A stretch of DNA of 64,000 nucleotides from Psychroserpens jangbogonensis. GTDB taxonomy: Bacteria > Bacteroidota > Bacteroidia > Flavobacteriales > Flavobacteriaceae. A program made the position numbers and the translations under genes. Position 1 is the stretch's first letter; each line of letters starts with the position of its first letter. Of this stretch, positions 1 through 64,000 are shown in pieces. The stretch is taken from assembly GCF_000797465.1 (NCBI RefSeq), contig NZ_JSWG01000001.1:248001-312000 (forward strand). The letters run 5' to 3'. The notes beneath the pieces are model-generated. The model was not told the origin of the DNA and ran no database searches. It saw nothing but the letters and a program-made list of their open reading frames with translations.

Positions 1-1
1 A

Positions 2-355
2 ATTAATAAAGATAAAGCCATACAATATACTAGTGTAGGCATACACAAAGATGATTTGAGTTTTGAAATTGAAACACATCCTATTAAGAAATTTGGTAGC
101 CAAGGTCAACAAAAATCATTCTTAATTGCATTAAAATTAGCACAATTTGATTTTGTAAAGCAACAAAGTGGTGTAACTCCTTTATTGCTTTTGGATGATA
201 TTTTTGATAAATTAGATGAACAACGTGTGGCGCAAATTATTGGTTTGGTTGACAATGAGGATTTCGGACAATTGTTTATTAGTGATACACATGCTGAGCG
301 TACGGAAAATGTAGTCAAGCAAATTCATCAATCGTATAAAATTTTCAAACTATAG
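2..355 (+). CDS. recF: RecF, DNA replication/repair protein (C-terminal part)
   Basis: The last 117 codons of RecF; the 5' part lies outside the window. RecF is an SMC-like ABC ATPase that loads RecA at single-strand gaps through RecFOR. Visible family marks are the [10 protein letters not shown] stretch, the ABC signature region [17 protein letters not shown], the Walker B/D-loop segment [13 protein letters not shown] and a final [10 protein letters not shown]-type segment. The reading frame is open from base 2, so the true start is upstream. The stop lies 2 nt before the following lipoprotein gene, which suggests a shared transcript. Identification is by conserved motifs and is secure. Confidence 0.95.
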
Positions 356-357
356 GT

Positions 358-780
358 ATGAATCTAAAAAAAGTATATTTAGTCGTATTTGCTTTTGTTG
401 TACTAAGTTGTTCTAAAGATCCAAATACATTTATTCCACACCTTAATGGGTATTGGGAGATTGAAGAAGTCACGTTATCTAATGGCTCAAAGAAAACATT
501 CACTTATAATGACACTGTGGATTACATTGAAATCACAGATAGTTTAACGGGGTTCAGAACCAAATTAAAACCTAATTTATCTGGTACTTATGAAACTTCT
601 ACTGACAAAGAACGTATAGATGTCAAAATAGAAAATGACAGTTTACATCTTATGTATTCTACACCTTATGCAAATTGGAAAGAAACCGTTTTAAATGCCA
701 ATAAAAATCAATTACTAATCATAAATACCAATAAAGATATGTACCTTTATAGAAGGTATGAGCCTTTTAATTTAGAGTAA
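358..780 (+). CDS. Small predicted lipoprotein downstream of recF
   Basis: A 140-residue protein with a short lipoprotein signal: positive start (MNLKK), hydrophobic core and lipobox VLSC with the lipidated cysteine at residue 18. The mature part (NGYWEIEEV near residues 30-38, several beta-strand-like segments) resembles small lipocalin-like lipoproteins common in flavobacteria, but I do not recognise a defined function. It starts 2 nt after the recF stop and lies 18 nt before the DUF721 gene, so it is probably co-transcribed with both. Localisation to the inner or outer membrane cannot be decided from the sequence. Confidence 0.8.
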   Translation: MNLKKVYLVVFAFVVLSCSKDPNTFIPHLNGYWEIEEVTLSNGSKKTFTYNDTVDYIEITDSLTGFRTKLKPNLSGTYETSTDKERIDVKIENDSLHLMYSTPYANWKETVLNANKNQLLIINTNKDMYLYRRYEPFNLE

Positions 781-798
781 GGTTTAATAGAAATTGAT

Positions 799-1095
799 AT
801 GGCAAGACGTAATAATGAGAATCTACCTATTAGTGACATTTTAAAAGAATTTGTTGATGCTAATAATCTCCAAACTGGCTTAGATAAAGTTAATGTTAGA
901 GACGCATGGACAAAAATGATGGGTAATGGTGTAAACAACTACACAACCAATATAGTATTGGAACGAGATACATTATATGTACAATTAAGTTCTAGTGTGT
1001 TACGAGAAGAGCTAAGTTATGGTAAGGAAAAAATCATTAAAATGCTTAACGAATCTTTAGGAAAAGATGCTATCTACAAATTAGTTTTACGATAG
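799..1095 (+). CDS. DUF721 / DciA-like protein
   Basis: A 98-residue protein of the DUF721 family, related to DciA, the replicative-helicase loader or regulator of bacteria lacking DnaC/DnaI. Visible marks are ISDILKEFVDANNLQTGLD near the start, the conserved tryptophan in VRDAWTKMMG, and the central strand pattern followed by LSSSVLREELSYGKEKIIKMLNE. Position after recF and a small lipoprotein supports a replication-associated role, but direct helicase loading by this short form is inference. The gene is followed by a strong hairpin terminator. Confidence 0.85.
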   Translation: MARRNNENLPISDILKEFVDANNLQTGLDKVNVRDAWTKMMGNGVNNYTTNIVLERDTLYVQLSSSVLREELSYGKEKIIKMLNESLGKDAIYKLVLR

Positions 1096-1116
1096 ACTTC
1101 ATTAAATTTATGACAT

Positions 1117-1145
1117 AAAAAAAGCACCTTAAAAGGTGCTTTTTT
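1117..1145. terminator. Bidirectional intrinsic terminator
   Basis: A-run, stem AGCACC (1123-1128), loop TTAAAA, stem GGTGCT (1135-1140), T-run. The A and T runs let it work on both strands. It sits between the convergent DUF721 gene and the peptidyl-prolyl isomerase gene. Confidence 0.9.
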
Positions 1146-1162
1146 ATATTTAAAACTGAATG

Positions 1163-2095
1163 TTATTTTACATCCATTAATTCTACGTCAAATACTAGAG
1201 TTGCATCTGGTGGAATAACTCCTCCTGCTCCTGCAGCACCATAACCTAAATCACTAGGAATTACTAAACGTGCTTTATCACCAACATTTAATAAGCAAAT
1301 TCCTTCGTCCCAACCAGCAATAACCTGACCAACACCAACTTGAAAATCTAATGGTGCGTTTCTTTTGTAAGACGAATCAAACACAGTTCCGTCAGCTAAT
1401 TGACCTTTATAATGTACAGAAACTGTTTTACCAGATTCGGCAGCTTTACCATCACCTTTTTGAATGATTTGGTAACGTAATCCACTTTTAGTTTCTTCAA
1501 AACCAGCAGCTAATTTATCTAATTCAGCACTAGCAGCTTCTCGTTCAGCAGCTACTTGCTTTTCTCTTGAGCCTTCAAAGGTTCTAAATGCTTCAACAGC
1601 TTTAAAGCTTTCTGCAGCGGCACCAACTCTTATAATCTCTAACGTTTCGATAGCATCATCTTGTGAAATTGCATCTACAACATCTTGTCCTTCTTGAACT
1701 TTCCCAAAAACTGTATGATTATTATCTAACCATGGAGTTTCGATGTGAGTTATGAAAAACTGACTTCCGTTTGTTCCTGGTCCAGCATTTGCCATAGACA
1801 ATACGCCTGGTGCATCATGCTTTAAATCTGGATGAAACTCATCGTCAAACTTATAACCTGGATTTCCAGTACCTGCTCCTTGAGGACAACCACCTTGAAT
1901 CATAAAATCTGGTATTACTCTATGGAATTTCAATCCGTCATAATAAGGATTTCCTTGAGGCTTAGCAGAATTTTCTAAATTACCTTCAGCCAAAGCAACG
2001 AAATTACCTACTGTTCCTGGTGCTTTTTCAAATTCTAAAGCGACCAAAATCTCACCTTTTGTTGTATTAAATTTTGCGTATAAACCGTCTTGCAT
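1163..2095 (-). CDS. Dual-domain peptidyl-prolyl isomerase (cyclophilin-FKBP fusion)
   Basis: A 310-residue cytosolic protein (no signal peptide) that joins two unrelated prolyl-isomerase folds. Residues about 5-165 are a cyclophilin: [25 protein letters not shown] and [12 protein letters not shown] carry the catalytic Arg, Phe and Gln positions and the conserved Trp. A short charged helical linker rich in Ala/Glu (about 165-200) leads to an FKBP domain (about 200-310) with [25 protein letters not shown] and a YG..G..IPP segment. Such dual immunophilins are known in flavobacteria. It is monocistronic, with a TATCTTTG box upstream and the bidirectional terminator downstream. Confidence 0.93.
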
Positions 2096-2118
2096 CTTGT
2101 TTTATTTTAATTGAGGTG

Positions 2119-2126
2119 CAAAGATA
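2119..2126 (-). promoter_or_regulatory. Candidate -7 box for the dual isomerase gene
   Basis: TATCTTTG on the minus strand, an exact match to the Bacteroidota -7 consensus TAnnTTTG, 24 nt upstream of the isomerase start codon. No clear -33 TTG is visible at the expected spacing. Confidence 0.5.
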
Positions 2127-2250
2127 AGAAACTAAGTTAGAAGTGCGAAGCTAGAATTACAATTTGAAATGTAATAGTTTGACTGTGTTGATTATGACTG
2201 ATTTTGGTTTTGAATTTAATTCATTTAGCTTTGTCCAAAATAATTACAGA

Positions 2251-2709
2251 ATGAATTTTATTACCAAATTAAAGGCAGCCTTTGGAAATCCGAAAGCAAT
2301 GGAAAAACTTCATGTTGATGATCATACTGAAGCTATTATTACAGAAATAGACAATGATCCTTTAGGTATTTCTGATTCTAATGTTCTTTATGCTGGACTT
2401 AACGAACTAGGCGGTTATTATTTTTTTCAAACAGTTATTGTTGGATCGTTTCATATAAAAACAGTAAAAGGCGCGCAACTTAAAGTAGTTGGTAATGATT
2501 TTGATTTCTTATTAGACTCAGATATGGTTGAATTAGAATCTGACCATTCTAATGTTTCAAATAGAAGTATTTCTAAAATAGATTTTCAAATTGAAGAAGC
2601 AGATGCTGCAAAAATAGATCGTTCAACTTTAAAGCAGTTTGTATTGACTTGTAAAAACGAAAAAATAACGTTTTCAATTTATGAATTGAGTACTGAGGAA
2701 GAGGAATAA
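2251..2709 (+). CDS. Protein of unknown function (152 aa)
   Basis: I do not recognise this family. The frame is open upstream to 2164, but the ATG at 2251 (MNFITKLKAAFG) is chosen because it opens with a typical amphipathic helix and the upstream codons look like translated intergenic sequence. The protein is soluble, has no signal peptide or membrane segment, mixes strands and helices (GGYYFFQTVIVGSFHIKT near residues 50-67) and ends in an acidic tail (STEEEE). It converges with the MarR gene, with only 2 nt between the two stops. Expression is likely solitary. Confidence 0.7.
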   Translation: MNFITKLKAAFGNPKAMEKLHVDDHTEAIITEIDNDPLGISDSNVLYAGLNELGGYYFFQTVIVGSFHIKTVKGAQLKVVGNDFDFLLDSDMVELESDHSNVSNRSISKIDFQIEEADAAKIDRSTLKQFVLTCKNEKITFSIYELSTEEEE

Positions 2710-2711
2710 AC

Positions 2712-3317
2712 TCAACTCTTTTCTATATACTCTGGACAATCTAACCTGATATCTTTATTCATTAATTCTTTTTCCAGTAGTCCACAAAAATCCGAATTAT
2801 CATGCTTTTGGTAGTACTTACAACCAAAGCATGTTCGCTGTACAGTTAGAGTACCATTTTGATTTAGTTTATAAATCAATTCACTTAGCGTTTTGAAAAT
2901 ATCTTCAAGTTCTGTTTGTTTAAATTTATCGACTTGATGCTTTAAAGGATTTGCAAAATCATAAGTTTCTGAAACTATTTGCTTTCCTAATTGAGATAAA
3001 TGAATACTATAACTTCTACTATCACTCGAAGAGTAATCTTTGAGAATTAATTGTTTCTTATCAAGAATTTTTACGGCATCACTAATTGTGGGCTTTGTCA
3101 CATTAAATTCTTTAGCCAAATGACTCACATTACATAACTCCTCATTATGATAGGTTACAAAAATTAAGATCTGTATTTGGATCGGACTTAAACCAACTTG
3201 TTTTGCCTTTTCCCAAAGTAAAACTTTAAACACTTCAGAAACACGCTCAAGACCTGAAACAATTTTACTAGAAAGATCTTCCTCCTGTTGATTGGGATTA
3301 AAAACACTATTATCCAT
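2712..3317 (-). CDS. MarR-type regulator with C-terminal four-cysteine motif
   Basis: A 201-residue winged-helix regulator. Residues about 15-150 have MarR architecture: long helix 1, GLSPIQIQILIFV, recognition helix region VSHLAKEFNVTKPTISDAVKIL, and a wing (DYSSSDSRSYSIHLS). Unusually, the C-terminus carries C163-x2-C166-x11-C178-x15-C194-P-E-Y, a spacing suited to a Zn or Fe-S site, so it may sense redox state or metal. A 13-bp palindrome overlaps its own -7 box, and two further copies stand before the two neighbouring transcription units, implying autoregulation and control of the locus. DNA binding by this protein is inference from position and family; the ligand is unknown. Confidence 0.85.
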   Translation of the reverse strand: MDNSVFNPNQQEEDLSSKIVSGLERVSEVFKVLLWEKAKQVGLSPIQIQILIFVTYHNEELCNVSHLAKEFNVTKPTISDAVKILDKKQLILKDYSSSDSRSYSIHLSQLGKQIVSETYDFANPLKHQVDKFKQTELEDIFKTLSELIYKLNQNGTLTVQRTCFGCKYYQKHDNSDFCGLLEKELMNKDIRLDCPEYIEKS

Positions 3318-3322
3318 AATAT

Positions 3323-3352
3323 AAAAAGCCTGCCGAATTTAGTTCGACAGGC
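3323..3352 (-). terminator. Intrinsic terminator of the exported-protein/DUF2024 unit
   Basis: On the minus strand a 10-bp stem (GCCTGTCGAA / TTCGGCAGGC, one G-T wobble) with loop CTAAA is followed by TTTTT. It lies between the DUF2024 stop and the marR start, and its 5' arm touches the marR -7 box, so transcripts begun at the marR promoter would lack that arm. Confidence 0.8.
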
Positions 3353-3384
3353 AAAGTTAGTCATCCTAATTAAATTAATTACAA
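3352..3384 (-). promoter_or_regulatory. Promoter of the MarR-type regulator gene
   Basis: Minus-strand TAACTTTG (3359-3352) matches the TAnnTTTG -7 consensus. A TTG stands at 3384-3382, giving a 22-nt spacer, slightly long. The palindrome at 3357-3369 covers the upstream edge of the -7 box and part of the spacer, which is a repression geometry. Confidence 0.6.
3357..3369. promoter_or_regulatory. Operator copy 1 (marR promoter)
   Basis: TTAGTCATCCTAA. With the two preceding bases it matches AGTTAGnnnTCCTAA, the sequence shared by all three palindromes of this locus. It is the least symmetric copy. Confidence 0.6.
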
Positions 3385-3638
3385 TTTTCCATTTCAATTA
3401 TAGAATATCCTTTTTTTGAAATATCATCAATCACAGATTTTGGAGCGGTTTCTATATGACAAAAATTGCATAGTTCTGTAGTGAGTTTTAAAGTTTCAAA
3501 GTTCTTATTTGATAAATAAGAGTTTCCGTAACCCAAAATCTGTTCTTCATTGTTAAAATCACTAGGAACTAGCACATCAAAATGCATTGTTTTCCCATCT
3601 TTTCTTTGGACATAAGTGTCCCAAACTGCAACTTCCAT
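3375..3638 (-). CDS. DUF2024 family protein
   Basis: An 87-residue protein that matches DUF2024 from memory: start MEVAVWDTYVQRKDGK, then MHFDVLVPSDF, a GYGNSYL helix and the closing IIEMENC. Cysteines form CNFCH (C57, C60, H61) plus C86, a possible metal or redox site. No biochemical role is established to my knowledge. It begins 4 nt after the stop of the exported-protein gene, so the two are translated from one message, which then ends at a hairpin terminator before marR. Membership of the three-operator locus suggests a stress-linked role (inference). Confidence 0.8.
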   Translation of the reverse strand: MEVAVWDTYVQRKDGKTMHFDVLVPSDFNNEEQILGYGNSYLSNKNFETLKLTTELCNFCHIETAPKSVIDDISKKGYSIIEMENCN

Positions 3639-3642
3639 AAAC

Positions 3643-4368
3643 TTATTGTTTTACTGAATATGGAATCGATAAATCTCCACTAGCTACACTAAACACTTCA
3701 TAAACACCAAGCATTGGCAGTTCAATATTACTAGTATTAACTTTCAAAAATGCTGTAACACCATCATACTTAAAATCGGTTCTATTATTGATTCTATAAT
3801 CTGGCACTATAACTTTAATGGTATTCATGTTTGCAATCACAGGATATCCTGGTGAGTCCATATACATTGGCATTCCTGGATTAGTTGGTGGCAAAACAAT
3901 AGTATTATCTGCTTTTTTAAATTGCTTTACTGAAAGTCCGCCGGCAACTCTTTTATCTTCATGTAAAACAACCCAATGTGGATGCCATACAACACCATCA
4001 TTATTAAAAATACGATCGCTATTCTCATCCCACAATGGTGTATCGTCAAAATCTGGATGAGATGTTAAGGCTAATGTTACTATGCCTTCCGTTTGACTAA
4101 AACCTACATCAGTTGGCTTTAAAGTTGTTGGAAACACGTACCCTAATACTGGAGCTCCATCTAATTGACCTACTTTCATTGGAATCGTATGTGCTGCTTT
4201 ACCTTTTACAGAAATTTCCCAAATGGTAATACCCAAATCTTTTTGATGTGTAACATTTACTTCTATAATATTGAAGTCATCATTGTTGTATTCACTTACT
4301 TGAGCACTAGAATTGAATGTTATACTAGAAAATAAGACTATAGTAATTATTGATATTATTGATTTCAT
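3643..4368 (-). CDS. Exported protein of unknown function, operator-controlled
   Basis: A 241-residue protein with a classical signal peptide (MKSIISIITIVLFSSITFNSSAQ, cleavage expected after AQ near residue 23), hence periplasmic or exported. I do not recognise the family. The mature part is mostly beta-like, with several histidine/tryptophan-rich stretches (TSHPDFDDTPLW, VVWHPHWVVLHEDKR) that could bind a metal, and a proline/methionine-rich PPTNPGMPMYMDSPGYP segment. No cysteine remains in the mature protein. It is the first gene of a two-gene unit with DUF2024. The start codon lies 32 nt from the perfect palindrome at 4401-4413. Confidence 0.75.
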   Translation of the reverse strand: MKSIISIITIVLFSSITFNSSAQVSEYNNDDFNIIEVNVTHQKDLGITIWEISVKGKAAHTIPMKVGQLDGAPVLGYVFPTTLKPTDVGFSQTEGIVTLALTSHPDFDDTPLWDENSDRIFNNDGVVWHPHWVVLHEDKRVAGGLSVKQFKKADNTIVLPPTNPGMPMYMDSPGYPVIANMNTIKVIVPDYRINNRTDFKYDGVTAFLKVNTSNIELPMLGVYEVFSVASGDLSIPYSVKQ

Positions 4369-4400
4369 AATTGTTTGATTTATAATAGTTGATATTTTAT

Positions 4401-4413
4401 TTAGGAATCCTAA
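4401..4413. promoter_or_regulatory. Operator copy 2 (upstream of the exported-protein gene)
   Basis: TTAGGAATCCTAA is a perfect palindrome with 6-bp arms around one central base, in the gap between the thioredoxin-fold gene and the exported-protein gene. A weak -7-like TAATTTTA lies just upstream (4431-4424, minus strand), which would place the palindrome over the transcription start region. That promoter assignment is tentative. Confidence 0.65.
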
Positions 4414-4428
4414 CTATGTGATTTAAAA

Positions 4429-4662
4429 TTACCCCTTGACATCTGCCATTGAAGCTCCAAAATTGATGTGCAATGTATTTCCATTAGGTGTAACCAAAGC
4501 AGGAACAGATTCTACTCCAGCATTTTCGGCTTCCTGAATTCTAGATCGATTTTCTCCAATATTAACGATTTCAACATTTTCAGAACCTATGAGGTTAACG
4601 ATGTCATGTTCTGCACTTACACAAACTGAACATCCTGCGTGATAAAAAATTGACTTACTCAT
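4429..4662 (-). CDS. Small thioredoxin-fold CxxC protein
   Basis: A 77-residue protein (start MSKSIFYHAG chosen; the frame extends 13 codons upstream but those overlap the likely 5' leader). The pattern is thioredoxin/glutaredoxin-like: strand, then catalytic C11-S-V-C14, a helix, a second strand (VEIVNIG) and the cis-proline loop GVESVPALVTPNG, ending HINFGASMADVKG. There is no signal peptide, so it acts in the cytosol. A TATATTTG -7 box with a palindrome immediately upstream indicates regulation by the adjacent MarR-type protein. It is probably a thiol-disulfide exchange partner; the substrate is unknown. Confidence 0.8.
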   Translation of the reverse strand: MSKSIFYHAGCSVCVSAEHDIVNLIGSENVEIVNIGENRSRIQEAENAGVESVPALVTPNGNTLHINFGASMADVKG

Positions 4663-4698
4663 TTTACTATATTTAAAAATTTTTGCATTATTGCGATA

Positions 4699-4706
4699 CA
4701 AATATA
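4699..4706 (-). promoter_or_regulatory. -7 box for the thioredoxin-fold gene
   Basis: TATATTTG on the minus strand, an exact TAnnTTTG match, 36 nt upstream of the chosen start. The palindrome at 4708-4720 occupies the spacer directly upstream of it, so a bound regulator would occlude the promoter. Confidence 0.6.
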
Positions 4707-4707
4707 G

Positions 4708-4720
4708 TTAGGATTCCTTA
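4708..4720. promoter_or_regulatory. Operator copy 3 (upstream of the thioredoxin-fold gene)
   Basis: TTAGGATTCCTTA, a palindrome with one mismatch. Extended by two bases it is AGTTAGGATTCCTTA, 14 of 15 identical to copy 2 read on the opposite strand. Confidence 0.65.
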
Positions 4721-4843
4721 CTTTAAGTATTATTTTTATATAAATCTCCGTTTTTTATTTTAAAATGTTGAATATGGGACCATTATAAGTCTTCAGGAAA
4801 AAGGCTTAATAAGTAGAAACATAAAGAGTGATAGATTAATAAA

Positions 4844-7045
4844 TCAATTAGCGACCTCGCTCATAAACTTAATACGATACAAACGAAGTTCTTCTTCTTC
4901 ATAATCGCCTTCAAATTCTTCAATGGCATCAGAAATTTTATCAGTTTCAGATTCCATAAAATACTCATGAATTTCTTCTTGCTGATCTTCATCTAAAATT
5001 TCATCTATCCAATAGTTTATATTGAGCTTGGTTCCAGAAAAAACAATGGCTTCCATTTCTTTTGTAAAATCAGCCATACTCATTCCTTTTGAAGATGCGA
5101 TATCATCTAAGCGCAACTTTCTATCCACATTTTGAATGATATATAACTTTATAGCAGAATTTGAACCTGTGCTTTTTACAACAAAGTCGTCAGGTCTCAT
5201 AATGTCATTCTCATCAACGTAGGTAGAAATTAACTCAATAAAATCTTTACCATATTTTTTAGCTTTACCGTCACCAACACCATGAACATGACTTAACTCT
5301 TCAATAGTAATCGGGTATTTTAAGGCCATATCTTCTAACGAAGGATCTTGAAAAATCACAAAAGGCGGAACACCTAAATCTTTGGCGTTAGCTTTTCTGA
5401 GGTCTTTTAGCATTCTCATTAATTTCTCATCGGCAACTCCTCCTCCTCCTTTTGCTGCAGTAATAATACCATCATCAGACGAATCGTCAAATACATGATC
5501 TTCAGTCATCATGAATGATTTTGGTGACTTTATAAAATCGTGACCAGCTTGTGGCATACGCAGTACACCATAAGTTTCAATATCTTTTTTTAAGAATCCA
5601 GCTACTAATACTTGACGAATTAGAGCCATCCAATAGCGTTTATCTCGCTGTTTCCCTATTCCAAAGAAAGGTTGAGCATCGGTTTTATGGGAAGAAATTA
5701 AAGCATTTGGTGCTCCTATTAAAACATTGACCAAATCCTTAGACTTATACTTCTCTTTAGTTTTTTCAACTGTTTCTAACAATGTTACGACCTCACCTTT
5801 AGCTTCGTGCTGTTTCTTAGGATTACGAACATTATCATCCATCTCTCCTCCATCACCAGTTTCATTATCAAACTCTTCTCCAAAATAATGCAATATAAAT
5901 TTTCGTCTAGACACTGAGCTTTCAGCAAAAGCAACAACTTCTTGAAGTAATGCTTGTCCGATTTCCTGTTCAGCAACAGGCTTTCCAGACATAAATTTCT
6001 CTAGTTTCTCTATATCCTTATATGCATAGTATGCTAAACAATGTCCTTCACCTCCATCACGTCCAGCTCTACCAGTTTCCTGATAATAACTTTCAATACT
6101 TTTAGGCATATCATGGTGAATTACGAAACGCACATCAGGTTTGTCAATCCCCATACCAAAAGCAATGGTTGCGACAACAACATCTGCATCTTCCATAAGA
6201 AACATATCTTGATGCCTCACTCTCGTTTTTGGATCTAAACCTGCATGATATGGCACTGCTTTTACGCCATTAACTTGAAGTACTTGTGCTAATTCTTCAA
6301 CACGTTTTCGACTTAAACAGTAAACAATTCCAGATTTCCCTTCGTTTTGTTTAACAAATCGAATGATATCTGCGTCTACATTCTTAGTTTTCGGACGTAT
6401 TTCATAATACAAATTAGGTCTATTAAAAGACGCTTTAAATGTAGTAGCTTGAGTTATATCTAAACTCTTTAGAATATCCTCTTGAACTTTTGGAGTAGCG
6501 GTTGCTGTTAATCCTATAATAGGAATATTGTCTCCAATACGTTTAATAATATGTCTGAGATTTCTGTATTCTGGCCTAAAGTCATGACCCCATTCACTAA
6601 TACAATGGGCTTCGTCAACTGCCATAAATGTTATCTTCACAGTTCTTAAAAACTCGACATGTTCCTCTTTGGTAAGTGATTCAGGTGCTACGTAAAGCAA
6701 TTTAGTGATACCATTAGTGATATCTTCTTTAACGCGTTTGACTTCTGTTTTATTTAGCGATGAGTTTAAAACATGGGCGACGCCTTCTTCATCAGAAACC
6801 CCTCTGATAGCGTCAACTTGGTTTTTCATTAAAGCAATTAGTGGAGATACAATTATTGCTGTACCTTCTTTTATTAACGCTGGAAGTTGGTAACACATTG
6901 ACTTTCCTCCTCCTGTTGGCATTATAACGAATACATCCTCACCAGCAACAACACTTTTAATGACACTCTCTTGAAGTCCCTTAAATTTTGTAAAACCAAA
7001 GTATTGTTTAAGTGCAGAATGTATATCAATTTCTTTTGTACTCAT
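4844..7045 (-). CDS. recQ: ATP-dependent DNA helicase RecQ
   Basis: A 733-residue superfamily 2, 3'-5' helicase for recombination and repair. Motif 0 (FGFTKFKGLQ), Walker A TGGGKS (44-49), DEAH (144-147), SATATATP-type motif III (GLTATATP), FNRPNLYY, and motif VI QETGRAGRDG are all present. An HRDC domain follows near residues 545-620 (PPFVIFQDPSLEDMA, HVHGVG). The usual RecQ zinc-binding tetracysteine after the helicase core is not visible: the SRRKFILHYFGEEFDNETG region has no cysteines. An acidic C-terminal tail extends past HRDC. It is transcribed from its own promoter toward the operator-controlled locus. Confidence 0.95.
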   Translation of the reverse strand: MSTKEIDIHSALKQYFGFTKFKGLQESVIKSVVAGEDVFVIMPTGGGKSMCYQLPALIKEGTAIIVSPLIALMKNQVDAIRGVSDEEGVAHVLNSSLNKTEVKRVKEDITNGITKLLYVAPESLTKEEHVEFLRTVKITFMAVDEAHCISEWGHDFRPEYRNLRHIIKRIGDNIPIIGLTATATPKVQEDILKSLDITQATTFKASFNRPNLYYEIRPKTKNVDADIIRFVKQNEGKSGIVYCLSRKRVEELAQVLQVNGVKAVPYHAGLDPKTRVRHQDMFLMEDADVVVATIAFGMGIDKPDVRFVIHHDMPKSIESYYQETGRAGRDGGEGHCLAYYAYKDIEKLEKFMSGKPVAEQEIGQALLQEVVAFAESSVSRRKFILHYFGEEFDNETGDGGEMDDNVRNPKKQHEAKGEVVTLLETVEKTKEKYKSKDLVNVLIGAPNALISSHKTDAQPFFGIGKQRDKRYWMALIRQVLVAGFLKKDIETYGVLRMPQAGHDFIKSPKSFMMTEDHVFDDSSDDGIITAAKGGGGVADEKLMRMLKDLRKANAKDLGVPPFVIFQDPSLEDMALKYPITIEELSHVHGVGDGKAKKYGKDFIELISTYVDENDIMRPDDFVVKSTGSNSAIKLYIIQNVDRKLRLDDIASSKGMSMADFTKEMEAIVFSGTKLNINYWIDEILDEDQQEEIHEYFMESETDKISDAIEEFEGDYEEEELRLYRIKFMSEVAN

Positions 7046-7067
7046 TAATCCCTATTAGTATTTTTGA

Positions 7068-7075
7068 TACATTTG
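7068..7075 (+). promoter_or_regulatory. Candidate -7 box for kdsD
   Basis: TACATTTG on the plus strand, an exact TAnnTTTG match, 56 nt before the kdsD start. No -33 TTG at the usual distance was found, so this is tentative. Confidence 0.4.
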
Positions 7076-7083
7076 CATAAGAC

Positions 7084-7114
7084 TAAAGATAACAATTTCT
7101 TTAAACCCATCAAA
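7084..7114 (-). promoter_or_regulatory. recQ promoter
   Basis: On the minus strand TTTG (7114-7111), a 19-nt spacer and TATCTTTA (7091-7084), one mismatch from the Bacteroidota consensus with ideal spacing. Transcription would start about 30 nt before the recQ ATG. Confidence 0.6.
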
Positions 7115-7131
7115 CTCAAAAAAAAATAATT

Positions 7132-8097
7132 TTGAACAGTATACAATCTATCCTAGAAACCGCTAGAAAAACTATAGATTTAGAACGTGATGCCATAGCG
7201 AATCTAAGTCATTTACTGACTGACGACTTTGCTAATACGGTCTCATTAATATACAACTCTAAAGGTCGTGTCATTATTACCGGAATTGGTAAAAGTGCAA
7301 TTATCGCTAATAAAATCGTAGCGACTCTTAATTCTACTGGAACTCCAGCTGTATTTATGCATGCTGCAGATGCCATTCATGGCGATTTAGGTCTGATTTT
7401 AGAAGATGATGTTGTGATTTGTATTTCAAAAAGTGGAAATACACCTGAAATAAAAGTCTTAGTGCCTCTGATTAAAAATGCTAAAAATAAAATGGTAGCC
7501 ATTACAGGTAATGACAAATCATTTTTAGCAATTCAGTCAGATTATATTCTAAATACGTACGTAGCGCAAGAAGCTTGTCCGAATAATTTGGCACCAACAA
7601 CAAGTACAACTGCACAATTGGTCATGGGAGACGCATTAGCCGTTTGTCTATTAGAACTTCGTGGGTTTTCAAGTCAGGATTTTGCAAAGTATCATCCTGG
7701 TGGAGCATTAGGAAAACGCTTATATTTGCGTGTAAGTGATTTATCATCTGTTAATGAAAAACCTAAAGTAGAATTAAACACTTCAGCCAAAGACGTTATT
7801 GTTGAAATTTCGGAAAAAATGCTCGGTGTAACTGCAGTTGTTGACAATAATAAAATTGCAGGTATTATTACTGATGGAGATTTAAGACGTATGCTAACAA
7901 AAAGTGACGATTTTATTCACTTAAGCGCTAAAGATATTATGGGTAGCAACCCAAAACGAATAGATGAAGATGCAATGGCGATTGATGCGATGGAACTTAT
8001 GGAAGAACATGGGATTTCACAACTACTGGTTGAAAAAGATGGAGAATATGCTGGCGTAATTCATATTCATGACTTAATTAAAGAAGGCTTAATATAA
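7132..8097 (+). CDS. kdsD: D-arabinose-5-phosphate isomerase (KdsD/KpsF/GutQ family)
   Basis: A 321-residue enzyme that interconverts D-ribulose-5-phosphate and D-arabinose-5-phosphate, the first committed step to Kdo of the LPS core. Residues about 35-170 form the sugar-isomerase (SIS) domain: GRVIITGIGKSAIIANKI, HAADAIHGDLG, CISKSGNTPEIK and YHPGGALGKRL. Two CBS motifs follow (about 200-321; ITDGDLRRMLTK, MEEHGISQLLVEKDGEYAG). The start is TTG at 7132: no ATG is placed sensibly and the resulting N-terminus aligns with family expectation. The stop overlaps the tatC ATG by one base, so the two are translationally coupled. Confidence 0.93.
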   Translation: MNSIQSILETARKTIDLERDAIANLSHLLTDDFANTVSLIYNSKGRVIITGIGKSAIIANKIVATLNSTGTPAVFMHAADAIHGDLGLILEDDVVICISKSGNTPEIKVLVPLIKNAKNKMVAITGNDKSFLAIQSDYILNTYVAQEACPNNLAPTTSTTAQLVMGDALAVCLLELRGFSSQDFAKYHPGGALGKRLYLRVSDLSSVNEKPKVELNTSAKDVIVEISEKMLGVTAVVDNNKIAGIITDGDLRRMLTKSDDFIHLSAKDIMGSNPKRIDEDAMAIDAMELMEEHGISQLLVEKDGEYAGVIHIHDLIKEGLI

Positions 8098-8924
8098 TGG
8101 GGAAAAAAAACACCAATGAAATGTCTTTTTTGGATCACATTGAAGAGCTAAGATGGCATTTAATACGAATCACACTTTCTATTTTAATTTGTGCTACGGT
8201 TGCATTTATTTTTAGTGGTTTCGTTTTCGAACACATTATTTTTGCGCCTAAACGCATGGACTTCCCTACCTATAAATGGTTATGCCAAGTATCACAGTTT
8301 ATAGGAATAAATGACGCAACATTTTGTGCTACTGAGTTTCCTTTTAAGGTTCAGAGTAGAACTATGGCTGGTCAGTTTTCCGCAGATATTTGGACCTCTA
8401 TATTTGCCGGATTTATACTTGCATTTCCTTATGTCATTTATCAGTTATGGAGTTTTATTAGTCCAGGATTGCGCAGTACAGAGCGTAAATATTCGAAAGG
8501 ATTTATATTCATGACCACATTTTTATTCTTCTTAGGCGTCCTATTTGGTTATTATATAGTTACACCATTATCGATTAACTTTTTAGCAAATTACAGTGTA
8601 AGTACTGAAATTTCAAATGAGTTTGATATTAGTTCATATATTTCAATAATACGTTCGTCAAGTTTAGCATCAGGTCTTGTATTTCAATTACCAATCATTA
8701 TTTATTTTTTAACTAAAATTGGATTGGTCACACCAGAGATCATGAAAAAATACAGAAAATTTGCATTGGTAATCGTCTTAGTACTTTCAGCAATAATTAC
8801 ACCTCCAGATTTAGCGAGTCAGGTTATTGTTGCTATTCCAATTTTAATATTATATCAAGTGAGTATTTACATATCAAAAGTTGTAGTAAGAAACCTAAAT
8901 AAAATAAAAAAAGCCGATGTCTGA
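8097..8924 (+). CDS. tatC: Sec-independent translocase subunit TatC
   Basis: A 275-residue inner-membrane protein that binds twin-arginine signal peptides in the Tat pathway. The family N-terminus MSFLDHIEELRWHLIR begins at residue 9, preceded by a short lysine-rich extension. Six hydrophobic segments follow, with the conserved SADIWTSIFAGFILAFPYVIYQLWSFISPGL region and the late ITPPDLASQ loop. No tatA/tatB is in the window. The gene is coupled to kdsD upstream (one-base overlap) and overlaps the next gene by 8 bases. Confidence 0.95.
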   Translation: MGKKNTNEMSFLDHIEELRWHLIRITLSILICATVAFIFSGFVFEHIIFAPKRMDFPTYKWLCQVSQFIGINDATFCATEFPFKVQSRTMAGQFSADIWTSIFAGFILAFPYVIYQLWSFISPGLRSTERKYSKGFIFMTTFLFFLGVLFGYYIVTPLSINFLANYSVSTEISNEFDISSYISIIRSSSLASGLVFQLPIIIYFLTKIGLVTPEIMKKYRKFALVIVLVLSAIITPPDLASQVIVAIPILILYQVSIYISKVVVRNLNKIKKADV

Positions 8925-9264
8925 TTTAGTTTCTGAATTTAATGCCTATCGTTCTAAAATGAATGATGCCATTTTAGCAGATAATAATAAAATCATTAAA
9001 CGTATTTTTAATCTGGATACCAATGCGTTCGCAGAAGGTGCTTTGGATAAAAAAACGAAAGAATTATTAGGCTTAGTTGCGTCTACCGTTTTAAGATGTG
9101 ATGATTGTATTAAATATCATTTAGAAGCAAGTCACAAACAAGGTCTTAGTAAAGAAGAAGTTGTTGAAGCTTTAGGTATTGCAACTTTAGTTGGAGGCAC
9201 CATTATTATTCCGCATTTAAGACGTGCTTACGAGTATTGGGATGCATTAGAAACTGAGCGTTAA
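8917..9264 (+). CDS. Carboxymuconolactone decarboxylase / AhpD-like protein
   Basis: A 115-residue alpha-helical protein of the CMD/AhpD family. The redox-type motif C-D-D-C followed by IKYHLEASHKQGLSKEEVVEAL is the AhpD-like active site (CxxC with a histidine three residues later), typical of alkylhydroperoxidase-type thiol enzymes. The true decarboxylase activity is therefore unlikely. It overlaps tatC by 8 bases and precedes lptB, so it belongs to the kdsD-tatC transcript. The cellular substrate is unknown. Confidence 0.87.
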   Translation: MSDLVSEFNAYRSKMNDAILADNNKIIKRIFNLDTNAFAEGALDKKTKELLGLVASTVLRCDDCIKYHLEASHKQGLSKEEVVEALGIATLVGGTIIIPHLRRAYEYWDALETER

Positions 9265-9315
9265 ACTTATAATAAAGAAAAAGTAAGTTCTTGTTAATTT
9301 ACTATTTTAGCCATC

Positions 9316-10059
9316 ATGAAAAAATTAAGAGCTGATAATTTAATGAAATCCTATAGCGGACGAAAAGTCGTTAAAGATGTCTCGCTGGAAGTCAATCAAG
9401 GTGAGATTGTTGGACTACTTGGACCTAATGGCGCTGGTAAAACGACATCATTCTACATGATTGTTGGTCTTATAAAACCTAATGGAGGCAATATCTATCT
9501 TGATGATACTGAAATCACAAACTTTCCAATGTACAAACGTGCTCAAAACGGAATTGGATACTTGGCACAAGAAGCATCTGTATTTAGAAAACTAAGTATT
9601 GAAGATAATATCTTGAGTGTTTTACAAATGACCAAGCTTAGCAAAAAAGAGCAGGTAGATAAAATGGAATCTTTAATTGATGAATTCAGTTTAGAACATA
9701 TTCGTAAAAGTAGAGGAGATTTATTATCTGGTGGTGAACGTCGTCGTACCGAAATTGCCAGAGCATTAGCTACTGATCCAGATTTTATTTTATTAGATGA
9801 ACCCTTTGCTGGTGTTGATCCTGTTGCTGTAGAAGATATTCAACGCATTATTGCGCAACTGACCAAAAAGAATATTGGTATTTTAATAACTGATCATAAC
9901 GTTCAAGAAACTTTAGCAATTACAGACCGAACTTACTTGATGTTTGAAGGAAGTATTCTTAAAGCTGGCAAACCTGAAGAGTTAGCTAATGATGAGATGG
10001 TACGTAAAGTGTATTTAGGTCAGAATTTTGAATTGCGTAAAAAGAAATTGCATTTCTAA
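9316..10059 (+). CDS. lptB: LPS export ABC transporter ATPase LptB
   Basis: A 247-residue ATPase that powers LPS extraction from the inner membrane with LptFG. Walker A GPNGAGKT (36-43), Q-loop [15 protein letters not shown], signature LSGGERRR, Walker [14 protein letters not shown] and the H-loop [10 protein letters not shown] are all intact, and the Q-loop and EPFAGVDP wording is LptB-specific. Co-location with kdsD (Kdo precursor) fits an LPS-building neighbourhood. It converges with terC, only 9 nt apart and without an obvious hairpin. Confidence 0.95.
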
Positions 10060-10068
10060 GCTCAATAA

Positions 10069-10872
10069 TTACTTTGATTTACCTTGTTCAGCAATTAATT
10101 TCTTTTGATAGCGTCCTTGTACAATATCCACAACAACTAAAATCGCAATTACAAAATAGAAGGTCGTTTTACTCATTGGTACAATTTCATTTCCAAATAT
10201 TCTCAAATGTGCTAAATGTCCACCTTCGGTCACCAACATAATTCCAACTATAAAAAGAATAAATAAACCCAGTACTTCGTACATCCTATTTTTCGCCAAG
10301 AATGTTGATATCCTATCAGCCAATAGTAACATTAATAGTCCACTTGCAACAATAGCAATAGCCATAACTATAAAAGCTGTAGTTGAATTTGCGATGTCAC
10401 TTGTTAAACCAATTGCTGCCAAAATAGAATCGAATGAAAACACTAAATTCATTATAACAATGCTGGTAATGACTGCGTTTGAGGACTTTCTGCTTTTGTG
10501 ATCTCCATCGACCTCCTCACTTAAATCGCTCTTACCAATCATATGCCATATTTCTTTTATAGCCGTATAAATAATAAAAGAGCCACCTGCCAATACAATT
10601 AGGCTATGTCCATTAAAAGCAAAATGCAATATTTCTCCTAGTTCACCTGTTAACCAAGTGAAAGGTTCTTGAAAAAAATCAATAATTGAAACTAGTACAA
10701 ATAACAACACAATTCTTAAAACTATGGCAATTAAAATACCTATTTTTCTAACACGCTTTTGATCAGATAAAGGCGCTTTTTTCGATTCTAAAGAAATATA
10801 AAGTAGATTATCAAATCCCAAAACTGCTTGAAGTAAAACAAGCATTAATAGTGTGAAAATAATTTCTAACAT
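10069..10872 (-). CDS. TerC family integral membrane protein
   Basis: A 267-residue protein with about seven membrane segments. The opening LLQAVLGFDNLLYIS and the later FSFDSILAAIGLT segment carry the paired acidic residues (FDN, FDS) typical of TerC proteins, which are linked to manganese export and to metalation of secreted proteins. The role here is taken from family knowledge. It starts 9 nt after the pssA stop on the same strand, so the two probably share a transcript. The C-terminus is lysine-rich and cytoplasmic. Confidence 0.9.
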   Translation of the reverse strand: MLEIIFTLLMLVLLQAVLGFDNLLYISLESKKAPLSDQKRVRKIGILIAIVLRIVLLFVLVSIIDFFQEPFTWLTGELGEILHFAFNGHSLIVLAGGSFIIYTAIKEIWHMIGKSDLSEEVDGDHKSRKSSNAVITSIVIMNLVFSFDSILAAIGLTSDIANSTTAFIVMAIAIVASGLLMLLLADRISTFLAKNRMYEVLGLFILFIVGIMLVTEGGHLAHLRIFGNEIVPMSKTTFYFVIAILVVVDIVQGRYQKKLIAEQGKSK

Positions 10873-10881
10873 AAAAATAGA

Positions 10882-11637
10882 TTATTTAGTTGTTGCATTT
10901 TTAATTACCGAAAGTACGATGTAAAGAATAATAATTAAGGGGATTGCTATAAAATGAAAAAGTATCAATAGCAGCATACTCAAAACAATTAACGTGTATC
11001 TAAACTTATTATCTGAAAAACTAAAATTTTTATATTTTAAGGCAAACAATTTAATATTAGAATTCAATAAATAACAACTCACAACAGTCAACCCTATTAA
11101 AAACCATTGATTCAAAATAAGCGAATTGAAAATCTCATTGTTTTGAAATTCCATAATTAACGGCAATGAAATAATAAGCAACGTATTTGCAGGTGTTGGT
11201 AGCCCTTTAAAATAGCTTTGTTGATCTTCATCAATATTAAATTTAGCCAAGCGATATGCAGAAGCTAGTGTAATACATAAACCTATAAGCGCTAATGGCG
11301 CGATATACACTGTTGAAAATTGAAAATCAGAACTCCATCCTTGTTTAAGTGCAACTTCAGGAGCATCTATACTAATTGAAATCAATTTAAACATTACTAT
11401 TCCTGGCACCAATCCACTTGTGATCATATCTGCTAAAGAATCAAGCTGAACCCCTAATTCACTTTGCACATTAAGTTTTCTGGCCAATAAACCATCAAAG
11501 AAATCAAAGAAAATTCCTAGAAAAACAAACAATGCAGTTGCTACAAAATCGTTGTTAACAGCAAATAAAACAGCAATACTTCCGCAGAACAAATTAAGAA
11601 GTGTTACAAAATTAGGTATGTACTTTTTTATAGACAT
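10882..11637 (-). CDS. pssA: CDP-diacylglycerol-serine O-phosphatidyltransferase
   Basis: A 251-residue integral membrane enzyme that makes phosphatidylserine, the precursor of phosphatidylethanolamine. The CDP-alcohol phosphotransferase signature DGx2ARx8Gx3Dx3D is complete (DGLLARKLNVQSELGVQLD...D, near residues 48-71). Six to eight hydrophobic segments are visible. The N-terminus IPNFVTLLNLFCGSIAVLFA is typical of the PssA branch rather than PgsA. It is divergent from the PorV/PorQ-like gene and upstream of terC. Confidence 0.93.
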   Translation of the reverse strand: MSIKKYIPNFVTLLNLFCGSIAVLFAVNNDFVATALFVFLGIFFDFFDGLLARKLNVQSELGVQLDSLADMITSGLVPGIVMFKLISISIDAPEVALKQGWSSDFQFSTVYIAPLALIGLCITLASAYRLAKFNIDEDQQSYFKGLPTPANTLLIISLPLIMEFQNNEIFNSLILNQWFLIGLTVVSCYLLNSNIKLFALKYKNFSFSDNKFRYTLIVLSMLLLILFHFIAIPLIIILYIVLSVIKNATTK

Positions 11638-11713
11638 GCATAAGATTTGTGTAAAAATAGCAAACTATTTTCGACTTATACAAGATGAATGCAATAACTA
11701 CATCATTTTCCAG

Positions 11714-11744
11714 TTTAATAGATGAAAAATATTATGCATCTTTG
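11714..11744 (+). promoter_or_regulatory. Candidate promoter of the PorV/PorQ-like gene
   Basis: TTTA (11714-11717), a 19-nt spacer and CATCTTTG (11737-11744): each box is one base from consensus and the spacing is ideal. The start codon lies 15 nt downstream, so the leader would be very short. Confidence 0.45.
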
Positions 11745-11759
11745 TAAAAAATTTTGCTA

Positions 11760-12830
11760 TTGAAGAATTACTTACTCATTCTACTGTCATTATTGACAAC
11801 GATTGTCTCTGCTCAAACCGTGCGTAAATACTCAAATGAGTTTTTAAATATCGGTGTTGATGCAGCTGCATTAGGCATGAGTAATGCTGTAGTTTCACAT
11901 ACTGCAGATGTAAATTCTGGATATTGGAATCCTGCTGGATTAGTCCACCTAGAAGACAACCAATTAGCAGTTATGCATTCCAGTTATTTTGCTAGTATTG
12001 CCAACTACAATTATTTTGCCTTTGCAAAACCATTAGATGACAGAAGTGCCATTGCAGTATCGTTAATTCGTTTTGGTGTTGATGACATTTTAGATACTAC
12101 ACAATTAATAGATGACCAAGGAAATATTAATTATGATCGTGTAAGTTTATTTTCAACTGCCGATTATGCTCTAACGTTTTCTTATGCTAGGAATTTACCA
12201 ATTCCGGGATTAAGCTATGGCGTAAATGCCAAAGTTGTAAGGCGAATTATTGGCGACTTTGCCAATTCTTGGGGATTTGGATTAGATGTTGGAATCCAAT
12301 TCGAAAATGATAACGATTGGAAATTTGGTGTCATGGCAAGAGATATTACAACAACGTTTAATGCTTGGTCTTTTGATGATGACAAACTTGAAGCTATACA
12401 AAACGCTATTGAAGGTCAGAATCAAACGGTTCCAGAAAGTACTGAGTTAACCATTCCGAAGTTACAAATAGGAATGTCAAAGAAATACATCTTTCATTAT
12501 GATTACTCTTTGTTAGCCTCTTTTGATTTAAATGTAAGATTTGAACAAAATAATGACCTTATTTCTACTTCTTTTGCAAGTTTTAATCCTGCTTTAGGAT
12601 TTGAATTTGGATACACCGATTTGGTGTTTTTAAGAGCTGGAATTGGAAATTTCCAAAATGAGTTACAATTGGATAACTCTGAAAGTCTCACATTCCAACC
12701 TAGTTTGGGTTTAGGCTTTAAATACAGAGGGATTTATGTAGATTATGCATTTACAGATATAGGTGACCAAAGTGTTGCATTATATAGTAATGTATTTTCT
12801 TTAAAGCTCGATTTTAGTATCTTTAGATAG
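11760..12830 (+). CDS. PorV/PorQ-like outer-membrane beta-barrel protein
   Basis: A 356-residue protein with a signal peptide (MKNYLLILLSLLTTIVSAQ) and a predicted beta-barrel. The start of the mature part (YSNEFLNIGVDAAALGMSNAVV, NSGYWNPAGLV) is the hallmark of the PorV/PorQ family, some members of which serve the type IX secretion system as outer-membrane shuttles. Whether this paralog works in secretion is not shown. TTG at 11760 is taken as start because it gives a normal signal peptide; a TTG two codons earlier is possible. Its stop overlaps the GTG start of lnt, so the two are coupled. Confidence 0.85.
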   Translation: MKNYLLILLSLLTTIVSAQTVRKYSNEFLNIGVDAAALGMSNAVVSHTADVNSGYWNPAGLVHLEDNQLAVMHSSYFASIANYNYFAFAKPLDDRSAIAVSLIRFGVDDILDTTQLIDDQGNINYDRVSLFSTADYALTFSYARNLPIPGLSYGVNAKVVRRIIGDFANSWGFGLDVGIQFENDNDWKFGVMARDITTTFNAWSFDDDKLEAIQNAIEGQNQTVPESTELTIPKLQIGMSKKYIFHYDYSLLASFDLNVRFEQNNDLISTSFASFNPALGFEFGYTDLVFLRAGIGNFQNELQLDNSESLTFQPSLGLGFKYRGIYVDYAFTDIGDQSVALYSNVFSLKLDFSIFR

Positions 12831-14422
12831 TGAAGCAACTCTTACTCGCATTAGCCTCAGGATTTTTATTTGTTTTAGGATGGCCAACCTATGGTTTTCC
12901 ATTGTTGCTGTTTTTTGCCTTTGTTCCTTTACTTCTGCTTGAACACAACATAAGACATTCTGATGTCAAACGCAAAGGACTTAAAGTTTTCGGTCTCTCT
13001 TATCTTTCTTTTTTTATATGGAATGCTTTAACCACTAGTTGGTTAATTTACGCTAGTCCTTTTGGTGCCGCATTTGCCGTATTTGTAAATTCGGCTTTGA
13101 TGGCAATGTTGCTTTTGATTTATCATAAACTCGCTAAACGCTCATCTTTAAACAGGTCATTACTTTTTTTAGTGACACTCTGGATCAGTTTTGAAAAATT
13201 GCATTTAGGGTGGGAATTTTCATGGCCTTGGCTCAATTTAGGAAACGGGTTTTCAGAATATATCACTTGGATACAATGGTATGAATATACTGGTACGTTT
13301 GGAGGTACGCTTTGGGTGTTACTTTTAAATGTATTTGTCTTTAAAACTGTTCTGAGATTTCAAAAAGAACAATCAAAAGCTCTTATAAAACCATTTGTTT
13401 TAAAATTCGCTGCCTTTGTTTTAATTCCTATTGGAATTTCCACAGTCATCTATGCTAATTACAGTCATGAAGGCGATACTGTTAATGTAATAGTTCTTCA
13501 GCCAAATATAGATCCATACTCGGAAAAGTATGATATGTCTAATTTAAAAATGGCAGAAATTTTTACTGAATTATCAAATACAAAGATTACCGATTCAACA
13601 GACTTTATTTTGGCGCCTGAAACTGTATTTGCACAAAGTGTTAAACTACGACAGTTCGAAAGATCACTTTTAAAGAATACATTGGATCAATACGTGAATA
13701 AATACCCAAATATAAATTTACTTACTGGAATGTCTTTTATAGACGTCATAAGAGATGAATCAAAAGTGCGTTCTGAAACCAATCAATATAATGCCACTAC
13801 TTGGTATGACGATTATAATTCTGCTATTCTCATTAATTCAAGTGATAGTGTACAATATTATAATAAATCAAAACTAGTTGTAGGAATTGAAAACTTTCCA
13901 TATCAACATGTTTTAAAACCTCTCATTGGAGATGCTATGATTGATCTTGGTGGAACGGTTGCAATGAAAACCACCCAAGATTACAGAGGTGTATTGACTT
14001 CTTCTAATAATAAATTTAAGGCTGCACCTATCATTTGTTATGAATCTGTTTATGGAGAATTTGTAACAGGCTATGTTAGAAACGAGGCTAACTTTTTGGC
14101 AATTATCACAAATGATGCCTGGTGGAATGATACGCAAGGACATAAACAACATTTAAGTCTCGCTCGCTTGAGAGCTATAGAGACAAGAAGAGATATTGCA
14201 AGAAGTGCTAATACTGGGATTTCTGCAATCATAAATGCTAGAGGAGATATTACTAGTCGAATAGCTTACGATCAAAAAGGAGCCTTATCAGGACAGCTTA
14301 TCACCAATGATAAACTCACATTTTATGTTATTGCAGGAGATTATATTGCAAGAATTTCAATTTTCATTATGCTGTTTGTATTCCTGATTGGGTTTTATAG
14401 AAAGAAAAGGCAAACGCTTTAA
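12830..14422 (+). CDS. lnt: Apolipoprotein N-acyltransferase
   Basis: A 530-residue inner-membrane enzyme that adds the third acyl chain to lipoproteins. About six N-terminal membrane segments precede a periplasmic nitrilase-like domain with the Glu-Lys-Cys triad: E264 (LAPETVF), K348 (YNKSKLVVGIENFP) and C403 (PIICYESVYGE). The segment ITNDAWWNDTQGHKQHLSLARLRAIET is also typical. The GTG start overlaps the preceding stop by one base. A last hydrophobic helix ends in a basic tail. It converges with the polysaccharide locus. Confidence 0.95.
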   Translation: MKQLLLALASGFLFVLGWPTYGFPLLLFFAFVPLLLLEHNIRHSDVKRKGLKVFGLSYLSFFIWNALTTSWLIYASPFGAAFAVFVNSALMAMLLLIYHKLAKRSSLNRSLLFLVTLWISFEKLHLGWEFSWPWLNLGNGFSEYITWIQWYEYTGTFGGTLWVLLLNVFVFKTVLRFQKEQSKALIKPFVLKFAAFVLIPIGISTVIYANYSHEGDTVNVIVLQPNIDPYSEKYDMSNLKMAEIFTELSNTKITDSTDFILAPETVFAQSVKLRQFERSLLKNTLDQYVNKYPNINLLTGMSFIDVIRDESKVRSETNQYNATTWYDDYNSAILINSSDSVQYYNKSKLVVGIENFPYQHVLKPLIGDAMIDLGGTVAMKTTQDYRGVLTSSNNKFKAAPIICYESVYGEFVTGYVRNEANFLAIITNDAWWNDTQGHKQHLSLARLRAIETRRDIARSANTGISAIINARGDITSRIAYDQKGALSGQLITNDKLTFYVIAGDYIARISIFIMLFVFLIGFYRKKRQTL

Positions 14423-14442
14423 ATAATTAAAGGAAGAATCAG

Positions 14443-15837
14443 TTATTGCCCTCTATAATACAATATGGTACTTAAGGTTTTTACTACGATATTCAAATCT
14501 AAGAAAATACTTCTACGCTTAATATAATACAAATCGTATTGCAACTTAGTTAAACTGTCATCAACTGAAGATCCATATCTCGTTTTAACTTGAGCCCAAC
14601 CTGTAAGTCCTGGATTAATAATATGCCTCGTTTCATAAAATGGTATAATTCTAGACAATTCATTAACAAAAAATGGGCGCTCAGGTCTAGGTCCTATAAT
14701 ACTCATTTCACCTTTCAATACATTAATAAATTGTGGGATTTCATCTAATCGAGAACGACGTAAAAACTTTCCAAAAGTTGTTATTCTTACATCATTTTTC
14801 TGTGCCCATATTGCTCTATCACTTTCAGCATTTACAATCATACTTCGCAATTTCATAATCTGAAAAATACTTCCATTTTTACCAACACGTTCTTGTGAAT
14901 AAAACAATGGCCCTTTGTTCGCAATAAAATTACCTAATAAAATAACAGGCAACAATAGAACACCAATTAACAACCCAATAATAGAGAACAGAATATCAAA
15001 TGTTCTATGAAAAAACAAATACAATGTATTTTGATTACTTCTACTAAATGGAAAATATTTATAGAAATCCTTTCCTACAAACTGTATAGGCACACGATAT
15101 GTTATTTCTTCATAGACTTGAGTATACTCTCTAATTGTAAAACCATGTTCTAATAAATTAATTAAATCATGATATATCTCTGCAGTTATAGTTTCTGAGT
15201 CATAACTGGCAACTAGAATTTCTGAGATTTTATGTTTATGTATAACATCCATGAGCTCATTAGGCTGAAATTCTTTTAGGCCTTTAAACTTAATGGGGTT
15301 CTCAGTTTCTTTTTCACAATTAATAAAGCCAATTATTTTGTAGTTTGGATCGGTTTCATTTAAAGGTTTAACAATGTTCTCAATATTAGAAATCTCGCCT
15401 ACCAAGAGCACTTTTTTATAAAACCTTGGAGAAGAAATTAAAGTAGTATAAGCCAATCGCCATAAAAATAACATGACAACTATAATCATAAAAAAGTAAA
15501 TAATTTTCAATCTGTTTTCTGGTAAGAATGGTGTAAAGAATGGCGTTAACAAATAAAACAAAACAGTTGTTGAGGCTGTAATTACAATGTTTTTAAATGT
15601 AACATCAAGTTTATCAGATTTTTGAAGATCGTAGATTTCAAAAATAGTTCCAAAAATAGAAATGTATAAAACTAATACAAATAGTGCTACGATATTTTCT
15701 TTATTGATTATTAAATAATCAAACCCTAAAAACAATTCAATAAGATAAAGTCCAGCAAAAACAAATAAAATATCAAAGATGCGTAAGAGAATCTTACGTT
15801 CAGATATTTCAAAATGTATGCCTTTCTTTTTAGTCAT
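14443..15837 (-). CDS. Polyprenyl-phosphate sugar-1-phosphate transferase, WcaJ/WbaP type
   Basis: A 464-residue polytopic phosphoglycosyl transferase that loads the first sugar-1-phosphate onto undecaprenyl phosphate. Four to five N-terminal membrane segments and a Rossmann-like middle region (KKVLLVGEISNIENI) precede the catalytic C-terminal domain (about 265-464) with the membrane hairpin, ERVGKNGSIFQIMKLRSM, RRSRLDEIPQFINVLKGEMSIIGPRPER and NPGLTGWAQV. The first sugar is usually glucose or galactose in this branch (family knowledge). It is the last gene of the locus, far from a second, shorter initiating transferase at the other end. Confidence 0.92.
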   Translation of the reverse strand: MTKKKGIHFEISERKILLRIFDILFVFAGLYLIELFLGFDYLIINKENIVALFVLVLYISIFGTIFEIYDLQKSDKLDVTFKNIVITASTTVLFYLLTPFFTPFLPENRLKIIYFFMIIVVMLFLWRLAYTTLISSPRFYKKVLLVGEISNIENIVKPLNETDPNYKIIGFINCEKETENPIKFKGLKEFQPNELMDVIHKHKISEILVASYDSETITAEIYHDLINLLEHGFTIREYTQVYEEITYRVPIQFVGKDFYKYFPFSRSNQNTLYLFFHRTFDILFSIIGLLIGVLLLPVILLGNFIANKGPLFYSQERVGKNGSIFQIMKLRSMIVNAESDRAIWAQKNDVRITTFGKFLRRSRLDEIPQFINVLKGEMSIIGPRPERPFFVNELSRIIPFYETRHIINPGLTGWAQVKTRYGSSVDDSLTKLQYDLYYIKRRSIFLDLNIVVKTLSTILYYRGQ

Positions 15838-15866
15838 TTATTCAAATTATTGATAAATATAATAAG

Positions 15867-16901
15867 TTAAGATAAACTTTCACCTTTATTAGTGCTTAAT
15901 GCATTAAACCAAAGTGATTTTACATCGTTCCAGTCAAATTCTAACACTTTTTCTCTAGCATTTTTTATCAATGTATTTCTTTTATTTGAGTTCTCAATTA
16001 CTGATACAACAGTAGAACTCATGTTTTCGACATGATTAGGTGCAACTAGTATTCCATCAACATCATTTTCGATTAAATAAGGCATGCCTCCAACATTAGT
16101 AGAAACAACAGGCAAACCTAAAGCCATAGCTTCAATTACACTTACTGGTGCATTATCAAAATTTGTTGTGTTAATGAATATATTATATTCTTCCGATAGT
16201 TCTATCCATTTTTTTTTACTTAGTTTACCTGTGAACTTTACATTTAAGTTTAAGTCTTTAGCTAATTGTTTTACCTCTTTTAATGTCCCATCACTATCTG
16301 GCCCAACCATACATAATTGCACCTCTGGATATACTTTTTTTAAAGCACTTAAAACTTTCACTGCTAATTTAGGATTATAGATTTTAGAAAATGAGCGTAC
16401 CCATAATAACTTAGGTATATCAAATTCTCTATTGAAAAAAGGGTAGTTTCTAATTTCTAAAGTATTGGGAATATGGACAACATTGTCAAATCCATGATTT
16501 TCAAATGCAATCTTCAAATATTTGGATGGTGAAACGTTACATTTTGAATTTAAAAAAATCATCCTACACATTTTTGGACTTTTCTTCAATCGTTCTGGTA
16601 AGTTACCTCCATGTAAGATAGGTATATAGTCTAAATTTAGCTGCCTGCATATTTGACTAATAACAAATGCATAATAAAAATTTTGAGTGCTATAAGTATC
16701 AATCAGAACCACATCCATCTTGCTAGACAATTTTAAGCATGTCCAAATCATATCTATCAACCTTAAAACTTTATTAAGTTTTGAAGATGCATAGTGAAGT
16801 ACCAATCCTTCATTTTCGAGCAAAGGACCTAGAGTTTGAATCCCAGATAAATTTGATGTTTTATTGTTTAAGTTGTTTCCTATGTATAGGATTTTTTTCA
16901 T
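15867..16901 (-). CDS. Glycosyltransferase family 4
   Basis: A 344-residue GT-B-fold retaining glycosyltransferase. The N-terminal half begins MKKILYIGNNLNNKT and contains an HGGNLPERL loop; the C-terminal donor half has LLWVRSFSKIYNPKLAV, VGPDSDGTLKEV and NAPVSVIEAMALGLPVVST. The donor motif reads D-x7-E instead of the usual E-x7-E. The start overlaps the end of the polymerase gene by 41 nt, so the two are probably translated in tandem. Donor and acceptor are unknown. Confidence 0.87.
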   Translation of the reverse strand: MKKILYIGNNLNNKTSNLSGIQTLGPLLENEGLVLHYASSKLNKVLRLIDMIWTCLKLSSKMDVVLIDTYSTQNFYYAFVISQICRQLNLDYIPILHGGNLPERLKKSPKMCRMIFLNSKCNVSPSKYLKIAFENHGFDNVVHIPNTLEIRNYPFFNREFDIPKLLWVRSFSKIYNPKLAVKVLSALKKVYPEVQLCMVGPDSDGTLKEVKQLAKDLNLNVKFTGKLSKKKWIELSEEYNIFINTTNFDNAPVSVIEAMALGLPVVSTNVGGMPYLIENDVDGILVAPNHVENMSSTVVSVIENSNKRNTLIKNAREKVLEFDWNDVKSLWFNALSTNKGESLS

Positions 16902-18216
16902 AAGTGATATTTAAAAGAGCTAAGGCATATATAAAAGCCGGAACCGCCAAACGCATAGAGGAATGATTAATCGTAGCAAACCAAAAACATAAAAATGCAT
17001 AGAAAAAATAATTCTTATTATTTCTTGCTCTCAAATCTAAGGGCTTGAGTATTAAAATGAGTAATATTATTATACCTAAAATTCCATGCTCTGCTAAAGT
17101 TCTACTCACTTCACTATGAGATGTCAAACCTTGACCATCTATTTCTATACGCTGATCTTTGGCACGACTAGAACCAATTCCAAAAAAAGGATTAGAAATA
17201 AACCCAGCTAATTCTCCCATAAAAAGTTCTCCTCTTCCAGTAGTTACATCTGATTTTTCACGTCCTAAATGATCTCTATTGGTATATCTCAAATTTATAA
17301 AACCATCTGTTTGATTAGAACTAAATATCCAAGTCGCGCTAAATGCAAAAGAAAATACTGCAAATAGTATTATTATCTCATTTCTTTTTTTTCGGGATAC
17401 TCTTAAATAATACAATATTAGAAATGCGAGAATGGCTATTACAGCTGTAATTACTCCACCACGACTAAAAGTCACTACAGCTCTGTAAGTTATTGCTGAG
17501 AATAAAGCAATATTTAAAATTTTAAACCCTAAAGCTGGTGACTTTGTAAACAACCGCACTACTAAAATAAACATACCTAAACCTAAAATAGTAGAAACCT
17601 GATTTGGTCCCCAGCCACCAGAAGCCGATCTATTTGATCCCGTTCCAGACAATACATCTTTTACACTTGGGTTATAGAAAAATATATAAATCGTGTGTGA
17701 TATTATAGGTAGCAACATATACAATAATATTTTATTGATTTGCTCTACACTCACCTTTTTATCATAGCAAAATAAAGCCGCTGCACCTAAGCAAACTGGT
17801 CCACTAAGCACGAAAGCAATATTTGTTCTAAAATTTGCATCAAAACTTAATGTAGTGGATGCTACAAATATTGACGGTACCAGCAACAATAAGTATAAAA
17901 AATAAGGATAAGCTCTACCAGAAATTCCTTTATAAAACATTCCCATTATCACAAATACTATCACCAAATACTTACCTGCTTCGTAGGATATAGAGCCTTT
18001 TGTCATTCTTAATAATACTTCAGCACCAACAAAATAGGCACAAGCAGTTAATACAACATATGTTTTTGATGATTTAGGTGCTAGAATAATTTTTGCAAGA
18101 AAGTATAATAAAGCAATCGCAAAATAAAGTTTGGCAAGATTTTCATTAAAGTAAATAAGCATGCCTATTAGGGCATGAAATGCGATTGCATTTATATAAG
18201 TAACATCTGTCTTCAA
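16861..18216 (-). CDS. Wzy-like O-antigen polymerase/ligase family protein
   Basis: A 451-residue integral membrane protein with about eleven membrane segments and the large periplasmic loop of the O-antigen ligase (Wzy_C) family: TTGRGELFMGELAGFISNP, FFGIGSS, then SHSEVSRTLAEHGILG with the conserved His/Glu pattern. In a locus with Wza and Wzc this is the expected repeat-unit polymerase; a ligase role is the alternative. It begins 55 nt after the transglutaminase-like gene and overlaps the next glycosyltransferase by 41 nt. Confidence 0.85.
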   Translation of the reverse strand: MKTDVTYINAIAFHALIGMLIYFNENLAKLYFAIALLYFLAKIILAPKSSKTYVVLTACAYFVGAEVLLRMTKGSISYEAGKYLVIVFVIMGMFYKGISGRAYPYFLYLLLLVPSIFVASTTLSFDANFRTNIAFVLSGPVCLGAAALFCYDKKVSVEQINKILLYMLLPIISHTIYIFFYNPSVKDVLSGTGSNRSASGGWGPNQVSTILGLGMFILVVRLFTKSPALGFKILNIALFSAITYRAVVTFSRGGVITAVIAILAFLILYYLRVSRKKRNEIIILFAVFSFAFSATWIFSSNQTDGFINLRYTNRDHLGREKSDVTTGRGELFMGELAGFISNPFFGIGSSRAKDQRIEIDGQGLTSHSEVSRTLAEHGILGIIILLILILKPLDLRARNNKNYFFYAFLCFWFATINHSSMRLAVPAFIYALALLNITYEKNPIHRKQLKQ

Positions 18217-18270
18217 TAGTTAATTTTATAGCTTAAAATAAAAATTCAACCTTCAGAAATGAATATTTTT

Positions 18271-19074
18271 TTAAGAAAAGATTTTTTTATAATCACCTAA
18301 TGGAAAACGATAATAATAACTCTTCCCAAAAAGATATAATACAAAATGTGTAACAAATATAGGGACATAAGGCCTAGTATATCTTAAAAAAGCATCATAA
18401 GTCTTATTAGAGTAATTACAAATTAAAAATGGAATAGTGTCTGGATTTAAATAGTTTCTTTTAATGTTATTTTCATCTATTTCCTTTAATGAATTAAAAG
18501 TCTTAAAATGAACTTGTTTATTTTCATGAACTAATTGATACAGTTCTAAAACAGATAGAGGTGTATCATTAAAATAAAATAATACACTAGAATAAGTATC
18601 TATAAGAATCCATTTATTTAAATCTTTACTATAAACCTCATTAAATGAATGTCCTCCATATTCTTTATTAAATGGTGCTCTAGTATTTCCCCATTCTCGA
18701 ACTTTAACATCATTAATAACACTAAAATTATTAAAAACCTGAGCCATATCACTACAAACTCCTCCTTTACCTTCAAGCATTATTTTTAAAGCTTTCTCAG
18801 AAGGCTCACTTAAACCTCGTCCACCTTTAATATTATTATTTAACCAAATACTTAATTTTTTAACGAGTTCTAAGTCAGATTCAGGCTTATTATTTGGAAA
18901 AATTGTACTGTTGATTTCTTTAAAATAATCTGGAATATGATTTTTAGGATTTAAATCATTATAACAAAATTCATTTATATCTTCAATATTTGAATTCTTA
19001 GACAGCAATTTAAAACGAGCTATGTATAAAAATGGATGTCTTTTAAATATCCAAAGTAACTTTTTGAAGATCAT
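18271..19074 (-). CDS. Transglutaminase-like domain protein in the polysaccharide locus
   Basis: A 267-residue protein with a papain-type transglutaminase core. The catalytic triad is visible as C107 (GKGGVCSDMAQ), H142 (YGGHSFNEVY) and D159 (WILIDTYSS). No signal peptide is seen; the first 30 residues are basic with a weak hydrophobic patch. Bacterial members act as peptidases, amidases or acyl transferases, so a role in amide chemistry on the glycan or in processing a surface protein is possible (inference). It lies between a glycosyltransferase and the polymerase. Confidence 0.8.
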   Translation of the reverse strand: MIFKKLLWIFKRHPFLYIARFKLLSKNSNIEDINEFCYNDLNPKNHIPDYFKEINSTIFPNNKPESDLELVKKLSIWLNNNIKGGRGLSEPSEKALKIMLEGKGGVCSDMAQVFNNFSVINDVKVREWGNTRAPFNKEYGGHSFNEVYSKDLNKWILIDTYSSVLFYFNDTPLSVLELYQLVHENKQVHFKTFNSLKEIDENNIKRNYLNPDTIPFLICNYSNKTYDAFLRYTRPYVPIFVTHFVLYLFGKSYYYRFPLGDYKKIFS

Positions 19075-19216
19075 TAATTAGTGTTAAATTTAAAGAAGAT
19101 GATAAATGTATATTTTTTTTTTTGTTAGACCTAATTATTTCTGACTTAACAGTATTAAGATGAATGTTTTAAATAAATTATTTATTTATATATAAAACTA
19201 GGCTAAAGTTCAAAAT

Positions 19217-20356
19217 TCATAAATCATTATTAATCAAATTAGTAGTTATTTTTTTATTATAATAACTATAAGTAAATTTTTGAATATCTTCTCTTTTTGC
19301 ATTAATCATGCTAGAATACTGATAATCAGACAAATTTAATGCTTTTTCAATTTCATTGACTAGGTTTTCTTTAGTAATTGGGTAAAATAAAAACCCATTA
19401 ATTTCATTTTTCACATAATTCTCAATGGAAGATATATTTGACACCATTGGCAAACAACCATAATTCATCGCTTCAGTAATTACTTTTGGAAACCCTTCAG
19501 AAACCGATGGTAATATTATAACGTTAGATTCTTTATATATTTTGTGCACATCATCGCGAGATAAAAAGCCATGAAACACAAAATTTAAAGCGCTTTTATT
19601 TGCTCTATTCTTATAATCATTCATTGCTATACCATCACCAACAATATGTATTTTATTAAGTCTTATTTTTTTATCTTCTGATAAATCATTAAAAGCTTCA
19701 ATTAGCAAACCAATTCCTTTTTCTTCTTCTAAACGACCAACAAAACAAAAATTAATAGCATTATTAGCAATAGTTTTATCTTTAATTATTTCAACTCCTT
19801 TTACAACTTCATAATCGGTTAAACAAGGGTTTTCAAAAGTCAAGCATTGCAATGGTTGATCTTCCCATTGACCATTAATAGTGACTTTTCGTCTTTGTTT
19901 TGTTAATAACCAACGTTGAAAACTATAAGCCAAGGGCGCCTTTTTTTGTTTCCAATTTCCTGCATACTTAAACCATCCTTTTTTTGAACTCAACAGAACT
20001 AAATAAGGAATTACAAAAACTCCAATTCCTGTAGGTGCCCTGAATTGAAAATAATCCGTTTTATTAATTGCGTCTTTTATCGTCTTTAAAACTGAAGGAG
20101 CTTTCCAAATAATTGCTAGTTTATCATTAATTTTTGGACCACCTAAAGCTGGCAAAGCAATAAATATAATCTTATTGGAAGTATAAGGTAATGCGTTTGG
20201 AGGTGCAGAACAATTGTGCAACATCGCCACATGAACAACCTCGTCAAAAACATCTAATAAATGATTAATTTCAGTAACAGTCGATCCCAAACCAACAATG
20301 TTGCCCTCTGGAGTTTTATAATGTTCTGTATGTGAAATTATGGTAAGTGTGCTCAT
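19217..20356 (-). CDS. Glycosyltransferase family 4
   Basis: A 379-residue GT-B glycosyltransferase. The ATG at 20356 (MSTLTIISHTEHYKT) is chosen because it shares one base with the stop of the upstream gene (TAATG coupling); 13 more codons upstream are open but would overlap it. The donor domain carries NFCFVGRLEEEKGIGLLIEA and the intact E-x7-E motif SEGFPKVITEAMNYG. The N-terminal part is longer than average and holds a GSTVTEINHLLDVFDEVVH segment. Donor and acceptor are unknown. Confidence 0.87.
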   Translation of the reverse strand: MSTLTIISHTEHYKTPEGNIVGLGSTVTEINHLLDVFDEVVHVAMLHNCSAPPNALPYTSNKIIFIALPALGGPKINDKLAIIWKAPSVLKTIKDAINKTDYFQFRAPTGIGVFVIPYLVLLSSKKGWFKYAGNWKQKKAPLAYSFQRWLLTKQRRKVTINGQWEDQPLQCLTFENPCLTDYEVVKGVEIIKDKTIANNAINFCFVGRLEEEKGIGLLIEAFNDLSEDKKIRLNKIHIVGDGIAMNDYKNRANKSALNFVFHGFLSRDDVHKIYKESNVIILPSVSEGFPKVITEAMNYGCLPMVSNISSIENYVKNEINGFLFYPITKENLVNEIEKALNLSDYQYSSMINAKREDIQKFTYSYYNKKITTNLINNDL

Positions 20357-21456
20357 TACATTAGTGTAATATATTGTTTTATAATGTTTGACCAATCATG
20401 TTGTTCAGCCCATTTTTTTGCTCCATTTTTATAAGCTACTTTATTAGATAATATAATATCAATGGCTTCTTTAGTCTGTTTTGTTTTATTAAATTCGACT
20501 AATAATCCTGAAACATTTTGTTGTATTGCATCTTCTATACCACATCCTTTTGATCCAATAGCAGGAATACCTAACGCATTAGCTTCCAAAATAGCAATAC
20601 CGAAACCTTCAACATCACCAAATTTATCTTCTGAACTTAACATCACAAAAAGATCTGTTTCGCTGAGCATTTGTTTTAAAACTTGTGCATCAACACTACC
20701 ATGAAATGTGATATAATCATGTACTTGTAACCGCTTTGCTTCTATAATAAAGGCATCAATTTGAGTTGGAATACCAATACAATGATAATGAATCTTTGGA
20801 AATTGTTTAATAAGCTCTGGTAGTTGTTTGATAACATTTAGTTGTCCTTTTCTGGAACTTACACGACCTACAGTTGTTAAACTTGGTTCTCCTTTTAATG
20901 TTAAATCTTGTTTTTTAATTAATTGCCAAGCAGCAAAATCAATCCCATTTGGAATAACCTCTATATTGAGATTTAAATGTGAAACTAAATGCTTTGTATA
21001 ATTTGAAACAGCAACTATACAATCAAATTTCTTTAGAGCTATATCTATAGATTTCCGCAGTATAAATGATTTAAAGTTAACTTCTGTTCCGTGAATTACT
21101 GCAATTGTTGGCGTTTTTTTAAATATACTAAGAAAACCAACATTCCAAAGTGAAAACTTGCCAGTTGCAATAATATGAGATGCACTTTTAAATCGTTTTC
21201 GAGTCATTATTAAACGCTGAAAATACATTCTGAAACGTAAATTATGTCGTTTAATTCTAGTCACTTCAAAAGGTAATGTTAGGTCAAAAATAATCTCTTC
21301 CTTTCCTGTTTCTGAACGTTGATCTGCAATTACATGAACTGTATAATTCTCTTTAGACAAATACAATGCTAAATTATAAGCATGATTTCCTATACCTCCT
21401 GGTTGAGGAGGAAACTCTGAAGTTACAATGACTATATTTTGGTTTTTCAGACTCAC
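20356..21456 (-). CDS. Glycosyltransferase family 4
   Basis: A 366-residue GT-B glycosyltransferase opening IVIVTSEFPPQPGGIGNHAYNLA, the classic acceptor-side glycine loop of GT4 enzymes. The donor side has TTVGRVSSRKGQLNVI and E-x7-E in DVEGFGIAILEANALG. It overlaps the preceding GT2 gene by 4 nt (ATGA) and the next gene by one base, so three glycosyltransferases in a row are translationally coupled, suggesting consecutive steps of one repeat unit (inference). Confidence 0.9.
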   Translation of the reverse strand: MSLKNQNIVIVTSEFPPQPGGIGNHAYNLALYLSKENYTVHVIADQRSETGKEEIIFDLTLPFEVTRIKRHNLRFRMYFQRLIMTRKRFKSASHIIATGKFSLWNVGFLSIFKKTPTIAVIHGTEVNFKSFILRKSIDIALKKFDCIVAVSNYTKHLVSHLNLNIEVIPNGIDFAAWQLIKKQDLTLKGEPSLTTVGRVSSRKGQLNVIKQLPELIKQFPKIHYHCIGIPTQIDAFIIEAKRLQVHDYITFHGSVDAQVLKQMLSETDLFVMLSSEDKFGDVEGFGIAILEANALGIPAIGSKGCGIEDAIQQNVSGLLVEFNKTKQTKEAIDIILSNKVAYKNGAKKWAEQHDWSNIIKQYITLM

Positions 21457-22781
21457 ACAAACGTTTCTATTAATGGTCCTTGCTTAATTTTATTACTGGC
21501 TAAATTCCAAGATTTAAAAACCTGATAAAACACTATTGGAAGTAGCAGAATAGTTACCAAAACTCCTATCAACAATAAAGGTTTATTCTTTTTAAATTGA
21601 TATGGTAAAATTGATAATGGCACCATACGTAACAATGCCAATTTTGAAGGTTTATTGCCAAAATAATTTCTAAAAAAATAAAGCACACTTGGTATAGGCC
21701 GAGGTGCGAAAAAATTTGATGGTCTAAATGCATCCCAACTTCCCATTTCACGTAATCCTCCTACTCCTGCTTTGACATCAATACAAGATGCTTTAGGATT
21801 TGATATGCTTTTGATGTTTGCTAAATATAATCGTAATCCAAATTCGCCATCTCCCATTCTTTGTTTTTCAAATTGTCTATCAAACAAATTCACTGTTTTA
21901 AAAACATCCTTAAATAACATGGCATTCCCTGTTGCAAATTGCGAGGCTACAGCAAAGAATGATCGCTCTTTAGGTATTTGTTTACCTTCAGGATAAAATA
22001 CACCTGCAGACACTTGAGCGTTAAAATAGTCTAAACATTTTAAATGCGATGTTATCCAATCTGGCTCAATTCTAACATCATCCTCAGATAATGCTATAAA
22101 CTCTCCTTTTGCGTTCTTTACAGCATTATTCCTAGCTAGCCATAAGGCCTTCTCTTCTTGTTTTATAAGATGAGTGCTTAATTTAAAATCTTTATAAAAA
22201 GCTTCATTAAATGGCTGAGATTGGTCAACAACAATAACTTCAAAGTTTTTGTAATCTTGTGCCTCTAAATCTCTCAAAACGTCTTGTAAATAATCATACC
22301 TATTCAACGTTGGAATAACCACGCTTACTTTTGGACCGCGAGCTATTAAAGACGACTTGAAATTCTCAAAATCATTGTCATAAATGGAAATATTATTAAT
22401 TTGAACTCTATTGACACCCTTGGTTTTATACCATCCTCTAATTTCTTTTAATGGATTTTTAAATGACACCAAACGTAATATTAACACATAGAATACCCAA
22501 GCTTTGTTAAAATATTTTCTAATGAAATGATAATTATCCTGTATGCTGATTTCAGTAAAACTGTGATAAGTTGGTACATTTCCTATATATCCTTTTTGAA
22601 TAGCTTGCCATGATAAATCATAATCCTTAGCTTGTTTTGACTTAAACCTATCATCTACTTCCAAATGCAAAACCACTTGTTCTGGTAAATTTTCAACTTT
22701 AGGAAAAATAGATTTCCCTGTATTTGTATACAATTGAAAATAATGTGTTGGTTGAAGATATTTTAAAAAATCAAAAGGCAT
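21453..22781 (-). CDS. Glycosyltransferase family 2 with extended N-terminus
   Basis: A 442-residue protein. Residues about 1-145 precede the GT-A core and are not recognised. The core then reads VSVVIPTLNRYDYLQDVLRDLEAQDYKNFEVIVVDQS, with ALSEDDVRIEPDW as the metal-binding acidic motif. Two hydrophobic segments near the C-terminus (LLLIGVLVTILLLPIVFYQVF) probably anchor it to the inner membrane. It is the first gene after a 133-nt gap and is coupled to two GT4 genes downstream. Confidence 0.87.
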   Translation of the reverse strand: MPFDFLKYLQPTHYFQLYTNTGKSIFPKVENLPEQVVLHLEVDDRFKSKQAKDYDLSWQAIQKGYIGNVPTYHSFTEISIQDNYHFIRKYFNKAWVFYVLILRLVSFKNPLKEIRGWYKTKGVNRVQINNISIYDNDFENFKSSLIARGPKVSVVIPTLNRYDYLQDVLRDLEAQDYKNFEVIVVDQSQPFNEAFYKDFKLSTHLIKQEEKALWLARNNAVKNAKGEFIALSEDDVRIEPDWITSHLKCLDYFNAQVSAGVFYPEGKQIPKERSFFAVASQFATGNAMLFKDVFKTVNLFDRQFEKQRMGDGEFGLRLYLANIKSISNPKASCIDVKAGVGGLREMGSWDAFRPSNFFAPRPIPSVLYFFRNYFGNKPSKLALLRMVPLSILPYQFKKNKPLLLIGVLVTILLLPIVFYQVFKSWNLASNKIKQGPLIETFV

Positions 22782-22914
22782 AGATTATATTATAGCGGTC
22801 AAACTTCTAGAATGACCAATATTTAGTTTTGTTTTGTTCTTGATATTTTGTTTCAGACACATGTGCTTAAGTCTCTGTTATGTTTGTCAAAATAGTAATA
22901 CTTCTAAATTTATA

Positions 22915-23748
22915 CTAAATAGTATTTGGTAACTTATGATTTTGTGTAATTCCTTTTAAATACTCTGGATATTCTTTTGTGTCAGGCAATAACAGCAAAT
23001 GACATTTCCCTCTACTTTTAACAGTTTCTGCCATGGTAAGTTCTTCGCCTGTTTTAAGATACCATGATTTATAATTCATATCTGTACACCAATCTAACAT
23101 CGCTTGAGCTGCAGCTTCCATCCCTAAATTTTCAACATTATGCATTTCAATAAAAAAGTTGCATTTTGTTTCATTTGCAAGTTTCTTAGCCGCTTGCATA
23201 ACTAATGTTTCTGCACCTTCCACGTCAATTTTAACTAAATCTGGCTTTATATTATAAAAAGAATAAATATAGTCCAAAGTAACTGTTTTTACTTCCATAT
23301 AGGAATTTGCTGAAGCTGCCGTCTCTGCATGAGATGCATACATACTTCCAGCTGCTCCTGCTCCTATGGTATAAAATTTTACCGTATCATCTAATACATT
23401 ACCAACAAATGCCGTTAAATATTGAGCTCTACTTCCTAAGTTGTTTTTAATAATATTTATAGCTGCCTTTTCTAAAGCTTCTGGATTAGGGTCTACAAGA
23501 ATTATTTGTCTTTTAGGGTCTTGTATTAATGACAACAAAGCTGTATAACCTATATTAGCTCCAATATCAAAAATAATATTATGGTGTTTAGATAAATAAA
23601 ACCACCAAGCATCATCTTGGTCTTCATGTTTTCTAATTGTTCCAGAAAGCGTTTTTAGTGGTACACCACACAAACTAGTTTCTACATACTTAGATTTATC
23701 TAGATTTAATGAATAATATATCTTTTTAAATATTTTTTTTACTTTCAT
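22915..23748 (-). CDS. FkbM family methyltransferase
   Basis: A 277-residue SAM-dependent enzyme of the FkbM type. The SAM-binding motif is IIFDIGANIGYTALLSL, followed by ILVDPNPEALEKA and the FkbM hallmark LVKIDVEGAETLVMQAA. Family members O-methylate small molecules and glycans; methylation of a sugar hydroxyl is the likely role here. It is the first of three FkbM genes in this half of the locus and lies 28 nt after another methyltransferase gene. Confidence 0.87.
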   Translation of the reverse strand: MKVKKIFKKIYYSLNLDKSKYVETSLCGVPLKTLSGTIRKHEDQDDAWWFYLSKHHNIIFDIGANIGYTALLSLIQDPKRQIILVDPNPEALEKAAINIIKNNLGSRAQYLTAFVGNVLDDTVKFYTIGAGAAGSMYASHAETAASANSYMEVKTVTLDYIYSFYNIKPDLVKIDVEGAETLVMQAAKKLANETKCNFFIEMHNVENLGMEAAAQAMLDWCTDMNYKSWYLKTGEELTMAETVKSRGKCHLLLLPDTKEYPEYLKGITQNHKLPNTI

Positions 23749-23775
23749 AAAATATTAATTATGCAGTTGTGATTT

Positions 23776-24513
23776 CTAATTATAACCTATTCCTATTAAA
23801 TGTGCTGTTTTTATAGGTGAATTTGAAACGTTTTTTGATTGAAATCTGTTAATAATATTTGAAAAAATTGACTTTAATGTTTCTACAGGATTTATTAAAC
23901 TAAAACTTTTTAAGCCTTGTACTCTGTATTTTCCTGTTTTAACTGCATAATGCACATCAACCGAGTCAAAATATTTTTCAAGTAGTGTTTGTAATTCTAA
24001 CTTTGAATAGTGTCTTACATGGTCTGGATTTTTTCCTGGACCTTCATTTTTTATAAAGTCTCCATTAGGCGTTGTAAAATATGCCCAACCTCCTTTATCT
24101 ATAGCTTTTGAAATGTTTTTCACAAATACATTGTCTTCTTCTACATGCTCAATAACTTCAATACAAACAACGGCATCATAAGATGCATCTTTTACAGTAG
24201 ATTTTGTCATATCTTGTATAACAACATCTTTAATATTACTTCGTTTTTTTTGAATTGATGTTAAAATATCTTTTGTAAAACCCAAATTCAGTTCTTCTCG
24301 TGTACCACTTTCTTGAGGAACATCTAGTAAAGTTATGTCAGCGGGCAAGTTGATTGTATATGGTGATTTCCTTCCTCCTACATCTAAAATAGACATCTTA
24401 GACTCCCCTTTTCTATTAGACTTTACAAGGCGTTTAATATCATTACGTACGGTTACTAAATGCGTTGGCATAATCGAAAATGTTGCCCATCGCATAAATT
24501 CGTAATTTGTCAT
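23776..24513 (-). CDS. Class I SAM-dependent methyltransferase
   Basis: A 245-residue Methyltransf_11/23-type enzyme. MSILDVGGRKSPYTINL is motif I, ITLLDVPQES marks the acidic residue of motif II, and DAVVCIEVIEHVEEDNVFVKNI is the motif typical of these methyltransferases. The C-terminal third (YAVKTGKYRVQGL onward) is basic and less conserved. It is adjacent to an FkbM gene, so the glycan may be methylated at more than one position (inference). Confidence 0.85.
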   Translation of the reverse strand: MTNYEFMRWATFSIMPTHLVTVRNDIKRLVKSNRKGESKMSILDVGGRKSPYTINLPADITLLDVPQESGTREELNLGFTKDILTSIQKKRSNIKDVVIQDMTKSTVKDASYDAVVCIEVIEHVEEDNVFVKNISKAIDKGGWAYFTTPNGDFIKNEGPGKNPDHVRHYSKLELQTLLEKYFDSVDVHYAVKTGKYRVQGLKSFSLINPVETLKSIFSNIINRFQSKNVSNSPIKTAHLIGIGYN

Positions 24514-24611
24514 AGGTATGTTATATCATTTAATGATTACAATATTATATATAATGAATCAAAAAACCACGTAGTTTGAGAAAAAGCTCTCACAAATTAA
24601 AATTACATCTT

Positions 24612-25808
24612 TTAATTTTCATAAAAGTTTTCAAATGATTTGTTTTGTTTTTGTAAATTAAACTCTTCTCTTACCCGGCTAATTGCTGTTTCCCTAATGC
24701 TTTCCCTTTCATTAGAACTAAGATTTATCACTTCTATTATTTTTTGCGCTAATAGTTTGGGCTGGCGTTTTGGAACGACCCATCCAGTTTTACCATTCAA
24801 AACGTTTTCGCTTAAGCCTTCAGCATTAGACACTATACACATTAAACCCATAGCCTGAGCCTCTAAAACAGCATTACAGAATCCTTCTTGAATACTATAC
24901 TGTAAGTAAACATCTGATTCCTCTAGTTGTTTTTTTACTTCTACTTGGGACATTTTACCTGTAAATGTAATGCAATCTTGAATTCCTAACTGATGAGCAG
25001 CAAAAACCAAGCGTTCTAATTGGCTTCCATCTCCTATGATTGTATAATGAAAGTTAATTTCATTTTGTTTTAATTCATGAATGGCTTCTAAGGTATATTC
25101 AATTCCTTTTTTCCAATGCAATCTAGCAATGGTTATAATTTTTACAACTTTATTTTCAGTATGATTCCCTTTAGATTGAAAAAAATCAATATTTATGGCT
25201 GGTGGAATCACTTTAATTTTATATGCAGATATTTTATTATCGATTAAATCTTCCTTCATTTCTTGTGATAGCAAATGATATTTTACATCTTTTAAAAATA
25301 GCTTATCATAACAATTTTCGTGTTTTAGAGGCGAAAGATATAAATCAAAACCTCTAAAGCTTACAGCCATTTTAGCTCCTATGGCTTGAGCTACATTTTC
25401 TCTGTTGTTAGATAACATTCCAAAACCAAAGTGTAACCAATCTATTGTTTTTGCTAATAAAAATTGATTGACAATAAGATTTCTCATTCGTTTTTTAAAG
25501 GACAAGCCATCTCTTTTATCTAATAGATACAATTTAAAACTCTTTTTCGGATGTAAAAACAAGCTTTTTATGATTGAAGAGCAGCTATTTAAAAATAGTT
25601 TCAAAAGGTTGCCTCCAAAATCTGGAGCAGCAACAATAGAACATGGAAAATTAAGATCTCCTTCTTCAATATAATCAACAAATAACACCACATCAAAACC
25701 ATTATTTTGCAAACCTATAATTTTATTTCTAAAAAAGGTCTCAGAATACCTTGGCACTGTTGACAATACAAGTCCTATTGTTGGTTTATTATGACGCTCT
25801 GGATGCAT
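24612..25808 (-). CDS. Glycosyltransferase family 4
   Basis: A 398-residue GT-B glycosyltransferase. The N-terminal domain starts PTIGLVLSTVPRYSETFFRNKI, the SETF pattern seen in many colanic-acid-type (WcaL-like) enzymes, with IGAKMAVSFRGFDLY in the middle. The donor domain has IITIARLHWKKGIEYTLEAI and E-x7-E in QEGFCNAVLEAQAMG. It lies 10 nt after a related GT4 gene, to which it shows similar wording in the donor domain, suggesting an old duplication. Confidence 0.9.
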   Translation of the reverse strand: MHPERHNKPTIGLVLSTVPRYSETFFRNKIIGLQNNGFDVVLFVDYIEEGDLNFPCSIVAAPDFGGNLLKLFLNSCSSIIKSLFLHPKKSFKLYLLDKRDGLSFKKRMRNLIVNQFLLAKTIDWLHFGFGMLSNNRENVAQAIGAKMAVSFRGFDLYLSPLKHENCYDKLFLKDVKYHLLSQEMKEDLIDNKISAYKIKVIPPAINIDFFQSKGNHTENKVVKIITIARLHWKKGIEYTLEAIHELKQNEINFHYTIIGDGSQLERLVFAAHQLGIQDCITFTGKMSQVEVKKQLEESDVYLQYSIQEGFCNAVLEAQAMGLMCIVSNAEGLSENVLNGKTGWVVPKRQPKLLAQKIIEVINLSSNERESIRETAISRVREEFNLQKQNKSFENFYEN

Positions 25809-25818
25809 GTATTTAAAA

Positions 25819-26985
25819 TTACAGATTTTGATATAACTTAAGCATACCTGTTATCATTTGTTGTTCATTATGTTGTGCCTTAACTGTTTTTAAAGCATTT
25901 TGAGTGATTCTAATTACATCACTGCTTGGCATTTTAGTGATTTCCATTATTTTTTCTGCAAGTTTTTCGGAATCACGAATAGGAGCTACAAATCCGTTAT
26001 GATTATCTACTATAACTTCTGTAATACCGCCACAATCTGTGGTGAGCACCAAGGTATGTAATAACATGGCCTCCAATACAACATTGGCAATCCCTTCTTT
26101 TAAACTTGGTAATACTAATAAGTTTGAATCCTCTATAAGTTTTTGCACTGTATCAAACGGTTTACGATGTAATAAAACAATCTCACTTTGCAAGTTGAGA
26201 TCTTTAATTTGATAAGCCAATTCAATATTACCTGCAGCTCCAATGATTGTATACTCAAATTTGCAGCCTTTATCTTTCAATATCTTACAAGCATCCAAAG
26301 CATAAGTATAGCCTTTAATCCAATGTGGTCTTCCTATAGATAACATTTTTAAGATAGAATTCTCTTTTTCAACAACATGCTTTATAGACTCTAAATTTAA
26401 ACCGCTATATACAACTTTAATTTTTTCTTTTTGTGCAACATATTTTTCAGCTTCTAAAGCAATTGCCTTAGAAACTGCATGAAAAGCATCTACTTTAGGG
26501 AAATTAGCTTTGTACATATCTGCAAGCGATTTGTTAGCTATAGGAGATAGATTTATTTGCGTACCTCTTAAACTTAATACTACTTTAATACCGAATTCTT
26601 GTACCCAAATCCAGTCTTTTAATCCTTTTGCCCATTGCAGATGAAAAATATCAGGTTTGTGCCACAGTACAGGATAAAATTTCACTTTATCTAATAATGT
26701 ATTTCTTTTTTGAGACTTTAAGATAGAGTCTAATTTTTTTTTGTCTTTTCTTCGAAAGAAAAACAAAAAGGCACTATATTTTATAAGATGAATGGTTTTG
26801 TGCCATTTTATATTTTTATATCCAGCAAACTTAACATTTGAATCATAATTACTTTCATTTTGTATGGCTCCAAAAAGATAGATTTCACACGTATTAGATG
26901 ACGCAAGTCCAATAATTAGTCGCTCAATAAAGGTAGAAGAAGGAATAACTCCAGAGTAAATCGCTATTTTTAATTTGTTATTCAT
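25819..26985 (-). CDS. Glycosyltransferase family 4
   Basis: A 388-residue GT-B glycosyltransferase. The segments FGIKVVLSLRGTQINLSP, MLSIGRPHWIKGYTYALDAC and KEGIANVVLEAMLLH (E-x7-E intact) parallel those of the neighbouring GT4 gene, including the RGxxxxLSP acceptor-side loop, so both probably use similar acceptors. The basic stretch near residues 75-95 (FRRKDKKKLD) may help membrane association. Linkage and sugar are unknown. Confidence 0.9.
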   Translation of the reverse strand: MNNKLKIAIYSGVIPSSTFIERLIIGLASSNTCEIYLFGAIQNESNYDSNVKFAGYKNIKWHKTIHLIKYSAFLFFFRRKDKKKLDSILKSQKRNTLLDKVKFYPVLWHKPDIFHLQWAKGLKDWIWVQEFGIKVVLSLRGTQINLSPIANKSLADMYKANFPKVDAFHAVSKAIALEAEKYVAQKEKIKVVYSGLNLESIKHVVEKENSILKMLSIGRPHWIKGYTYALDACKILKDKGCKFEYTIIGAAGNIELAYQIKDLNLQSEIVLLHRKPFDTVQKLIEDSNLLVLPSLKEGIANVVLEAMLLHTLVLTTDCGGITEVIVDNHNGFVAPIRDSEKLAEKIMEITKMPSSDVIRITQNALKTVKAQHNEQQMITGMLKLYQNL

Positions 26986-27034
26986 TTTCTACTTTAAAAT
27001 AAACTATTAGAAGGTAATAATTAAAAGACATTTG

Positions 27035-27823
27035 CTATAAAACCCCTTGAAATTTAAGATTTTTAATAGCATTTGCATTAAAACTTTCTTTTTTTAAGCA
27101 TAAATAGTCTCCACCTAAAACATGAATTAAATAATTATTGTTTTTTAAATAATTTACAGACTCATTCTTTTCTGCTTTTGAAAGGTGTTTGTGTTCAAAT
27201 AATATTGTCTTTGGTTGGTAACTATTAAAATCTAACTGAGAAAGCACTTTCCAGTCGTAACCTTCTGTATCAATATGTAAAATATCAATTGATGATATTT
27301 TATGTTTTGTAAAAAGGTCTTGCAAAGTCAATCCTTTTATTTTAGACTCTATTATATAAGGATCTAAGATACCGTTTAGATGTTTGGTTATATTTTCTTT
27401 ATTAAATGAACCAAGTTGGTCATACCATGATGGTAGATTTTCTATTTTACCTTTTACACTTTCTGAAACTGAATAAAAAACTTGAAAAGAGCCGTCATTT
27501 ATGGCTGCATTTTCAAAAACAAATCGAGAGTCATTAGCATAATTTCTTTTTAGTTTTTCAGCCAAAAGAGGTACTGGTTCAACAAACAACGCAGTCCATT
27601 TTTTATGTTTAACTATTAATTCATGTAGTGGATCACCAGTAATTCCATCATTTGAACCAATTTGAACTACACTTATTTTTTCTTCATCAAAAAGTTCATT
27701 CAACCATAATGAAGGTTCACTAAAAAAGAAATCTGTTTTAGGTTTAAATTTATTATAAACTGCTGTTATTACATTACCAATAAATGGCATGTTTTTAATA
27801 GATTGTTTAATACTGTTTTTCAT
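27035..27823 (-). CDS. FkbM family methyltransferase
   Basis: A 262-residue FkbM-type SAM methyltransferase. VVQIGSNDGITGDPLHEL is motif I in its IGSNDG variant, followed by LFVEPVPLLAEKLKRNY and DILHIDTEGYDWKVLSQL, the IDTEG form of the family hallmark. Length and architecture are normal. It is 25 nt downstream of another FkbM gene and just before a GT4 gene. Methylation of a glycan hydroxyl is the likely role; the target sugar is unknown. Confidence 0.85.
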   Translation of the reverse strand: MKNSIKQSIKNMPFIGNVITAVYNKFKPKTDFFFSEPSLWLNELFDEEKISVVQIGSNDGITGDPLHELIVKHKKWTALFVEPVPLLAEKLKRNYANDSRFVFENAAINDGSFQVFYSVSESVKGKIENLPSWYDQLGSFNKENITKHLNGILDPYIIESKIKGLTLQDLFTKHKISSIDILHIDTEGYDWKVLSQLDFNSYQPKTILFEHKHLSKAEKNESVNYLKNNNYLIHVLGGDYLCLKKESFNANAIKNLKFQGVL

Positions 27824-27847
27824 TTTATGTGTAAGACGTTTAGCTTA

Positions 27848-28765
27848 TTAAAAGTAAGTGTTCCAAACTTTAATTTTTTTACTGTCATTTATTCTATTCA
27901 TAACAAAATCATAGTTTTTAATAAAAATAGTATTAAACTGCTCTTTGTTATAAGACTCTAATTTAATCAACTCTCTATGTATTGGATCATACCTATATGG
28001 GTGAAAATTATAACTCAATAAGATATCTAAAATCTCTACATTTTCTACACCATAAAACTGATTACTAAAGTTAATTTCTATAATTATTGCTTTTAGGCTA
28101 TCACTTTTCAAAGTTGAAGAACTACCGTTAAGTACAAATTTCTCAAAACCTTCAACATCAATTTTCATGAGGTTAAATGTTTCAGAACCATCTAAAGAAT
28201 CTATCGCTTTAACTTGAACCTTAACAGCTTCTTTGTATGTTTCATCTACAACTTTATTCATTGTGGTTTTATCTGTAGAAAAAAACAAATAGTCAGATTT
28301 GTCAGCTACTCCAATATTTAAGGTTTCAATTTTATTGCTCAGTTTATTTAATTCAATTTGGTCATTAAGTCTTTTAAATGTTGATGGTACGGGCTCAATA
28401 GCAATAGTATTACATTTACTAACTCCAGAAGCTAATAAAGCATAATGTCCAATATTTGCTCCTACATCTAAAAACGTATCCTCTTCTCTTAAAAAATGAA
28501 TTAGAAATATAGATTCATAAAACTCATAAAGTCCAAAGTAAATATTTCCTACAATCCCACCATCCCCTTTACTTGCATAAAATTTCAAACCACCAACCCA
28601 CTTATAAGTTATGTTTTTTGTAATCCTATTTTTAAAATTGAAAACAACATATCTAAAAAGGGCTTTATTGCGATGGTTTTTTGTGACAGGATGTTTTGCA
28701 AACATCTTTTTACGTTGCTTAATCTTCCTGTAAACTATCATCTTTTTAATGCGTTTCAACAACAT
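27848..28765 (-). CDS. FkbM family methyltransferase
   Basis: A 305-residue FkbM-type SAM methyltransferase with motif I FLDVGANIGHYALLAS, TIAIEPVPSTFKRL and the hallmark LMKIDVEGFEKFVLNGS. A basic N-terminal extension of about 50 residues (KRIKKMIVYRKIKQRKK) precedes the core and could bind membrane lipid or polyanionic glycan. It follows an exostosin-like glycosyltransferase gene by 9 nt, implying that it acts on that residue or its neighbour (inference). Confidence 0.87.
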   Translation of the reverse strand: MLLKRIKKMIVYRKIKQRKKMFAKHPVTKNHRNKALFRYVVFNFKNRITKNITYKWVGGLKFYASKGDGGIVGNIYFGLYEFYESIFLIHFLREEDTFLDVGANIGHYALLASGVSKCNTIAIEPVPSTFKRLNDQIELNKLSNKIETLNIGVADKSDYLFFSTDKTTMNKVVDETYKEAVKVQVKAIDSLDGSETFNLMKIDVEGFEKFVLNGSSSTLKSDSLKAIIIEINFSNQFYGVENVEILDILLSYNFHPYRYDPIHRELIKLESYNKEQFNTIFIKNYDFVMNRINDSKKIKVWNTYF

Positions 28766-28774
28766 ATTAGATAT

Positions 28775-29842
28775 TTATTTTTGAGTTCGTTGAAATTGAA
28801 GGAAAAAGAAACTCCATAAATTCAATTGATCTTTCCATAAATTACGATTTTCTATTTGGATTGCTTCAAATTGCTCAATGCTCAAAGATTTGTGGAATTC
28901 TAAAACCTTTTCCTCTATACTATTTATTTCTGAAGGCTCAATCCAAACTAAATGATCTTTCCAATTGATACTTTTAGATAATGGCAACAAGCCATCAGTA
29001 TTTATATATATAGGAATACGTCCCATTGCTAAGGTTTCATAAAACCGTACTGAAAAATTTCCAGCTCCTCGATAACAGATAATATAATCTGAATTTTTCA
29101 TGTTATCAAAGTACTCTTCAGCAATATTAGTTACACCTCTCCCATGCTTAACTCCTCCTCCATATTGCTTTCTAATAATAAAATTAGGCTTAATTTTTGA
29201 AGCCGATTGTAATCGTTTTAAAATCTTAAATCTATTGTATGAAGTAGATTGTATTTTTTGAGGACTCATCTTAGCTAAACCTAGATAATATCTCATGTTT
29301 TTGTACAACACTCTAAGTTGTTCTTTTATTCTATTCTTTATTGATTTAGATGCTTGCCCACAAAAACCTATAGTTGGTGTAACCTCATAAGGTCTTATTA
29401 TTGATTGCTCGTGTTCATAATATCTCATTATTGGATCTCTATGAAAGACAGGTAATCCTAAATGTGATTTAGGCAATTTACTTTTATAACCACTACATCT
29501 AAACACACGAACATTAGTGAAATCTGGAATATTAACACCAAAATCGCCTGAGATAAAAACAAAAACAAGTTTATTGAGATGATTTACACTTTCAATATAA
29601 TCTTGAGCTAGTTTTTCTTTTTTGTGAGTGACATAAAAGTCCCAAGACATAGGCAAAACAAAAACGTCTGCCTCATCTTTTTGGTCTACAATTTGTATAT
29701 TTTGATTAGAAAAATCAAAAACGTCCAATGCTGGGTTTTCTATAAACTTATCAGACTTAATAAAAACTTTTAAAAGAGGAAATAAAGCAAAGCGATTTTT
29801 AGAGTTTGAATCGTAAAGAAATTTTGGGTAGTACAATTTCAT
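28775..29842 (-). CDS. Exostosin-like glycosyltransferase (GT47 type)
   Basis: A 355-residue protein matching the exostosin (GT47) fold pattern: MKLYYPKFLY at the start, DVFVLPMSWDFYVTH in the acceptor half, and the donor half MKNSDYIICYRGAGNFSVRFYETLAMGRIPIYINTD with the conserved FYE pattern and a Gly/Ile/Pro loop. Exostosins are best known from animal heparan sulfate synthesis and plant cell walls. Neighbouring sulfotransferase and FkbM genes support a heavily modified glycan. The sugar transferred is unknown. Confidence 0.8.
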   Translation of the reverse strand: MKLYYPKFLYDSNSKNRFALFPLLKVFIKSDKFIENPALDVFDFSNQNIQIVDQKDEADVFVLPMSWDFYVTHKKEKLAQDYIESVNHLNKLVFVFISGDFGVNIPDFTNVRVFRCSGYKSKLPKSHLGLPVFHRDPIMRYYEHEQSIIRPYEVTPTIGFCGQASKSIKNRIKEQLRVLYKNMRYYLGLAKMSPQKIQSTSYNRFKILKRLQSASKIKPNFIIRKQYGGGVKHGRGVTNIAEEYFDNMKNSDYIICYRGAGNFSVRFYETLAMGRIPIYINTDGLLPLSKSINWKDHLVWIEPSEINSIEEKVLEFHKSLSIEQFEAIQIENRNLWKDQLNLWSFFFLQFQRTQK

Positions 29843-29860
29843 TTGATGCGTTGCAATAAA

Positions 29861-30712
29861 TTATTCTCTTTTGTATAATTGAGTTTCAAATATATCTAAT
29901 AATTTATTAACATCTGCTCTATCTTGTGGTGTGATTTTAGTTGTTGATTGTTTTTTATTCGTTAATAAACCACTTTCAGGATGAGTTTTACTTGAAGGTG
30001 TTCTATAATGTGATTTTAAGTTCACTATTGGTTCTATAGAAAAGGTATCACACAAGTCATAAAACTCTTGAATATTTGAAATCAAGTCTTCATATTTCAC
30101 CACAGCAGATTTATTTTGATAGCCATTAAAAACCTCCAGAGGAATAACATTTTCTATACACCATCTAAGGCAAAGTTTTTCAGTATCAGTCAGGTTTTTA
30201 TACTGTGTAATATCGTAGTTGAATTTTTCTTGTATTAGTTGAACTAAATGCTTTTGATTTGAAAATATAGACAAATCAAATAACCACGGAAAATTCACTT
30301 GTTTTTGTGATTGAATCACATCATAAGGATTACGAATGATGTGAATTACAGGAATATCAAAAACATCATTTATATATCGTGCCGAAAGATTAGCACGTAC
30401 AAACTTGATAATATACTTTTTAGGAATAAAAGGCCAAAGGTGCATTTTAAATTTTCGATTACTATTTTGAGCAATCCAATTGCAATCTACTTGGTTTGAA
30501 AATACGCGATGTAAATATTTATGTGCCTTAACTGCTTCTGCTTTAGTTTCTATCCACTGATCACATATTAAAGATCCTTTTTCAGTTCTAGTTTCATGTT
30601 CAGGTTCAAAAAGCAATCTATAACGAAATTGCTGAGCTATAGTTTCACTCAACCAACTTGTTCCGCTTCTAGCAGTTCCTACCACGACAATATGCTTATT
30701 AAATTTTGACAT
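29861..30712 (-). CDS. Sulfotransferase
   Basis: A 283-residue PAPS-dependent sulfotransferase. The 5'-phosphosulfate loop is VVVGTARSGTSWLSETIA (residues about 10-26), and the 3'-phosphate site is the VIHIIRNPYDVIQSQ segment with conserved Arg. The C-terminal RTPSSKTHPESGLL resembles the family's closing loop. It should transfer sulfate to a glycan hydroxyl, adding negative charge. PAPS-making genes are not in the window. The stop overlaps the ATG of the preceding GT4 gene's reading by one base, so translation is coupled. Confidence 0.85.
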   Translation of the reverse strand: MSKFNKHIVVVGTARSGTSWLSETIAQQFRYRLLFEPEHETRTEKGSLICDQWIETKAEAVKAHKYLHRVFSNQVDCNWIAQNSNRKFKMHLWPFIPKKYIIKFVRANLSARYINDVFDIPVIHIIRNPYDVIQSQKQVNFPWLFDLSIFSNQKHLVQLIQEKFNYDITQYKNLTDTEKLCLRWCIENVIPLEVFNGYQNKSAVVKYEDLISNIQEFYDLCDTFSIEPIVNLKSHYRTPSSKTHPESGLLTNKKQSTTKITPQDRADVNKLLDIFETQLYKRE

Positions 30713-31821
30713 TACTTTTTAATGATAAGCTCTGTGTATAAATCTTCATGAGCTTTTATAAAAGTAGACATTGCAAAATGATTTACACAATATGTTTGCA
30801 ATGCTGAGCCTATTTCGTCTCTTTCTTCCTTTTTTAAATTTCTGGTTAGTCTTAACTTATTTGCAAGTGCTTGAAAATCTCCAGCTTGAAAAAGAAGTTC
30901 ATCAAAACCTTTTAAAACATAATTAATTCCAGTAATATTAGATCCAAGAATTGGAATCCCCATACTCATAGCTTCTACCAATGCCATTGGCATCCCTTCT
31001 TTTCTCCCTTGATCTAATGTAGGTATTACGTATAAATCAGATTTTGCGATATAAGGACGTACATCTAATTGTTTTCCGTGAAATACGACTTGATCTAACA
31101 TGTCTAATTCTCTACATAATTCTTGAACGGACTTACCATAATCGTTATCATTATCCCCTAAAATGTTTAGTTTTATTTTACGATCGCTTAAATGATGAAT
31201 CGCTCGAATTAAAACTTCAACTCCTTTTACAGGCACAAGGTTAGCGACAGTAATTACTTCAAAAAATTCTGATTTATTTTTTTCGAATTGAGCAGCATTG
31301 TAATAGTCTGTGTCAATACCTAAAGGTATTAATTTTTGAGATTTTTTATTTGGGAAATACTTTTTCATTTCATTATTAATGGTAATAATAAAATGTGCTA
31401 AATAACTTTTAATTTTCCAGTGTTTATTAAAGCCCATGGCTTTCTTAGTGTAAATCCACTTTTTACCTGCCAGACGGGCTGCAATGGCTTCTGTCCAATC
31501 ATTACTCCATTGCCAAGAATGAATAATATCGTAATTGTTTTTTTTATAAAACTTAGATATGGGTAACACTCTAAATAATAAGGAGTAATAAGGTCTGTAT
31601 GCTGTTTTTGTTTCGAATATATGTATAGGAAGGCCCAATGCCTCAACAGTTTCAAAGAAGTTCCCTTTATTATGAGCACAGGCAATCTCTACATCAAATT
31701 TGGTTTTATCTAGCCCATTTACTAGGTCGTACACCACTTTACCACTTCCTGCAGTATCAAAATTTGGAATTGTAAGCAATATTTTAATTTTATGACCTTT
31801 ACTCATCATTCTTTTTGACAA
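30712..31821 (-). CDS. Glycosyltransferase family 4
   Basis: A 369-residue GT-B glycosyltransferase: IKILLTIPNFDTAGSGKVVYDLVNGL at the acceptor loop, ITVANLVPVKGVEVLIRAI in the donor domain and E-x7-E in RKEGMPMALVEAMSMG. The start could instead be the internal Met at residue 6 (MSKGHK), which changes little. It is coupled by one base to the sulfotransferase gene and follows the amidotransferase-like gene by 17 nt. Confidence 0.9.
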   Translation of the reverse strand: MSKRMMSKGHKIKILLTIPNFDTAGSGKVVYDLVNGLDKTKFDVEIACAHNKGNFFETVEALGLPIHIFETKTAYRPYYSLLFRVLPISKFYKKNNYDIIHSWQWSNDWTEAIAARLAGKKWIYTKKAMGFNKHWKIKSYLAHFIITINNEMKKYFPNKKSQKLIPLGIDTDYYNAAQFEKNKSEFFEVITVANLVPVKGVEVLIRAIHHLSDRKIKLNILGDNDNDYGKSVQELCRELDMLDQVVFHGKQLDVRPYIAKSDLYVIPTLDQGRKEGMPMALVEAMSMGIPILGSNITGINYVLKGFDELLFQAGDFQALANKLRLTRNLKKEERDEIGSALQTYCVNHFAMSTFIKAHEDLYTELIIKK

Positions 31822-31838
31822 AAATAAACTATATCAAA

Positions 31839-33227
31839 CTACTTATTATACAACCTATCCCAAAAACTCAATGTTAATAACATACTAACTGCATGCGCAT
31901 GATATACCTTATCCTTTTGGTTAAAATCATTATAAACTTCAGAAATAAATTCCTTAGGCACAATGCTATTTTGAAATAAATAATCTTTAAGTTTTATTTG
32001 ACTTGACTCACCCAAAAACTGCAATTCCCAATTGCGCTGAACCAAGGGTGCTTGAATTAATTCTTTAGACATTCTTGTCACTTTAGAATAAACTCTATAA
32101 GGCAAATTGTATGGCATTTTATTGTATCGATAATTATAAAGGTTGAATGGCTTTTCTTGATGCCAAACTATTTTAGCTAATTCAGGGTTTCTACGTTTTA
32201 TATATTCGATTTGAATTGCCCTTTGATACAAATAAGATTCTGGGGTTTTACAAATGAATTTACATATTTCATCATCATAATACGGGATTGTGATTGGTTT
32301 TACTTCACTAAAGATGTTTAGATTTATACTTGTCCATCTTGGAGCCCAATACATGCTTTTGAAAGCTCTAATTCTCGCATTTGCATCGTTTTGAATATCT
32401 ATACCTTTATGAAGTGTCTCTAAACGCTGAAACAAATAATCCTTAAATTCACCTTCAAAACCATAATGTTTCCATAATTTATCAGCAAGTAGTTTACCTG
32501 AGGGTTTTACTATTTTTTTATAAAGCACCTCTACCTGTTGTATAAATCCTAAATCACTGGGCACACCCATATCATTAAAAAGTACATCTCCCCAATGTCC
32601 TAGACTGAAAACATCTCCCATTTCACTGTAATAATCAATAATTGCCATCTGTCTTGGATGGGTAAACTCAGAATAGCATTCGCTTATTTCTGCTAAACGT
32701 TCTATTTTAGACCAAAGATAATTGGGTTGAATTCGAAATTCTTTAAACTCAAAATTACATTGTTTAGCTATAGCTTTTCCTATTTTCCCCTCTGGATAAC
32801 CACCATTAAATGAGTAACAATAAGAGGATACGTTTTTGTTCAATTTATTGAGAGCAACAGCTTGAGTTCTACTGTCTAAACCACCAGATAAAGGCAAAAT
32901 AACTTGTTTATTTCCTACTTGTCTATCTATTACGTTTTCAAACAATTCACCAAAAGCATCTACGGAATTCGAGAATGATAACGATTCATCAGGATCATAA
33001 AACCATTTAAAATTTTGAGAAGATGATATTAAATTACCATCAGCATCTAATAGATTTTTTGTTCCTGGACGTAGTACTTTTTTATGCTTCCAAAAGGTAT
33101 CATCATCTAAAAAAAAACCAGTAGTAACAAACACACAAATAGCTTTTAAATCTAAAGATTTTGGCACTCCTTTTAAGGTTGCAATTGTTTGCTTTTCAGG
33201 AATAATTGATGTTGTTATTTCTGGCAT
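31839..33227 (-). CDS. Asparagine-synthetase-like ligase lacking the glutaminase domain
   Basis: A 462-residue protein with the ATP-pyrophosphatase half of the AsnB family only. The PP-loop SGGLDS is at 114-119. The linker upstream (LDLKAICVFVTTGFFLDDDTFWKHKKVLRPGT) still resembles the AsnB inter-domain segment, but the roughly 180-residue Ntn-hydrolase glutaminase domain with catalytic Cys2 is absent. It would need free ammonia, an amine donor or a partner. In polysaccharide loci such proteins may amidate uronic acids (inference). A complete AsnB is encoded 6 kb upstream in the same locus and could supply ammonia. Confidence 0.8.
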   Translation of the reverse strand: MPEITTSIIPEKQTIATLKGVPKSLDLKAICVFVTTGFFLDDDTFWKHKKVLRPGTKNLLDADGNLISSSQNFKWFYDPDESLSFSNSVDAFGELFENVIDRQVGNKQVILPLSGGLDSRTQAVALNKLNKNVSSYCYSFNGGYPEGKIGKAIAKQCNFEFKEFRIQPNYLWSKIERLAEISECYSEFTHPRQMAIIDYYSEMGDVFSLGHWGDVLFNDMGVPSDLGFIQQVEVLYKKIVKPSGKLLADKLWKHYGFEGEFKDYLFQRLETLHKGIDIQNDANARIRAFKSMYWAPRWTSINLNIFSEVKPITIPYYDDEICKFICKTPESYLYQRAIQIEYIKRRNPELAKIVWHQEKPFNLYNYRYNKMPYNLPYRVYSKVTRMSKELIQAPLVQRNWELQFLGESSQIKLKDYLFQNSIVPKEFISEVYNDFNQKDKVYHAHAVSMLLTLSFWDRLYNK

Positions 33228-33230
33228 AAG

Positions 33231-34232
33231 TTATAAATACTGTTTAACTTTTTCAAGAGCTTGTTTTGGGTGAGTCACATTAACTATAGCTGATGTTTTT
33301 CTTTTGATAAAAGAGAAATATCTCAAATAATGTAATTGCTTATATTTTTTTTTGTTAATCAAAATGTGCGCTTTGAAATAATCTTTCAAATACATCTCAT
33401 TAAACTGTTCATCATTAACCATATCTCTCCATAAGGTTTTTAATGTACCAATGCCATTTCCACTTAAAAACTTATTTGGGTGTGCTTTAAAGTTCTTATA
33501 TTTTTTTATAAAATCTTCAAAATCATATAAATGGTAATGTAATAGGAAACCCATTTTCAAACTCTTCAAAGGTGTTTTATCTATTGTTTGATAGCGATGA
33601 ACATTTTTAGGAATCGTATTAGAATCAACTCTTATAGCCAATTTACCCATATTATGACCCAACCAATAGGAATGAACTATTGACTTTTTATTATAAGGAT
33701 TAAAGAAAGAGAAATAAATACGGTTAAAATGACTTTTAAAATTCTTTTTGAGTTTGAACTGTGTCTCTTCAAGCATTATTTTGTCGTAAGTCATTTTTCT
33801 ACATAATACCTCTAATGTTTGCAATTGAACCACATCGAAAGGTTTTAAGGGTTCAAAAAAATGGGATAAACTAATTGGTGATTTATGATCTGTTAAAAAA
33901 AGTTCATCTGCATCAAGAGAAATCAACCAATCAATTCCTAAATCGCGACATTTCATTTGCGCATCATAGGTATTTAAACATTGCCTTGCAGTATGAATTT
34001 TATTTACATTACTGCAAATATGTTGCATATAATCTAAATGTTTAAATGTTTCTACAGACACAGAATTATTACTCTCAACACCTTCAATATCATTAATTAA
34101 TTGTTTACCATTATCAGTAGTGCCATCAAAATATACGTATATTTTTTCTATACCAATTGAACGATGATACCATAGATTTTGCCTTAACAAACGAGCTTCG
34201 TTTTTTACTGTTATAACTAATGCAACTCTCAT
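33231..34232 (-). CDS. GT-A glycosyltransferase, GT2/GT92-like
   Basis: A 333-residue protein that opens MRVALVITVKNEARLLRQNLWYHRSIGIEKIYVYFDG, the pattern of GT92 (former DUF23) and related GT2_4 enzymes, and carries the metal-binding motif LISLDADELFL near residues 113-123. A conserved LLHYHLYDFEDFIKKYKNF segment follows. The C-terminus is basic. Retaining or inverting chemistry and the sugar are unknown. It lies 3 nt from the next gene and 5 nt from the previous, so is firmly within the transcript. Confidence 0.8.
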   Translation of the reverse strand: MRVALVITVKNEARLLRQNLWYHRSIGIEKIYVYFDGTTDNGKQLINDIEGVESNNSVSVETFKHLDYMQHICSNVNKIHTARQCLNTYDAQMKCRDLGIDWLISLDADELFLTDHKSPISLSHFFEPLKPFDVVQLQTLEVLCRKMTYDKIMLEETQFKLKKNFKSHFNRIYFSFFNPYNKKSIVHSYWLGHNMGKLAIRVDSNTIPKNVHRYQTIDKTPLKSLKMGFLLHYHLYDFEDFIKKYKNFKAHPNKFLSGNGIGTLKTLWRDMVNDEQFNEMYLKDYFKAHILINKKKYKQLHYLRYFSFIKRKTSAIVNVTHPKQALEKVKQYL

Positions 34233-34237
34233 TAAAC

Positions 34238-35098
34238 TTACTTTAAGTTTCGTTTGTAATTTATATACATTTTTAAAAAGCTAAAGTTAAGCTTTTCTTT
34301 TCTAGTCATTCTATATCTTGCTCGATTAAAGAAACGTGTCACATAAGTATTATATAGTGATCCAGAAATTTTATTTATTTTATAAACCTCCTTTATAAAT
34401 TTTAAATGTTCGAAAAAATAACCTCTATAGTATTTTAAACTTCTATTGTCTAAAGTCGAAACACTATCGCCTGATTTTCTAAAATATGCTGTTGTCTTTT
34501 GATTTTTAGTGATTGTCTTGTTTAAAAATGCTTCGTGATAAAACACACGATCACCAATAATATTATAGTCAGTAAATGTCTTTGCTAAGTCACATAAATG
34601 TGATTCAAAAACTATGGCACTAACATTTAATATTGGACAATATAATACATCATTTAAATGCAATAATTGTTTTTCATTTTTCTTAAATGCTGGATGTTGA
34701 ACTTCGTCAAATACACCTTTCTCATTGAATTTTAATGTTTTAGCTACCACAACATCACTCGTATTTGAATCTAACAAACTTAGTTGCTGTTCTAAAAAAT
34801 TAAAATCTGCTTTGTCGTCACTTTCAGCAATCCAAATATATTTTCCTTGTGCTAATTCAAATCCCTTTTGCCATTGCATAAATGGTGAGCCAGTATTTGT
34901 TTTGTTTAATATGAAGTGTGATACTTTTGGATGATTCCTATAAGGCTCCAAAACCTTCAAACTAGAATCAGTAGAACAATCATCAAGAATAATAACCTCA
35001 AAATTTAAATACGTTTGATTGAAAATACTATCCAGTCGCTCTTTTAAATATGAGGCATGATTATAATTTGGAAGTATGACAGATACTAATGGTTTCAC
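34238..35098 (-). CDS. Glycosyltransferase family 2
   Basis: A 286-residue GT-A inverting glycosyltransferase with a textbook start (VSVILPNYNHASYLKERLDSIFNQTYLNFEVIILDDCSTDSS) and the acidic IAESDDKADFNFL motif near residues 91-103. The C-terminal third is basic (NRARYRMTRKEKLNFSFLK) without a membrane helix, suggesting peripheral attachment. Donor and acceptor are unknown. Confidence 0.9.
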   Translation of the reverse strand: MKPLVSVILPNYNHASYLKERLDSIFNQTYLNFEVIILDDCSTDSSLKVLEPYRNHPKVSHFILNKTNTGSPFMQWQKGFELAQGKYIWIAESDDKADFNFLEQQLSLLDSNTSDVVVAKTLKFNEKGVFDEVQHPAFKKNEKQLLHLNDVLYCPILNVSAIVFESHLCDLAKTFTDYNIIGDRVFYHEAFLNKTITKNQKTTAYFRKSGDSVSTLDNRSLKYYRGYFFEHLKFIKEVYKINKISGSLYNTYVTRFFNRARYRMTRKEKLNFSFLKMYINYKRNLK

Positions 35099-35120
35099 AA
35101 TTTTGATTAATTCTTATAGG

Positions 35121-36029
35121 TTATTTCTTTCTTATCCATAAATTCCCTCCTGTACTTTTATACGTCAAAGGCATCGATTCAAAAATAGTTTTATGAGATT
35201 TATGAAGATAACTTGAAAATAAAACAATTTCAAAATCATTATTATACATTAAAAATGCTCTCAAAAAATAATCTTCATTCCAATTAAATCCATTAAGCAC
35301 CCATTTTTTAGGATATTCAAACGGATAAAAAACATCATGAAAGTGAATGTAAACACCAGAATTTAAAATTGGTAAAATATTAAATAGTATGTGGTGTACA
35401 TCGCTTCCTGTTTTAACAACATGAGAGCTATCTACAAACAAAATATCGTTTTTTTTAAGAGTTTTAAACAGCTCTAAATCTATTTCCTGTACAAATGATT
35501 CTACAATATTGGTTTGTTTCTTGTCTGAAGGTTTTAACAAGGAATTTAATCGCTTAGGGTATGGTTCTACAAATGTTAATGACATTTTATTATTAAAAAA
35601 ATGCTCGTTGACATCTAACATTAGTGCAGATGAATATCCTGAACCAATTTCTATAACCCTTTCAGGCTTTAAATGCCTTAGCATGCTATATAATACGATT
35701 CCATCAGTATAGGAATAAAATTTGTTTTCAAAATAATACCTTAAGCCGTTGCTTGCATTTTTTCGGAATGGCAATTCGGCATAATAATCATTAAATGCTC
35801 TGACAAGTTCTTTCTGCTTGTTTGTATTTAAATCAATACCTACAATATCTTCAACAGGAATGGATTTCCAAATATCATTTTCCTTATTTAGTATCTCACT
35901 TTTTGAAACAATCGGAGAATAAAAATGTCCTGGAGGAAATCGCATACTTTTTTTATTCTCCCTTTGTTCATTATAAAGTGAACGAACATAAGGTAGTTTA
36001 TTTAAAAATTTCTTGATACTACTATACAT
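35121..36029 (-). CDS. Class I SAM-dependent methyltransferase (Methyltransf_24 type)
   Basis: A 302-residue protein with PERVIEIGSGYSSALMLDV as SAM-binding motif I, LTFVEPYPKRLNSLLK, and the metal-site pattern ILFVDSSHVVKTGSDVHHILFNILPIL...GVYIHFHDVFYP, typical of the Methyltransf_24/cephalosporin-hydroxylase-like group of sugar O-methyltransferases. A basic N-terminal 30 residues precede the domain. It follows the largest gap of the locus (272 nt). Confidence 0.82.
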   Translation of the reverse strand: MYSSIKKFLNKLPYVRSLYNEQRENKKSMRFPPGHFYSPIVSKSEILNKENDIWKSIPVEDIVGIDLNTNKQKELVRAFNDYYAELPFRKNASNGLRYYFENKFYSYTDGIVLYSMLRHLKPERVIEIGSGYSSALMLDVNEHFFNNKMSLTFVEPYPKRLNSLLKPSDKKQTNIVESFVQEIDLELFKTLKKNDILFVDSSHVVKTGSDVHHILFNILPILNSGVYIHFHDVFYPFEYPKKWVLNGFNWNEDYFLRAFLMYNNDFEIVLFSSYLHKSHKTIFESMPLTYKSTGGNLWIRKK

Positions 36030-36301
36030 TGATTTTCTTGTTTTTAGGCATATAACTATTATAGTGGCTTTTTACTTTTAAAAGTCTAATATAAGTTTTT
36101 ATAATTGATTAAAATTTCTATATTGGAATCTATTGAACAGTCGTTTAAAACAATTATCTAAATATTTGAATAAGGCTTGATTAAAAACACTAATTAATCG
36201 CACTATTAATACTATCGATGGTTATAATTGGAAACGATAATAGATGGCAAATTAGTCATATTCAGAATGTCTTTTTAAATCACCAAAGCCATTTTCAACT
36301 C
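36030..36301 (-). other. Largest non-coding gap of the polysaccharide locus (272 nt)
   Basis: AT-rich sequence between the kinase-like fusion and a methyltransferase gene. I see no frame longer than a few dozen codons, no TAnnTTTG box on the coding strand, and no clear terminator. It may be remains of a deleted gene or a recombination junction, but nothing recognisable is left. Confidence 0.5.
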
Positions 36302-38182
36302 TCAATTTATTAATGATTTCAAGCATTTCTTAATTAATAGAACAAAATTATGAATACTTGGGTTTCGGAATATAAAAAGCATTAAATAATCTTTTACATT
36401 AAACTGTATAATTTCATCAATCCGAACATCTTTGATAGGCTTAATCTTCTGTTTTAAAGATTGTGGCTCTTTGTAAGCAGAAGGCTTTATGTTAAATTCA
36501 TTGAAAATTGCATCTTTAAATTGAAATCTGTTAAAAATATTAGCTAACATTTTCCCAGTACTAAAAAGGTCTGAGTATTGCCCTTCTTTATATTTGAATT
36601 GCTCACCTAATCCTAAAGGATTGATTGCTTTCTTCGATTCCGAAAGTTTAACTGCCCAACCAAAATCAAACAACTTTAGATGAATCGCATGTTGTTTATC
36701 GAAATACACCATTAAATTTTCAGGTTTAATATCACGATGCATTATTTCATTTTTTAATAACACTTCGTTAAAGTAAACCAACTGTTTCATTAAACTTATA
36801 ATATTTTTTTTATTCCAGAAACGTCGATCTTGGGTTGCTAAATCAAGTGTTTTCCCTTTTAATTTTTCTATGACAACATAACAATTATTTAACTCTAATA
36901 CATGGTTATTAATCTTAGGAACAAATTCAGTTTCTTTTAAAAGGTCAAGAAAGTAAAACTCATTTTTGATAATTAAATCGCTACCGTATTTAGTAATAAA
37001 TTTTCCGTTATCATATACTTCAGTAAAAAAAATATCATTTTCAAAGCGCGCTTGTCGTGATGCAATCAACTTACCAAATTTTGAAAGACGATTACTTTCA
37101 TATTTTAAAAATAATTGATTAAAATAAACCGTCTTATCTATTGGTACTGTATAAGAGTATGTCTTTGTATTCATAAATGAATTTAATACAGTCTTAATTT
37201 CATCAAATGCATAATTAGACCTATAGTCAACGTTCAATTCTTTAGACATGTTCTCTAATCGCTCAATATAATCATCCTTAACGCCTTTTTTCTGTATATA
37301 GGCATGATATAGAAGTGAATAGAAATAATTTTTAAGATCAGGCACTTTAATAATAGAATTGAAATAAATCGTTTCATTTAAAATGTCACGCTGCCATTTA
37401 ATATCATAATACTGATCTCCAACAAATCTAAAATCAAATGGTACAATTGTATTTGCAATTTCAATACCGTAATGAACTCTATACTCCTTATCTGGAAAAC
37501 AACTTTTCGCCAAAGTAAGGTATTTCATATAATTAAAATCCTCTACTAATAAATCGATATCTCCATGACCATCGACAGTGTATTCTTCAGGTAAACATTC
37601 ATAATTTCTAAGGACACAATAATTAATAGAGTTATTCAAAACATAAAAAAGTTCGTCAATATTCTTATAACCATTTACACCTAAACAATTTTGATTATGT
37701 AACTGATTTCTCATTCCATCAGAAGAATATTTTTTCAGATAATCTTGAATATTCAATCCTAACAGTAAGGTTAAGTCTTTATTGGATTCAAACAAATTAT
37801 CAGAGGCATGTATTTTATGACCTCCACCAATGCTTTTTCTTAAAGAATCTTTAAGATCAAAAACCTTAGTATTTACTTTGCGGTTTCCACTAGATGTGAT
37901 TCTAAAGTCATAGATTGGTGAAAAATCTTCATAAACAAATAAAGTAAAAATTTCGTCACCACAATGTTTTACTTTATTCTTAAGAAGAATATCGAAGTTA
38001 GCTACGTCTAAATGTTTCTGGGAGTGCGCATAAAATATTTTTAGGTTATCATTAAAATATTCTTTATCCCATTCAATCTCAATCACAGAAAGCAGCTTGA
38101 AGCTATTGCTCAATTGTTTTTCAATACTCTCTTTTGCTTGTGATGCATTTGACCATACAATCATAGTATGTAGTTCACTCAT
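36302..38182 (-). CDS. Nucleotidyltransferase-like / protein-kinase-like fusion protein
   Basis: A 626-residue cytosolic protein with three parts. Residues about 1-150 are unrecognised, with a conserved-looking SIGGGHKIHASDNLFESNKD stretch (117-136). Residues about 165-320 resemble a nucleotidyltransferase-fold domain: HGDIDLLVED (206-215) supplies the paired acidic residues and VPFDFRF a third. Residues about 380-600 are a eukaryotic-like kinase: candidate ATP lysine K398, E408, catalytic loop HRDIKPEN (482-489) and DFG (506-508). By analogy to WbdD of E. coli O9a, a glycan kinase is more likely than a protein kinase in this locus (inference). The whole architecture is not one I recognise. 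Confidence 0.78.
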   Translation of the reverse strand: MSELHTMIVWSNASQAKESIEKQLSNSFKLLSVIEIEWDKEYFNDNLKIFYAHSQKHLDVANFDILLKNKVKHCGDEIFTLFVYEDFSPIYDFRITSSGNRKVNTKVFDLKDSLRKSIGGGHKIHASDNLFESNKDLTLLLGLNIQDYLKKYSSDGMRNQLHNQNCLGVNGYKNIDELFYVLNNSINYCVLRNYECLPEEYTVDGHGDIDLLVEDFNYMKYLTLAKSCFPDKEYRVHYGIEIANTIVPFDFRFVGDQYYDIKWQRDILNETIYFNSIIKVPDLKNYFYSLLYHAYIQKKGVKDDYIERLENMSKELNVDYRSNYAFDEIKTVLNSFMNTKTYSYTVPIDKTVYFNQLFLKYESNRLSKFGKLIASRQARFENDIFFTEVYDNGKFITKYGSDLIIKNEFYFLDLLKETEFVPKINNHVLELNNCYVVIEKLKGKTLDLATQDRRFWNKKNIISLMKQLVYFNEVLLKNEIMHRDIKPENLMVYFDKQHAIHLKLFDFGWAVKLSESKKAINPLGLGEQFKYKEGQYSDLFSTGKMLANIFNRFQFKDAIFNEFNIKPSAYKEPQSLKQKIKPIKDVRIDEIIQFNVKDYLMLFIFRNPSIHNFVLLIKKCLKSLIN

Positions 38183-38241
38183 GATATTAAATTAGTTTTT
38201 TCGTTAAATATCTTTTTTTAAAACTATTACAATCTTAAAAT

Positions 38242-39204
38242 CTATACTTGAGTCTTTAAAAGTGTTCTTTTCTTCAAAATAATCCGCTTCTTATAAAACT
38301 GATAGAAATATTTTATTATTCTTAATTGATTTTCAGTATAAAACACCCAAGAATTTTTATAGAACTCTTTATTAAAGAAATACAATACATTACCAAAGTT
38401 ATGCGCTTTTAAAAAAGGTTTTCGGCTTGGTCCTGTGTAATGTATAAAATCTACTTCAGTACTTGTTTTTTCTTTAACAGCGTCAATATTCAACTTTTGG
38501 TATTTAGCTTCATCTTCTTTACCATAAATGCCGTTATTAACAGCTTTAACTTCTAATTCATTTTGAAAACTCAATATATTAACTACAAAATTAAAAAAAC
38601 CTTGATCTCCAAATTTAAAACGAGTTTGTTTTGAAAACCCGGTATTTAATTCATCTCTATACTGTGTTAAATAGTGTTTTATTGGTTTTATTAAACCTTT
38701 ACTCATTATAAAATGTCCTGATGAAAAATACCATAAATGTTTTAAATCAAATTGTACTTCCTCAAAAGAAGTTGGCTTAAAAGCAAAGTTATTAAATAGT
38801 TTTGCTAGCTTTTCATCGTGGTAGTCTAAGGATTTCCCTTGAAGGATATAAAAATCATTTTTTAAGTTTTCTAATTTAGCCTTAAAATCACTGCTAGTAA
38901 TTATAGAGTCAGCATCCATGTGTAAATAATAATCATATACTAAACCCATTTCAGGCAAAAAACAGAGGTTTATTTTGGTTAATAAACCCGTTAATTTAAG
39001 ATCGTGATAGGTATTTATTTCTTTTGTTGAAATTACAGTGACATTTTCTTTATTTTCAATGGATTTGATATTAAAATCTCCATCTTTTAAAACAATAACT
39101 TGATTTTCTATACCATAATGTTCTATACTAGCTATTAAAGCTTTACAATAATGAATATGGCTTTTTGCCAACGAAATAACTATAACTAGAGATTTTTCTT
39201 TCAT
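38242..39204 (-). CDS. Predicted GT-A glycosyltransferase (unclassified)
   Basis: A 320-residue protein with an N-terminal strand-helix pattern (LVIVISLAKSHIHYCKALIASIEHYG) and a D-x-D motif in YYLHMDADSII (D97, D99), as in GT8/GT77-like nucleotide-diphospho-sugar transferases. A later FKFGDQGFFNFVV segment matches the DQ-type acidic motif of these families. The C-terminus is strongly basic. It lies 4 nt from asnB. The exact CAZy family cannot be assigned by eye. Confidence 0.75.
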   Translation of the reverse strand: MKEKSLVIVISLAKSHIHYCKALIASIEHYGIENQVIVLKDGDFNIKSIENKENVTVISTKEINTYHDLKLTGLLTKINLCFLPEMGLVYDYYLHMDADSIITSSDFKAKLENLKNDFYILQGKSLDYHDEKLAKLFNNFAFKPTSFEEVQFDLKHLWYFSSGHFIMSKGLIKPIKHYLTQYRDELNTGFSKQTRFKFGDQGFFNFVVNILSFQNELEVKAVNNGIYGKEDEAKYQKLNIDAVKEKTSTEVDFIHYTGPSRKPFLKAHNFGNVLYFFNKEFYKNSWVFYTENQLRIIKYFYQFYKKRIILKKRTLLKTQV

Positions 39205-39208
39205 AAAA

Positions 39209-41056
39209 TTAGTTAATCACATGTTTTACTGCCCATTTTTGCCAAGCATATATATGCCAAACTCCCCAAGACGAAAATAATCCTTTATTATAATACTCTC
39301 TTACAGATGCTTTAATACGTTCTATATCTAGAAATTCTGCACCATAAAATGGAATTTCAAAAATGTGATACATAACATCTTCTTTTAATTGATTGTTTAA
39401 CCAATCGTCTAAAGGCACCATAAAACCCATTTTCTTTTTATTGATTAAAGTCTCTGGCACAAACTGACTTAAACAGTCTTTTAATGTTTTCTTTAATACT
39501 TTATGCTTTGATAAATCGGATTCTAAACTCCATGAGAATTCAATACTATCTTTATCTAAAAATGGAACGCGGACTTCTAAACTATTTGCCATACTAGATC
39601 GATCTACCTTGATAAGTACACGCTGTAAATGTGCATAAAACTCGTTATGCCTTAGACTATGTAACAATTGTTTTTTAGTAGATACCTCATCAAAATTATA
39701 CAATTCTAAAAGTTCATTAGAATACGAGATATTAGGAAACATTTCATCTAATTGTTGTGGAAAAATATGCATATGTTTTGCCATTTGCCAATTACTAAAT
39801 GTCTTATAGTAAAACGGTGCAGACACATTACTCAAATTACTGCGATTTAATAATCTGACTAATGGTTTTCTAATACTAAAGGGGATTTTAAACAAATAGT
39901 AATGTTCTATAAATTGCCTAAACCTCGGGTATCCATAAAATAATTCGTCTCCTCCATCACCAGATAACATCACTTTATAATTTTTAGCAGCATGCTTAGT
40001 TAACAAATACGTAGGTAAAGATGAATAGTCGCCAAAAGGTTCTGCACATTTTTCAAAATAACTATCAATGTTCTCTAAAATTTCAGAAGTTTTTACTGTA
40101 AAAATATCTTGATTTACTGAAAGTACTTTTGCATAATCTTCAGCTATTTCACTTTCATTAAGAGACTTATCATCTACTTTTAAGGTTATAGCTTCAATAT
40201 CCGATTTATTTGATTTTGAATGTGCAGTAACTAGTGGACTATCTACTCCTCCACTCAAAAATGTTGCTATTGGAACATCGCTAATTAATTGCCTTTTAGT
40301 AATCGTTTCTAATAACTTATTGTATTGACTAGCAGTTTGATTGTTTTCCTTTTTTTGATTCGTAGCTATTTTTTCAAAGCTAATAAGTTGTTTTTTATTT
40401 AATGTTTTATCGCTTTTAAATTCTATTAATTCTCCTGGATTGACTTGAAAAATTGATTGATAAATAGTATTAGGTGCTTGCATGTAGCCAAACCCAAAAT
40501 ATTCCTTCATAATTTCAGCTCGAAGGTTTAAGTGATCACTAAACCATGGATGCTTAAAAACTTGATCAAATTGTGAAGCTGTGACTAAACCTTGTCCATT
40601 AATACCATAAAACAAAGGTTTAATTCCTGAAAAATCTCGTGTAATAGACACAGTATCCGTTTTTGTATCTACAACAGTAATCGCGAACATTCCGTTTAAT
40701 TTCTTAACAGTTTCTTCAATTCCAATACTATCAAATAAGTGAACGAGAACTTCTGTATCAGATGAGGATTGTAAGTCTTTTAGTTGGTAATCTTCAGCTA
40801 GTGCTTTGAAATTATAAATTTCGCCATTAAACACAACGTCATAGCGTCCTGAAGGGCTTCGCTTAGGCTGATTTCCGTTAGAAGAAAGATCCAAAATTGA
40901 TAAGCGATTAAAGCCTAATTGATAATTTCGTCCTCGCTTGGTCTCAGTTGAATCTGGTCCACGATGTTTTGATAAGTCTAAAATTTCAGAAAACACTTTT
41001 ACTGATGTTAACGAGTCCTCTTCATTGAAATTAAATTCTCCTAAAAATCCACACAT
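39209..41056 (-). CDS. asnB: Glutamine-dependent asparagine synthetase-type amidotransferase
   Basis: A 615-residue complete AsnB-family protein. The N-terminal Ntn glutaminase has the nucleophile Cys2 (MCGFLGEF), HRGPDS (31-36) and VVFNGEIYN; the synthetase half has PP-loop SGGVDS (268-273) and LSGDGGDELFYGYPRF. In polysaccharide clusters such enzymes (WbpS-like) convert a uronic acid carboxyl into an amide, and the nearby HexNAc 6-dehydrogenase gene supplies a suitable substrate. A plain asparagine synthetase role cannot be excluded. Confidence 0.9.
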   Translation of the reverse strand: MCGFLGEFNFNEEDSLTSVKVFSEILDLSKHRGPDSTETKRGRNYQLGFNRLSILDLSSNGNQPKRSPSGRYDVVFNGEIYNFKALAEDYQLKDLQSSSDTEVLVHLFDSIGIEETVKKLNGMFAITVVDTKTDTVSITRDFSGIKPLFYGINGQGLVTASQFDQVFKHPWFSDHLNLRAEIMKEYFGFGYMQAPNTIYQSIFQVNPGELIEFKSDKTLNKKQLISFEKIATNQKKENNQTASQYNKLLETITKRQLISDVPIATFLSGGVDSPLVTAHSKSNKSDIEAITLKVDDKSLNESEIAEDYAKVLSVNQDIFTVKTSEILENIDSYFEKCAEPFGDYSSLPTYLLTKHAAKNYKVMLSGDGGDELFYGYPRFRQFIEHYYLFKIPFSIRKPLVRLLNRSNLSNVSAPFYYKTFSNWQMAKHMHIFPQQLDEMFPNISYSNELLELYNFDEVSTKKQLLHSLRHNEFYAHLQRVLIKVDRSSMANSLEVRVPFLDKDSIEFSWSLESDLSKHKVLKKTLKDCLSQFVPETLINKKKMGFMVPLDDWLNNQLKEDVMYHIFEIPFYGAEFLDIERIKASVREYYNKGLFSSWGVWHIYAWQKWAVKHVIN

Positions 41057-41103
41057 TTATATAATCTTTTAAGCTGAATGCAATATAAATTCATTATCAG
41101 TAA

Positions 41104-42114
41104 TCATTGAATAAAACTGGCTGTTTCTTTAGCTATAGAGATCCAGTCAAAGTCTTTTTTAATATCAAATAAATAGTTAGAGACTTCTAACCTGAATTTT
41201 TCTGAAAAACAGATTTTATTTAACAAGTCCTCTTCTGAAATCGAATCGATATACAATGGGTAATCAGCACCTAAATATTCTTCAACGTCACCTACCTTAT
41301 TCGTTATCAAAGAAGTTTCTGTAGCTATTGATTCTAAAACAACATTAGATGCAAGGCAATAATCTTGAAATAAAATTACTGCTTTCGCTTTATTATAAAG
41401 TAATCTCAAATCATCATCTTGGATATAGTCACTAATAACATCCAAGTCTTTAATATTTACATATGATTTTTGAATCTCCCTGTTCTTTGCAATCAATAAA
41501 AAGCTTGCTTTAACATCTAATTCTTTTATTTTATTTATAATCTCAATTTGTTTTTTATGGTTTCTGTTACTAATGCCAATTATGAGATATAAATTTTGTT
41601 TTTTTACACTAGTATTCCTCTTCCAATAATTTAGGTCAATACCGTGTGGTATAATTTTAATATTATTGTATTTTAGTGATAATATCGATGAAGATAAACC
41701 AATAATACCATTAAAGGCTGACGCTAAATTGTTATTATAAAAAGAAAACTCTTGACTTATTTCTATCGGCCAATGTAATGTTCCATAAACCTTAAGACGC
41801 TTCAAATTAAACTTCCTTTTTACTAAAGGCAATAAAAAAGCATCTTTATCTGCATATAAATAAAAAACAGGATTCCCAGTGATTAGTGCTTTAAATAATA
41901 CAATTAACTCTTTACCCAAGTTGAGTTTTATATAATGTTTTGGTGTATTTTTTTTTATTAGAAAAAATAGCAGATTACTTAACAATTTGTTAGATTTAAT
42001 TCTTTTAAAATTGTTATCATATTTTACAATTTGCTCGTAACCAGAATGATTTTTCACATTCTCAATTTTGCGTAAATCATATCTATTTATGTAATATATT
42101 GTTTTACTATTCAT
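41104..42114 (-). CDS. Glycosyltransferase, GT4-like (divergent)
   Basis: A 336-residue GT-B-like protein. The donor half has YLIIGISNRNHKKQIEIINKI and YCLASNVVLESIATETSLITNKVGDVEEYLG, the GT4 donor motif in which the first glutamate of E-x7-E is replaced by cysteine. The N-terminal half is short and basic. Function as a glycosyltransferase is likely, but the altered motif makes family assignment less certain. It lies 47 nt before the asnB gene in transcript order. Confidence 0.75.
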   Translation of the reverse strand: MNSKTIYYINRYDLRKIENVKNHSGYEQIVKYDNNFKRIKSNKLLSNLLFFLIKKNTPKHYIKLNLGKELIVLFKALITGNPVFYLYADKDAFLLPLVKRKFNLKRLKVYGTLHWPIEISQEFSFYNNNLASAFNGIIGLSSSILSLKYNNIKIIPHGIDLNYWKRNTSVKKQNLYLIIGISNRNHKKQIEIINKIKELDVKASFLLIAKNREIQKSYVNIKDLDVISDYIQDDDLRLLYNKAKAVILFQDYCLASNVVLESIATETSLITNKVGDVEEYLGADYPLYIDSISEEDLLNKICFSEKFRLEVSNYLFDIKKDFDWISIAKETASFIQ

Positions 42115-42154
42115 AAAGGTTATTGTAAAAGGATTTTTACAAAATAAAACTATT

Positions 42155-42991
42155 CTAAAATATTACACCTGAACCTTTTAACGCATCAATGTTTGGGAAA
42201 TAAAAATCATCTAAGCCAATATTTTTATTCAACACTAAAGGCTTATCTGTTAAGAAATTAAGGGCATAAATATCTTCAAGACCTTCAGGAAATGTGTGTC
42301 CAATTGACAAATAATAATCTCTATATTTAAACAGAGGCTCGTCACTTTGAGGTTTAACAAAAACACATGGCTTATTTAAAGCATGTGCGAATACAATACC
42401 ATGTAAGGAAGATGCATAAACTACCTTTGATTTTAAAATTTCTTTTGCAATTTTATAAGGACTATTGTCAATATCTACTACTTTAATTTCTTTAGGGTAA
42501 TTACCTTTATAAACTATATTATCTCTAAAATGTGGAATAAAAATAATTTGTTTTTCTTTACTTTTCTTTACATCAATGTTATAAACTTCTTTGATTAAAA
42601 GACCTGGATCATATTCAAATTTTAAGTTTGATAAATTTGCGTTTTTCTTTTCAAAAAACGATTTAGTTAAAGGGCCTCTTACACCATTTATGCGAAGTGA
42701 TTCAATAAGTTCTTGACTAAATGTTATATCATTTCCTTTCCAACCGATTCCATTAATGATATCATTTTTTTTGACTTCATTCATAACAGAACCGACCATT
42801 AATAGTCTATTTCCTTGATTGGATATATTTTCTGGATTTTCACCATATAAATATTTTATTAAATCTATATTAAATATATCTCCTGCATTTCCATGCTTAA
42901 AGACCATTCTTTCAGGATATAAAAATTTATATTTATAATATTTATACTTAGTAACTTTTCTTTTGTGCCAATAAAAGGTTCTTAAGGCCAT
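42155..42991 (-). CDS. Polysaccharide pyruvyl transferase family protein
   Basis: A 278-residue protein of the PS_pyruv_trans family, which adds ketal-linked pyruvate to sugars using phosphoenolpyruvate. Marks are HGNAGDIFNIDLIKYLYG near the start, a GIGWKG loop, RGPLTKSFFEK with the following DPGLLI, IIFIPHFRDN, and the signature SSLHGIVFAHALNKPCVFVKP. It overlaps the upstream gene by 10 nt. Pyruvylation would add another acidic group; members of this family can also act on other acceptors. Confidence 0.87.
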   Translation of the reverse strand: MALRTFYWHKRKVTKYKYYKYKFLYPERMVFKHGNAGDIFNIDLIKYLYGENPENISNQGNRLLMVGSVMNEVKKNDIINGIGWKGNDITFSQELIESLRINGVRGPLTKSFFEKKNANLSNLKFEYDPGLLIKEVYNIDVKKSKEKQIIFIPHFRDNIVYKGNYPKEIKVVDIDNSPYKIAKEILKSKVVYASSLHGIVFAHALNKPCVFVKPQSDEPLFKYRDYYLSIGHTFPEGLEDIYALNFLTDKPLVLNKNIGLDDFYFPNIDALKGSGVIF

Positions 42992-43869
42992 ATTTTTTTA
43001 AGTTTTATAGTTACTATGTTCCAATCAATATCATTAATTCCATAGCTTATAATCAAATTCTCACCAAATCTATGAATTCCTGAAAAATATGTGCAGGAAA
43101 TAAGGTTTTTATTAAATTTATATTTAGCTCCTAGTAATGATTTCAAAGAATGTATAATACAATGTCTATTCGTTTTTACTGTAGGAGTAGTATTTATAAT
43201 TAGTCTACAAGGCTTACCTAAATATAATCTCTTTCTCTTTCTGAAAAATTTTTTGTGAGCTATAAATCCATATCCATCATCTAATTCTAATAATGGTGTT
43301 CCTATAGAAAAATTCTCAAGATATTGGTTTTCATCTACAAAAAATTTCTCAAATATTATAGTATGATCTCCAGTTTCTGATGCTTTTAAAATCGTTAATG
43401 GACTTAAGCTATAGAGTGAATACAACGTGTTATTTTCAACATAAAAAGCCCAGTTCTTTTCTGTTCTTGCTCTTTGTGCATAATTACAAACAAAGTATTC
43501 GGTTATCTGATGTTTATCTATTTTAAGAAGAACTATTTCATTCTGTTTTTCAGTTGCGTCGCCAGTATTAAATGTACAGCAAACCTCATTGTTCATTATA
43601 AACATCTTAGGGTCAGCTACTTTTATAATGTCTAAATTTTGGTGAAAATATTCAGATAAATTTATTTTTGTAATTGTATTCTCATCTTCCCATACATAGA
43701 TAATCGCTAAAATGGTTTGAGATGTCTCATCAAACATTCGTAAAGCCATATAGCTCACATTACGATAAATCACAAAACTAGAATTAAAAACAAATTTTAT
43801 GTTTAAAAGTGTTTTCTGAAGCTCATCTGGTATTGGGAAGGGCTTATGTTTTTTTAACCTTGTAACCAT
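42982..43869 (-). CDS. GH130-like beta-propeller protein
   Basis: A 295-residue protein whose spaced motifs resemble the five-bladed propeller of GH130 glycoside phosphorylases and relatives: VADPKMFIMNNEVCCTFN, RTEKNWAFYVENNTLYSLYSLSP, FSIGTPLLELDDGYGFIAHKKF and YFSGIHRFGENLIISYGINDID. It has no signal peptide. In this setting a cytoplasmic trimming, phosphorolysis or inactive glycan-binding role is possible (inference). It overlaps both neighbouring genes (10 and 16 nt), so is tightly coupled to the pyruvyl transferase. Family assignment is from motif memory only. Confidence 0.6.
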   Translation of the reverse strand: MVTRLKKHKPFPIPDELQKTLLNIKFVFNSSFVIYRNVSYMALRMFDETSQTILAIIYVWEDENTITKINLSEYFHQNLDIIKVADPKMFIMNNEVCCTFNTGDATEKQNEIVLLKIDKHQITEYFVCNYAQRARTEKNWAFYVENNTLYSLYSLSPLTILKASETGDHTIIFEKFFVDENQYLENFSIGTPLLELDDGYGFIAHKKFFRKRKRLYLGKPCRLIINTTPTVKTNRHCIIHSLKSLLGAKYKFNKNLISCTYFSGIHRFGENLIISYGINDIDWNIVTIKLKKIWP

Positions 43870-44636
43870 CGTTTTAGTATACTTTTAACACGAAATGTAA
43901 ATGATTTATTTTTCACTTGATGTTTATTACAATTATAACGTTCAAGAGTATTTATACCATACTTTTCTAGTGTGGAGTTTGAAACTAATGATGCATGTAA
44001 GTTAAATTTTAATTGAGTCTCAATATAATTATTTCTCTTTACTTGACCTCTACCAGTAAAGTGTAAGATAAAAGGTTTATGAACATCTATTTCAGATAAG
44101 TTTTCCCATCTACTATTAAAACAATTATAATCATAAAGGTCTAGTTTACCTTTATAAGATGTGTTTTCTAACAATAAATAGACCATTATATCTTGATCAC
44201 CATTAGTAAAAAAACCTAACTTATCTGGCCACCATTCTTTCACAAAATTCAATTCTATTTTTAATACATCTTGAAAAAAACGTTTTGAAAGCTCGTTGCA
44301 CTTTACGATAAATTGACCTGAGCTAAAATGAGTTTTTAACTCTTTAAAAGAAGGACTTTTACATAATGAAATAAAACTATCGTTTTTAGGAGCATACTCC
44401 ATAATATCTTTTTCAAAATCAAAAAAGAAAGCATCATCATCAATCCAAACAATATAATCGTAATCATCAATATGGTGTAATATGTATGCTATTTTATTTA
44501 AATAGTTATTGTTTAACGTCGTTGGCCAATTACAATGTATATATGAATAACCATAAGTATCAGCATAAATTTTATGATTTATATTAGCTTTAAATTCTGT
44601 TGCTGGAAATCTTCCAGATATAATACAGGTTGACAT
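43854..44636 (-). CDS. Glycosyltransferase resembling the GT34 (GMA12/MNN10) family
   Basis: A 260-residue GT-A protein. The N-terminus STCIISGRFPATEF and the pattern HKIYADTYGYSYIHCN, YDYIVWIDDDAFFFDFEKDIMEYAP (DDD at 66-68) and TNGDQDIMVYLLL match the GT34 layout of fungal and plant alpha-galactosyl- and xylosyltransferases. The closing IDVHKPFILHFTGRGQVKR supplies the His expected for metal and donor binding. Bacterial examples occur in capsule loci. The sugar is unknown. Confidence 0.75.
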   Translation of the reverse strand: MSTCIISGRFPATEFKANINHKIYADTYGYSYIHCNWPTTLNNNYLNKIAYILHHIDDYDYIVWIDDDAFFFDFEKDIMEYAPKNDSFISLCKSPSFKELKTHFSSGQFIVKCNELSKRFFQDVLKIELNFVKEWWPDKLGFFTNGDQDIMVYLLLENTSYKGKLDLYDYNCFNSRWENLSEIDVHKPFILHFTGRGQVKRNNYIETQLKFNLHASLVSNSTLEKYGINTLERYNCNKHQVKNKSFTFRVKSILKRWLQG

Positions 44637-44657
44637 AAACGATACTAAATTATTTTG

Positions 44658-45779
44658 TTAGGCCTCTATTTTGAAGTTTTTTATATTTATAGATTCGTTA
44701 AAATTTATATTAAAAAAGTGTTCGTTATTTTTGATTTTTCTATCGGTCCAGTTCCACCATTTCACCTCTTTGAAAAACGTTATCACATTTTCTGTAAATC
44801 TATATTTTAAAAATCGAGCAGGAGCTCCACCAACAATTTCATAATCGCCAACATTCTTTGTTACAATACTACCAGCAGCAATACAAGCACCATTTCCGAT
44901 ACTAACACCTGACATTATTTTTACATCATCTCCAATCCAAACATCATTTTTTATAAGTATTGGCCCTTTAGTTCTTGATGCTGTTGGATTAGACTGATTT
45001 TCGCCAGGATGATCTGTTTTGAAATATTTGCGATATACATAACCTTGTGTTGACGCAAAATTAACATCATGATTTGTTGTATATAGTTTCACATTATTTC
45101 CTAGTGAACAATAAGAGCCAATTTCAACAAAAGTATCTTTTCCTATGATTTGAAATTTACTATTATAAAAGGAATCTTTACCTACTTTAAACCTTACATC
45201 AGAATATAATCTTTGAGAAATTCTAGTGTCATCTTTAACGACAGAATTTAGTCCTTTTCTAATTTGATATCCATAATATTTATGATCCCAATTGGGTATG
45301 TTTTTTGGATGATCAGCATCACCTCCTAAAAAGGCATGAAATTTTCGAGGATGCTTTAATTGCTTAGCTAGCTCAAAATCAAAAAACCAAACAACCTCAT
45401 AAAAATTTATAACTTTCTTGTTTTTAACTAAATTATCATTAAAAATAATAATTCCTTTTGGGATTTTTAAGTTTTTAATTGACCTTAAAAGCTTATCAAT
45501 ATTAGAACCCATGTTTCCACATACAATAATAAAATCAAAATTATTTAATAGATTAATCGTGATTTTCTCGGAGGCAATTTCAATGAAAGAAATATCATAA
45601 TCTTCCTCAATAAAACGTACAGCATTTTCTAAATCTTTCAAATTCTTCACAGAGTCATGATCTTTAGTATCATGAAAAATTACTATGTTTTTTAGTGGCA
45701 TATCAACTAATTTAAAATTAGGAACAGCCATTCTCGAATCAAATATGTCTTTTAAAATATGTTTTTTTTTAGTTGACAT
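44658..45779 (-). CDS. Hexapeptide-repeat acyltransferase with unknown N-terminal domain
   Basis: A 373-residue protein. The C-terminal part (about 190-350) is a left-handed beta-helix acetyltransferase of the CatB/XAT type: repeats from IIGKDTFVEIGSYCSLGNNV to IGNGACIAAGSIVTKNVGDYEIVGGAPARFL, with TNHD as catalytic His motif and a WWNW segment after it. Residues 1-170 have a Rossmann-like pattern (KNIVIFHDTKDHDS, FDFIIVCGNMG) that I do not recognise. It probably O- or N-acetylates a sugar. It overlaps the Wzt gene by 11 nt. Confidence 0.8.
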   Translation of the reverse strand: MSTKKKHILKDIFDSRMAVPNFKLVDMPLKNIVIFHDTKDHDSVKNLKDLENAVRFIEEDYDISFIEIASEKITINLLNNFDFIIVCGNMGSNIDKLLRSIKNLKIPKGIIIFNDNLVKNKKVINFYEVVWFFDFELAKQLKHPRKFHAFLGGDADHPKNIPNWDHKYYGYQIRKGLNSVVKDDTRISQRLYSDVRFKVGKDSFYNSKFQIIGKDTFVEIGSYCSLGNNVKLYTTNHDVNFASTQGYVYRKYFKTDHPGENQSNPTASRTKGPILIKNDVWIGDDVKIMSGVSIGNGACIAAGSIVTKNVGDYEIVGGAPARFLKYRFTENVITFFKEVKWWNWTDRKIKNNEHFFNINFNESINIKNFKIEA

Positions 45780-47055
45780 CCCAATCTGCTATTGTATATA
45801 TTAGACTATTAGTCGATTTTTCCTTTGTAATTGTATGAAATTGTTGATTTGGTTTTGAAGGGTGAACTTCAAATTCAATAAACTTAATTTTTGCTTCTAA
45901 CATTTCTATTCCATCAGCCATACCAATTGACACTGTATAAACGCCGTTCAATAAATACAAATTATTTGTAGTTAAGCTAATTTCGAAATCTCTATTTTGA
46001 TTCTTAGGCAGTGGTTCTTCTATATAATCATTACTTCTCCATGTGACTATATTGACATTATTTAAATCACTAATCCTCAAGCTAAATACGGGGTTTCGAA
46101 TTGTCTTACATACATTTATAAGTGTTTTGAATTTAATTTTTTCACCAGATACAAAGCTCGGTGTTAACTCGTTTTGGTTATTTAACATCTCAAAACGGGA
46201 AAAACTTGAAGTTTCGTTATCAATATTATCGAAATCTTTATAACCTAAAGAAAGGCTATTTTTACTTAAATAATTATTAATCCCTTTTGAAACATCTCCA
46301 TTGAATGTTAATTCGCCATGTTCTAAAATAACGACACGAGTACATAGATCTTGAACAGCTGCCATATTATGACTTACAAACAAAACGGTACGTCCATCTC
46401 CTTTACTAATATCTTGCATCTTGCCTATCGCTTTTTTCTGAAACTCTGCATCTCCTACTGCTAAAACTTCATCTATAACTAAAATGTCTGGTTCTAAAAA
46501 TGCTGCTACGGCAAAAGCTAATCGAACTCGCATACCACTACTATATCTCTTCACTGGTGTATCTACATACATTTGGCATCCAGAAAAATCTATAATTTCT
46601 TGTTCTTTAGTTTTGATTTCTGATTTTGTCATGCCCAAAATAGCACCATTAAGATATATGTTTTCTCGCCCTGTGAGTTCTGGGTGAAATCCAGTACCTA
46701 CTTCCAATAAGCTTGCTATTCTTCCTTTTGTTTTTATTTCGCCTGTAGTTGGGCTTGTAACTCGCGATAGAATTTTTAATAAAGTAGATTTTCCTGCCCC
46801 GTTTTTACCAATTATACCGAGAACTTCACCCCGTTGAACTTCAAAATCAATATCATTTAAAGCCCATACATAATCACTTTTTACTGTTGCACTTCTATCA
46901 TTAATAGCTCCTACTTTTAAAAACGGATCTTCTTTTCCACGAATTCGATGCCACCATCGATTTAAATCATGACTTATTGTGCCTGTACCGACAACACCTA
47001 AACGATATTGCTTACTTATATTTTCGGCTTTAAGAATAATATCAGATATAATCAT
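45769..47055 (-). CDS. wzt: Polysaccharide ABC exporter ATPase with C-terminal domain (Wzt type)
   Basis: A 428-residue protein. The nucleotide-binding domain (1 to about 250) has Walker A GKNGAGKST (83-91), signature KRYSSGMRVRLAFAVAAFL, Walker B DILVIDEVLAVGDAEFQKK and FVSHNMAAV. The remaining about 160 residues form the Ig-like carbohydrate-binding domain of Wzt, which in E. coli O8/O9a recognises the modified non-reducing end of the finished chain. It overlaps the permease gene by 4 nt and the acetyltransferase gene by 11 nt. Confidence 0.92.
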   Translation of the reverse strand: MIISDIILKAENISKQYRLGVVGTGTISHDLNRWWHRIRGKEDPFLKVGAINDRSATVKSDYVWALNDIDFEVQRGEVLGIIGKNGAGKSTLLKILSRVTSPTTGEIKTKGRIASLLEVGTGFHPELTGRENIYLNGAILGMTKSEIKTKEQEIIDFSGCQMYVDTPVKRYSSGMRVRLAFAVAAFLEPDILVIDEVLAVGDAEFQKKAIGKMQDISKGDGRTVLFVSHNMAAVQDLCTRVVILEHGELTFNGDVSKGINNYLSKNSLSLGYKDFDNIDNETSSFSRFEMLNNQNELTPSFVSGEKIKFKTLINVCKTIRNPVFSLRISDLNNVNIVTWRSNDYIEEPLPKNQNRDFEISLTTNNLYLLNGVYTVSIGMADGIEMLEAKIKFIEFEVHPSKPNQQFHTITKEKSTNSLIYTIADWDVN

Positions 47056-47918
47056 ACAGTGTCAATAAAAGATTTTTCGGTTCTATTAAATATAACCAAA
47101 CCGATTAAAAATAAAACGATACTTAAAACAAAAGTATAAATAAAACCAAACCAGGTAAAGGTTCCTGTATTTAATAACATAAAACGAAAGCCTTCTATAA
47201 TCTGGGTAAGTGGATTATACTCTACCAAGATTGCAACCTTCTCAGGGAATTTAGCCTTAGCTTCGGAAACTGGATAAGGTACAGCAGAAACATACATTAG
47301 TAATTGCACCGCAAAACCCACCAATATGGTTAAGTCTCTATATTTTGTGGTCATCGATGATATAATCATTCCTAGTCCTAGACCAAGAAGTGCCATCATG
47401 ATAACATATACAGGGAATAAAAACAATTTTGGATTAAAGCTAATATCCATTCCTTGATACCAGAAATAACATAAAAAAACTAAAAAGATAATTAGTTGAA
47501 TTACAAATTTCAATAGATTAGAAATCGTAATTGATAATGGCATAATCACTCTTGGAAAATACACTTTACCAAAAATAGCCTTATTACTTGTAAAAGTACT
47601 TGATGTTTTGTTTAGGCATTCCCTAAAATAATTCCATGCAGTTATACCTGCAAGATTAAATAAAAAGGGGTCAATTCCTCCTGTTTGTATATTTCCTAAA
47701 TTATTAAATACAAGTGTGAATATTATAGATGTAAATAAAGGCTGAATAAGATACCATAGCGGACCTAAAATTGTTTGTTTATAAACTGTAACAATGTCCC
47801 GTTTTACAAACAATAGCAACAAATCCCTATAACGCCATATTTCTTTAAAATTAAAATCTATTAATTTACGTTTAGAAGAAATAGTATATAACCAAGAATC
47901 GTTAGTTGTGGTTTTCAA
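47052..47918 (-). CDS. wzm: Polysaccharide ABC exporter permease (Wzm type)
   Basis: A 288-residue ABC-2 permease with six membrane segments. The N-terminal amphipathic stretch FKEIWRYRDLLLLFVKRDIVTVYKQTILGPLWYLIQP and the last periplasmic EYNPLTQIIEGFRFMLL segment are typical of Wzm/TagG-type polysaccharide exporters. It forms the exporter with the adjacent ATPase (ATGA overlap). It is preceded by a 122-nt gap without a recognised promoter. Confidence 0.92.
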   Translation of the reverse strand: MKTTTNDSWLYTISSKRKLIDFNFKEIWRYRDLLLLFVKRDIVTVYKQTILGPLWYLIQPLFTSIIFTLVFNNLGNIQTGGIDPFLFNLAGITAWNYFRECLNKTSSTFTSNKAIFGKVYFPRVIMPLSITISNLLKFVIQLIIFLVFLCYFWYQGMDISFNPKLFLFPVYVIMMALLGLGLGMIISSMTTKYRDLTILVGFAVQLLMYVSAVPYPVSEAKAKFPEKVAILVEYNPLTQIIEGFRFMLLNTGTFTWFGFIYTFVLSIVLFLIGLVIFNRTEKSFIDTV

Positions 47919-48040
47919 AAGCTTATTATTTATTTCGGCTAATATAAGGAATTAAGGCTTATAAATTAATGAGATGTAGTTTGATATGAGCTACTTTTGT
48001 TCGGTTAGATTTTCATTAATAAAAACATCTTTTTTATAAT

Positions 48041-49720
48041 CTATTTGTTGTTGGCTGAAAATGTTTCTAAGCGAAAACCATCCTTTAGATGTTTACCCCT
48101 TAAAATTAACTCATCTTTTGGATATGGTGTACAAGGAAATTTATAATTATAACACCTATCACCAGTCTTTGGAATAAAGTATTCAAAGTTAGTTTCTACT
48201 TTTTCAAATTGCATTGGTTGTGAAAAAATAAAATTCCGTGGTATCATAAAAACACTTAGATTATTCTTATATGAGGACAACGTATTTAGCGTACGAGATT
48301 TAATCGAACTTATTGTAAGCGAAAAAGTAAGAGCAATAAAAAAAACACCCAAAATTGTCTTATGTATTTTTTTTTGCATTAAATCCACAACAAAATATAT
48401 AAAATATGCAAATGAAAAAAACAGAAAACCATATGCAAATCTTGGATCGGGAGCTCTAAAAAACCAAAACAAAAAATTAGCAAATAAAACCATACATATT
48501 TTAAAAGATATAAATCGCTTTCTGATACATTGAATAATCCCAATGAATAAAGTACTACATGAAGCGAAAAACAAAAGTTTGATAAGTATAGCTTTTGAAC
48601 GAATCCATATTGGAAACCAATCTGTTAAACCTAAGCTCAAAACTTCTGAATAAGGTTGTTTTGGTATTTTTGCCCAAGCCTCAATTAAATACTCTTCTTT
48701 AAGTACTCTAGTTATTGGTACTTTCCAATCTGGGCTAAAAATATCGAGGCCTGAAAAAGGAAAAATCAGATATCCTGACAAATAGTAATTTCTAATTAAG
48801 AAAGGTAGAAATATAACACTTGCAAAAACACCAATTTTCAATGTATCAGCAACAATACTTTTTTTTCTTATGAAGAGTAAAACTACAAGAAATAGAAAAA
48901 GTGAACTAAGTTTAAATGTAATACAGACTGATACAAGCGCTATAATAAAAAATGATTTATCATAAGTGTCACATTTTTTCATACTGATTTTTTGCAAGGT
49001 AATTATGATCATAATTGCACAAATAATGTCTGGAGAAGCTGAGCTTAACCATTTTAAACAAAAACTTAGCATTAAAAGAACAATTGCTATAACGAATCCT
49101 ACTCGCTTAAATTCTCTGGCTTGGATATATGATTTAAGATTAAAATATTCCCATATTAAAAAAACAGTTAAACAAATCGTATTCAATGGGAATAATACAA
49201 TGTCGTAGCCATTAAATACACCATTCATAGTAAATACTGAGGATAGAGTGAAAAACAATGAATTATAGGCCAGTCTACTGTGCAAATTTCCTAAACCCGA
49301 AACTACTGGATAAGCATCAATCCACTTTATGGATTGAACATGATATAACCCAGAATCGTAATTATAAATACCTCTTGAAGAAATAATCATAAGAAAAATA
49401 ATAATTGATCCAATTATGAGATAATCAAAAATTGATAAATTTTTAATTGGTAAAACGTAATTTTTAATTTGTTTTCTATATTTAAATATGCCGATGACAG
49501 CTATAAATGCATAACTAATTGTTAAGTATTTATTTGCAGGTATTATTATTGAAAGATAAGAAGTCACTACAGACAAAATTAATAAGCCTGTGAAATAAAT
49601 TACTAAAAAAGAAGGTTTTGAATTACTTGATTTATCAAGCTTGGTTAAAGATAAAAATGAAAACCCTATTGCAAAAATTATAGAAAAACATAATATAGAA
49701 TAAAACAAATAAATAATCAT
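48041..49720 (-). CDS. Polytopic membrane protein, probable GT-C-like glycosyltransferase
   Basis: A 559-residue protein with about twelve to thirteen hydrophobic segments. The conserved loop YDSGLYHVQSIKWIDAYPVVSGLGNLHSRLAYNSLFF (about residues 120-156) matches, from memory, the LIC_10190 family of membrane proteins and resembles the acidic first loop of lipid-linked-sugar GT-C enzymes. The C-terminal periplasmic part ends near FPCTPYPKDELILRGKHLKDGF. It is not a Wzx flippase by pattern. Which glycan it modifies is unknown. Confidence 0.7.
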   Translation of the reverse strand: MIIYLFYSILCFSIIFAIGFSFLSLTKLDKSSNSKPSFLVIYFTGLLILSVVTSYLSIIIPANKYLTISYAFIAVIGIFKYRKQIKNYVLPIKNLSIFDYLIIGSIIIFLMIISSRGIYNYDSGLYHVQSIKWIDAYPVVSGLGNLHSRLAYNSLFFTLSSVFTMNGVFNGYDIVLFPLNTICLTVFLIWEYFNLKSYIQAREFKRVGFVIAIVLLMLSFCLKWLSSASPDIICAIMIIITLQKISMKKCDTYDKSFFIIALVSVCITFKLSSLFLFLVVLLFIRKKSIVADTLKIGVFASVIFLPFLIRNYYLSGYLIFPFSGLDIFSPDWKVPITRVLKEEYLIEAWAKIPKQPYSEVLSLGLTDWFPIWIRSKAILIKLLFFASCSTLFIGIIQCIRKRFISFKICMVLFANFLFWFFRAPDPRFAYGFLFFSFAYFIYFVVDLMQKKIHKTILGVFFIALTFSLTISSIKSRTLNTLSSYKNNLSVFMIPRNFIFSQPMQFEKVETNFEYFIPKTGDRCYNYKFPCTPYPKDELILRGKHLKDGFRLETFSANNK

Positions 49721-49841
49721 AGTTTAACTCATTTGGATTTTATGTGAAAATATATAATTTGGACTATAATTTGAATTGAGCAACACTAAAATAGTTAGAA
49801 TTCACTAGTTAAGCTTAAAAACTCATCAGCAATAGCCAGCT

Positions 49842-50591
49842 TTATTCAACTTCTGGTTTTTTACCTACTATTACCGTTGACAATCCTATTTGATTAAAGG
49901 TTAGTTTATCAATGATTTTGAAAATTGGAACAAGCTTATTGTAGAGTTTCATTTGTCCACCAGGAATTGTTTCTTTTTTCATTAGACTTCCTGTAACATA
50001 CCAACCAAAAATACCAATAAAATTAAAATATTGTTTATGAATGATTTTATAAGAACTCTTTAAAAACACCTGACTTAAAAGCGATTTTGTATAGCGCCTG
50101 TAATGGCCTAGTTCTTTATCAAATCCGTTATATAACTTTTGATAAGATGGCACTAAAATAGTTAGCTGTCCGCCTGGTTTTAGTAATTTTTTACAATTTC
50201 TTAAAGCCAGTTCATCATCAAAAATATGTTCAACAACATTAAGTGCAAAAACCGTATCGTATTGACCTAAATGTGTTTCGAATTTTTGATCAAACTCAAC
50301 ATCGGTTAAGTCCATAATCTCGGCACCTAAAAAATAAGGGTTTTGTTCAAATGTAGATTCTAATTTTTCACAGTAGCCTTTTCTAATATCGGTAAGCATA
50401 ATTTCAAATTGGTCTTGCATAAAAAATGTAGAAATGTTACCAATTCCACTACCAATTTCAAGAACGCGACCTTTACAAAACGGCTTAATGGTTTGGTACA
50501 TCCAACGATTAAACTTATCAGCTTTAGCAATAACTTCTAGGGTAGTTTCTCCTGCTTCGTCTTGTTCTTCAAATTTTATTTCTGTGGCCAC
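49842..50591 (-). CDS. Class I SAM-dependent methyltransferase
   Basis: A 249-residue Methyltransf_23-type enzyme: WMYQTIKPFCKGRVLEIGSGIGNISTFFM is motif I, IMLTDIRKGYCEKL motif II, and YDTVFALNVVEHIFDDELALRNCKKLLKPGGQLTILVPSY motifs III-V. Pairing with the following GT2 gene (18 nt apart) is frequent in Bacteroidota polysaccharide clusters. The methyl acceptor may be a lipid-linked sugar, but nothing in the sequence fixes it. Confidence 0.85.
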   Translation of the reverse strand: MATEIKFEEQDEAGETTLEVIAKADKFNRWMYQTIKPFCKGRVLEIGSGIGNISTFFMQDQFEIMLTDIRKGYCEKLESTFEQNPYFLGAEIMDLTDVEFDQKFETHLGQYDTVFALNVVEHIFDDELALRNCKKLLKPGGQLTILVPSYQKLYNGFDKELGHYRRYTKSLLSQVFLKSSYKIIHKQYFNFIGIFGWYVTGSLMKKETIPGGQMKLYNKLVPIFKIIDKLTFNQIGLSTVIVGKKPEVE

Positions 50592-50609
50592 ACTATTTAT
50601 TTTAAGATG

Positions 50610-51350
50610 TTAACTAGAAAACACATTATATTTCAGAATACAGTAAATTGCTCTTACACCATCTTTCCATCCTATTTTTTTACCGTCTTTATACGTTCTT
50701 CCATAATATGAAATACCGACTTCATAAATTCTAATATTTTTTATTCTAGAAATTTTAGCTGTCACTTCTGGTTCAAAGCCAAAACGCTGTTCTTTTAGTT
50801 GAATACTTTGAATAATTTCAGTTTTAAAAAGTTTATAGCAGGTTTCCATATCTGAAATATTTATTCCTGTAAACACGTTTGAAAGCATGGTTAAAAACTT
50901 ATTTCCGATTGTGTGAAAAAAGAAGAGTACGCGATGCGGATTTCCTCCTCTAAAACGAGAACCATAAACAACATCTGCTGCGCCTTTTAAAACAGGTTTT
51001 AATAGTAAGTTATACTCATTTGGATCGTATTCTAAATCGGCATCTTGTATAATTAGAAAATCACCTGTTGCCTCTTTTATGCCTGTATGTAAAGCAGCGC
51101 CTTTCCCTTTGTTTTTATCATGTCCAAATAGTTTTATGGGGAAATCTGGATTTGCATTTTTATATTTTAAAATAGCATTTTTAGTATCATCACTAGAGAA
51201 GTCATCAATAATTAGCACCTCCTTTTTAATATCTTCTACTAAACTTACATCCCTGACTAAATCCAATAATAAATGAATTGTATCTTCCTCATTATAAACA
51301 GGAATCACAATGGACAAGGTTTTTTTTATTTTATGCTTTATTATCGGCAT
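50610..51350 (-). CDS. GT2 polyprenyl-phosphate sugar transferase (DPM1-like)
   Basis: A 246-residue GT-A enzyme. [18 protein letters not shown] opens it, [14 protein letters not shown] and [14 protein letters not shown] carry the donor and metal residues, and [28 protein letters not shown] is the closing signature of dolichol-phosphate-mannose-synthase-like enzymes. No C-terminal membrane anchor is present. It may charge polyprenyl phosphate with a sugar used by the GT-C-like membrane protein encoded downstream (inference). Confidence 0.88.
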
Positions 51351-51375
51351 TATTTAGTTTTTCCTATTTCACATA

Positions 51376-52356
51376 TTACTTCATAAAATAATCCCAAGTA
51401 ATTTTCAAACCCTCTCTTACTGTAAATTGTGGTTTATATCCTAATAAGTTTTGCGCCTTAGAAATATTTGCTAAAGAATCTCTTACATCACCTTGTCTTT
51501 TAGGTCCATAAATAGCTTTTAAATCAGAATTTGCAGCTATACGTAAGGATTCCCATAAATAATTAACCGTAATACGTTCTCCACATGCCACATTAAAAAC
51601 TTCATTCTTAGCTTCTTTTGAAGCGAAAAAACCTTTTATGTTTGCTTGTACAGCATTATCCACAAATGTAAAATCACGAGTTTGCTCACCATCTCCATTT
51701 ATGTTAGGAGAAGCAACATCTTTCAATGCTTGCATAAAAAGAGGAATTACAGCAGCGTAAGCTCCATCTGGGCTTTGTTTTGGTCCGAACACGTTAAAAT
51801 ACCTTAAACCAATTACATCTGTATCATATGTTTTACCAAAAACATCAGCATATAACTCATTTACATATTTAGTAACTGCATAAGGTGAAAGTGGTTTCCC
51901 AATATTATCCTCAACTTTTGGAAGTACAAGACTATCACCATACGTCGAACTTGAAGCAGCATATATCATTCGTTTCACTGTAGACGAATCTTTTAAAGCA
52001 ATCATCATATTTAGAAAACCTGAAATGTTCACTGCATTAGTAGTAGCAGGATCATTTATAGAACGTGGAACAGAGCCTAAAGCAGCTTGATGGGTCACGT
52101 AATCAATGCCATTCATAGCATCTTTACAAGTTTGTAAATCTCTAATATCGCCTTCAATCAATTCAAAAGAAGGGTTACTATGAAATTCTAATAAGTTTTC
52201 ACGATGCCCATTTGAAAAATCATCTAGTACACGTACTTTTTTTGCTCCGTATTTTAATAAATACTGAACAATATTAGATCCTATAAAACCTCCTCCTCCT
52301 GTAACAAGGAATGATAACTGACTTAAATCTTCTGAATGGTATTTGTGTTCGTACAT
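51376..52356 (-). CDS. UDP-N-acetylhexosamine 4-epimerase, TviC/WbpP type
   Basis: A 326-residue short-chain dehydrogenase/reductase. NAD binding is by LVTGGGGFIGSNIVQYLL, the catalytic Tyr-Lys pair lies in LSPYAVTKYVNELYADVFG, and the Ser in AASSSTYGDSL. The sequence style (EHKYHSEDLSQLSFLVTGG start, RSINDPATTNAVNISGFLNM) is that of TviC/WbpP 4-epimerases that interconvert UDP-GlcNAc(A) and UDP-GalNAc(A). It overlaps the dehydrogenase gene by one base, and the pair should make UDP-GalNAcA. Confidence 0.88.
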   Translation of the reverse strand: MYEHKYHSEDLSQLSFLVTGGGGFIGSNIVQYLLKYGAKKVRVLDDFSNGHRENLLEFHSNPSFELIEGDIRDLQTCKDAMNGIDYVTHQAALGSVPRSINDPATTNAVNISGFLNMMIALKDSSTVKRMIYAASSSTYGDSLVLPKVEDNIGKPLSPYAVTKYVNELYADVFGKTYDTDVIGLRYFNVFGPKQSPDGAYAAVIPLFMQALKDVASPNINGDGEQTRDFTFVDNAVQANIKGFFASKEAKNEVFNVACGERITVNYLWESLRIAANSDLKAIYGPKRQGDVRDSLANISKAQNLLGYKPQFTVREGLKITWDYFMK

Positions 52357-53648
52357 TATAATCTGGCGTCTACAGAATTTTTTGGAAGTAATGATTTTAC
52401 ATCGAAAATTACTCCTATATCTGATTTCATTGTTTGCAAATCTAATTCTAAAAATTCATTATGCGAAACCGCAAGTACGATCGCATCGTAATTTGAACGT
52501 AATTTTGAAGCATCATCTAACAAATCAATACCATATTCATGCTTTACTTCTTCAGGAGAAGCCCATGGATCAAAAACGTCAACATTAGTATTGTACGAGT
52601 CAAATTCTTCAATAATATCTATCACTCTTGAATTTCTAATATCTGGACAGTTTTCTTTAAAGGTAATACCCAAAACTAAGACATTTGAATCTTTAATTCT
52701 AGCTCCTTTTTTGATCATCATCTTAATAGTTTCCTGAGCAACATAAGATCCCATACTATCGTTCATTTTACGACCAGCAAGAATAATTTCAGGATTGTAA
52801 CCAGACTCGATAGCTTTTTGAGCTAAGTAATATGGATCAACACCAATACAATGACCTCCTACAAGACCTGGACTAAATTTAATGAAATTCCATTTTGTTC
52901 CAGCAGCTTCAAGCACAGCTTTAGTATCAATATCTAACAATCTAAATATTTTAGACAATTCGTTAACAAAAGCAATATTGATATCTCTTTGAGAATTCTC
53001 AATAACCTTAGCTGCTTCAGCAACTTTAATTGATGGAGCACAATGTGTTCCAGCAGTTATAATACTTTTATATAGATCATCAACTGTTTTTGCAATTTCT
53101 GGAGTTGAACCAGAAGTTACTTTAAGAATCTTAGTTACTGTATGTTTTTTATCTCCTGGATTAATACGTTCTGGAGAATAGCCTGCAAAGAAATCATAGT
53201 TAAATTTCAATCCAGAATGTTCTACTAAAATTGGCACACAGATATCTTCGGTTGCACCAGGATATACTGTAGATTCATAAATAACAATATCTCCATGCTT
53301 AAGTACTTTCCCTACACACTCACTTGCTTTAATCAATGGTGTAAATACTGGTCTCTTAAGTTCATCTGTTGGAGTTGGAACAGTAACAATGTATACATTA
53401 GAATCTTCCAAGTGACTCGCATCATTAGTAATGAATAATCCAGTGCTAGAATTTGGATCTGTGGTGAGTACAGAGTTTAAATGATCGTCTTCAACTTCTA
53501 GAGTTTTATCAACACCACTATTAAGTTCATTTATACGTTTCTCATTGATATCAAAACCAATGACCATATATTTTTTAGCAAACTCAACTGCAAGCGGTAA
53601 GCCAACATAGCCAAGTCCAAGAATCGCTATTTTATGTGTATTATTCAT
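52356..53648 (-). CDS. UDP-N-acetylhexosamine 6-dehydrogenase, TviB/WbpA type
   Basis: A 430-residue nucleotide-sugar dehydrogenase that oxidises C6 of UDP-GlcNAc or UDP-GalNAc to the uronic acid with two NAD+. Rossmann motif GLGYVGLPLAVEFAKKY, YESTVYPGATEDICVP, the substrate region AEAAKVIENSQRDINIAFVNEL and the catalytic cysteine in GLVGGHCIGVDPYYLA are present. The C-terminal NAD half has LGITFKENCPDIRNS. It links to the epimerase by a one-base overlap. Confidence 0.92.
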   Translation of the reverse strand: MNNTHKIAILGLGYVGLPLAVEFAKKYMVIGFDINEKRINELNSGVDKTLEVEDDHLNSVLTTDPNSSTGLFITNDASHLEDSNVYIVTVPTPTDELKRPVFTPLIKASECVGKVLKHGDIVIYESTVYPGATEDICVPILVEHSGLKFNYDFFAGYSPERINPGDKKHTVTKILKVTSGSTPEIAKTVDDLYKSIITAGTHCAPSIKVAEAAKVIENSQRDINIAFVNELSKIFRLLDIDTKAVLEAAGTKWNFIKFSPGLVGGHCIGVDPYYLAQKAIESGYNPEIILAGRKMNDSMGSYVAQETIKMMIKKGARIKDSNVLVLGITFKENCPDIRNSRVIDIIEEFDSYNTNVDVFDPWASPEEVKHEYGIDLLDDASKLRSNYDAIVLAVSHNEFLELDLQTMKSDIGVIFDVKSLLPKNSVDARL

Positions 53649-53650
53649 CT

Positions 53651-54238
53651 TTAATTTACTATCGATTTTAAAATAAAACTCAAATCTAAAGAAAAACTAT
53701 AATTCTCAAGGTATTTTTTGTTTATTTCGACCTTATCTGGCCAAATAATCGTTCTATTGTAGCTTTTAGGGTCAAGTTGTTGTGATAAAATCGTTTCTTC
53801 ATCTTTATATTTCAAAGTTGCCGGACCTGTTATGCCTGGTTTCACTTTTAAAATCATTCTATCTTCGTTTTCTAACTCATCTGCAAAACCAGAAATATCT
53901 GGCCTTGGACCAACAAAACCCATATTACCAATAAGAACATTAAAAATTTGCGGAAGCTCATCTAGTTTGTAGCGTCTTAAAAACTTTCCGAAGCGTGTAG
54001 CACTCATATCTAAATGTCCTAAAACATGTTTTTCTTTACGTAATGTTCTTACCTTATAAATATGGAATAATTTACCATGTTGACCAATTCTTCTTTGTAA
54101 AAACAATCCGCTTTGACCAGTATCAATAGTTGCAATAATGATAAAAAAAATAATTGGAATAACTAATACAGGAATTAGTATGATAGAAAACACTAAATCA
54201 AAAGAACGTTTTACTCTGAGTTGAGTTTTTGTTATCAC
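53651..54238 (-). CDS. Short phosphoglycosyl transferase (PglC/WbpL-like sugar transferase)
   Basis: A 195-residue monotopic phosphoglycosyl transferase comprising only the catalytic domain: an N-terminal re-entrant helix (RSFDLVFSIILIPVLVIPIIFFIII), LFLQRRIGQHGKLFHIYKVRTL, the RRYKLDELPQIFNVLIGNMGFVGPRPD motif and KPGITGPATLKYKDEE. It starts lipid-linked synthesis with a sugar-1-phosphate, in many relatives a di-N-acetyl or GlcNAc-type sugar. A second, larger initiating enzyme is encoded at the other end of the locus. Confidence 0.9.
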   Translation of the reverse strand: MITKTQLRVKRSFDLVFSIILIPVLVIPIIFFIIIATIDTGQSGLFLQRRIGQHGKLFHIYKVRTLRKEKHVLGHLDMSATRFGKFLRRYKLDELPQIFNVLIGNMGFVGPRPDISGFADELENEDRMILKVKPGITGPATLKYKDEETILSQQLDPKSYNRTIIWPDKVEINKKYLENYSFSLDLSFILKSIVN

Positions 54239-54240
54239 AA

Positions 54241-56709
54241 TTAAGCGCGGTTAAAAACCTTTTTTATACGTTTCCAAATTGATTTTTTGTCCTTTTCATG
54301 ATAGGCATTACCATAAACACCATAGCCATAGCCATAGCCATAGCCATAGCCATAGCCATAATTATGATTCGTTTTATGCTTGTAGAAATTTAACACAAAA
54401 CTAATATTTTTAACTTCTCCTGCTCTATATTTCGCATTTACTAACGCCAACATACCTTTTTTAGTATAATCCAATCGAACCATAAAAATTGTAGCGTCAG
54501 CATATTGTGTTAATTCTAAAGCATCAGTAACTAATCCCAAAGGTGGTGTATCTAATACGATCATATCATAATCCTTACGCAATTGATCAATCAAAATTTT
54601 CATTTGATCACTCATCAAAAGCTCTGATGGATTTGGAGGAATTGGACCCGAAGGCACAACATCAAGATTTTCAATATGTGTAACATATTTAACTTCTTCA
54701 AAATCACTTTCTCCAATAAGATAATTTACGACACCTTTATCGTTATCAATATTAAAATCTCCAAATATTTTTGGTTTACGTAAATCGAGACCTAACAAAA
54801 TTGTTTTTTTACCAGATAAAGCATAAACCGTTGCAATATTAATAGAGCAAAATGTTTTTCCTTCACCACTCACAGATGAAGTAATCATTAATGTCTTTCC
54901 TTGATTATTTTCTAGTTTTTTATATAAAAACTGTAAACTTGATCGAATAGATCTAAAAGATTCAGCAACGGCTGATTTTGATTTTTCAAATACAATTAGA
55001 TTGTTTTTATAATTATATTTTCCAATTAAACCTAAAATTGGAATCTTTGATAATTGTTCAATCTCATCAGAGCCATGTATAGTATTATCTAACAAAAAAA
55101 GCATGAAAATCAAAAACATTGGAATAAAAAAGCCTAACATCAAAGCCATCATATAATTGAGCGACTTATTTGGACCTATACGACCACCACCAATATCTTT
55201 AGCTTCATCAATAACTGATATATCAGAAATGTTTGCGGCTTTAACAATTGCTGCTTCACTTCTTTTGGCTGTATAAATATTATACGCCTCTTGACTAATA
55301 TCCAGTTTTCTTTGAATCTTTAAAAACTGCTGTTGATCTTCAGGTAAATCAATCAATTTAGCTTCTAAATTTACAATACTCCTATTAATAGTAGACAATT
55401 GAATACCTAACGTCTTCTTGGTCGATTTTATAACTTCTAAAAGCACATTTTTTTCAGAATCGATTTGCTTATCTAATTCTTTAAACAGAGCTGAACTTTC
55501 TTTAGTAGTATATTCTAAATTTTGACGTTCAGATGCCAATGCTATTATTTTTGACACACTACTTAATATATTACTTTCTTCTATACCAACACTTGTAGGT
55601 GCGGCAATCTCAGTATAATCTGTTTTTGTCTTAAGGTAAGTTTCTAAATTATCTAAATAATTTAATTTTAATTGTTCTTGTTCTTTAGTTAAATCGTACG
55701 CTCTTAATTGATTTGAAACTTGAGAAATTTCATCGGTGACATTAAATACTTTGTTCTGTTTTCTGAATTTGTTCATTTCATCAGTAACATCTATTAGATT
55801 TAAATTAACCGTAGCAAGACTACTATCAATAAATCTAATAGTATTGGTAGCGTATAAGTTTTTCTTTTCTAGCTCTGATTTACTTAAAATTGCTGAAGTT
55901 GCATTTAAATAATCAACAATTTTCGCTTTATTAGTTCCTGCTAATTGCAATTGTAAAACAGAAGATGCAGATTTAGAAAAAGCACCAATAATAATTTTAT
56001 TTTTATAACTATTGACGATTCCGTCAAAATTTGAAAATTGAATAAAAAATTCAGATCCAGTTTTAACTTGTGATGAAGTTTTAAGAACAAGTCGTCCATT
56101 TAAAAATGGCAAATCTATTAATTCACCATTTTTATATTTTTTCGTAAAAACACCTGTTTGAACAGAAATACTGTTTATGGATTTGTTATCATATTTTTGA
56201 GCACTTCTTTTTGCGCCCTCAAATTCGGTAAAAACTTCAAATTCATTATTATCTAAAAAACGTATTCCTACTGGGTAGCTTAAAACTTGAGGTTTAGACT
56301 TATCTATTTGAAAATCAAAAGGCACATTCTTATACACATCTTCTTTTCTATATTTTCCATTAACCAAATACTGCATGTAAAACTGTAATGAGTCTACTAC
56401 TTTTTCATTATGAGTCCTTGTCTTTATCGCTGTTATTATTTTACCAACTTTTCCAGAAACTCCTCCCCAATTAAAGGAGATGCTAGTATTAGCAGTAAAA
56501 AATGGATTTTGATCATTTTCTACAGAAATAAGTGAATTTAACTTATATATATTTTGTTTTCTTACATTAATAAAATAAGCTATTAAAAGTGCAGTACTTA
56601 TTGATAATAGAACTAGCTTCCAAAGATTTAAAATTTTAAATAAATAACCTCTAAAGTCAAAACTTATCCGGCCAAATTCTTCAGTATCTAAATAGTCTTG
56701 ATTTGACAT
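54241..56709 (-). CDS. wzc: Polysaccharide co-polymerase / tyrosine autokinase (Wzc type)
   Basis: An 822-residue inner-membrane protein. Two membrane helices flank a large periplasmic coiled-coil Wzz domain (about 60-520, with many Gln/Leu/Lys heptads). The cytoplasmic BY-kinase has Walker A SSVSGEGKT (near residue 613), GLDLRKPKIFG as Walker A', and MIVLDTPPLGLVTDA as Walker B. The C-terminal tail carries seven Tyr-Gly pairs plus two more tyrosines, the autophosphorylation cluster. The ATG at 56709 follows the wza stop by one base; a TTG at 56727 is possible but would overlap wza. Confidence 0.93.
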   Translation of the reverse strand: MSNQDYLDTEEFGRISFDFRGYLFKILNLWKLVLLSISTALLIAYFINVRKQNIYKLNSLISVENDQNPFFTANTSISFNWGGVSGKVGKIITAIKTRTHNEKVVDSLQFYMQYLVNGKYRKEDVYKNVPFDFQIDKSKPQVLSYPVGIRFLDNNEFEVFTEFEGAKRSAQKYDNKSINSISVQTGVFTKKYKNGELIDLPFLNGRLVLKTSSQVKTGSEFFIQFSNFDGIVNSYKNKIIIGAFSKSASSVLQLQLAGTNKAKIVDYLNATSAILSKSELEKKNLYATNTIRFIDSSLATVNLNLIDVTDEMNKFRKQNKVFNVTDEISQVSNQLRAYDLTKEQEQLKLNYLDNLETYLKTKTDYTEIAAPTSVGIEESNILSSVSKIIALASERQNLEYTTKESSALFKELDKQIDSEKNVLLEVIKSTKKTLGIQLSTINRSIVNLEAKLIDLPEDQQQFLKIQRKLDISQEAYNIYTAKRSEAAIVKAANISDISVIDEAKDIGGGRIGPNKSLNYMMALMLGFFIPMFLIFMLFLLDNTIHGSDEIEQLSKIPILGLIGKYNYKNNLIVFEKSKSAVAESFRSIRSSLQFLYKKLENNQGKTLMITSSVSGEGKTFCSINIATVYALSGKKTILLGLDLRKPKIFGDFNIDNDKGVVNYLIGESDFEEVKYVTHIENLDVVPSGPIPPNPSELLMSDQMKILIDQLRKDYDMIVLDTPPLGLVTDALELTQYADATIFMVRLDYTKKGMLALVNAKYRAGEVKNISFVLNFYKHKTNHNYGYGYGYGYGYGYGVYGNAYHEKDKKSIWKRIKKVFNRA
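54321..54360 (-). repeat. Hexanucleotide tandem repeat encoding the Wzc tyrosine cluster
   Basis: CATAGC repeated six times plus CATA on the plus strand (TATGGC on the coding strand), giving alternating Tyr-Gly codons in frame. A change of copy number by slippage would add or remove two residues without a frameshift. Confidence 0.9.
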
Positions 56710-56710
56710 G

Positions 56711-57508
56711 TTATTTTGCTCTATCAATTAATAAAAGGGTTGTTGTAAATAACGTAATTAAACCAACAATAGAAGTTATCGTTCCAATACCTGTAGTACC
56801 TGTTCCCCAAGTTTTTTGTTTCAATGGTTTGATGTAAATAATGTCATTAGGTTGAATGTAATAAAACGGAGATTTCATTACATTAATATCTGTTAAATCT
56901 AAAGTGTGTATTTTTTGTCCTTGAGGGTATTGTCTTATTATTTGCACTTCTTTTGCGTTACCGGTTATAGGTATTTCACCAGCATTAGCAATAGCTTCAA
57001 AAATATTAACACGCTCCTGAAAGAGTGTAATTGTACCTGGTGATTTTATTTCTCCATTTACAGTAAAACGAAGTCCAGCTAATTTTACTGTAACAAAAAT
57101 GTTTGCAGTTTCTTTAAACTGTTCTTCTAATAGTTTATCTTTTATTAATTTTTCAATGTCTTCAGCATTGTAACCTAAAACATTTATTTTTCCAAGTTCA
57201 GGAATTCTAATATTACCATGAAGATCAACAGTAAACCCATCAAAATAGGCGCGCTCAGCACTTGACGCATTTAAATTCCCTTCACCTACTGGATTAAAAA
57301 TGGTAACATTGTCTTGATCTAATACCTTAAGACGAATATTCAAAATATCATAGATTTGAATTCTGTAAGGTTTTTGCTGCTCAACCATTACTTGCGTTGA
57401 ATCAGAAGGCGTATCTTTCTCTTGAAGATAAACAATATCCTTATGAGGTATACACGATGTAGACAAGATACAAAGTAACAATCCTGTTAGCACTAATAGT
57501 CTATTCAT
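56711..57508 (-). CDS. wza: Outer-membrane polysaccharide export protein (Wza type)
   Basis: A 265-residue lipoprotein: signal MNRLLVLTGLLLCILSTSC with lipidated Cys19. A polysaccharide export domain (YRIQIYDILNIRLKVLDQ near residues 47-64) and an SLBB domain (VNGEIKSPGTITLFQERVNIFEAIANAGEI, about 153-182) follow. A C-terminal hydrophobic stretch (IGTITSIVGLITLFTTTLLLID) may be the last, membrane-spanning segment. It is shorter than E. coli Wza, as usual in Bacteroidota. It is the first gene of the locus, next to the promoter. Confidence 0.93.
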   Translation of the reverse strand: MNRLLVLTGLLLCILSTSCIPHKDIVYLQEKDTPSDSTQVMVEQQKPYRIQIYDILNIRLKVLDQDNVTIFNPVGEGNLNASSAERAYFDGFTVDLHGNIRIPELGKINVLGYNAEDIEKLIKDKLLEEQFKETANIFVTVKLAGLRFTVNGEIKSPGTITLFQERVNIFEAIANAGEIPITGNAKEVQIIRQYPQGQKIHTLDLTDINVMKSPFYYIQPNDIIYIKPLKQKTWGTGTTGIGTITSIVGLITLFTTTLLLIDRAK

Positions 57509-57530
57509 TATAAATTGCTTGTTGCTTCAC

Positions 57531-57559
57531 AAATATAACTTATCACTATTAATATCAAA
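57531..57559 (-). promoter_or_regulatory. Promoter at the head of the polysaccharide locus
   Basis: On the minus strand TTTG (57559-57556), a 17-nt spacer and TATATTTG (57538-57531), an exact -7 match 22 nt before the wza start. The spacer is 2 nt shorter than ideal. I saw no other equally good promoter on the coding strand down to the last gene, though internal ones may exist. Confidence 0.55.
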
Positions 57560-57611
57560 ACTATTCGCAGTATTTTTGAGTAATATAACTTTCTTTGTAA
57601 AAAAAATTGAT

Positions 57612-59480
57612 TTGAATTATATAACTGTTGAAAACATATCGAAATCTTATGGTGAATTAGAACTCTTTTCTGATCTCTCATTTAGTATTCATAAAGATGA
57701 TAAAACTGCTTTTATTGCCAAAAACGGAAGTGGGAAGACTTCGATATTAAATATTCTATCTGGTGATGACTCTCCAGATTCTGGACAGGTAGTAATGAGA
57801 AATGGTTTACGGATTTCATTTTTATCACAGTCTCCGCAATTTAATGATAAGCTAACTATTAATGATACTATTTTTAATTCAGATTCTCCGCAATTAAAAA
57901 TTATTGAAAATTATGAAAAAGCGCTACTAAATCCTGAAGACACAGAAGCCTACCAAAAAGCTTTTGAACAAATGGACATTCATAACGCATGGGAGTTTGA
58001 ACTTCAGTTTAAACAAATATTGTCTCAACTTAAGCTAGATGATCTTAATCAAAAGATTAGTACAATGTCTGGTGGACAAATAAAACGTCTGGCTTTAGCC
58101 CAAGCATTAATTAGTAATCCAGATGTACTTGTTCTAGATGAACCTACAAATCATCTTGATTTAGAAATGATTGAATGGTTAGAACAGTATTTTGCTAAAT
58201 CACAGTTTACGCTTTTCATGGTAACTCACGATCGTTACTTTTTAGAACGTGTTTGTAATGAAATCATTGAACTTGACCACGGAAAACTATACACTTACAA
58301 AGGAAATTATTCATACTACCTCGAAAATAAAGAAACTCGAATCCTACAAGAGCAGGTTGAAACTGGTAAAGCCAAACAGTTATTTAAAAAAGAATTAGAA
58401 TGGATGCGTCGTCAACCTAAAGCGAGAACGACTAAATCTAAATCTAGAATTGATGATTTTTCAGATATAAAGAAACGTGCCCATCAGCGTAGAAATGATC
58501 ACAAAGTCGAATTAGAAATCAATATGGAACGCTTAGGTAGTAAAATTGTTGAGTTCCATAGAGTATCTAAATCCTTTGACGATAAAGTGATTCTAGATAA
58601 TTTTGAATACGTATTTAAAAAAGGTGAACGCATTGGTATCATTGGAAAAAACGGTACAGGAAAATCTACATTCCTAAATATGCTCACACATACTTCACAA
58701 CCAGACTCTGGAAAAATCATTATTGGAGATACTGTGAAATTTGGCTATTACACACAAGGTGGTATAAATATCAAACCCAAGCAAAAGGTCATTGAGGTTA
58801 TTAAAGAGTTTGGAGAATTTATTCCATTGACTAAAGGACGTCAAATTAGTGCTAAACAATTATTAGAACGTTTTCTTTTCGATGGAAAAAAACAGCACGA
58901 CTATGTAGAAAAATTAAGTGGTGGAGAACAAAAACGTTTGTACTTGTGTACCGTTTTAATTCAGAATCCAAATTTTTTAATTCTTGATGAGCCAACAAAT
59001 GATTTAGATATTGTAACATTGAATATTCTCGAACAATTTTTACTCGACTTTCCTGGCTGCCTTCTGGTTGTTTCTCACGACAGGTATTTTATGGACAAAA
59101 TTGTAGATCACCTTTTTGTATTTAAAGGTGATGGTGAAGTTCAAGATTTCCCAGGTAATTATTCTGACTATAGAACTTACGAAGCCTCTACACCAGTCGA
59201 ATCTAAAGTCACCGTAGAAACTTCTAAAGTTTCTAAAGAAAAAGTGAAAGATTATAAGGCCGAGAAATTATCCTATAATGAACAAAAAGAATATAAAAAC
59301 CTGGAGAGTAAAATCCGTTCTTTAGAACTAGATAAAAAGGCAGTAGAAGAAAAATTTACTGATATGTCATTGTCACAGGATAAGATTAACGAACTATCTC
59401 AGCAACTTGAAAAAATAATAAATAATATTGAAGAGAAAGAGATGCGATGGTTTGAATTATCAGAAAAGTTTGAATCCTAA
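57612..59480 (+). CDS. ABC-F family ATPase (Uup/EttA-like)
   Basis: A 622-residue soluble tandem ABC ATPase of the ABC-F type that binds ribosomes and aids translation. The TTG at 57612 (MNYITVENISKSYGELEL) is chosen: the frame is open 31 codons further but those are atypical. Domain 1 has AKNGSGKTS, MSGGQIKRLALAQAL and LDEPTNHLDLEMIEW; a basic linker (about 260-310, RRQPKARTTKSKSR) follows; domain 2 has GKNGTGKST, LSGGEQKRLYL and LDEPTNDLDIVTL. A C-terminal coiled coil with Lys/Glu heptads is Uup-like. Divergent from wza. Confidence 0.9.
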   Translation: MNYITVENISKSYGELELFSDLSFSIHKDDKTAFIAKNGSGKTSILNILSGDDSPDSGQVVMRNGLRISFLSQSPQFNDKLTINDTIFNSDSPQLKIIENYEKALLNPEDTEAYQKAFEQMDIHNAWEFELQFKQILSQLKLDDLNQKISTMSGGQIKRLALAQALISNPDVLVLDEPTNHLDLEMIEWLEQYFAKSQFTLFMVTHDRYFLERVCNEIIELDHGKLYTYKGNYSYYLENKETRILQEQVETGKAKQLFKKELEWMRRQPKARTTKSKSRIDDFSDIKKRAHQRRNDHKVELEINMERLGSKIVEFHRVSKSFDDKVILDNFEYVFKKGERIGIIGKNGTGKSTFLNMLTHTSQPDSGKIIIGDTVKFGYYTQGGINIKPKQKVIEVIKEFGEFIPLTKGRQISAKQLLERFLFDGKKQHDYVEKLSGGEQKRLYLCTVLIQNPNFLILDEPTNDLDIVTLNILEQFLLDFPGCLLVVSHDRYFMDKIVDHLFVFKGDGEVQDFPGNYSDYRTYEASTPVESKVTVETSKVSKEKVKDYKAEKLSYNEQKEYKNLESKIRSLELDKKAVEEKFTDMSLSQDKINELSQQLEKIINNIEEKEMRWFELSEKFES

Positions 59481-59483
59481 TTA

Positions 59484-60254
59484 ATGTTTCAAATTATTGA
59501 ATACATAAAATTCATTTTCAAGTCAACCAATCAACATGGTGTGCATTCGCCTTTTGTTTATGATTTGGTTACCAAATGCTTTTATGACAAAACAAAACAC
59601 GATGCGTACTCTAGTCTTTCTGAATATCGAAAATACTTATTAAAAAACAAACAGCAGATTAAAATCACAGATTTTGGCGCTGGCTCTAGAGTATTCAAGA
59701 CTAATTTGAGAGCTGTCAATTCAATAGCTAAGACCTCTGGCTCAACTCTAAACAGAGCAAAATTATTGTACAGACTTGTTCGCTATTTTAAACCTCAACA
59801 CACTTTAGAACTAGGCACATCATTAGGAATCGCTACTCAAGCAATAGCTTTAGGTCATTCAAAAAATCATGTAGTTACTATTGAAGGCTGTTCAAATATT
59901 TCAGACTTCACAAAGCAACAACTTAACGAGTTCAATGTTAACAATGTCACTCTCAAAACCGGAGAATTTGATAACGCTCTTTTAGAATTGCAAGACAACA
60001 ATTTTAATCTGGTTTTCTTTGATGGCAATCATAATAAAAAAGCGACGCTGAAGTACTTTAACTTGCTAGTGAACAAAGCGCATAATAATTCCGTTTTTAT
60101 TTTCGACGACATCCATTGGTCAAAAGATATGGTTGAAGCATGGGAAATCATAAAAACACATCCAAAGGTTACAATTAGCATAGATACTTTTTTTTGGGGA
60201 TTGATTTTTTTTAGAAAAGAACAAGCCAAAGAAAATTTTACCATTAGATTGTAA
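59484..60254 (+). CDS. SAM-dependent O-methyltransferase-like protein
   Basis: A 256-residue class I methyltransferase. HTLELGTSLGIATQAIALG is motif I, VVTIEGCSNISDFTKQQL motif II, and FNLVFFDGNHNKKATLKYFNLLVN with FIFDDIHWSKDMVEAW supply the acidic residues seen in O-methyltransferases. An N-terminal region (TNQHGVHSPFVYDLVTKCFYD) is a hallmark of this flavobacterial group. It starts 3 nt after the ABC-F gene and shares its transcript. The substrate is unknown. Confidence 0.82.
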   Translation: MFQIIEYIKFIFKSTNQHGVHSPFVYDLVTKCFYDKTKHDAYSSLSEYRKYLLKNKQQIKITDFGAGSRVFKTNLRAVNSIAKTSGSTLNRAKLLYRLVRYFKPQHTLELGTSLGIATQAIALGHSKNHVVTIEGCSNISDFTKQQLNEFNVNNVTLKTGEFDNALLELQDNNFNLVFFDGNHNKKATLKYFNLLVNKAHNNSVFIFDDIHWSKDMVEAWEIIKTHPKVTISIDTFFWGLIFFRKEQAKENFTIRL

Positions 60255-60268
60255 CAAGCGTTAATGTA

Positions 60269-60300
60269 TTGCGTCATATGGAGTGAAATCTGTATCTTGC
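60269..60300 (+). promoter_or_regulatory. Candidate promoter of the MacB/LolD-type ATPase gene
   Basis: TTG (60269-60271), a 21-nt spacer and TATCTTGC (60293-60300), a -7 box missing one T. It lies within the upstream extension of the reading frame, which supports the ATG at 60330 as the real start. Confidence 0.35.
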
Positions 60301-60329
60301 AGGAGCATCAATTAAAAACAAATTCTGTA

Positions 60330-61013
60330 ATGAGTAACGTTATTGAAATAAGAAATATCATTCGTGATTTTCAACTCGGTCAAGAAACCGTTCATGTTTT
60401 AAAAGGTATCGATTTAGATATCAAACTTGGTGACTATGTTGCCATTATGGGACCTTCTGGCTCAGGAAAATCTACACTAATGAACTTATTAGGATGCTTA
60501 GACACTCCAACTGCAGGTTCTTATATTCTTAACGGAAAAGACGTGAGTCAGATGACTGATGATGATCTTGCTGACATAAGAAATACCGAAATTGGTTTTG
60601 TATTTCAAACCTTTAACCTTTTACCAAGAACAACTGCCTTAGACAATGTAGCCTTGCCAATGGTTTATGCAGGAGCTTCTAAATCTGAACGCAATAAACG
60701 TGCAGAGGAAGTTTTAACAGATGTAGGTCTTTCAGATCGTATGGACCATAAACCGAATCAACTTTCAGGTGGTCAACGTCAACGTGTTGCCGTTGGTAGA
60801 GCCTTAGTAAATAAACCTTCTATAATATTAGCTGATGAACCTACAGGTAACTTAGATTCCAAAACAGGTCATGAAATCATGGGGCTTTTTGATGAAATTC
60901 ATAAAGCAGGTAATACTGTTATTATGGTGACTCACGAAGAAGAAGTTGCTGCACATGCCAGACGTATTATTCGTTTACGCGATGGTATGATAGAAAGTGA
61001 TACCAGGAGCTAG
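60330..61013 (+). CDS. MacB/LolD-type ABC transporter ATP-binding protein
   Basis: A 227-residue ATPase: Walker [11 protein letters not shown]-loop [21 protein letters not shown], signature [19 protein letters not shown], Walker [16 protein letters not shown] and [12 protein letters not shown]. These are the wordings of the MacB/LolD/FtsE group that drive mechanotransmission across the envelope. No permease gene is adjacent in the window. The start was moved 22 codons in from the first possible one, which would translate the promoter region. It is followed by a broken small membrane-protein gene. Confidence 0.88.
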
Positions 61014-61072
61014 AATTCTCAGCTTAAGTATTACACCTTAAATTTACTAGTTATTCTATTTAACAGATAATC

Positions 61073-61278
61073 ATGGCAAAGAAAATAGCATTGACCTTTT
61101 TTGGAGCACTCATTAGTCTCTTTAGTTTATTTTAATAGCTGCAATTACCTTATATACAGGTAAATAAGACAACACAATAGCGTTTTGTTTTCTTATTATT
61201 CCTTCAGTTTTTTTGTTAATAGGTATTTTAGCACTTCGAAATGGAATTAGATTAAAACTAAAACCAGAAGATCTCTAA
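61073..61278 (+). pseudogene. Disrupted small membrane-protein gene
   Basis: An ATG starts MAKKIALTFFGALISLFSLF and then stops (TAA at 61133). The continuation lies in another frame: IAAITLYTGK, an in-frame TAA at 61163-61165 region, then DNTIAFCFLIIPSVFLLIGI and a basic end LRNGIRLKLKPEDL with stop at 61276. Joined, these give a plausible protein of about 68 residues with two membrane helices, so at least one frameshift and one nonsense change are implied. Alternatively these are sequencing errors. No known family is assigned. Confidence 0.6.
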
Positions 61279-61312
61279 TCATAACTTTTATACAATTCAT
61301 TTTAAAAACCCT

Positions 61313-61320
61313 TAACTTTG
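61313..61320 (+). promoter_or_regulatory. Candidate -7 box for the adenosyltransferase gene
   Basis: TAACTTTG, an exact TAnnTTTG match ending 4 nt before the ATG, so transcripts would be nearly leaderless. A weak TTTA lies upstream near 61287-61290. Confidence 0.4.
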
Positions 61321-61324
61321 AATT

Positions 61325-61900
61325 ATGAAAATTTATACTAAAACAGGAGATAAAGGAACGACTGCACTTTTTGGTGGTACTCGTGTTCCAAAACATCATA
61401 TAAGAATTGATAGCTACGGAACTGTTGATGAACTCAACTCACATTTAGGACTTATAAGAGATCAAGATATCGACCAACATTATAAAGAAGTGTTGATGGA
61501 TATTCAAGACAAATTATTTACGGTTGGAGCCATTCTAGCTACTGATCCTGAAAAAGCTGTTTTAAAAAGTGGAAAAGAACGCTTAAATATTCCTAAGATA
61601 TCTGAAACACACATTACTAAACTAGAGCAAGAAATGGATACCATGAACGAAGCCTTGCCTCCAATGACGCACTTCGTTTTGCCTGGTGGACATCAAACTG
61701 TGTCATTCTGTCACATAGCACGTTGTGTCTGCAGAAGGGCTGAACGTTTAGCCAGTGCTCTTAATGATCTTGAACCTTTTCAACCCGAAAGTTTGAAATA
61801 TCTAAACCGACTTTCTGACTATCTATTTGTATTGGCACGAAAGTTGTCTTATGACTTACAAGCCGAAGAAGTAAAATGGATTCCTCAAAAAGAATCTTAA
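61325..61900 (+). CDS. Cob(I)alamin adenosyltransferase, PduO type
   Basis: A 191-residue enzyme that transfers the adenosyl group of ATP to cob(I)alamin, making adenosylcobalamin. The N-terminal ATP motif MKIYTKTGDKGTTALFGGTRVPKHH, IDSYGTVDELNSHLGL and the C-terminal CRRAERLA...LNRLSDYLFVLARKL with the conserved Arg, Asn and Asp residues are all there. It should serve B12-dependent enzymes encoded elsewhere. It stands alone with its own -7 box. Confidence 0.93.
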   Translation: MKIYTKTGDKGTTALFGGTRVPKHHIRIDSYGTVDELNSHLGLIRDQDIDQHYKEVLMDIQDKLFTVGAILATDPEKAVLKSGKERLNIPKISETHITKLEQEMDTMNEALPPMTHFVLPGGHQTVSFCHIARCVCRRAERLASALNDLEPFQPESLKYLNRLSDYLFVLARKLSYDLQAEEVKWIPQKES

Positions 61901-61998
61901 GTACCACTTTGCAGAATAAAGTAACAGTTCTACTAGGCTTAAAATCAGTAAAAAAGTATACGTTCTTTAAATTATTATTTAATTAATTCGATTTTTTC

Positions 61999-62028
61999 TT
62001 GACTTTATGAACTATAATTTTATTTTTG
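61999..62028 (+). promoter_or_regulatory. Promoter of the DUF2795 gene
   Basis: TTG (61999-62001), a 19-nt spacer and TATTTTTG (62021-62028): the closest match to the full Bacteroidota consensus in the window, 23 nt before the ATG. Confidence 0.65.
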
Positions 62029-62051
62029 CAAAAAATAAACACCATTAAGAA

Positions 62052-62273
62052 ATGTATTGGACATTAGAATTAGCATCGTATTTAAGTGATGCGCCTTGGC
62101 CAGCAACAAAGGACGAATTAATTGACTTCGCTATTAGAACAGGAGCTCCTTTGGAGGTTGTTGAAAATCTACAAGCGATAGAAGACGAAGGCGACTCTTA
62201 CGACTCCATTGAAGAAATTTGGTCAGATTATCCAACTGACGAAGATTATCTCTGGAATGAGGACGAGTATTAA
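62052..62273 (+). CDS. DUF2795 family protein
   Basis: A 73-residue acidic protein: MYWTLELASYLSDAPWPATKDELIDFAIRTGAPLEVVENLQ and a C-terminal acidic, aromatic tail (EEIWSDYPTDEDYLWNEDEY). The family is strongly conserved in Bacteroidota and its function is, to my knowledge, undetermined. A near-ideal promoter and two successive terminators make it a stand-alone, probably well expressed unit. The next gene is secA, a neighbour often seen for this family. Confidence 0.85.
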   Translation: MYWTLELASYLSDAPWPATKDELIDFAIRTGAPLEVVENLQAIEDEGDSYDSIEEIWSDYPTDEDYLWNEDEY

Positions 62274-62300
62274 AGATAATTGAAATGAAAATTATCTTTT
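62272..62300 (+). terminator. First terminator after the DUF2795 gene
   Basis: A 10-bp AT-rich stem (62272-62281 with 62290-62299), 8-nt loop and short T-run. The stem begins inside the stop codon region. It is weak in GC, so it may need the second hairpin downstream. Confidence 0.55.
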
Positions 62301-62315
62301 CGATAAAAGAAACGT

Positions 62316-62343
62316 AAAAAAGTCTCATTTAGAGACTTTTTTT
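62316..62343 (+). terminator. Second terminator before secA
   Basis: A-run, stem GTCTC (62322-62326), loop ATTTA, stem GAGAC (62332-62336) and seven T. The flanking A and T runs lengthen the stem. Confidence 0.85.
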
Positions 62344-62354
62344 GTGCCTGAATC

Positions 62355-62386
62355 TTTCAGAATAAATAACACAAATCATATCTTTG
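62355..62386 (+). promoter_or_regulatory. secA promoter
   Basis: TATCTTTG (62379-62386) matches the -7 consensus exactly; TTTC (62355-62358) at a 20-nt spacer is a weak -33 box. The leader to the secA ATG would be about 60 nt. Confidence 0.55.
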
Positions 62387-62452
62387 GGGTTCTTAAACCT
62401 TAGAAGATAAAACGTTGCTTGCATCGTTTCTAAATAATATAAACAAACACCA

Positions 62453-64000
62453 ATGAGTTTTTTAAATTCAGTAATAAAAGTATTTGTAGGAGATAAATCT
62501 AAACAAGATGTTAAGGCACTCTCTCCTATTGTAGAACAAGTCAAATCATTTGAAAGTGCACTTGTGCAATTGTCACATGACGAATTAAGAGCTAAAACAG
62601 CAGAATTCAAAGCTAAAATTGCGGAAGCTCGTAAACCACTTCAAGATGATATCGATCAGTTATTGAAAGATGCCGAAGACACTCAGGATATTGATAAAAG
62701 AGAAGATATCTACGAATCAGTTGATAAAATTAAAGACGACATCTATGAAGTTACAGAGGCTGTTTTAAATGATATCATGCCTGAAGCTTTCGCTGTAATA
62801 AAAGAAACAGCAAAGCGTTTTGTGCATAACACAGAAATTCCTGTACAAGCTAATGAGTTTGATCGTGTGGTTTCTGGTGATAAAGATTATGTAACGCTGC
62901 AAGGAGATCAAGCAGTTTGGTCACATTCTTGGGATGCCGCTGGTAAGGCAATTATTTGGGACATGATTCATTATGATGTTCAGTTAATTGGTGGTGCAGC
63001 AATGCATCAAGGTAAAATTGCAGAGATGCAAACTGGTGAAGGTAAAACTTTAGTAGCAACACTTCCTGTATATTTAAATGCATTATCTGGTAAAGGTGTA
63101 CACTTAGTAACGGTAAATGATTACTTAGCAAAACGTGATAGCGCCTGGATGGCTCCTATTTTTGAGTTCCACGGAATGAGTATTGATTGTATTGATTACC
63201 ATCAACCAAATTCTGAAGAAAGACGTAAAGCATATAGAGCAGATATTACTTACGGAACCAATAACGAGTTTGGTTTTGACTACTTAAGAGATAACATGGC
63301 GCACTCGCCAGATGATTTAGTACAACGTCCACATCACTACGCTATTGTAGATGAGGTCGATTCTGTATTAGTCGATGATGCACGTACACCATTAATTATT
63401 TCTGGACCAATTCCTCAGGGTGATCGTCATGAATTTACAGAGTTAAAACCAAAAGTTGATGACATTTCAAATGTTCAAAAGAAAGAGCTTGTAAGTGTTT
63501 TGGCTGAAGCTAAAAAATTAATTGCTGAAGGTGATACTAAAGAAGGAGGTTTCTTATTATTAAGAGCTTACAGAGGTATTCCTAAAAATAAAGCCTTAAT
63601 TAAATTCTTGAGTGAAGAAGGAATTAAACAATTACTTCAGAAGACTGAAAACTTCTACATGCAAGACAACAATAGGGAAATGCCTAAAGTTGATGCAGAA
63701 CTCTACTATGTTATTGAAGAAAAAAATAATCAAGTCGAATTAACAGATAAAGGTGTTGAATATTTATCTGGTAAGGACAATCCTGATTTCTTCGTTATGC
63801 CAGAAATTGGTATGGAAATCTCAAAAATTGAGGATAAAGGACTTTCTAAAGAGGAAGAAGCTGCAGAAAAGGAAGAGCTTTTCAGAGACTTCGGAATCAA
63901 ATCTGAACGCATACATACACTTAATCAATTACTGAAAGCTTATGCTTTATTTGAAAAGGATATTCAGTATGTTGTGATGGAAAACAAAGTTATGATTGTT
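62453..64000 (+). CDS. secA: Preprotein translocase ATPase SecA (N-terminal part)
   Basis: The first 516 codons of SecA, open to the last base; the 3' part lies outside the window. SecA is the cytosolic motor that pushes unfolded preproteins through SecYEG. Visible motifs are the amphipathic start [19 protein letters not shown], Walker A TGEGKT (194-199), [29 protein letters not shown] and the Walker B region [23 protein letters not shown]. The Walker A lies about 90 residues later than in E. coli because of charged insertions (roughly 60-160), a Bacteroidota trait. Start ATG chosen as the first residue of the conserved N-terminus. Confidence 0.96.

What the first reader, a model, noticed from the sequence alone, without database searches (positions are those of the whole stretch)
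3355..4720. Three copies of one palindrome at the starts of a four-gene locus: a probable self-contained regulon
Seen: TTAGTCATCCTAA (3357-3369), TTAGGAATCCTAA (4401-4413) and TTAGGATTCCTTA (4708-4720), all fitting AGTTAGnnnTCCTWA when extended and oriented. They stand upstream of marR, of the exported-protein/DUF2024 pair and of the thioredoxin-fold gene. Two of them touch or directly abut TAnnTTTG boxes. Known: MarR proteins bind 13-20 bp palindromes in their own and neighbouring promoters. Inferred: the MarR-type protein represses all three units.
Basis: partly seen in the sequence, partly recalled or inferred. Interest (0 to 1): 0.72.

Follow-up and report, generated by a model that had tools for sequence, protein, structure and literature searches.

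The report
Travelling gene cassette with own repressor
A small group of bacterial stress-type genes travels together with its own repressor and that repressor's probable DNA landing sites, and the same repressor type and landing site recur next to the same thioredoxin-like gene in very distant bacteria, pointing to a widespread response system whose trigger is unknown.

Summary
The three palindromes fit one 17-bp operator, AGTTAGGANTCCTAACT. In the 3.63-Mb genome the only two places within one mismatch are here (about 0.06 expected); the marR copy has three mismatches and rests on conservation. All 12 genomes with a strong MarR match (own included, of 57) carry sites; the stretches around 5 weak matches do not. 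The 80 named loci examined all carry sites, and 79 keep the thioredoxin-like gene beside MarR. The cassette is gained or lost as a unit: within the genus it fills one chromosomal site in 8 of 22 genomes and the site is empty in 13. The MarR has four C-terminal cysteines, invariant in 16 of 16 homologs compared from three phyla. Nostoc and Novosphingobium carry the same operator core beside this gene pair.

New: at marR the -7 box, operator and a covarying terminator hairpin overlap. The predicted start lies inside the hairpin's 5' arm, so read-through should terminate while marR's own RNA escapes.

Best reading: an autoregulated, self-contained MarR regulon of an uncharacterised cross-phylum family. 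Binding, start site and inducer are untested. Neighbours in some records hint at agents that damage thiol or pyridoxal-phosphate enzymes, possibly cyanide; this is weak.

The parts
4706..4722 (-). Operator 1 (TRX promoter); read on the minus strand AGTAAGGAATCCTAACT
   Evidence: a site with up to four mismatches at this place in 79 of 80 loci L040-L119
4699..4706 (-). -7 promoter box TATATTTG of the thioredoxin-like gene; starts at the operator's last base
   Evidence: TATATTTG in 73 of 79 homologous promoters
4429..4662 (-). TRX: 77-aa thioredoxin-fold protein (FYHAGCxVC...HINFGAS)
   Evidence: Pfam only sub-threshold for this copy; relatives L150 and L152 pass Thioredoxin_3; alignment A2
4399..4415 (-). 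Operator 2, between TRX and the exported-protein gene; minus strand AGTTAGGATTCCTAAAT
3643..4368 (-). EXP: 241-aa protein with a signal-peptide-like start (by eye), no Pfam family
   Evidence: found in 58 of 80 loci
3375..3638 (-). DUF2024 protein
   Evidence: PF09630, E 2.3e-31; 68 of 80 loci
3355..3371 (-). Operator 3 (marR promoter); minus strand AATTAGGATGACTAACT
3352..3359 (-). -7 promoter box TAACTTTG of marR, overlapping operator 3; predicted +1 at 3347 (inferred)
   Evidence: box position -12 to -5 from PMC9723704
3328..3352 (-). Terminator hairpin GCCTGTCGAA-CTAAA-TTCGGCAGGC with T-rich tail, between operator 3 and the marR start codon; its first base is the last base of the -7 box
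   Evidence: pair counts; folding
2712..3317 (-). marR: 201-aa MarR-type regulator with four-cysteine C-terminal tail (C163, C166, C178, C194)
   Evidence: PF12802 and PF01047 over cut-off; cysteines invariant in A1, A3 and 16 of 16

Best explanation
A self-contained, autoregulated regulon. A MarR-type dimer with a four-cysteine tail binds the palindrome AGTTAGGANTCCTAACT at three places and blocks RNA polymerase, because two of the operators overlap the -7 boxes of the TRX and marR promoters. An unknown signal releases it, and TRX, EXP and DUF2024 are then made. The confidence given is for this core. Two added steps are less sure. First (about 0.6), a terminator hairpin stops that transcription in front of marR, while RNA started at marR's own promoter begins inside the hairpin's 5' arm, cannot form it, and continues into marR, which keeps repressor supply on its own feedback loop. 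Second (about 0.5), the signal acts on the cysteine tail by thiol, metal or Fe-S chemistry. The cassette is gained and lost as one unit. Shown by computation: sites, conservation, co-occurrence, hairpin covariation, filled and empty sites, invariant cysteines. Inferred: binding, repression, start site, termination and its escape, and the signal.
For: Sites at all 12 strong MarR matches and none in the stretches around 5 weak ones. In 34 TRX-bearing genomes all 20 near-perfect sites lie within 1 kb of TRX. 80 of 80 named loci have sites. In 79 TRX promoters the operator (mean 1.81 bits per base) and the 7 bases after it (1.94) exceed the flanks (0.80 upstream, 1.01 and 0.64 downstream), and the -7 box is TATATTTG in 73; the sequences are related, so this is not independent evidence. 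The flavobacterial sigma-A box TAnnTTTG sits at -12 to -5 (PMC9723704, passages), which places the marR start in the 5' arm. Hairpin: 88% of cells paired against 80% in shuffles, covariation score 0.320 against 0.192, 0 of 500 shuffles as high on either, and sliding the partners drops pairing to 29-49%. Read-through RNA folds at -8 kcal/mol or better in 75 of 78 loci, RNA from the predicted start in 0 of 78. Cassette present or absent at one site in the genus. Same operator core beside the MarR/TRX pair in Nostoc and Novosphingobium.
Against: No binding, expression or start-site data. The marR site has three mismatches, no better than 12 other genome places. Places with two mismatches occur at chance level, also in genomes without this MarR (28 of 57 genomes have a place with up to two). 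The window's TRX promoter has no obvious TTTG at -33 (by eye). Operator 2 has no TAnnTTTG box, so a separate promoter there is uncertain. One covariation measure is weak: pairs with a change on both sides 7 against 5.4, reached by 45 of 500 shuffles, and the tool warns that related rows inflate such tests. Truncating any hairpin weakens it, so the energy contrast follows from the fixed register and is not an independent test. 13 of 78 loci read TAACTTAG and 6 TAACTTTA instead of TAACTTTG. No clear operator was found in the stretches scanned in Hymenobacter and Spirosoma. G017 and G025, without a strong MarR match, carry one site each with one mismatch.
Confidence: 0.85

Rival explanations
1. 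Regulator and operators are as above, but the hairpin is only an ordinary intergenic terminator. marR is transcribed by partial read-through, or the hairpin acts on translation of marR because it abuts the start codon. This rivals only the escape step.
For: The hairpin looks like a normal intrinsic terminator. It also stands between TRX and marR in L048, where no DUF2024 gene was recognised.
Against: The stem begins at the last base of a TAnnTTTG-like box in most loci, and the bases after TAACT fit a -7 box rather than the operator's outer AT. A plain terminator would not need that fixed register.
Confidence: 0.3
2. The operators bind a different regulator encoded elsewhere, and the MarR is only a passenger in the cassette.
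For: No binding test exists; two genomes (G017, G025) have a one-mismatch site without a strong MarR match.
Against: Co-occurrence of this MarR and the sites at the same loci and across phyla. The cassette moves as a unit, so an outside regulator would have to be present in every host.
Confidence: 0.06
3. Chance palindromes in an A+T-rich genome.
For: The short core is common: 258 places with up to two mismatches in the genome, fewer than its reversed control.
Against: The near-perfect 17-mer is not, and sites are conserved at all 12 strong MarR matches and 80 of 80 named loci.
Confidence: 0.01
4. On the signal: the system answers cyanide or other agents that damage pyridoxal-phosphate, carbonyl or thiol enzymes.
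For: In 5 of 13 named plasmid records looked at (Cytobacillus, Enterobacter sp. 638, Lelliottia, Agrobacterium, Hymenobacter) TRX or DUF2024 lies near annotated pyridoxal-phosphate-linked genes such as YggS, pyridoxal kinase, GlyA, GcvP, HemL, cysteine desulfurase, PtsJ or other aminotransferase-type regulators, or a DapA-like gene. The cyanide-induced cio cluster of P. pseudoalcaligenes has MocR, DapA1, SerC, HisC and ArgD (PMC8567248, PMC10138600, passages). MpaR is said to respond to cyanide-modified pyridoxal phosphate (PMC11837568, passage).
Against: Contexts were picked by hand; 8 of the 13 records show no such cluster (Novosphingobium has metB). Enterobacter 638 and Lelliottia are near copies. 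In the window the neighbours look like recQ and a peptidyl-prolyl isomerase gene (by eye), and the neighbours of the 80 loci were clustered but not annotated. No cytochrome bd or nitrilase is among the annotated products. Cytobacillus, Agrobacterium, G050 and G280 show no such MarR beside TRX. Oxidant, sulfide or metal stress fits the thiol genes equally well.
Confidence: 0.25

Closest known systems
Autoregulated MarR-family repressors such as OhrR and MarR (recalled)
   Same: Winged-helix MarR domain, palindromic operator in its own and neighbouring promoters, thiol-related target genes
   Different: C-terminal tail with CxxC-C-C invariant in 16 of 16 homologs compared; no Pfam match covers it and the listed PDB alignments end at model residue 164 or before; a regulon confined to one cassette that is gained and lost as a unit
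Inter-operon terminator-promoter overlap (tufB-secE in Salmonella, described in PMC7055797, passage)
   Same: The terminator of one unit overlaps the promoter of the next
   Different: Here an operator is also part of the overlap, the unit is a repressor's own gene, and the start is predicted inside the hairpin arm
cio cyanide-resistance cluster of Pseudomonas pseudoalcaligenes and MocR/MpaR regulation (PMC8567248, PMC10138600, PMC11837568, passages)
   Same: MocR, DapA and pyridoxal-phosphate enzymes also occur near some relatives of TRX
   Different: Different regulator family; no cytochrome bd or nitrilase seen in the cassette; DUF2024 is not named in those passages
Arsenic-type thioredoxin-like proteins (MTH895/ArsE)
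   Same: Small thioredoxin fold with CxxC
   Different: Match far below the curated cut-off, 13.7 against 62 bits

Membership tests
MarR family regulator | MarR winged-helix domain over curated cut-off | tested here: met
   PF12802 33.5 bits against 27, PF01047 30.1 against 24.6
MarR family regulator | MarR fold | tested here: met
MarR family regulator | Palindromic operator at its own and target promoters | tested here: met
   binding itself not tested
MarR family regulator | DNA binding and ligand-dependent release | not testable with these tools
   needs purified protein
OhrR-type or other named MarR subfamily | NCBIfam equivalog cut-off | tested here: not met
   highest NCBIfam score 31.6 bits against a cut-off of 175; OhrR model 23.1 against 200
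Terminator-promoter overlap | Intrinsic terminator shape with T-rich tail | tested here: met
   a run of four or more T in 72 of 78 loci
Terminator-promoter overlap | Promoter box overlapping the terminator | tested here: met
   TAACTTTG box shares its last base with the stem in the window; 56 of 78 loci exact TAACTTTG
Terminator-promoter overlap | Mapped start site and measured termination | not testable with these tools
   needs RNA data
Thioredoxin family (TRX) | Pfam thioredoxin or glutaredoxin domain over cut-off | tested here: inconclusive
   window copy 17.1 bits against 24.8; relatives L150 and L152 pass Thioredoxin_3, 36.1 and 25.9 bits
Cyanide-resistance (cio) cluster | cytochrome bd (cioAB) in the cluster | tested here: not met
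   the four cassette proteins match no such family in Pfam; the other ORFs at 1-9264 were read by eye only

The most novel reading that the evidence does not exclude
This is one branch of an unnamed, cross-phylum stress-response system. A MarR repressor carries a four-cysteine sensor tail and controls a dedicated small thioredoxin-like protein (FYHAGCxVC...HINFGAS), often with DUF2024, and in Gammaproteobacteria with a Rho-binding antiterminator. In the Bacteroidota the repressor gene is shielded by a terminator that its own transcripts disarm by starting inside it. The signal would be an agent that damages thiol or pyridoxal-phosphate enzymes.
Probability: 0.35. Interest if true: 0.8.

Novelty: new variant of a known kind. 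Interest (0 to 1): 0.62.

Why it matters
It gives a complete, portable and testable regulatory unit for genes whose function is unknown: DUF2024 was found in one paper of the library searched (listing only). The same regulator type and operator core across phyla mean one binding experiment would annotate many genomes. The start-site-inside-terminator arrangement, if confirmed, is a simple way to keep a repressor out of its own operon's read-through. The four-cysteine tail offers a direct handle on the unknown signal.

Tried and rejected
Chance origin was rejected on the 17-mer and conservation. The short core as a genome-wide regulon was rejected: the 13 other core copies with 0 or 1 mismatch do not keep the outer AG/CT bases on both sides (loci L002, L004-L015).

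A known MarR subfamily: no NCBIfam equivalog reached its cut-off. A known fold for the exported protein: Foldseek gave no match at E 0.001 or better on a model of pLDDT 72, so this is uninformative. A fold for the cysteine tail: no PDB row shown went past model residue 164, but the tail was not predicted alone, so absence is not shown. Relatives of TRX in phage records: none in tblastn at E 1e-5. The Enterobacter DNA region in E. coli genomes: no blastn match at E 1e-5.

Literature: searches for DUF2024, for a four-cysteine MarR, for MarR with persulfide, thioredoxin and glutamine amidotransferase, for P. aeruginosa PA0939-PA0942 (locus tags recalled, not from a call), for terminator-promoter overlap and for cyanide clusters (open-licence library only) listed no paper that I recognised as being on this system. 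Papers on CioR and OsbR (passages) describe regulators with one and two cysteines, so they are not this type. PA0939 and PA0942 appeared as single entries in three papers (passages): PA0939 in a list of hypothetical proteins (PMC4412052), PA0942 changed 1.54-fold (PMC7253367), and PA0942 among oxidative response genes down-regulated by a plant extract (PMC6335721).

The loci around the single sites in G017 and G025 were fetched (L158, L159) but not read. In one search the script picked a neighbouring site for L066, whose true marR site has the hairpin; L098 and L102 have weak hairpins; L107 and L114 had no site in range and are left out of the 78. The cruder rule found a marR site in 69 of 80. 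The count of second operator copies had no control.

Full report
What is there. On the minus strand the window holds a recQ-like gene (4844-7045, named by eye), a 77-aa thioredoxin-fold gene (TRX, 4429-4662), a 241-aa protein with a signal-peptide-like start (EXP, 3643-4368), a DUF2024 gene (3375-3638) and marR (2712-3317). The three palindromes of the finding stand upstream of TRX, EXP and marR at the stated coordinates. The genus is probably Psychroserpens: same-genus relatives share contig lengths with records of that name, for example G004 with Psychroserpens luteolus.

Is it more than chance? The 13-bp core is common in this genome (258 places with up to two mismatches, reversed control 410). 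The extended 17-mer AGTTAGGANTCCTAACT is not, when nearly perfect. Its only one-mismatch places are the TRX and EXP operators, with none at two mismatches and 13 at three, one being the marR site; the reversed control has 21 places with up to three. Base composition predicts 0.06 places with up to one mismatch and 22.7 with up to three. The 13 other core copies with 0 or 1 mismatch do not keep the outer bases on both sides.

Conservation. Of 57 genomes searched (own included), 17 have a MarR match at E 0.001 or better: 12 strong and 5 weak. All 12 strong loci have sites and the stretches around the 5 weak ones have none with up to two mismatches. A scan of named genomes found 501 relatives, of which the tool kept the best 80; all 80 were examined. 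At least 7 of them are the same contigs as relatives, judged by length. TRX was recognised in 79, DUF2024 in 68 and EXP in 58. With up to three mismatches, 65 loci have three sites, 10 have two, 3 have four and 2 have one. A marR-proximal site was found in 78 of 80 by a looser rule (none in L107 and L114). In 34 of the 36 genomes where one search found TRX (own and G077 left out), all 20 places with up to one mismatch, in 14 genomes, lie within 1 kb of TRX; the other 20 genomes have none at that threshold, and the reversed control has 2 places. Among the 57 relatives, three places with up to one mismatch lie away from a MarR-bearing cassette: one each in G017 and G025, not read, and one in G035, where it belongs to a second TRX-EXP-DUF2024 locus. 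Places with two mismatches are at chance level.

A unit of gain and loss. The 80 loci have 61 families of upstream and 63 of downstream neighbours (80 and 79 neighbours, crude ORF picking). In the genus, the gene next to marR on its 3' side was found in 22 of 23 genomes. In 8 the cassette, full or in its TRX-MarR form, lies beside that gene; in 13 recQ lies there without the cassette; 1 is unresolved. G008 has the empty site and carries its cassette on another, 6.4-kb contig. The cassette is patchy: TRX in 36 of 395 genomes of the class, DUF2024 in 19 of 395 of the phylum and 0 of 14 controls.

Promoters. In 79 aligned TRX promoters the operator averages 1.81 bits per base, and the -7 box, whose first T is the operator's last base, is TATATTTG in 73; TTT occurs in a 7-base stretch around -33 in 70. 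The operator therefore fills the spacer of a flavobacterial sigma-A promoter. The window's own copy lacks an obvious -33 element. In F. psychrophilum the TAnnTTTG box lies at -12 to -5 (PMC9723704, passages).

The marR leader. In the window the marR operator runs into TAACTTTG, whose last base opens a 10-pair terminator hairpin (3352-3328) followed by a T-rich tail just before the marR start codon. The layout recurs in most of the 78 loci aligned with the window. Stems differ but pair: 88% of cells against 80% in shuffles, covariation score 0.320 against 0.192 (0 of 500 as high on either); pairs with a change on both sides are less striking, 7 against 5.4 (45 of 500); sliding the partners by 1-3 columns drops pairing to 29-49% (74 distinct rows). 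With +1 five bases after the box, read-through RNA folds at a mean of -15.0 kcal/mol (75 of 78 at -8 or better), and RNA from +1 at a mean of -2.7 (0 of 78). The inference is that read-through from the TRX unit terminates before marR while marR's own RNA escapes. Terminator-promoter overlap between operons is known from Salmonella tufB-secE (PMC7055797, passage).

Across phyla. TRX relatives (49-59% identity in the 60 rows listed) lie on 66 plasmid records, 56 of them Enterobacter. Beside MarR and TRX, Nostoc has AGTTAGGACTCCTAATT and GTTTAGGAGTCCTAACT; Novosphingobium has ATTAGGACTCCTACTAT and ATTAGGAGTCCTAT; Sphingopyxis and Sphingomonas have TAGGACTCCTAATC. The Gammaproteobacteria have a related palindrome of the same frame, for example AGTATCGAATCGATACT. 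In Enterobacter, Lelliottia and P. aeruginosa, MarR is divergent from TRX, followed by DUF2024 (not in E. hormaechei) and a Rho-binding antiterminator. Not every TRX has this MarR beside it: Cytobacillus, Thiothrix, Agrobacterium (a winged-helix gene 5.6 kb away was not examined), G050 and G280 do not. No clear operator was seen in Hymenobacter and Spirosoma.

What does it sense? Unknown. In 5 of 13 named plasmid records looked at, TRX or DUF2024 lies near pyridoxal-phosphate-linked or DapA-like genes; 8 do not show this. G050 and G280 have TRX near DapA-like and MocR-type genes. G035 has a site upstream of a GAPDH gene (two mismatches) and a phosphatidylserine decarboxylase in its second cassette. 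Sulfur and peroxidase genes occur in others. The cyanide-induced cio cluster shares MocR, DapA and aminotransferases (PMC8567248, PMC10138600, passages), and MpaR is said to respond to cyanide-modified pyridoxal phosphate (PMC11837568, passage). This makes cyanide or a similar agent a candidate, no more.

Verdict. It is an uncharacterised variant of a known kind, notable for its portability, its cysteine tail and the marR terminator-promoter overlap.

Noticed in passing
window 4685-4694 (minus strand) and loci L040-L119: A second conserved element, GCAATAATGC-like (GCAnnnn(n)GC), follows the TRX -7 box in 64 of 79 promoters; it lies near the predicted start and is unexplained.
   Followed up: partly
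L041, L045, L054 and others, between TRX and the next gene: A second, inverted operator-like copy within 30 bases in 30 of 76 loci (no control), giving a possible tandem operator or RNA hairpin; degenerate in the window.
   Followed up: partly
L156 (G035:C1:855500-868000): A genome with a second TRX-EXP-DUF2024 locus followed by a thioredoxin-like gene and a phosphatidylserine decarboxylase, and a site (8146, two mismatches) upstream of a GAPDH gene: the one case seen of an apparent wider regulon.
   Followed up: partly
L145 and L146: Distant loci carry a diverged but still symmetric palindrome AGTTCGGAAGCCGAACT upstream of EXP, suggesting operator and regulator change together.
   Followed up: no
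L025, L033 and L183 (G013): marR is split into two overlapping frames while TRX and two sites are intact; possible decay or assembly error.
   Followed up: no
window 3643-4368; L145, L180: EXP is highly conserved (HPHW, PGMPMYMDSPG) with no Pfam family and no useful fold match; some relatives have an N-terminal CDKC motif absent here.
   Followed up: partly
L179 6291-6578; L180 7176-7442: Small genes between DUF2024 and MarR in Hymenobacter and Spirosoma resemble the Rho-binding antiterminator by eye; Pfam support is weak (E 0.046, below cut-off) for the first and absent for the second.
   Followed up: partly
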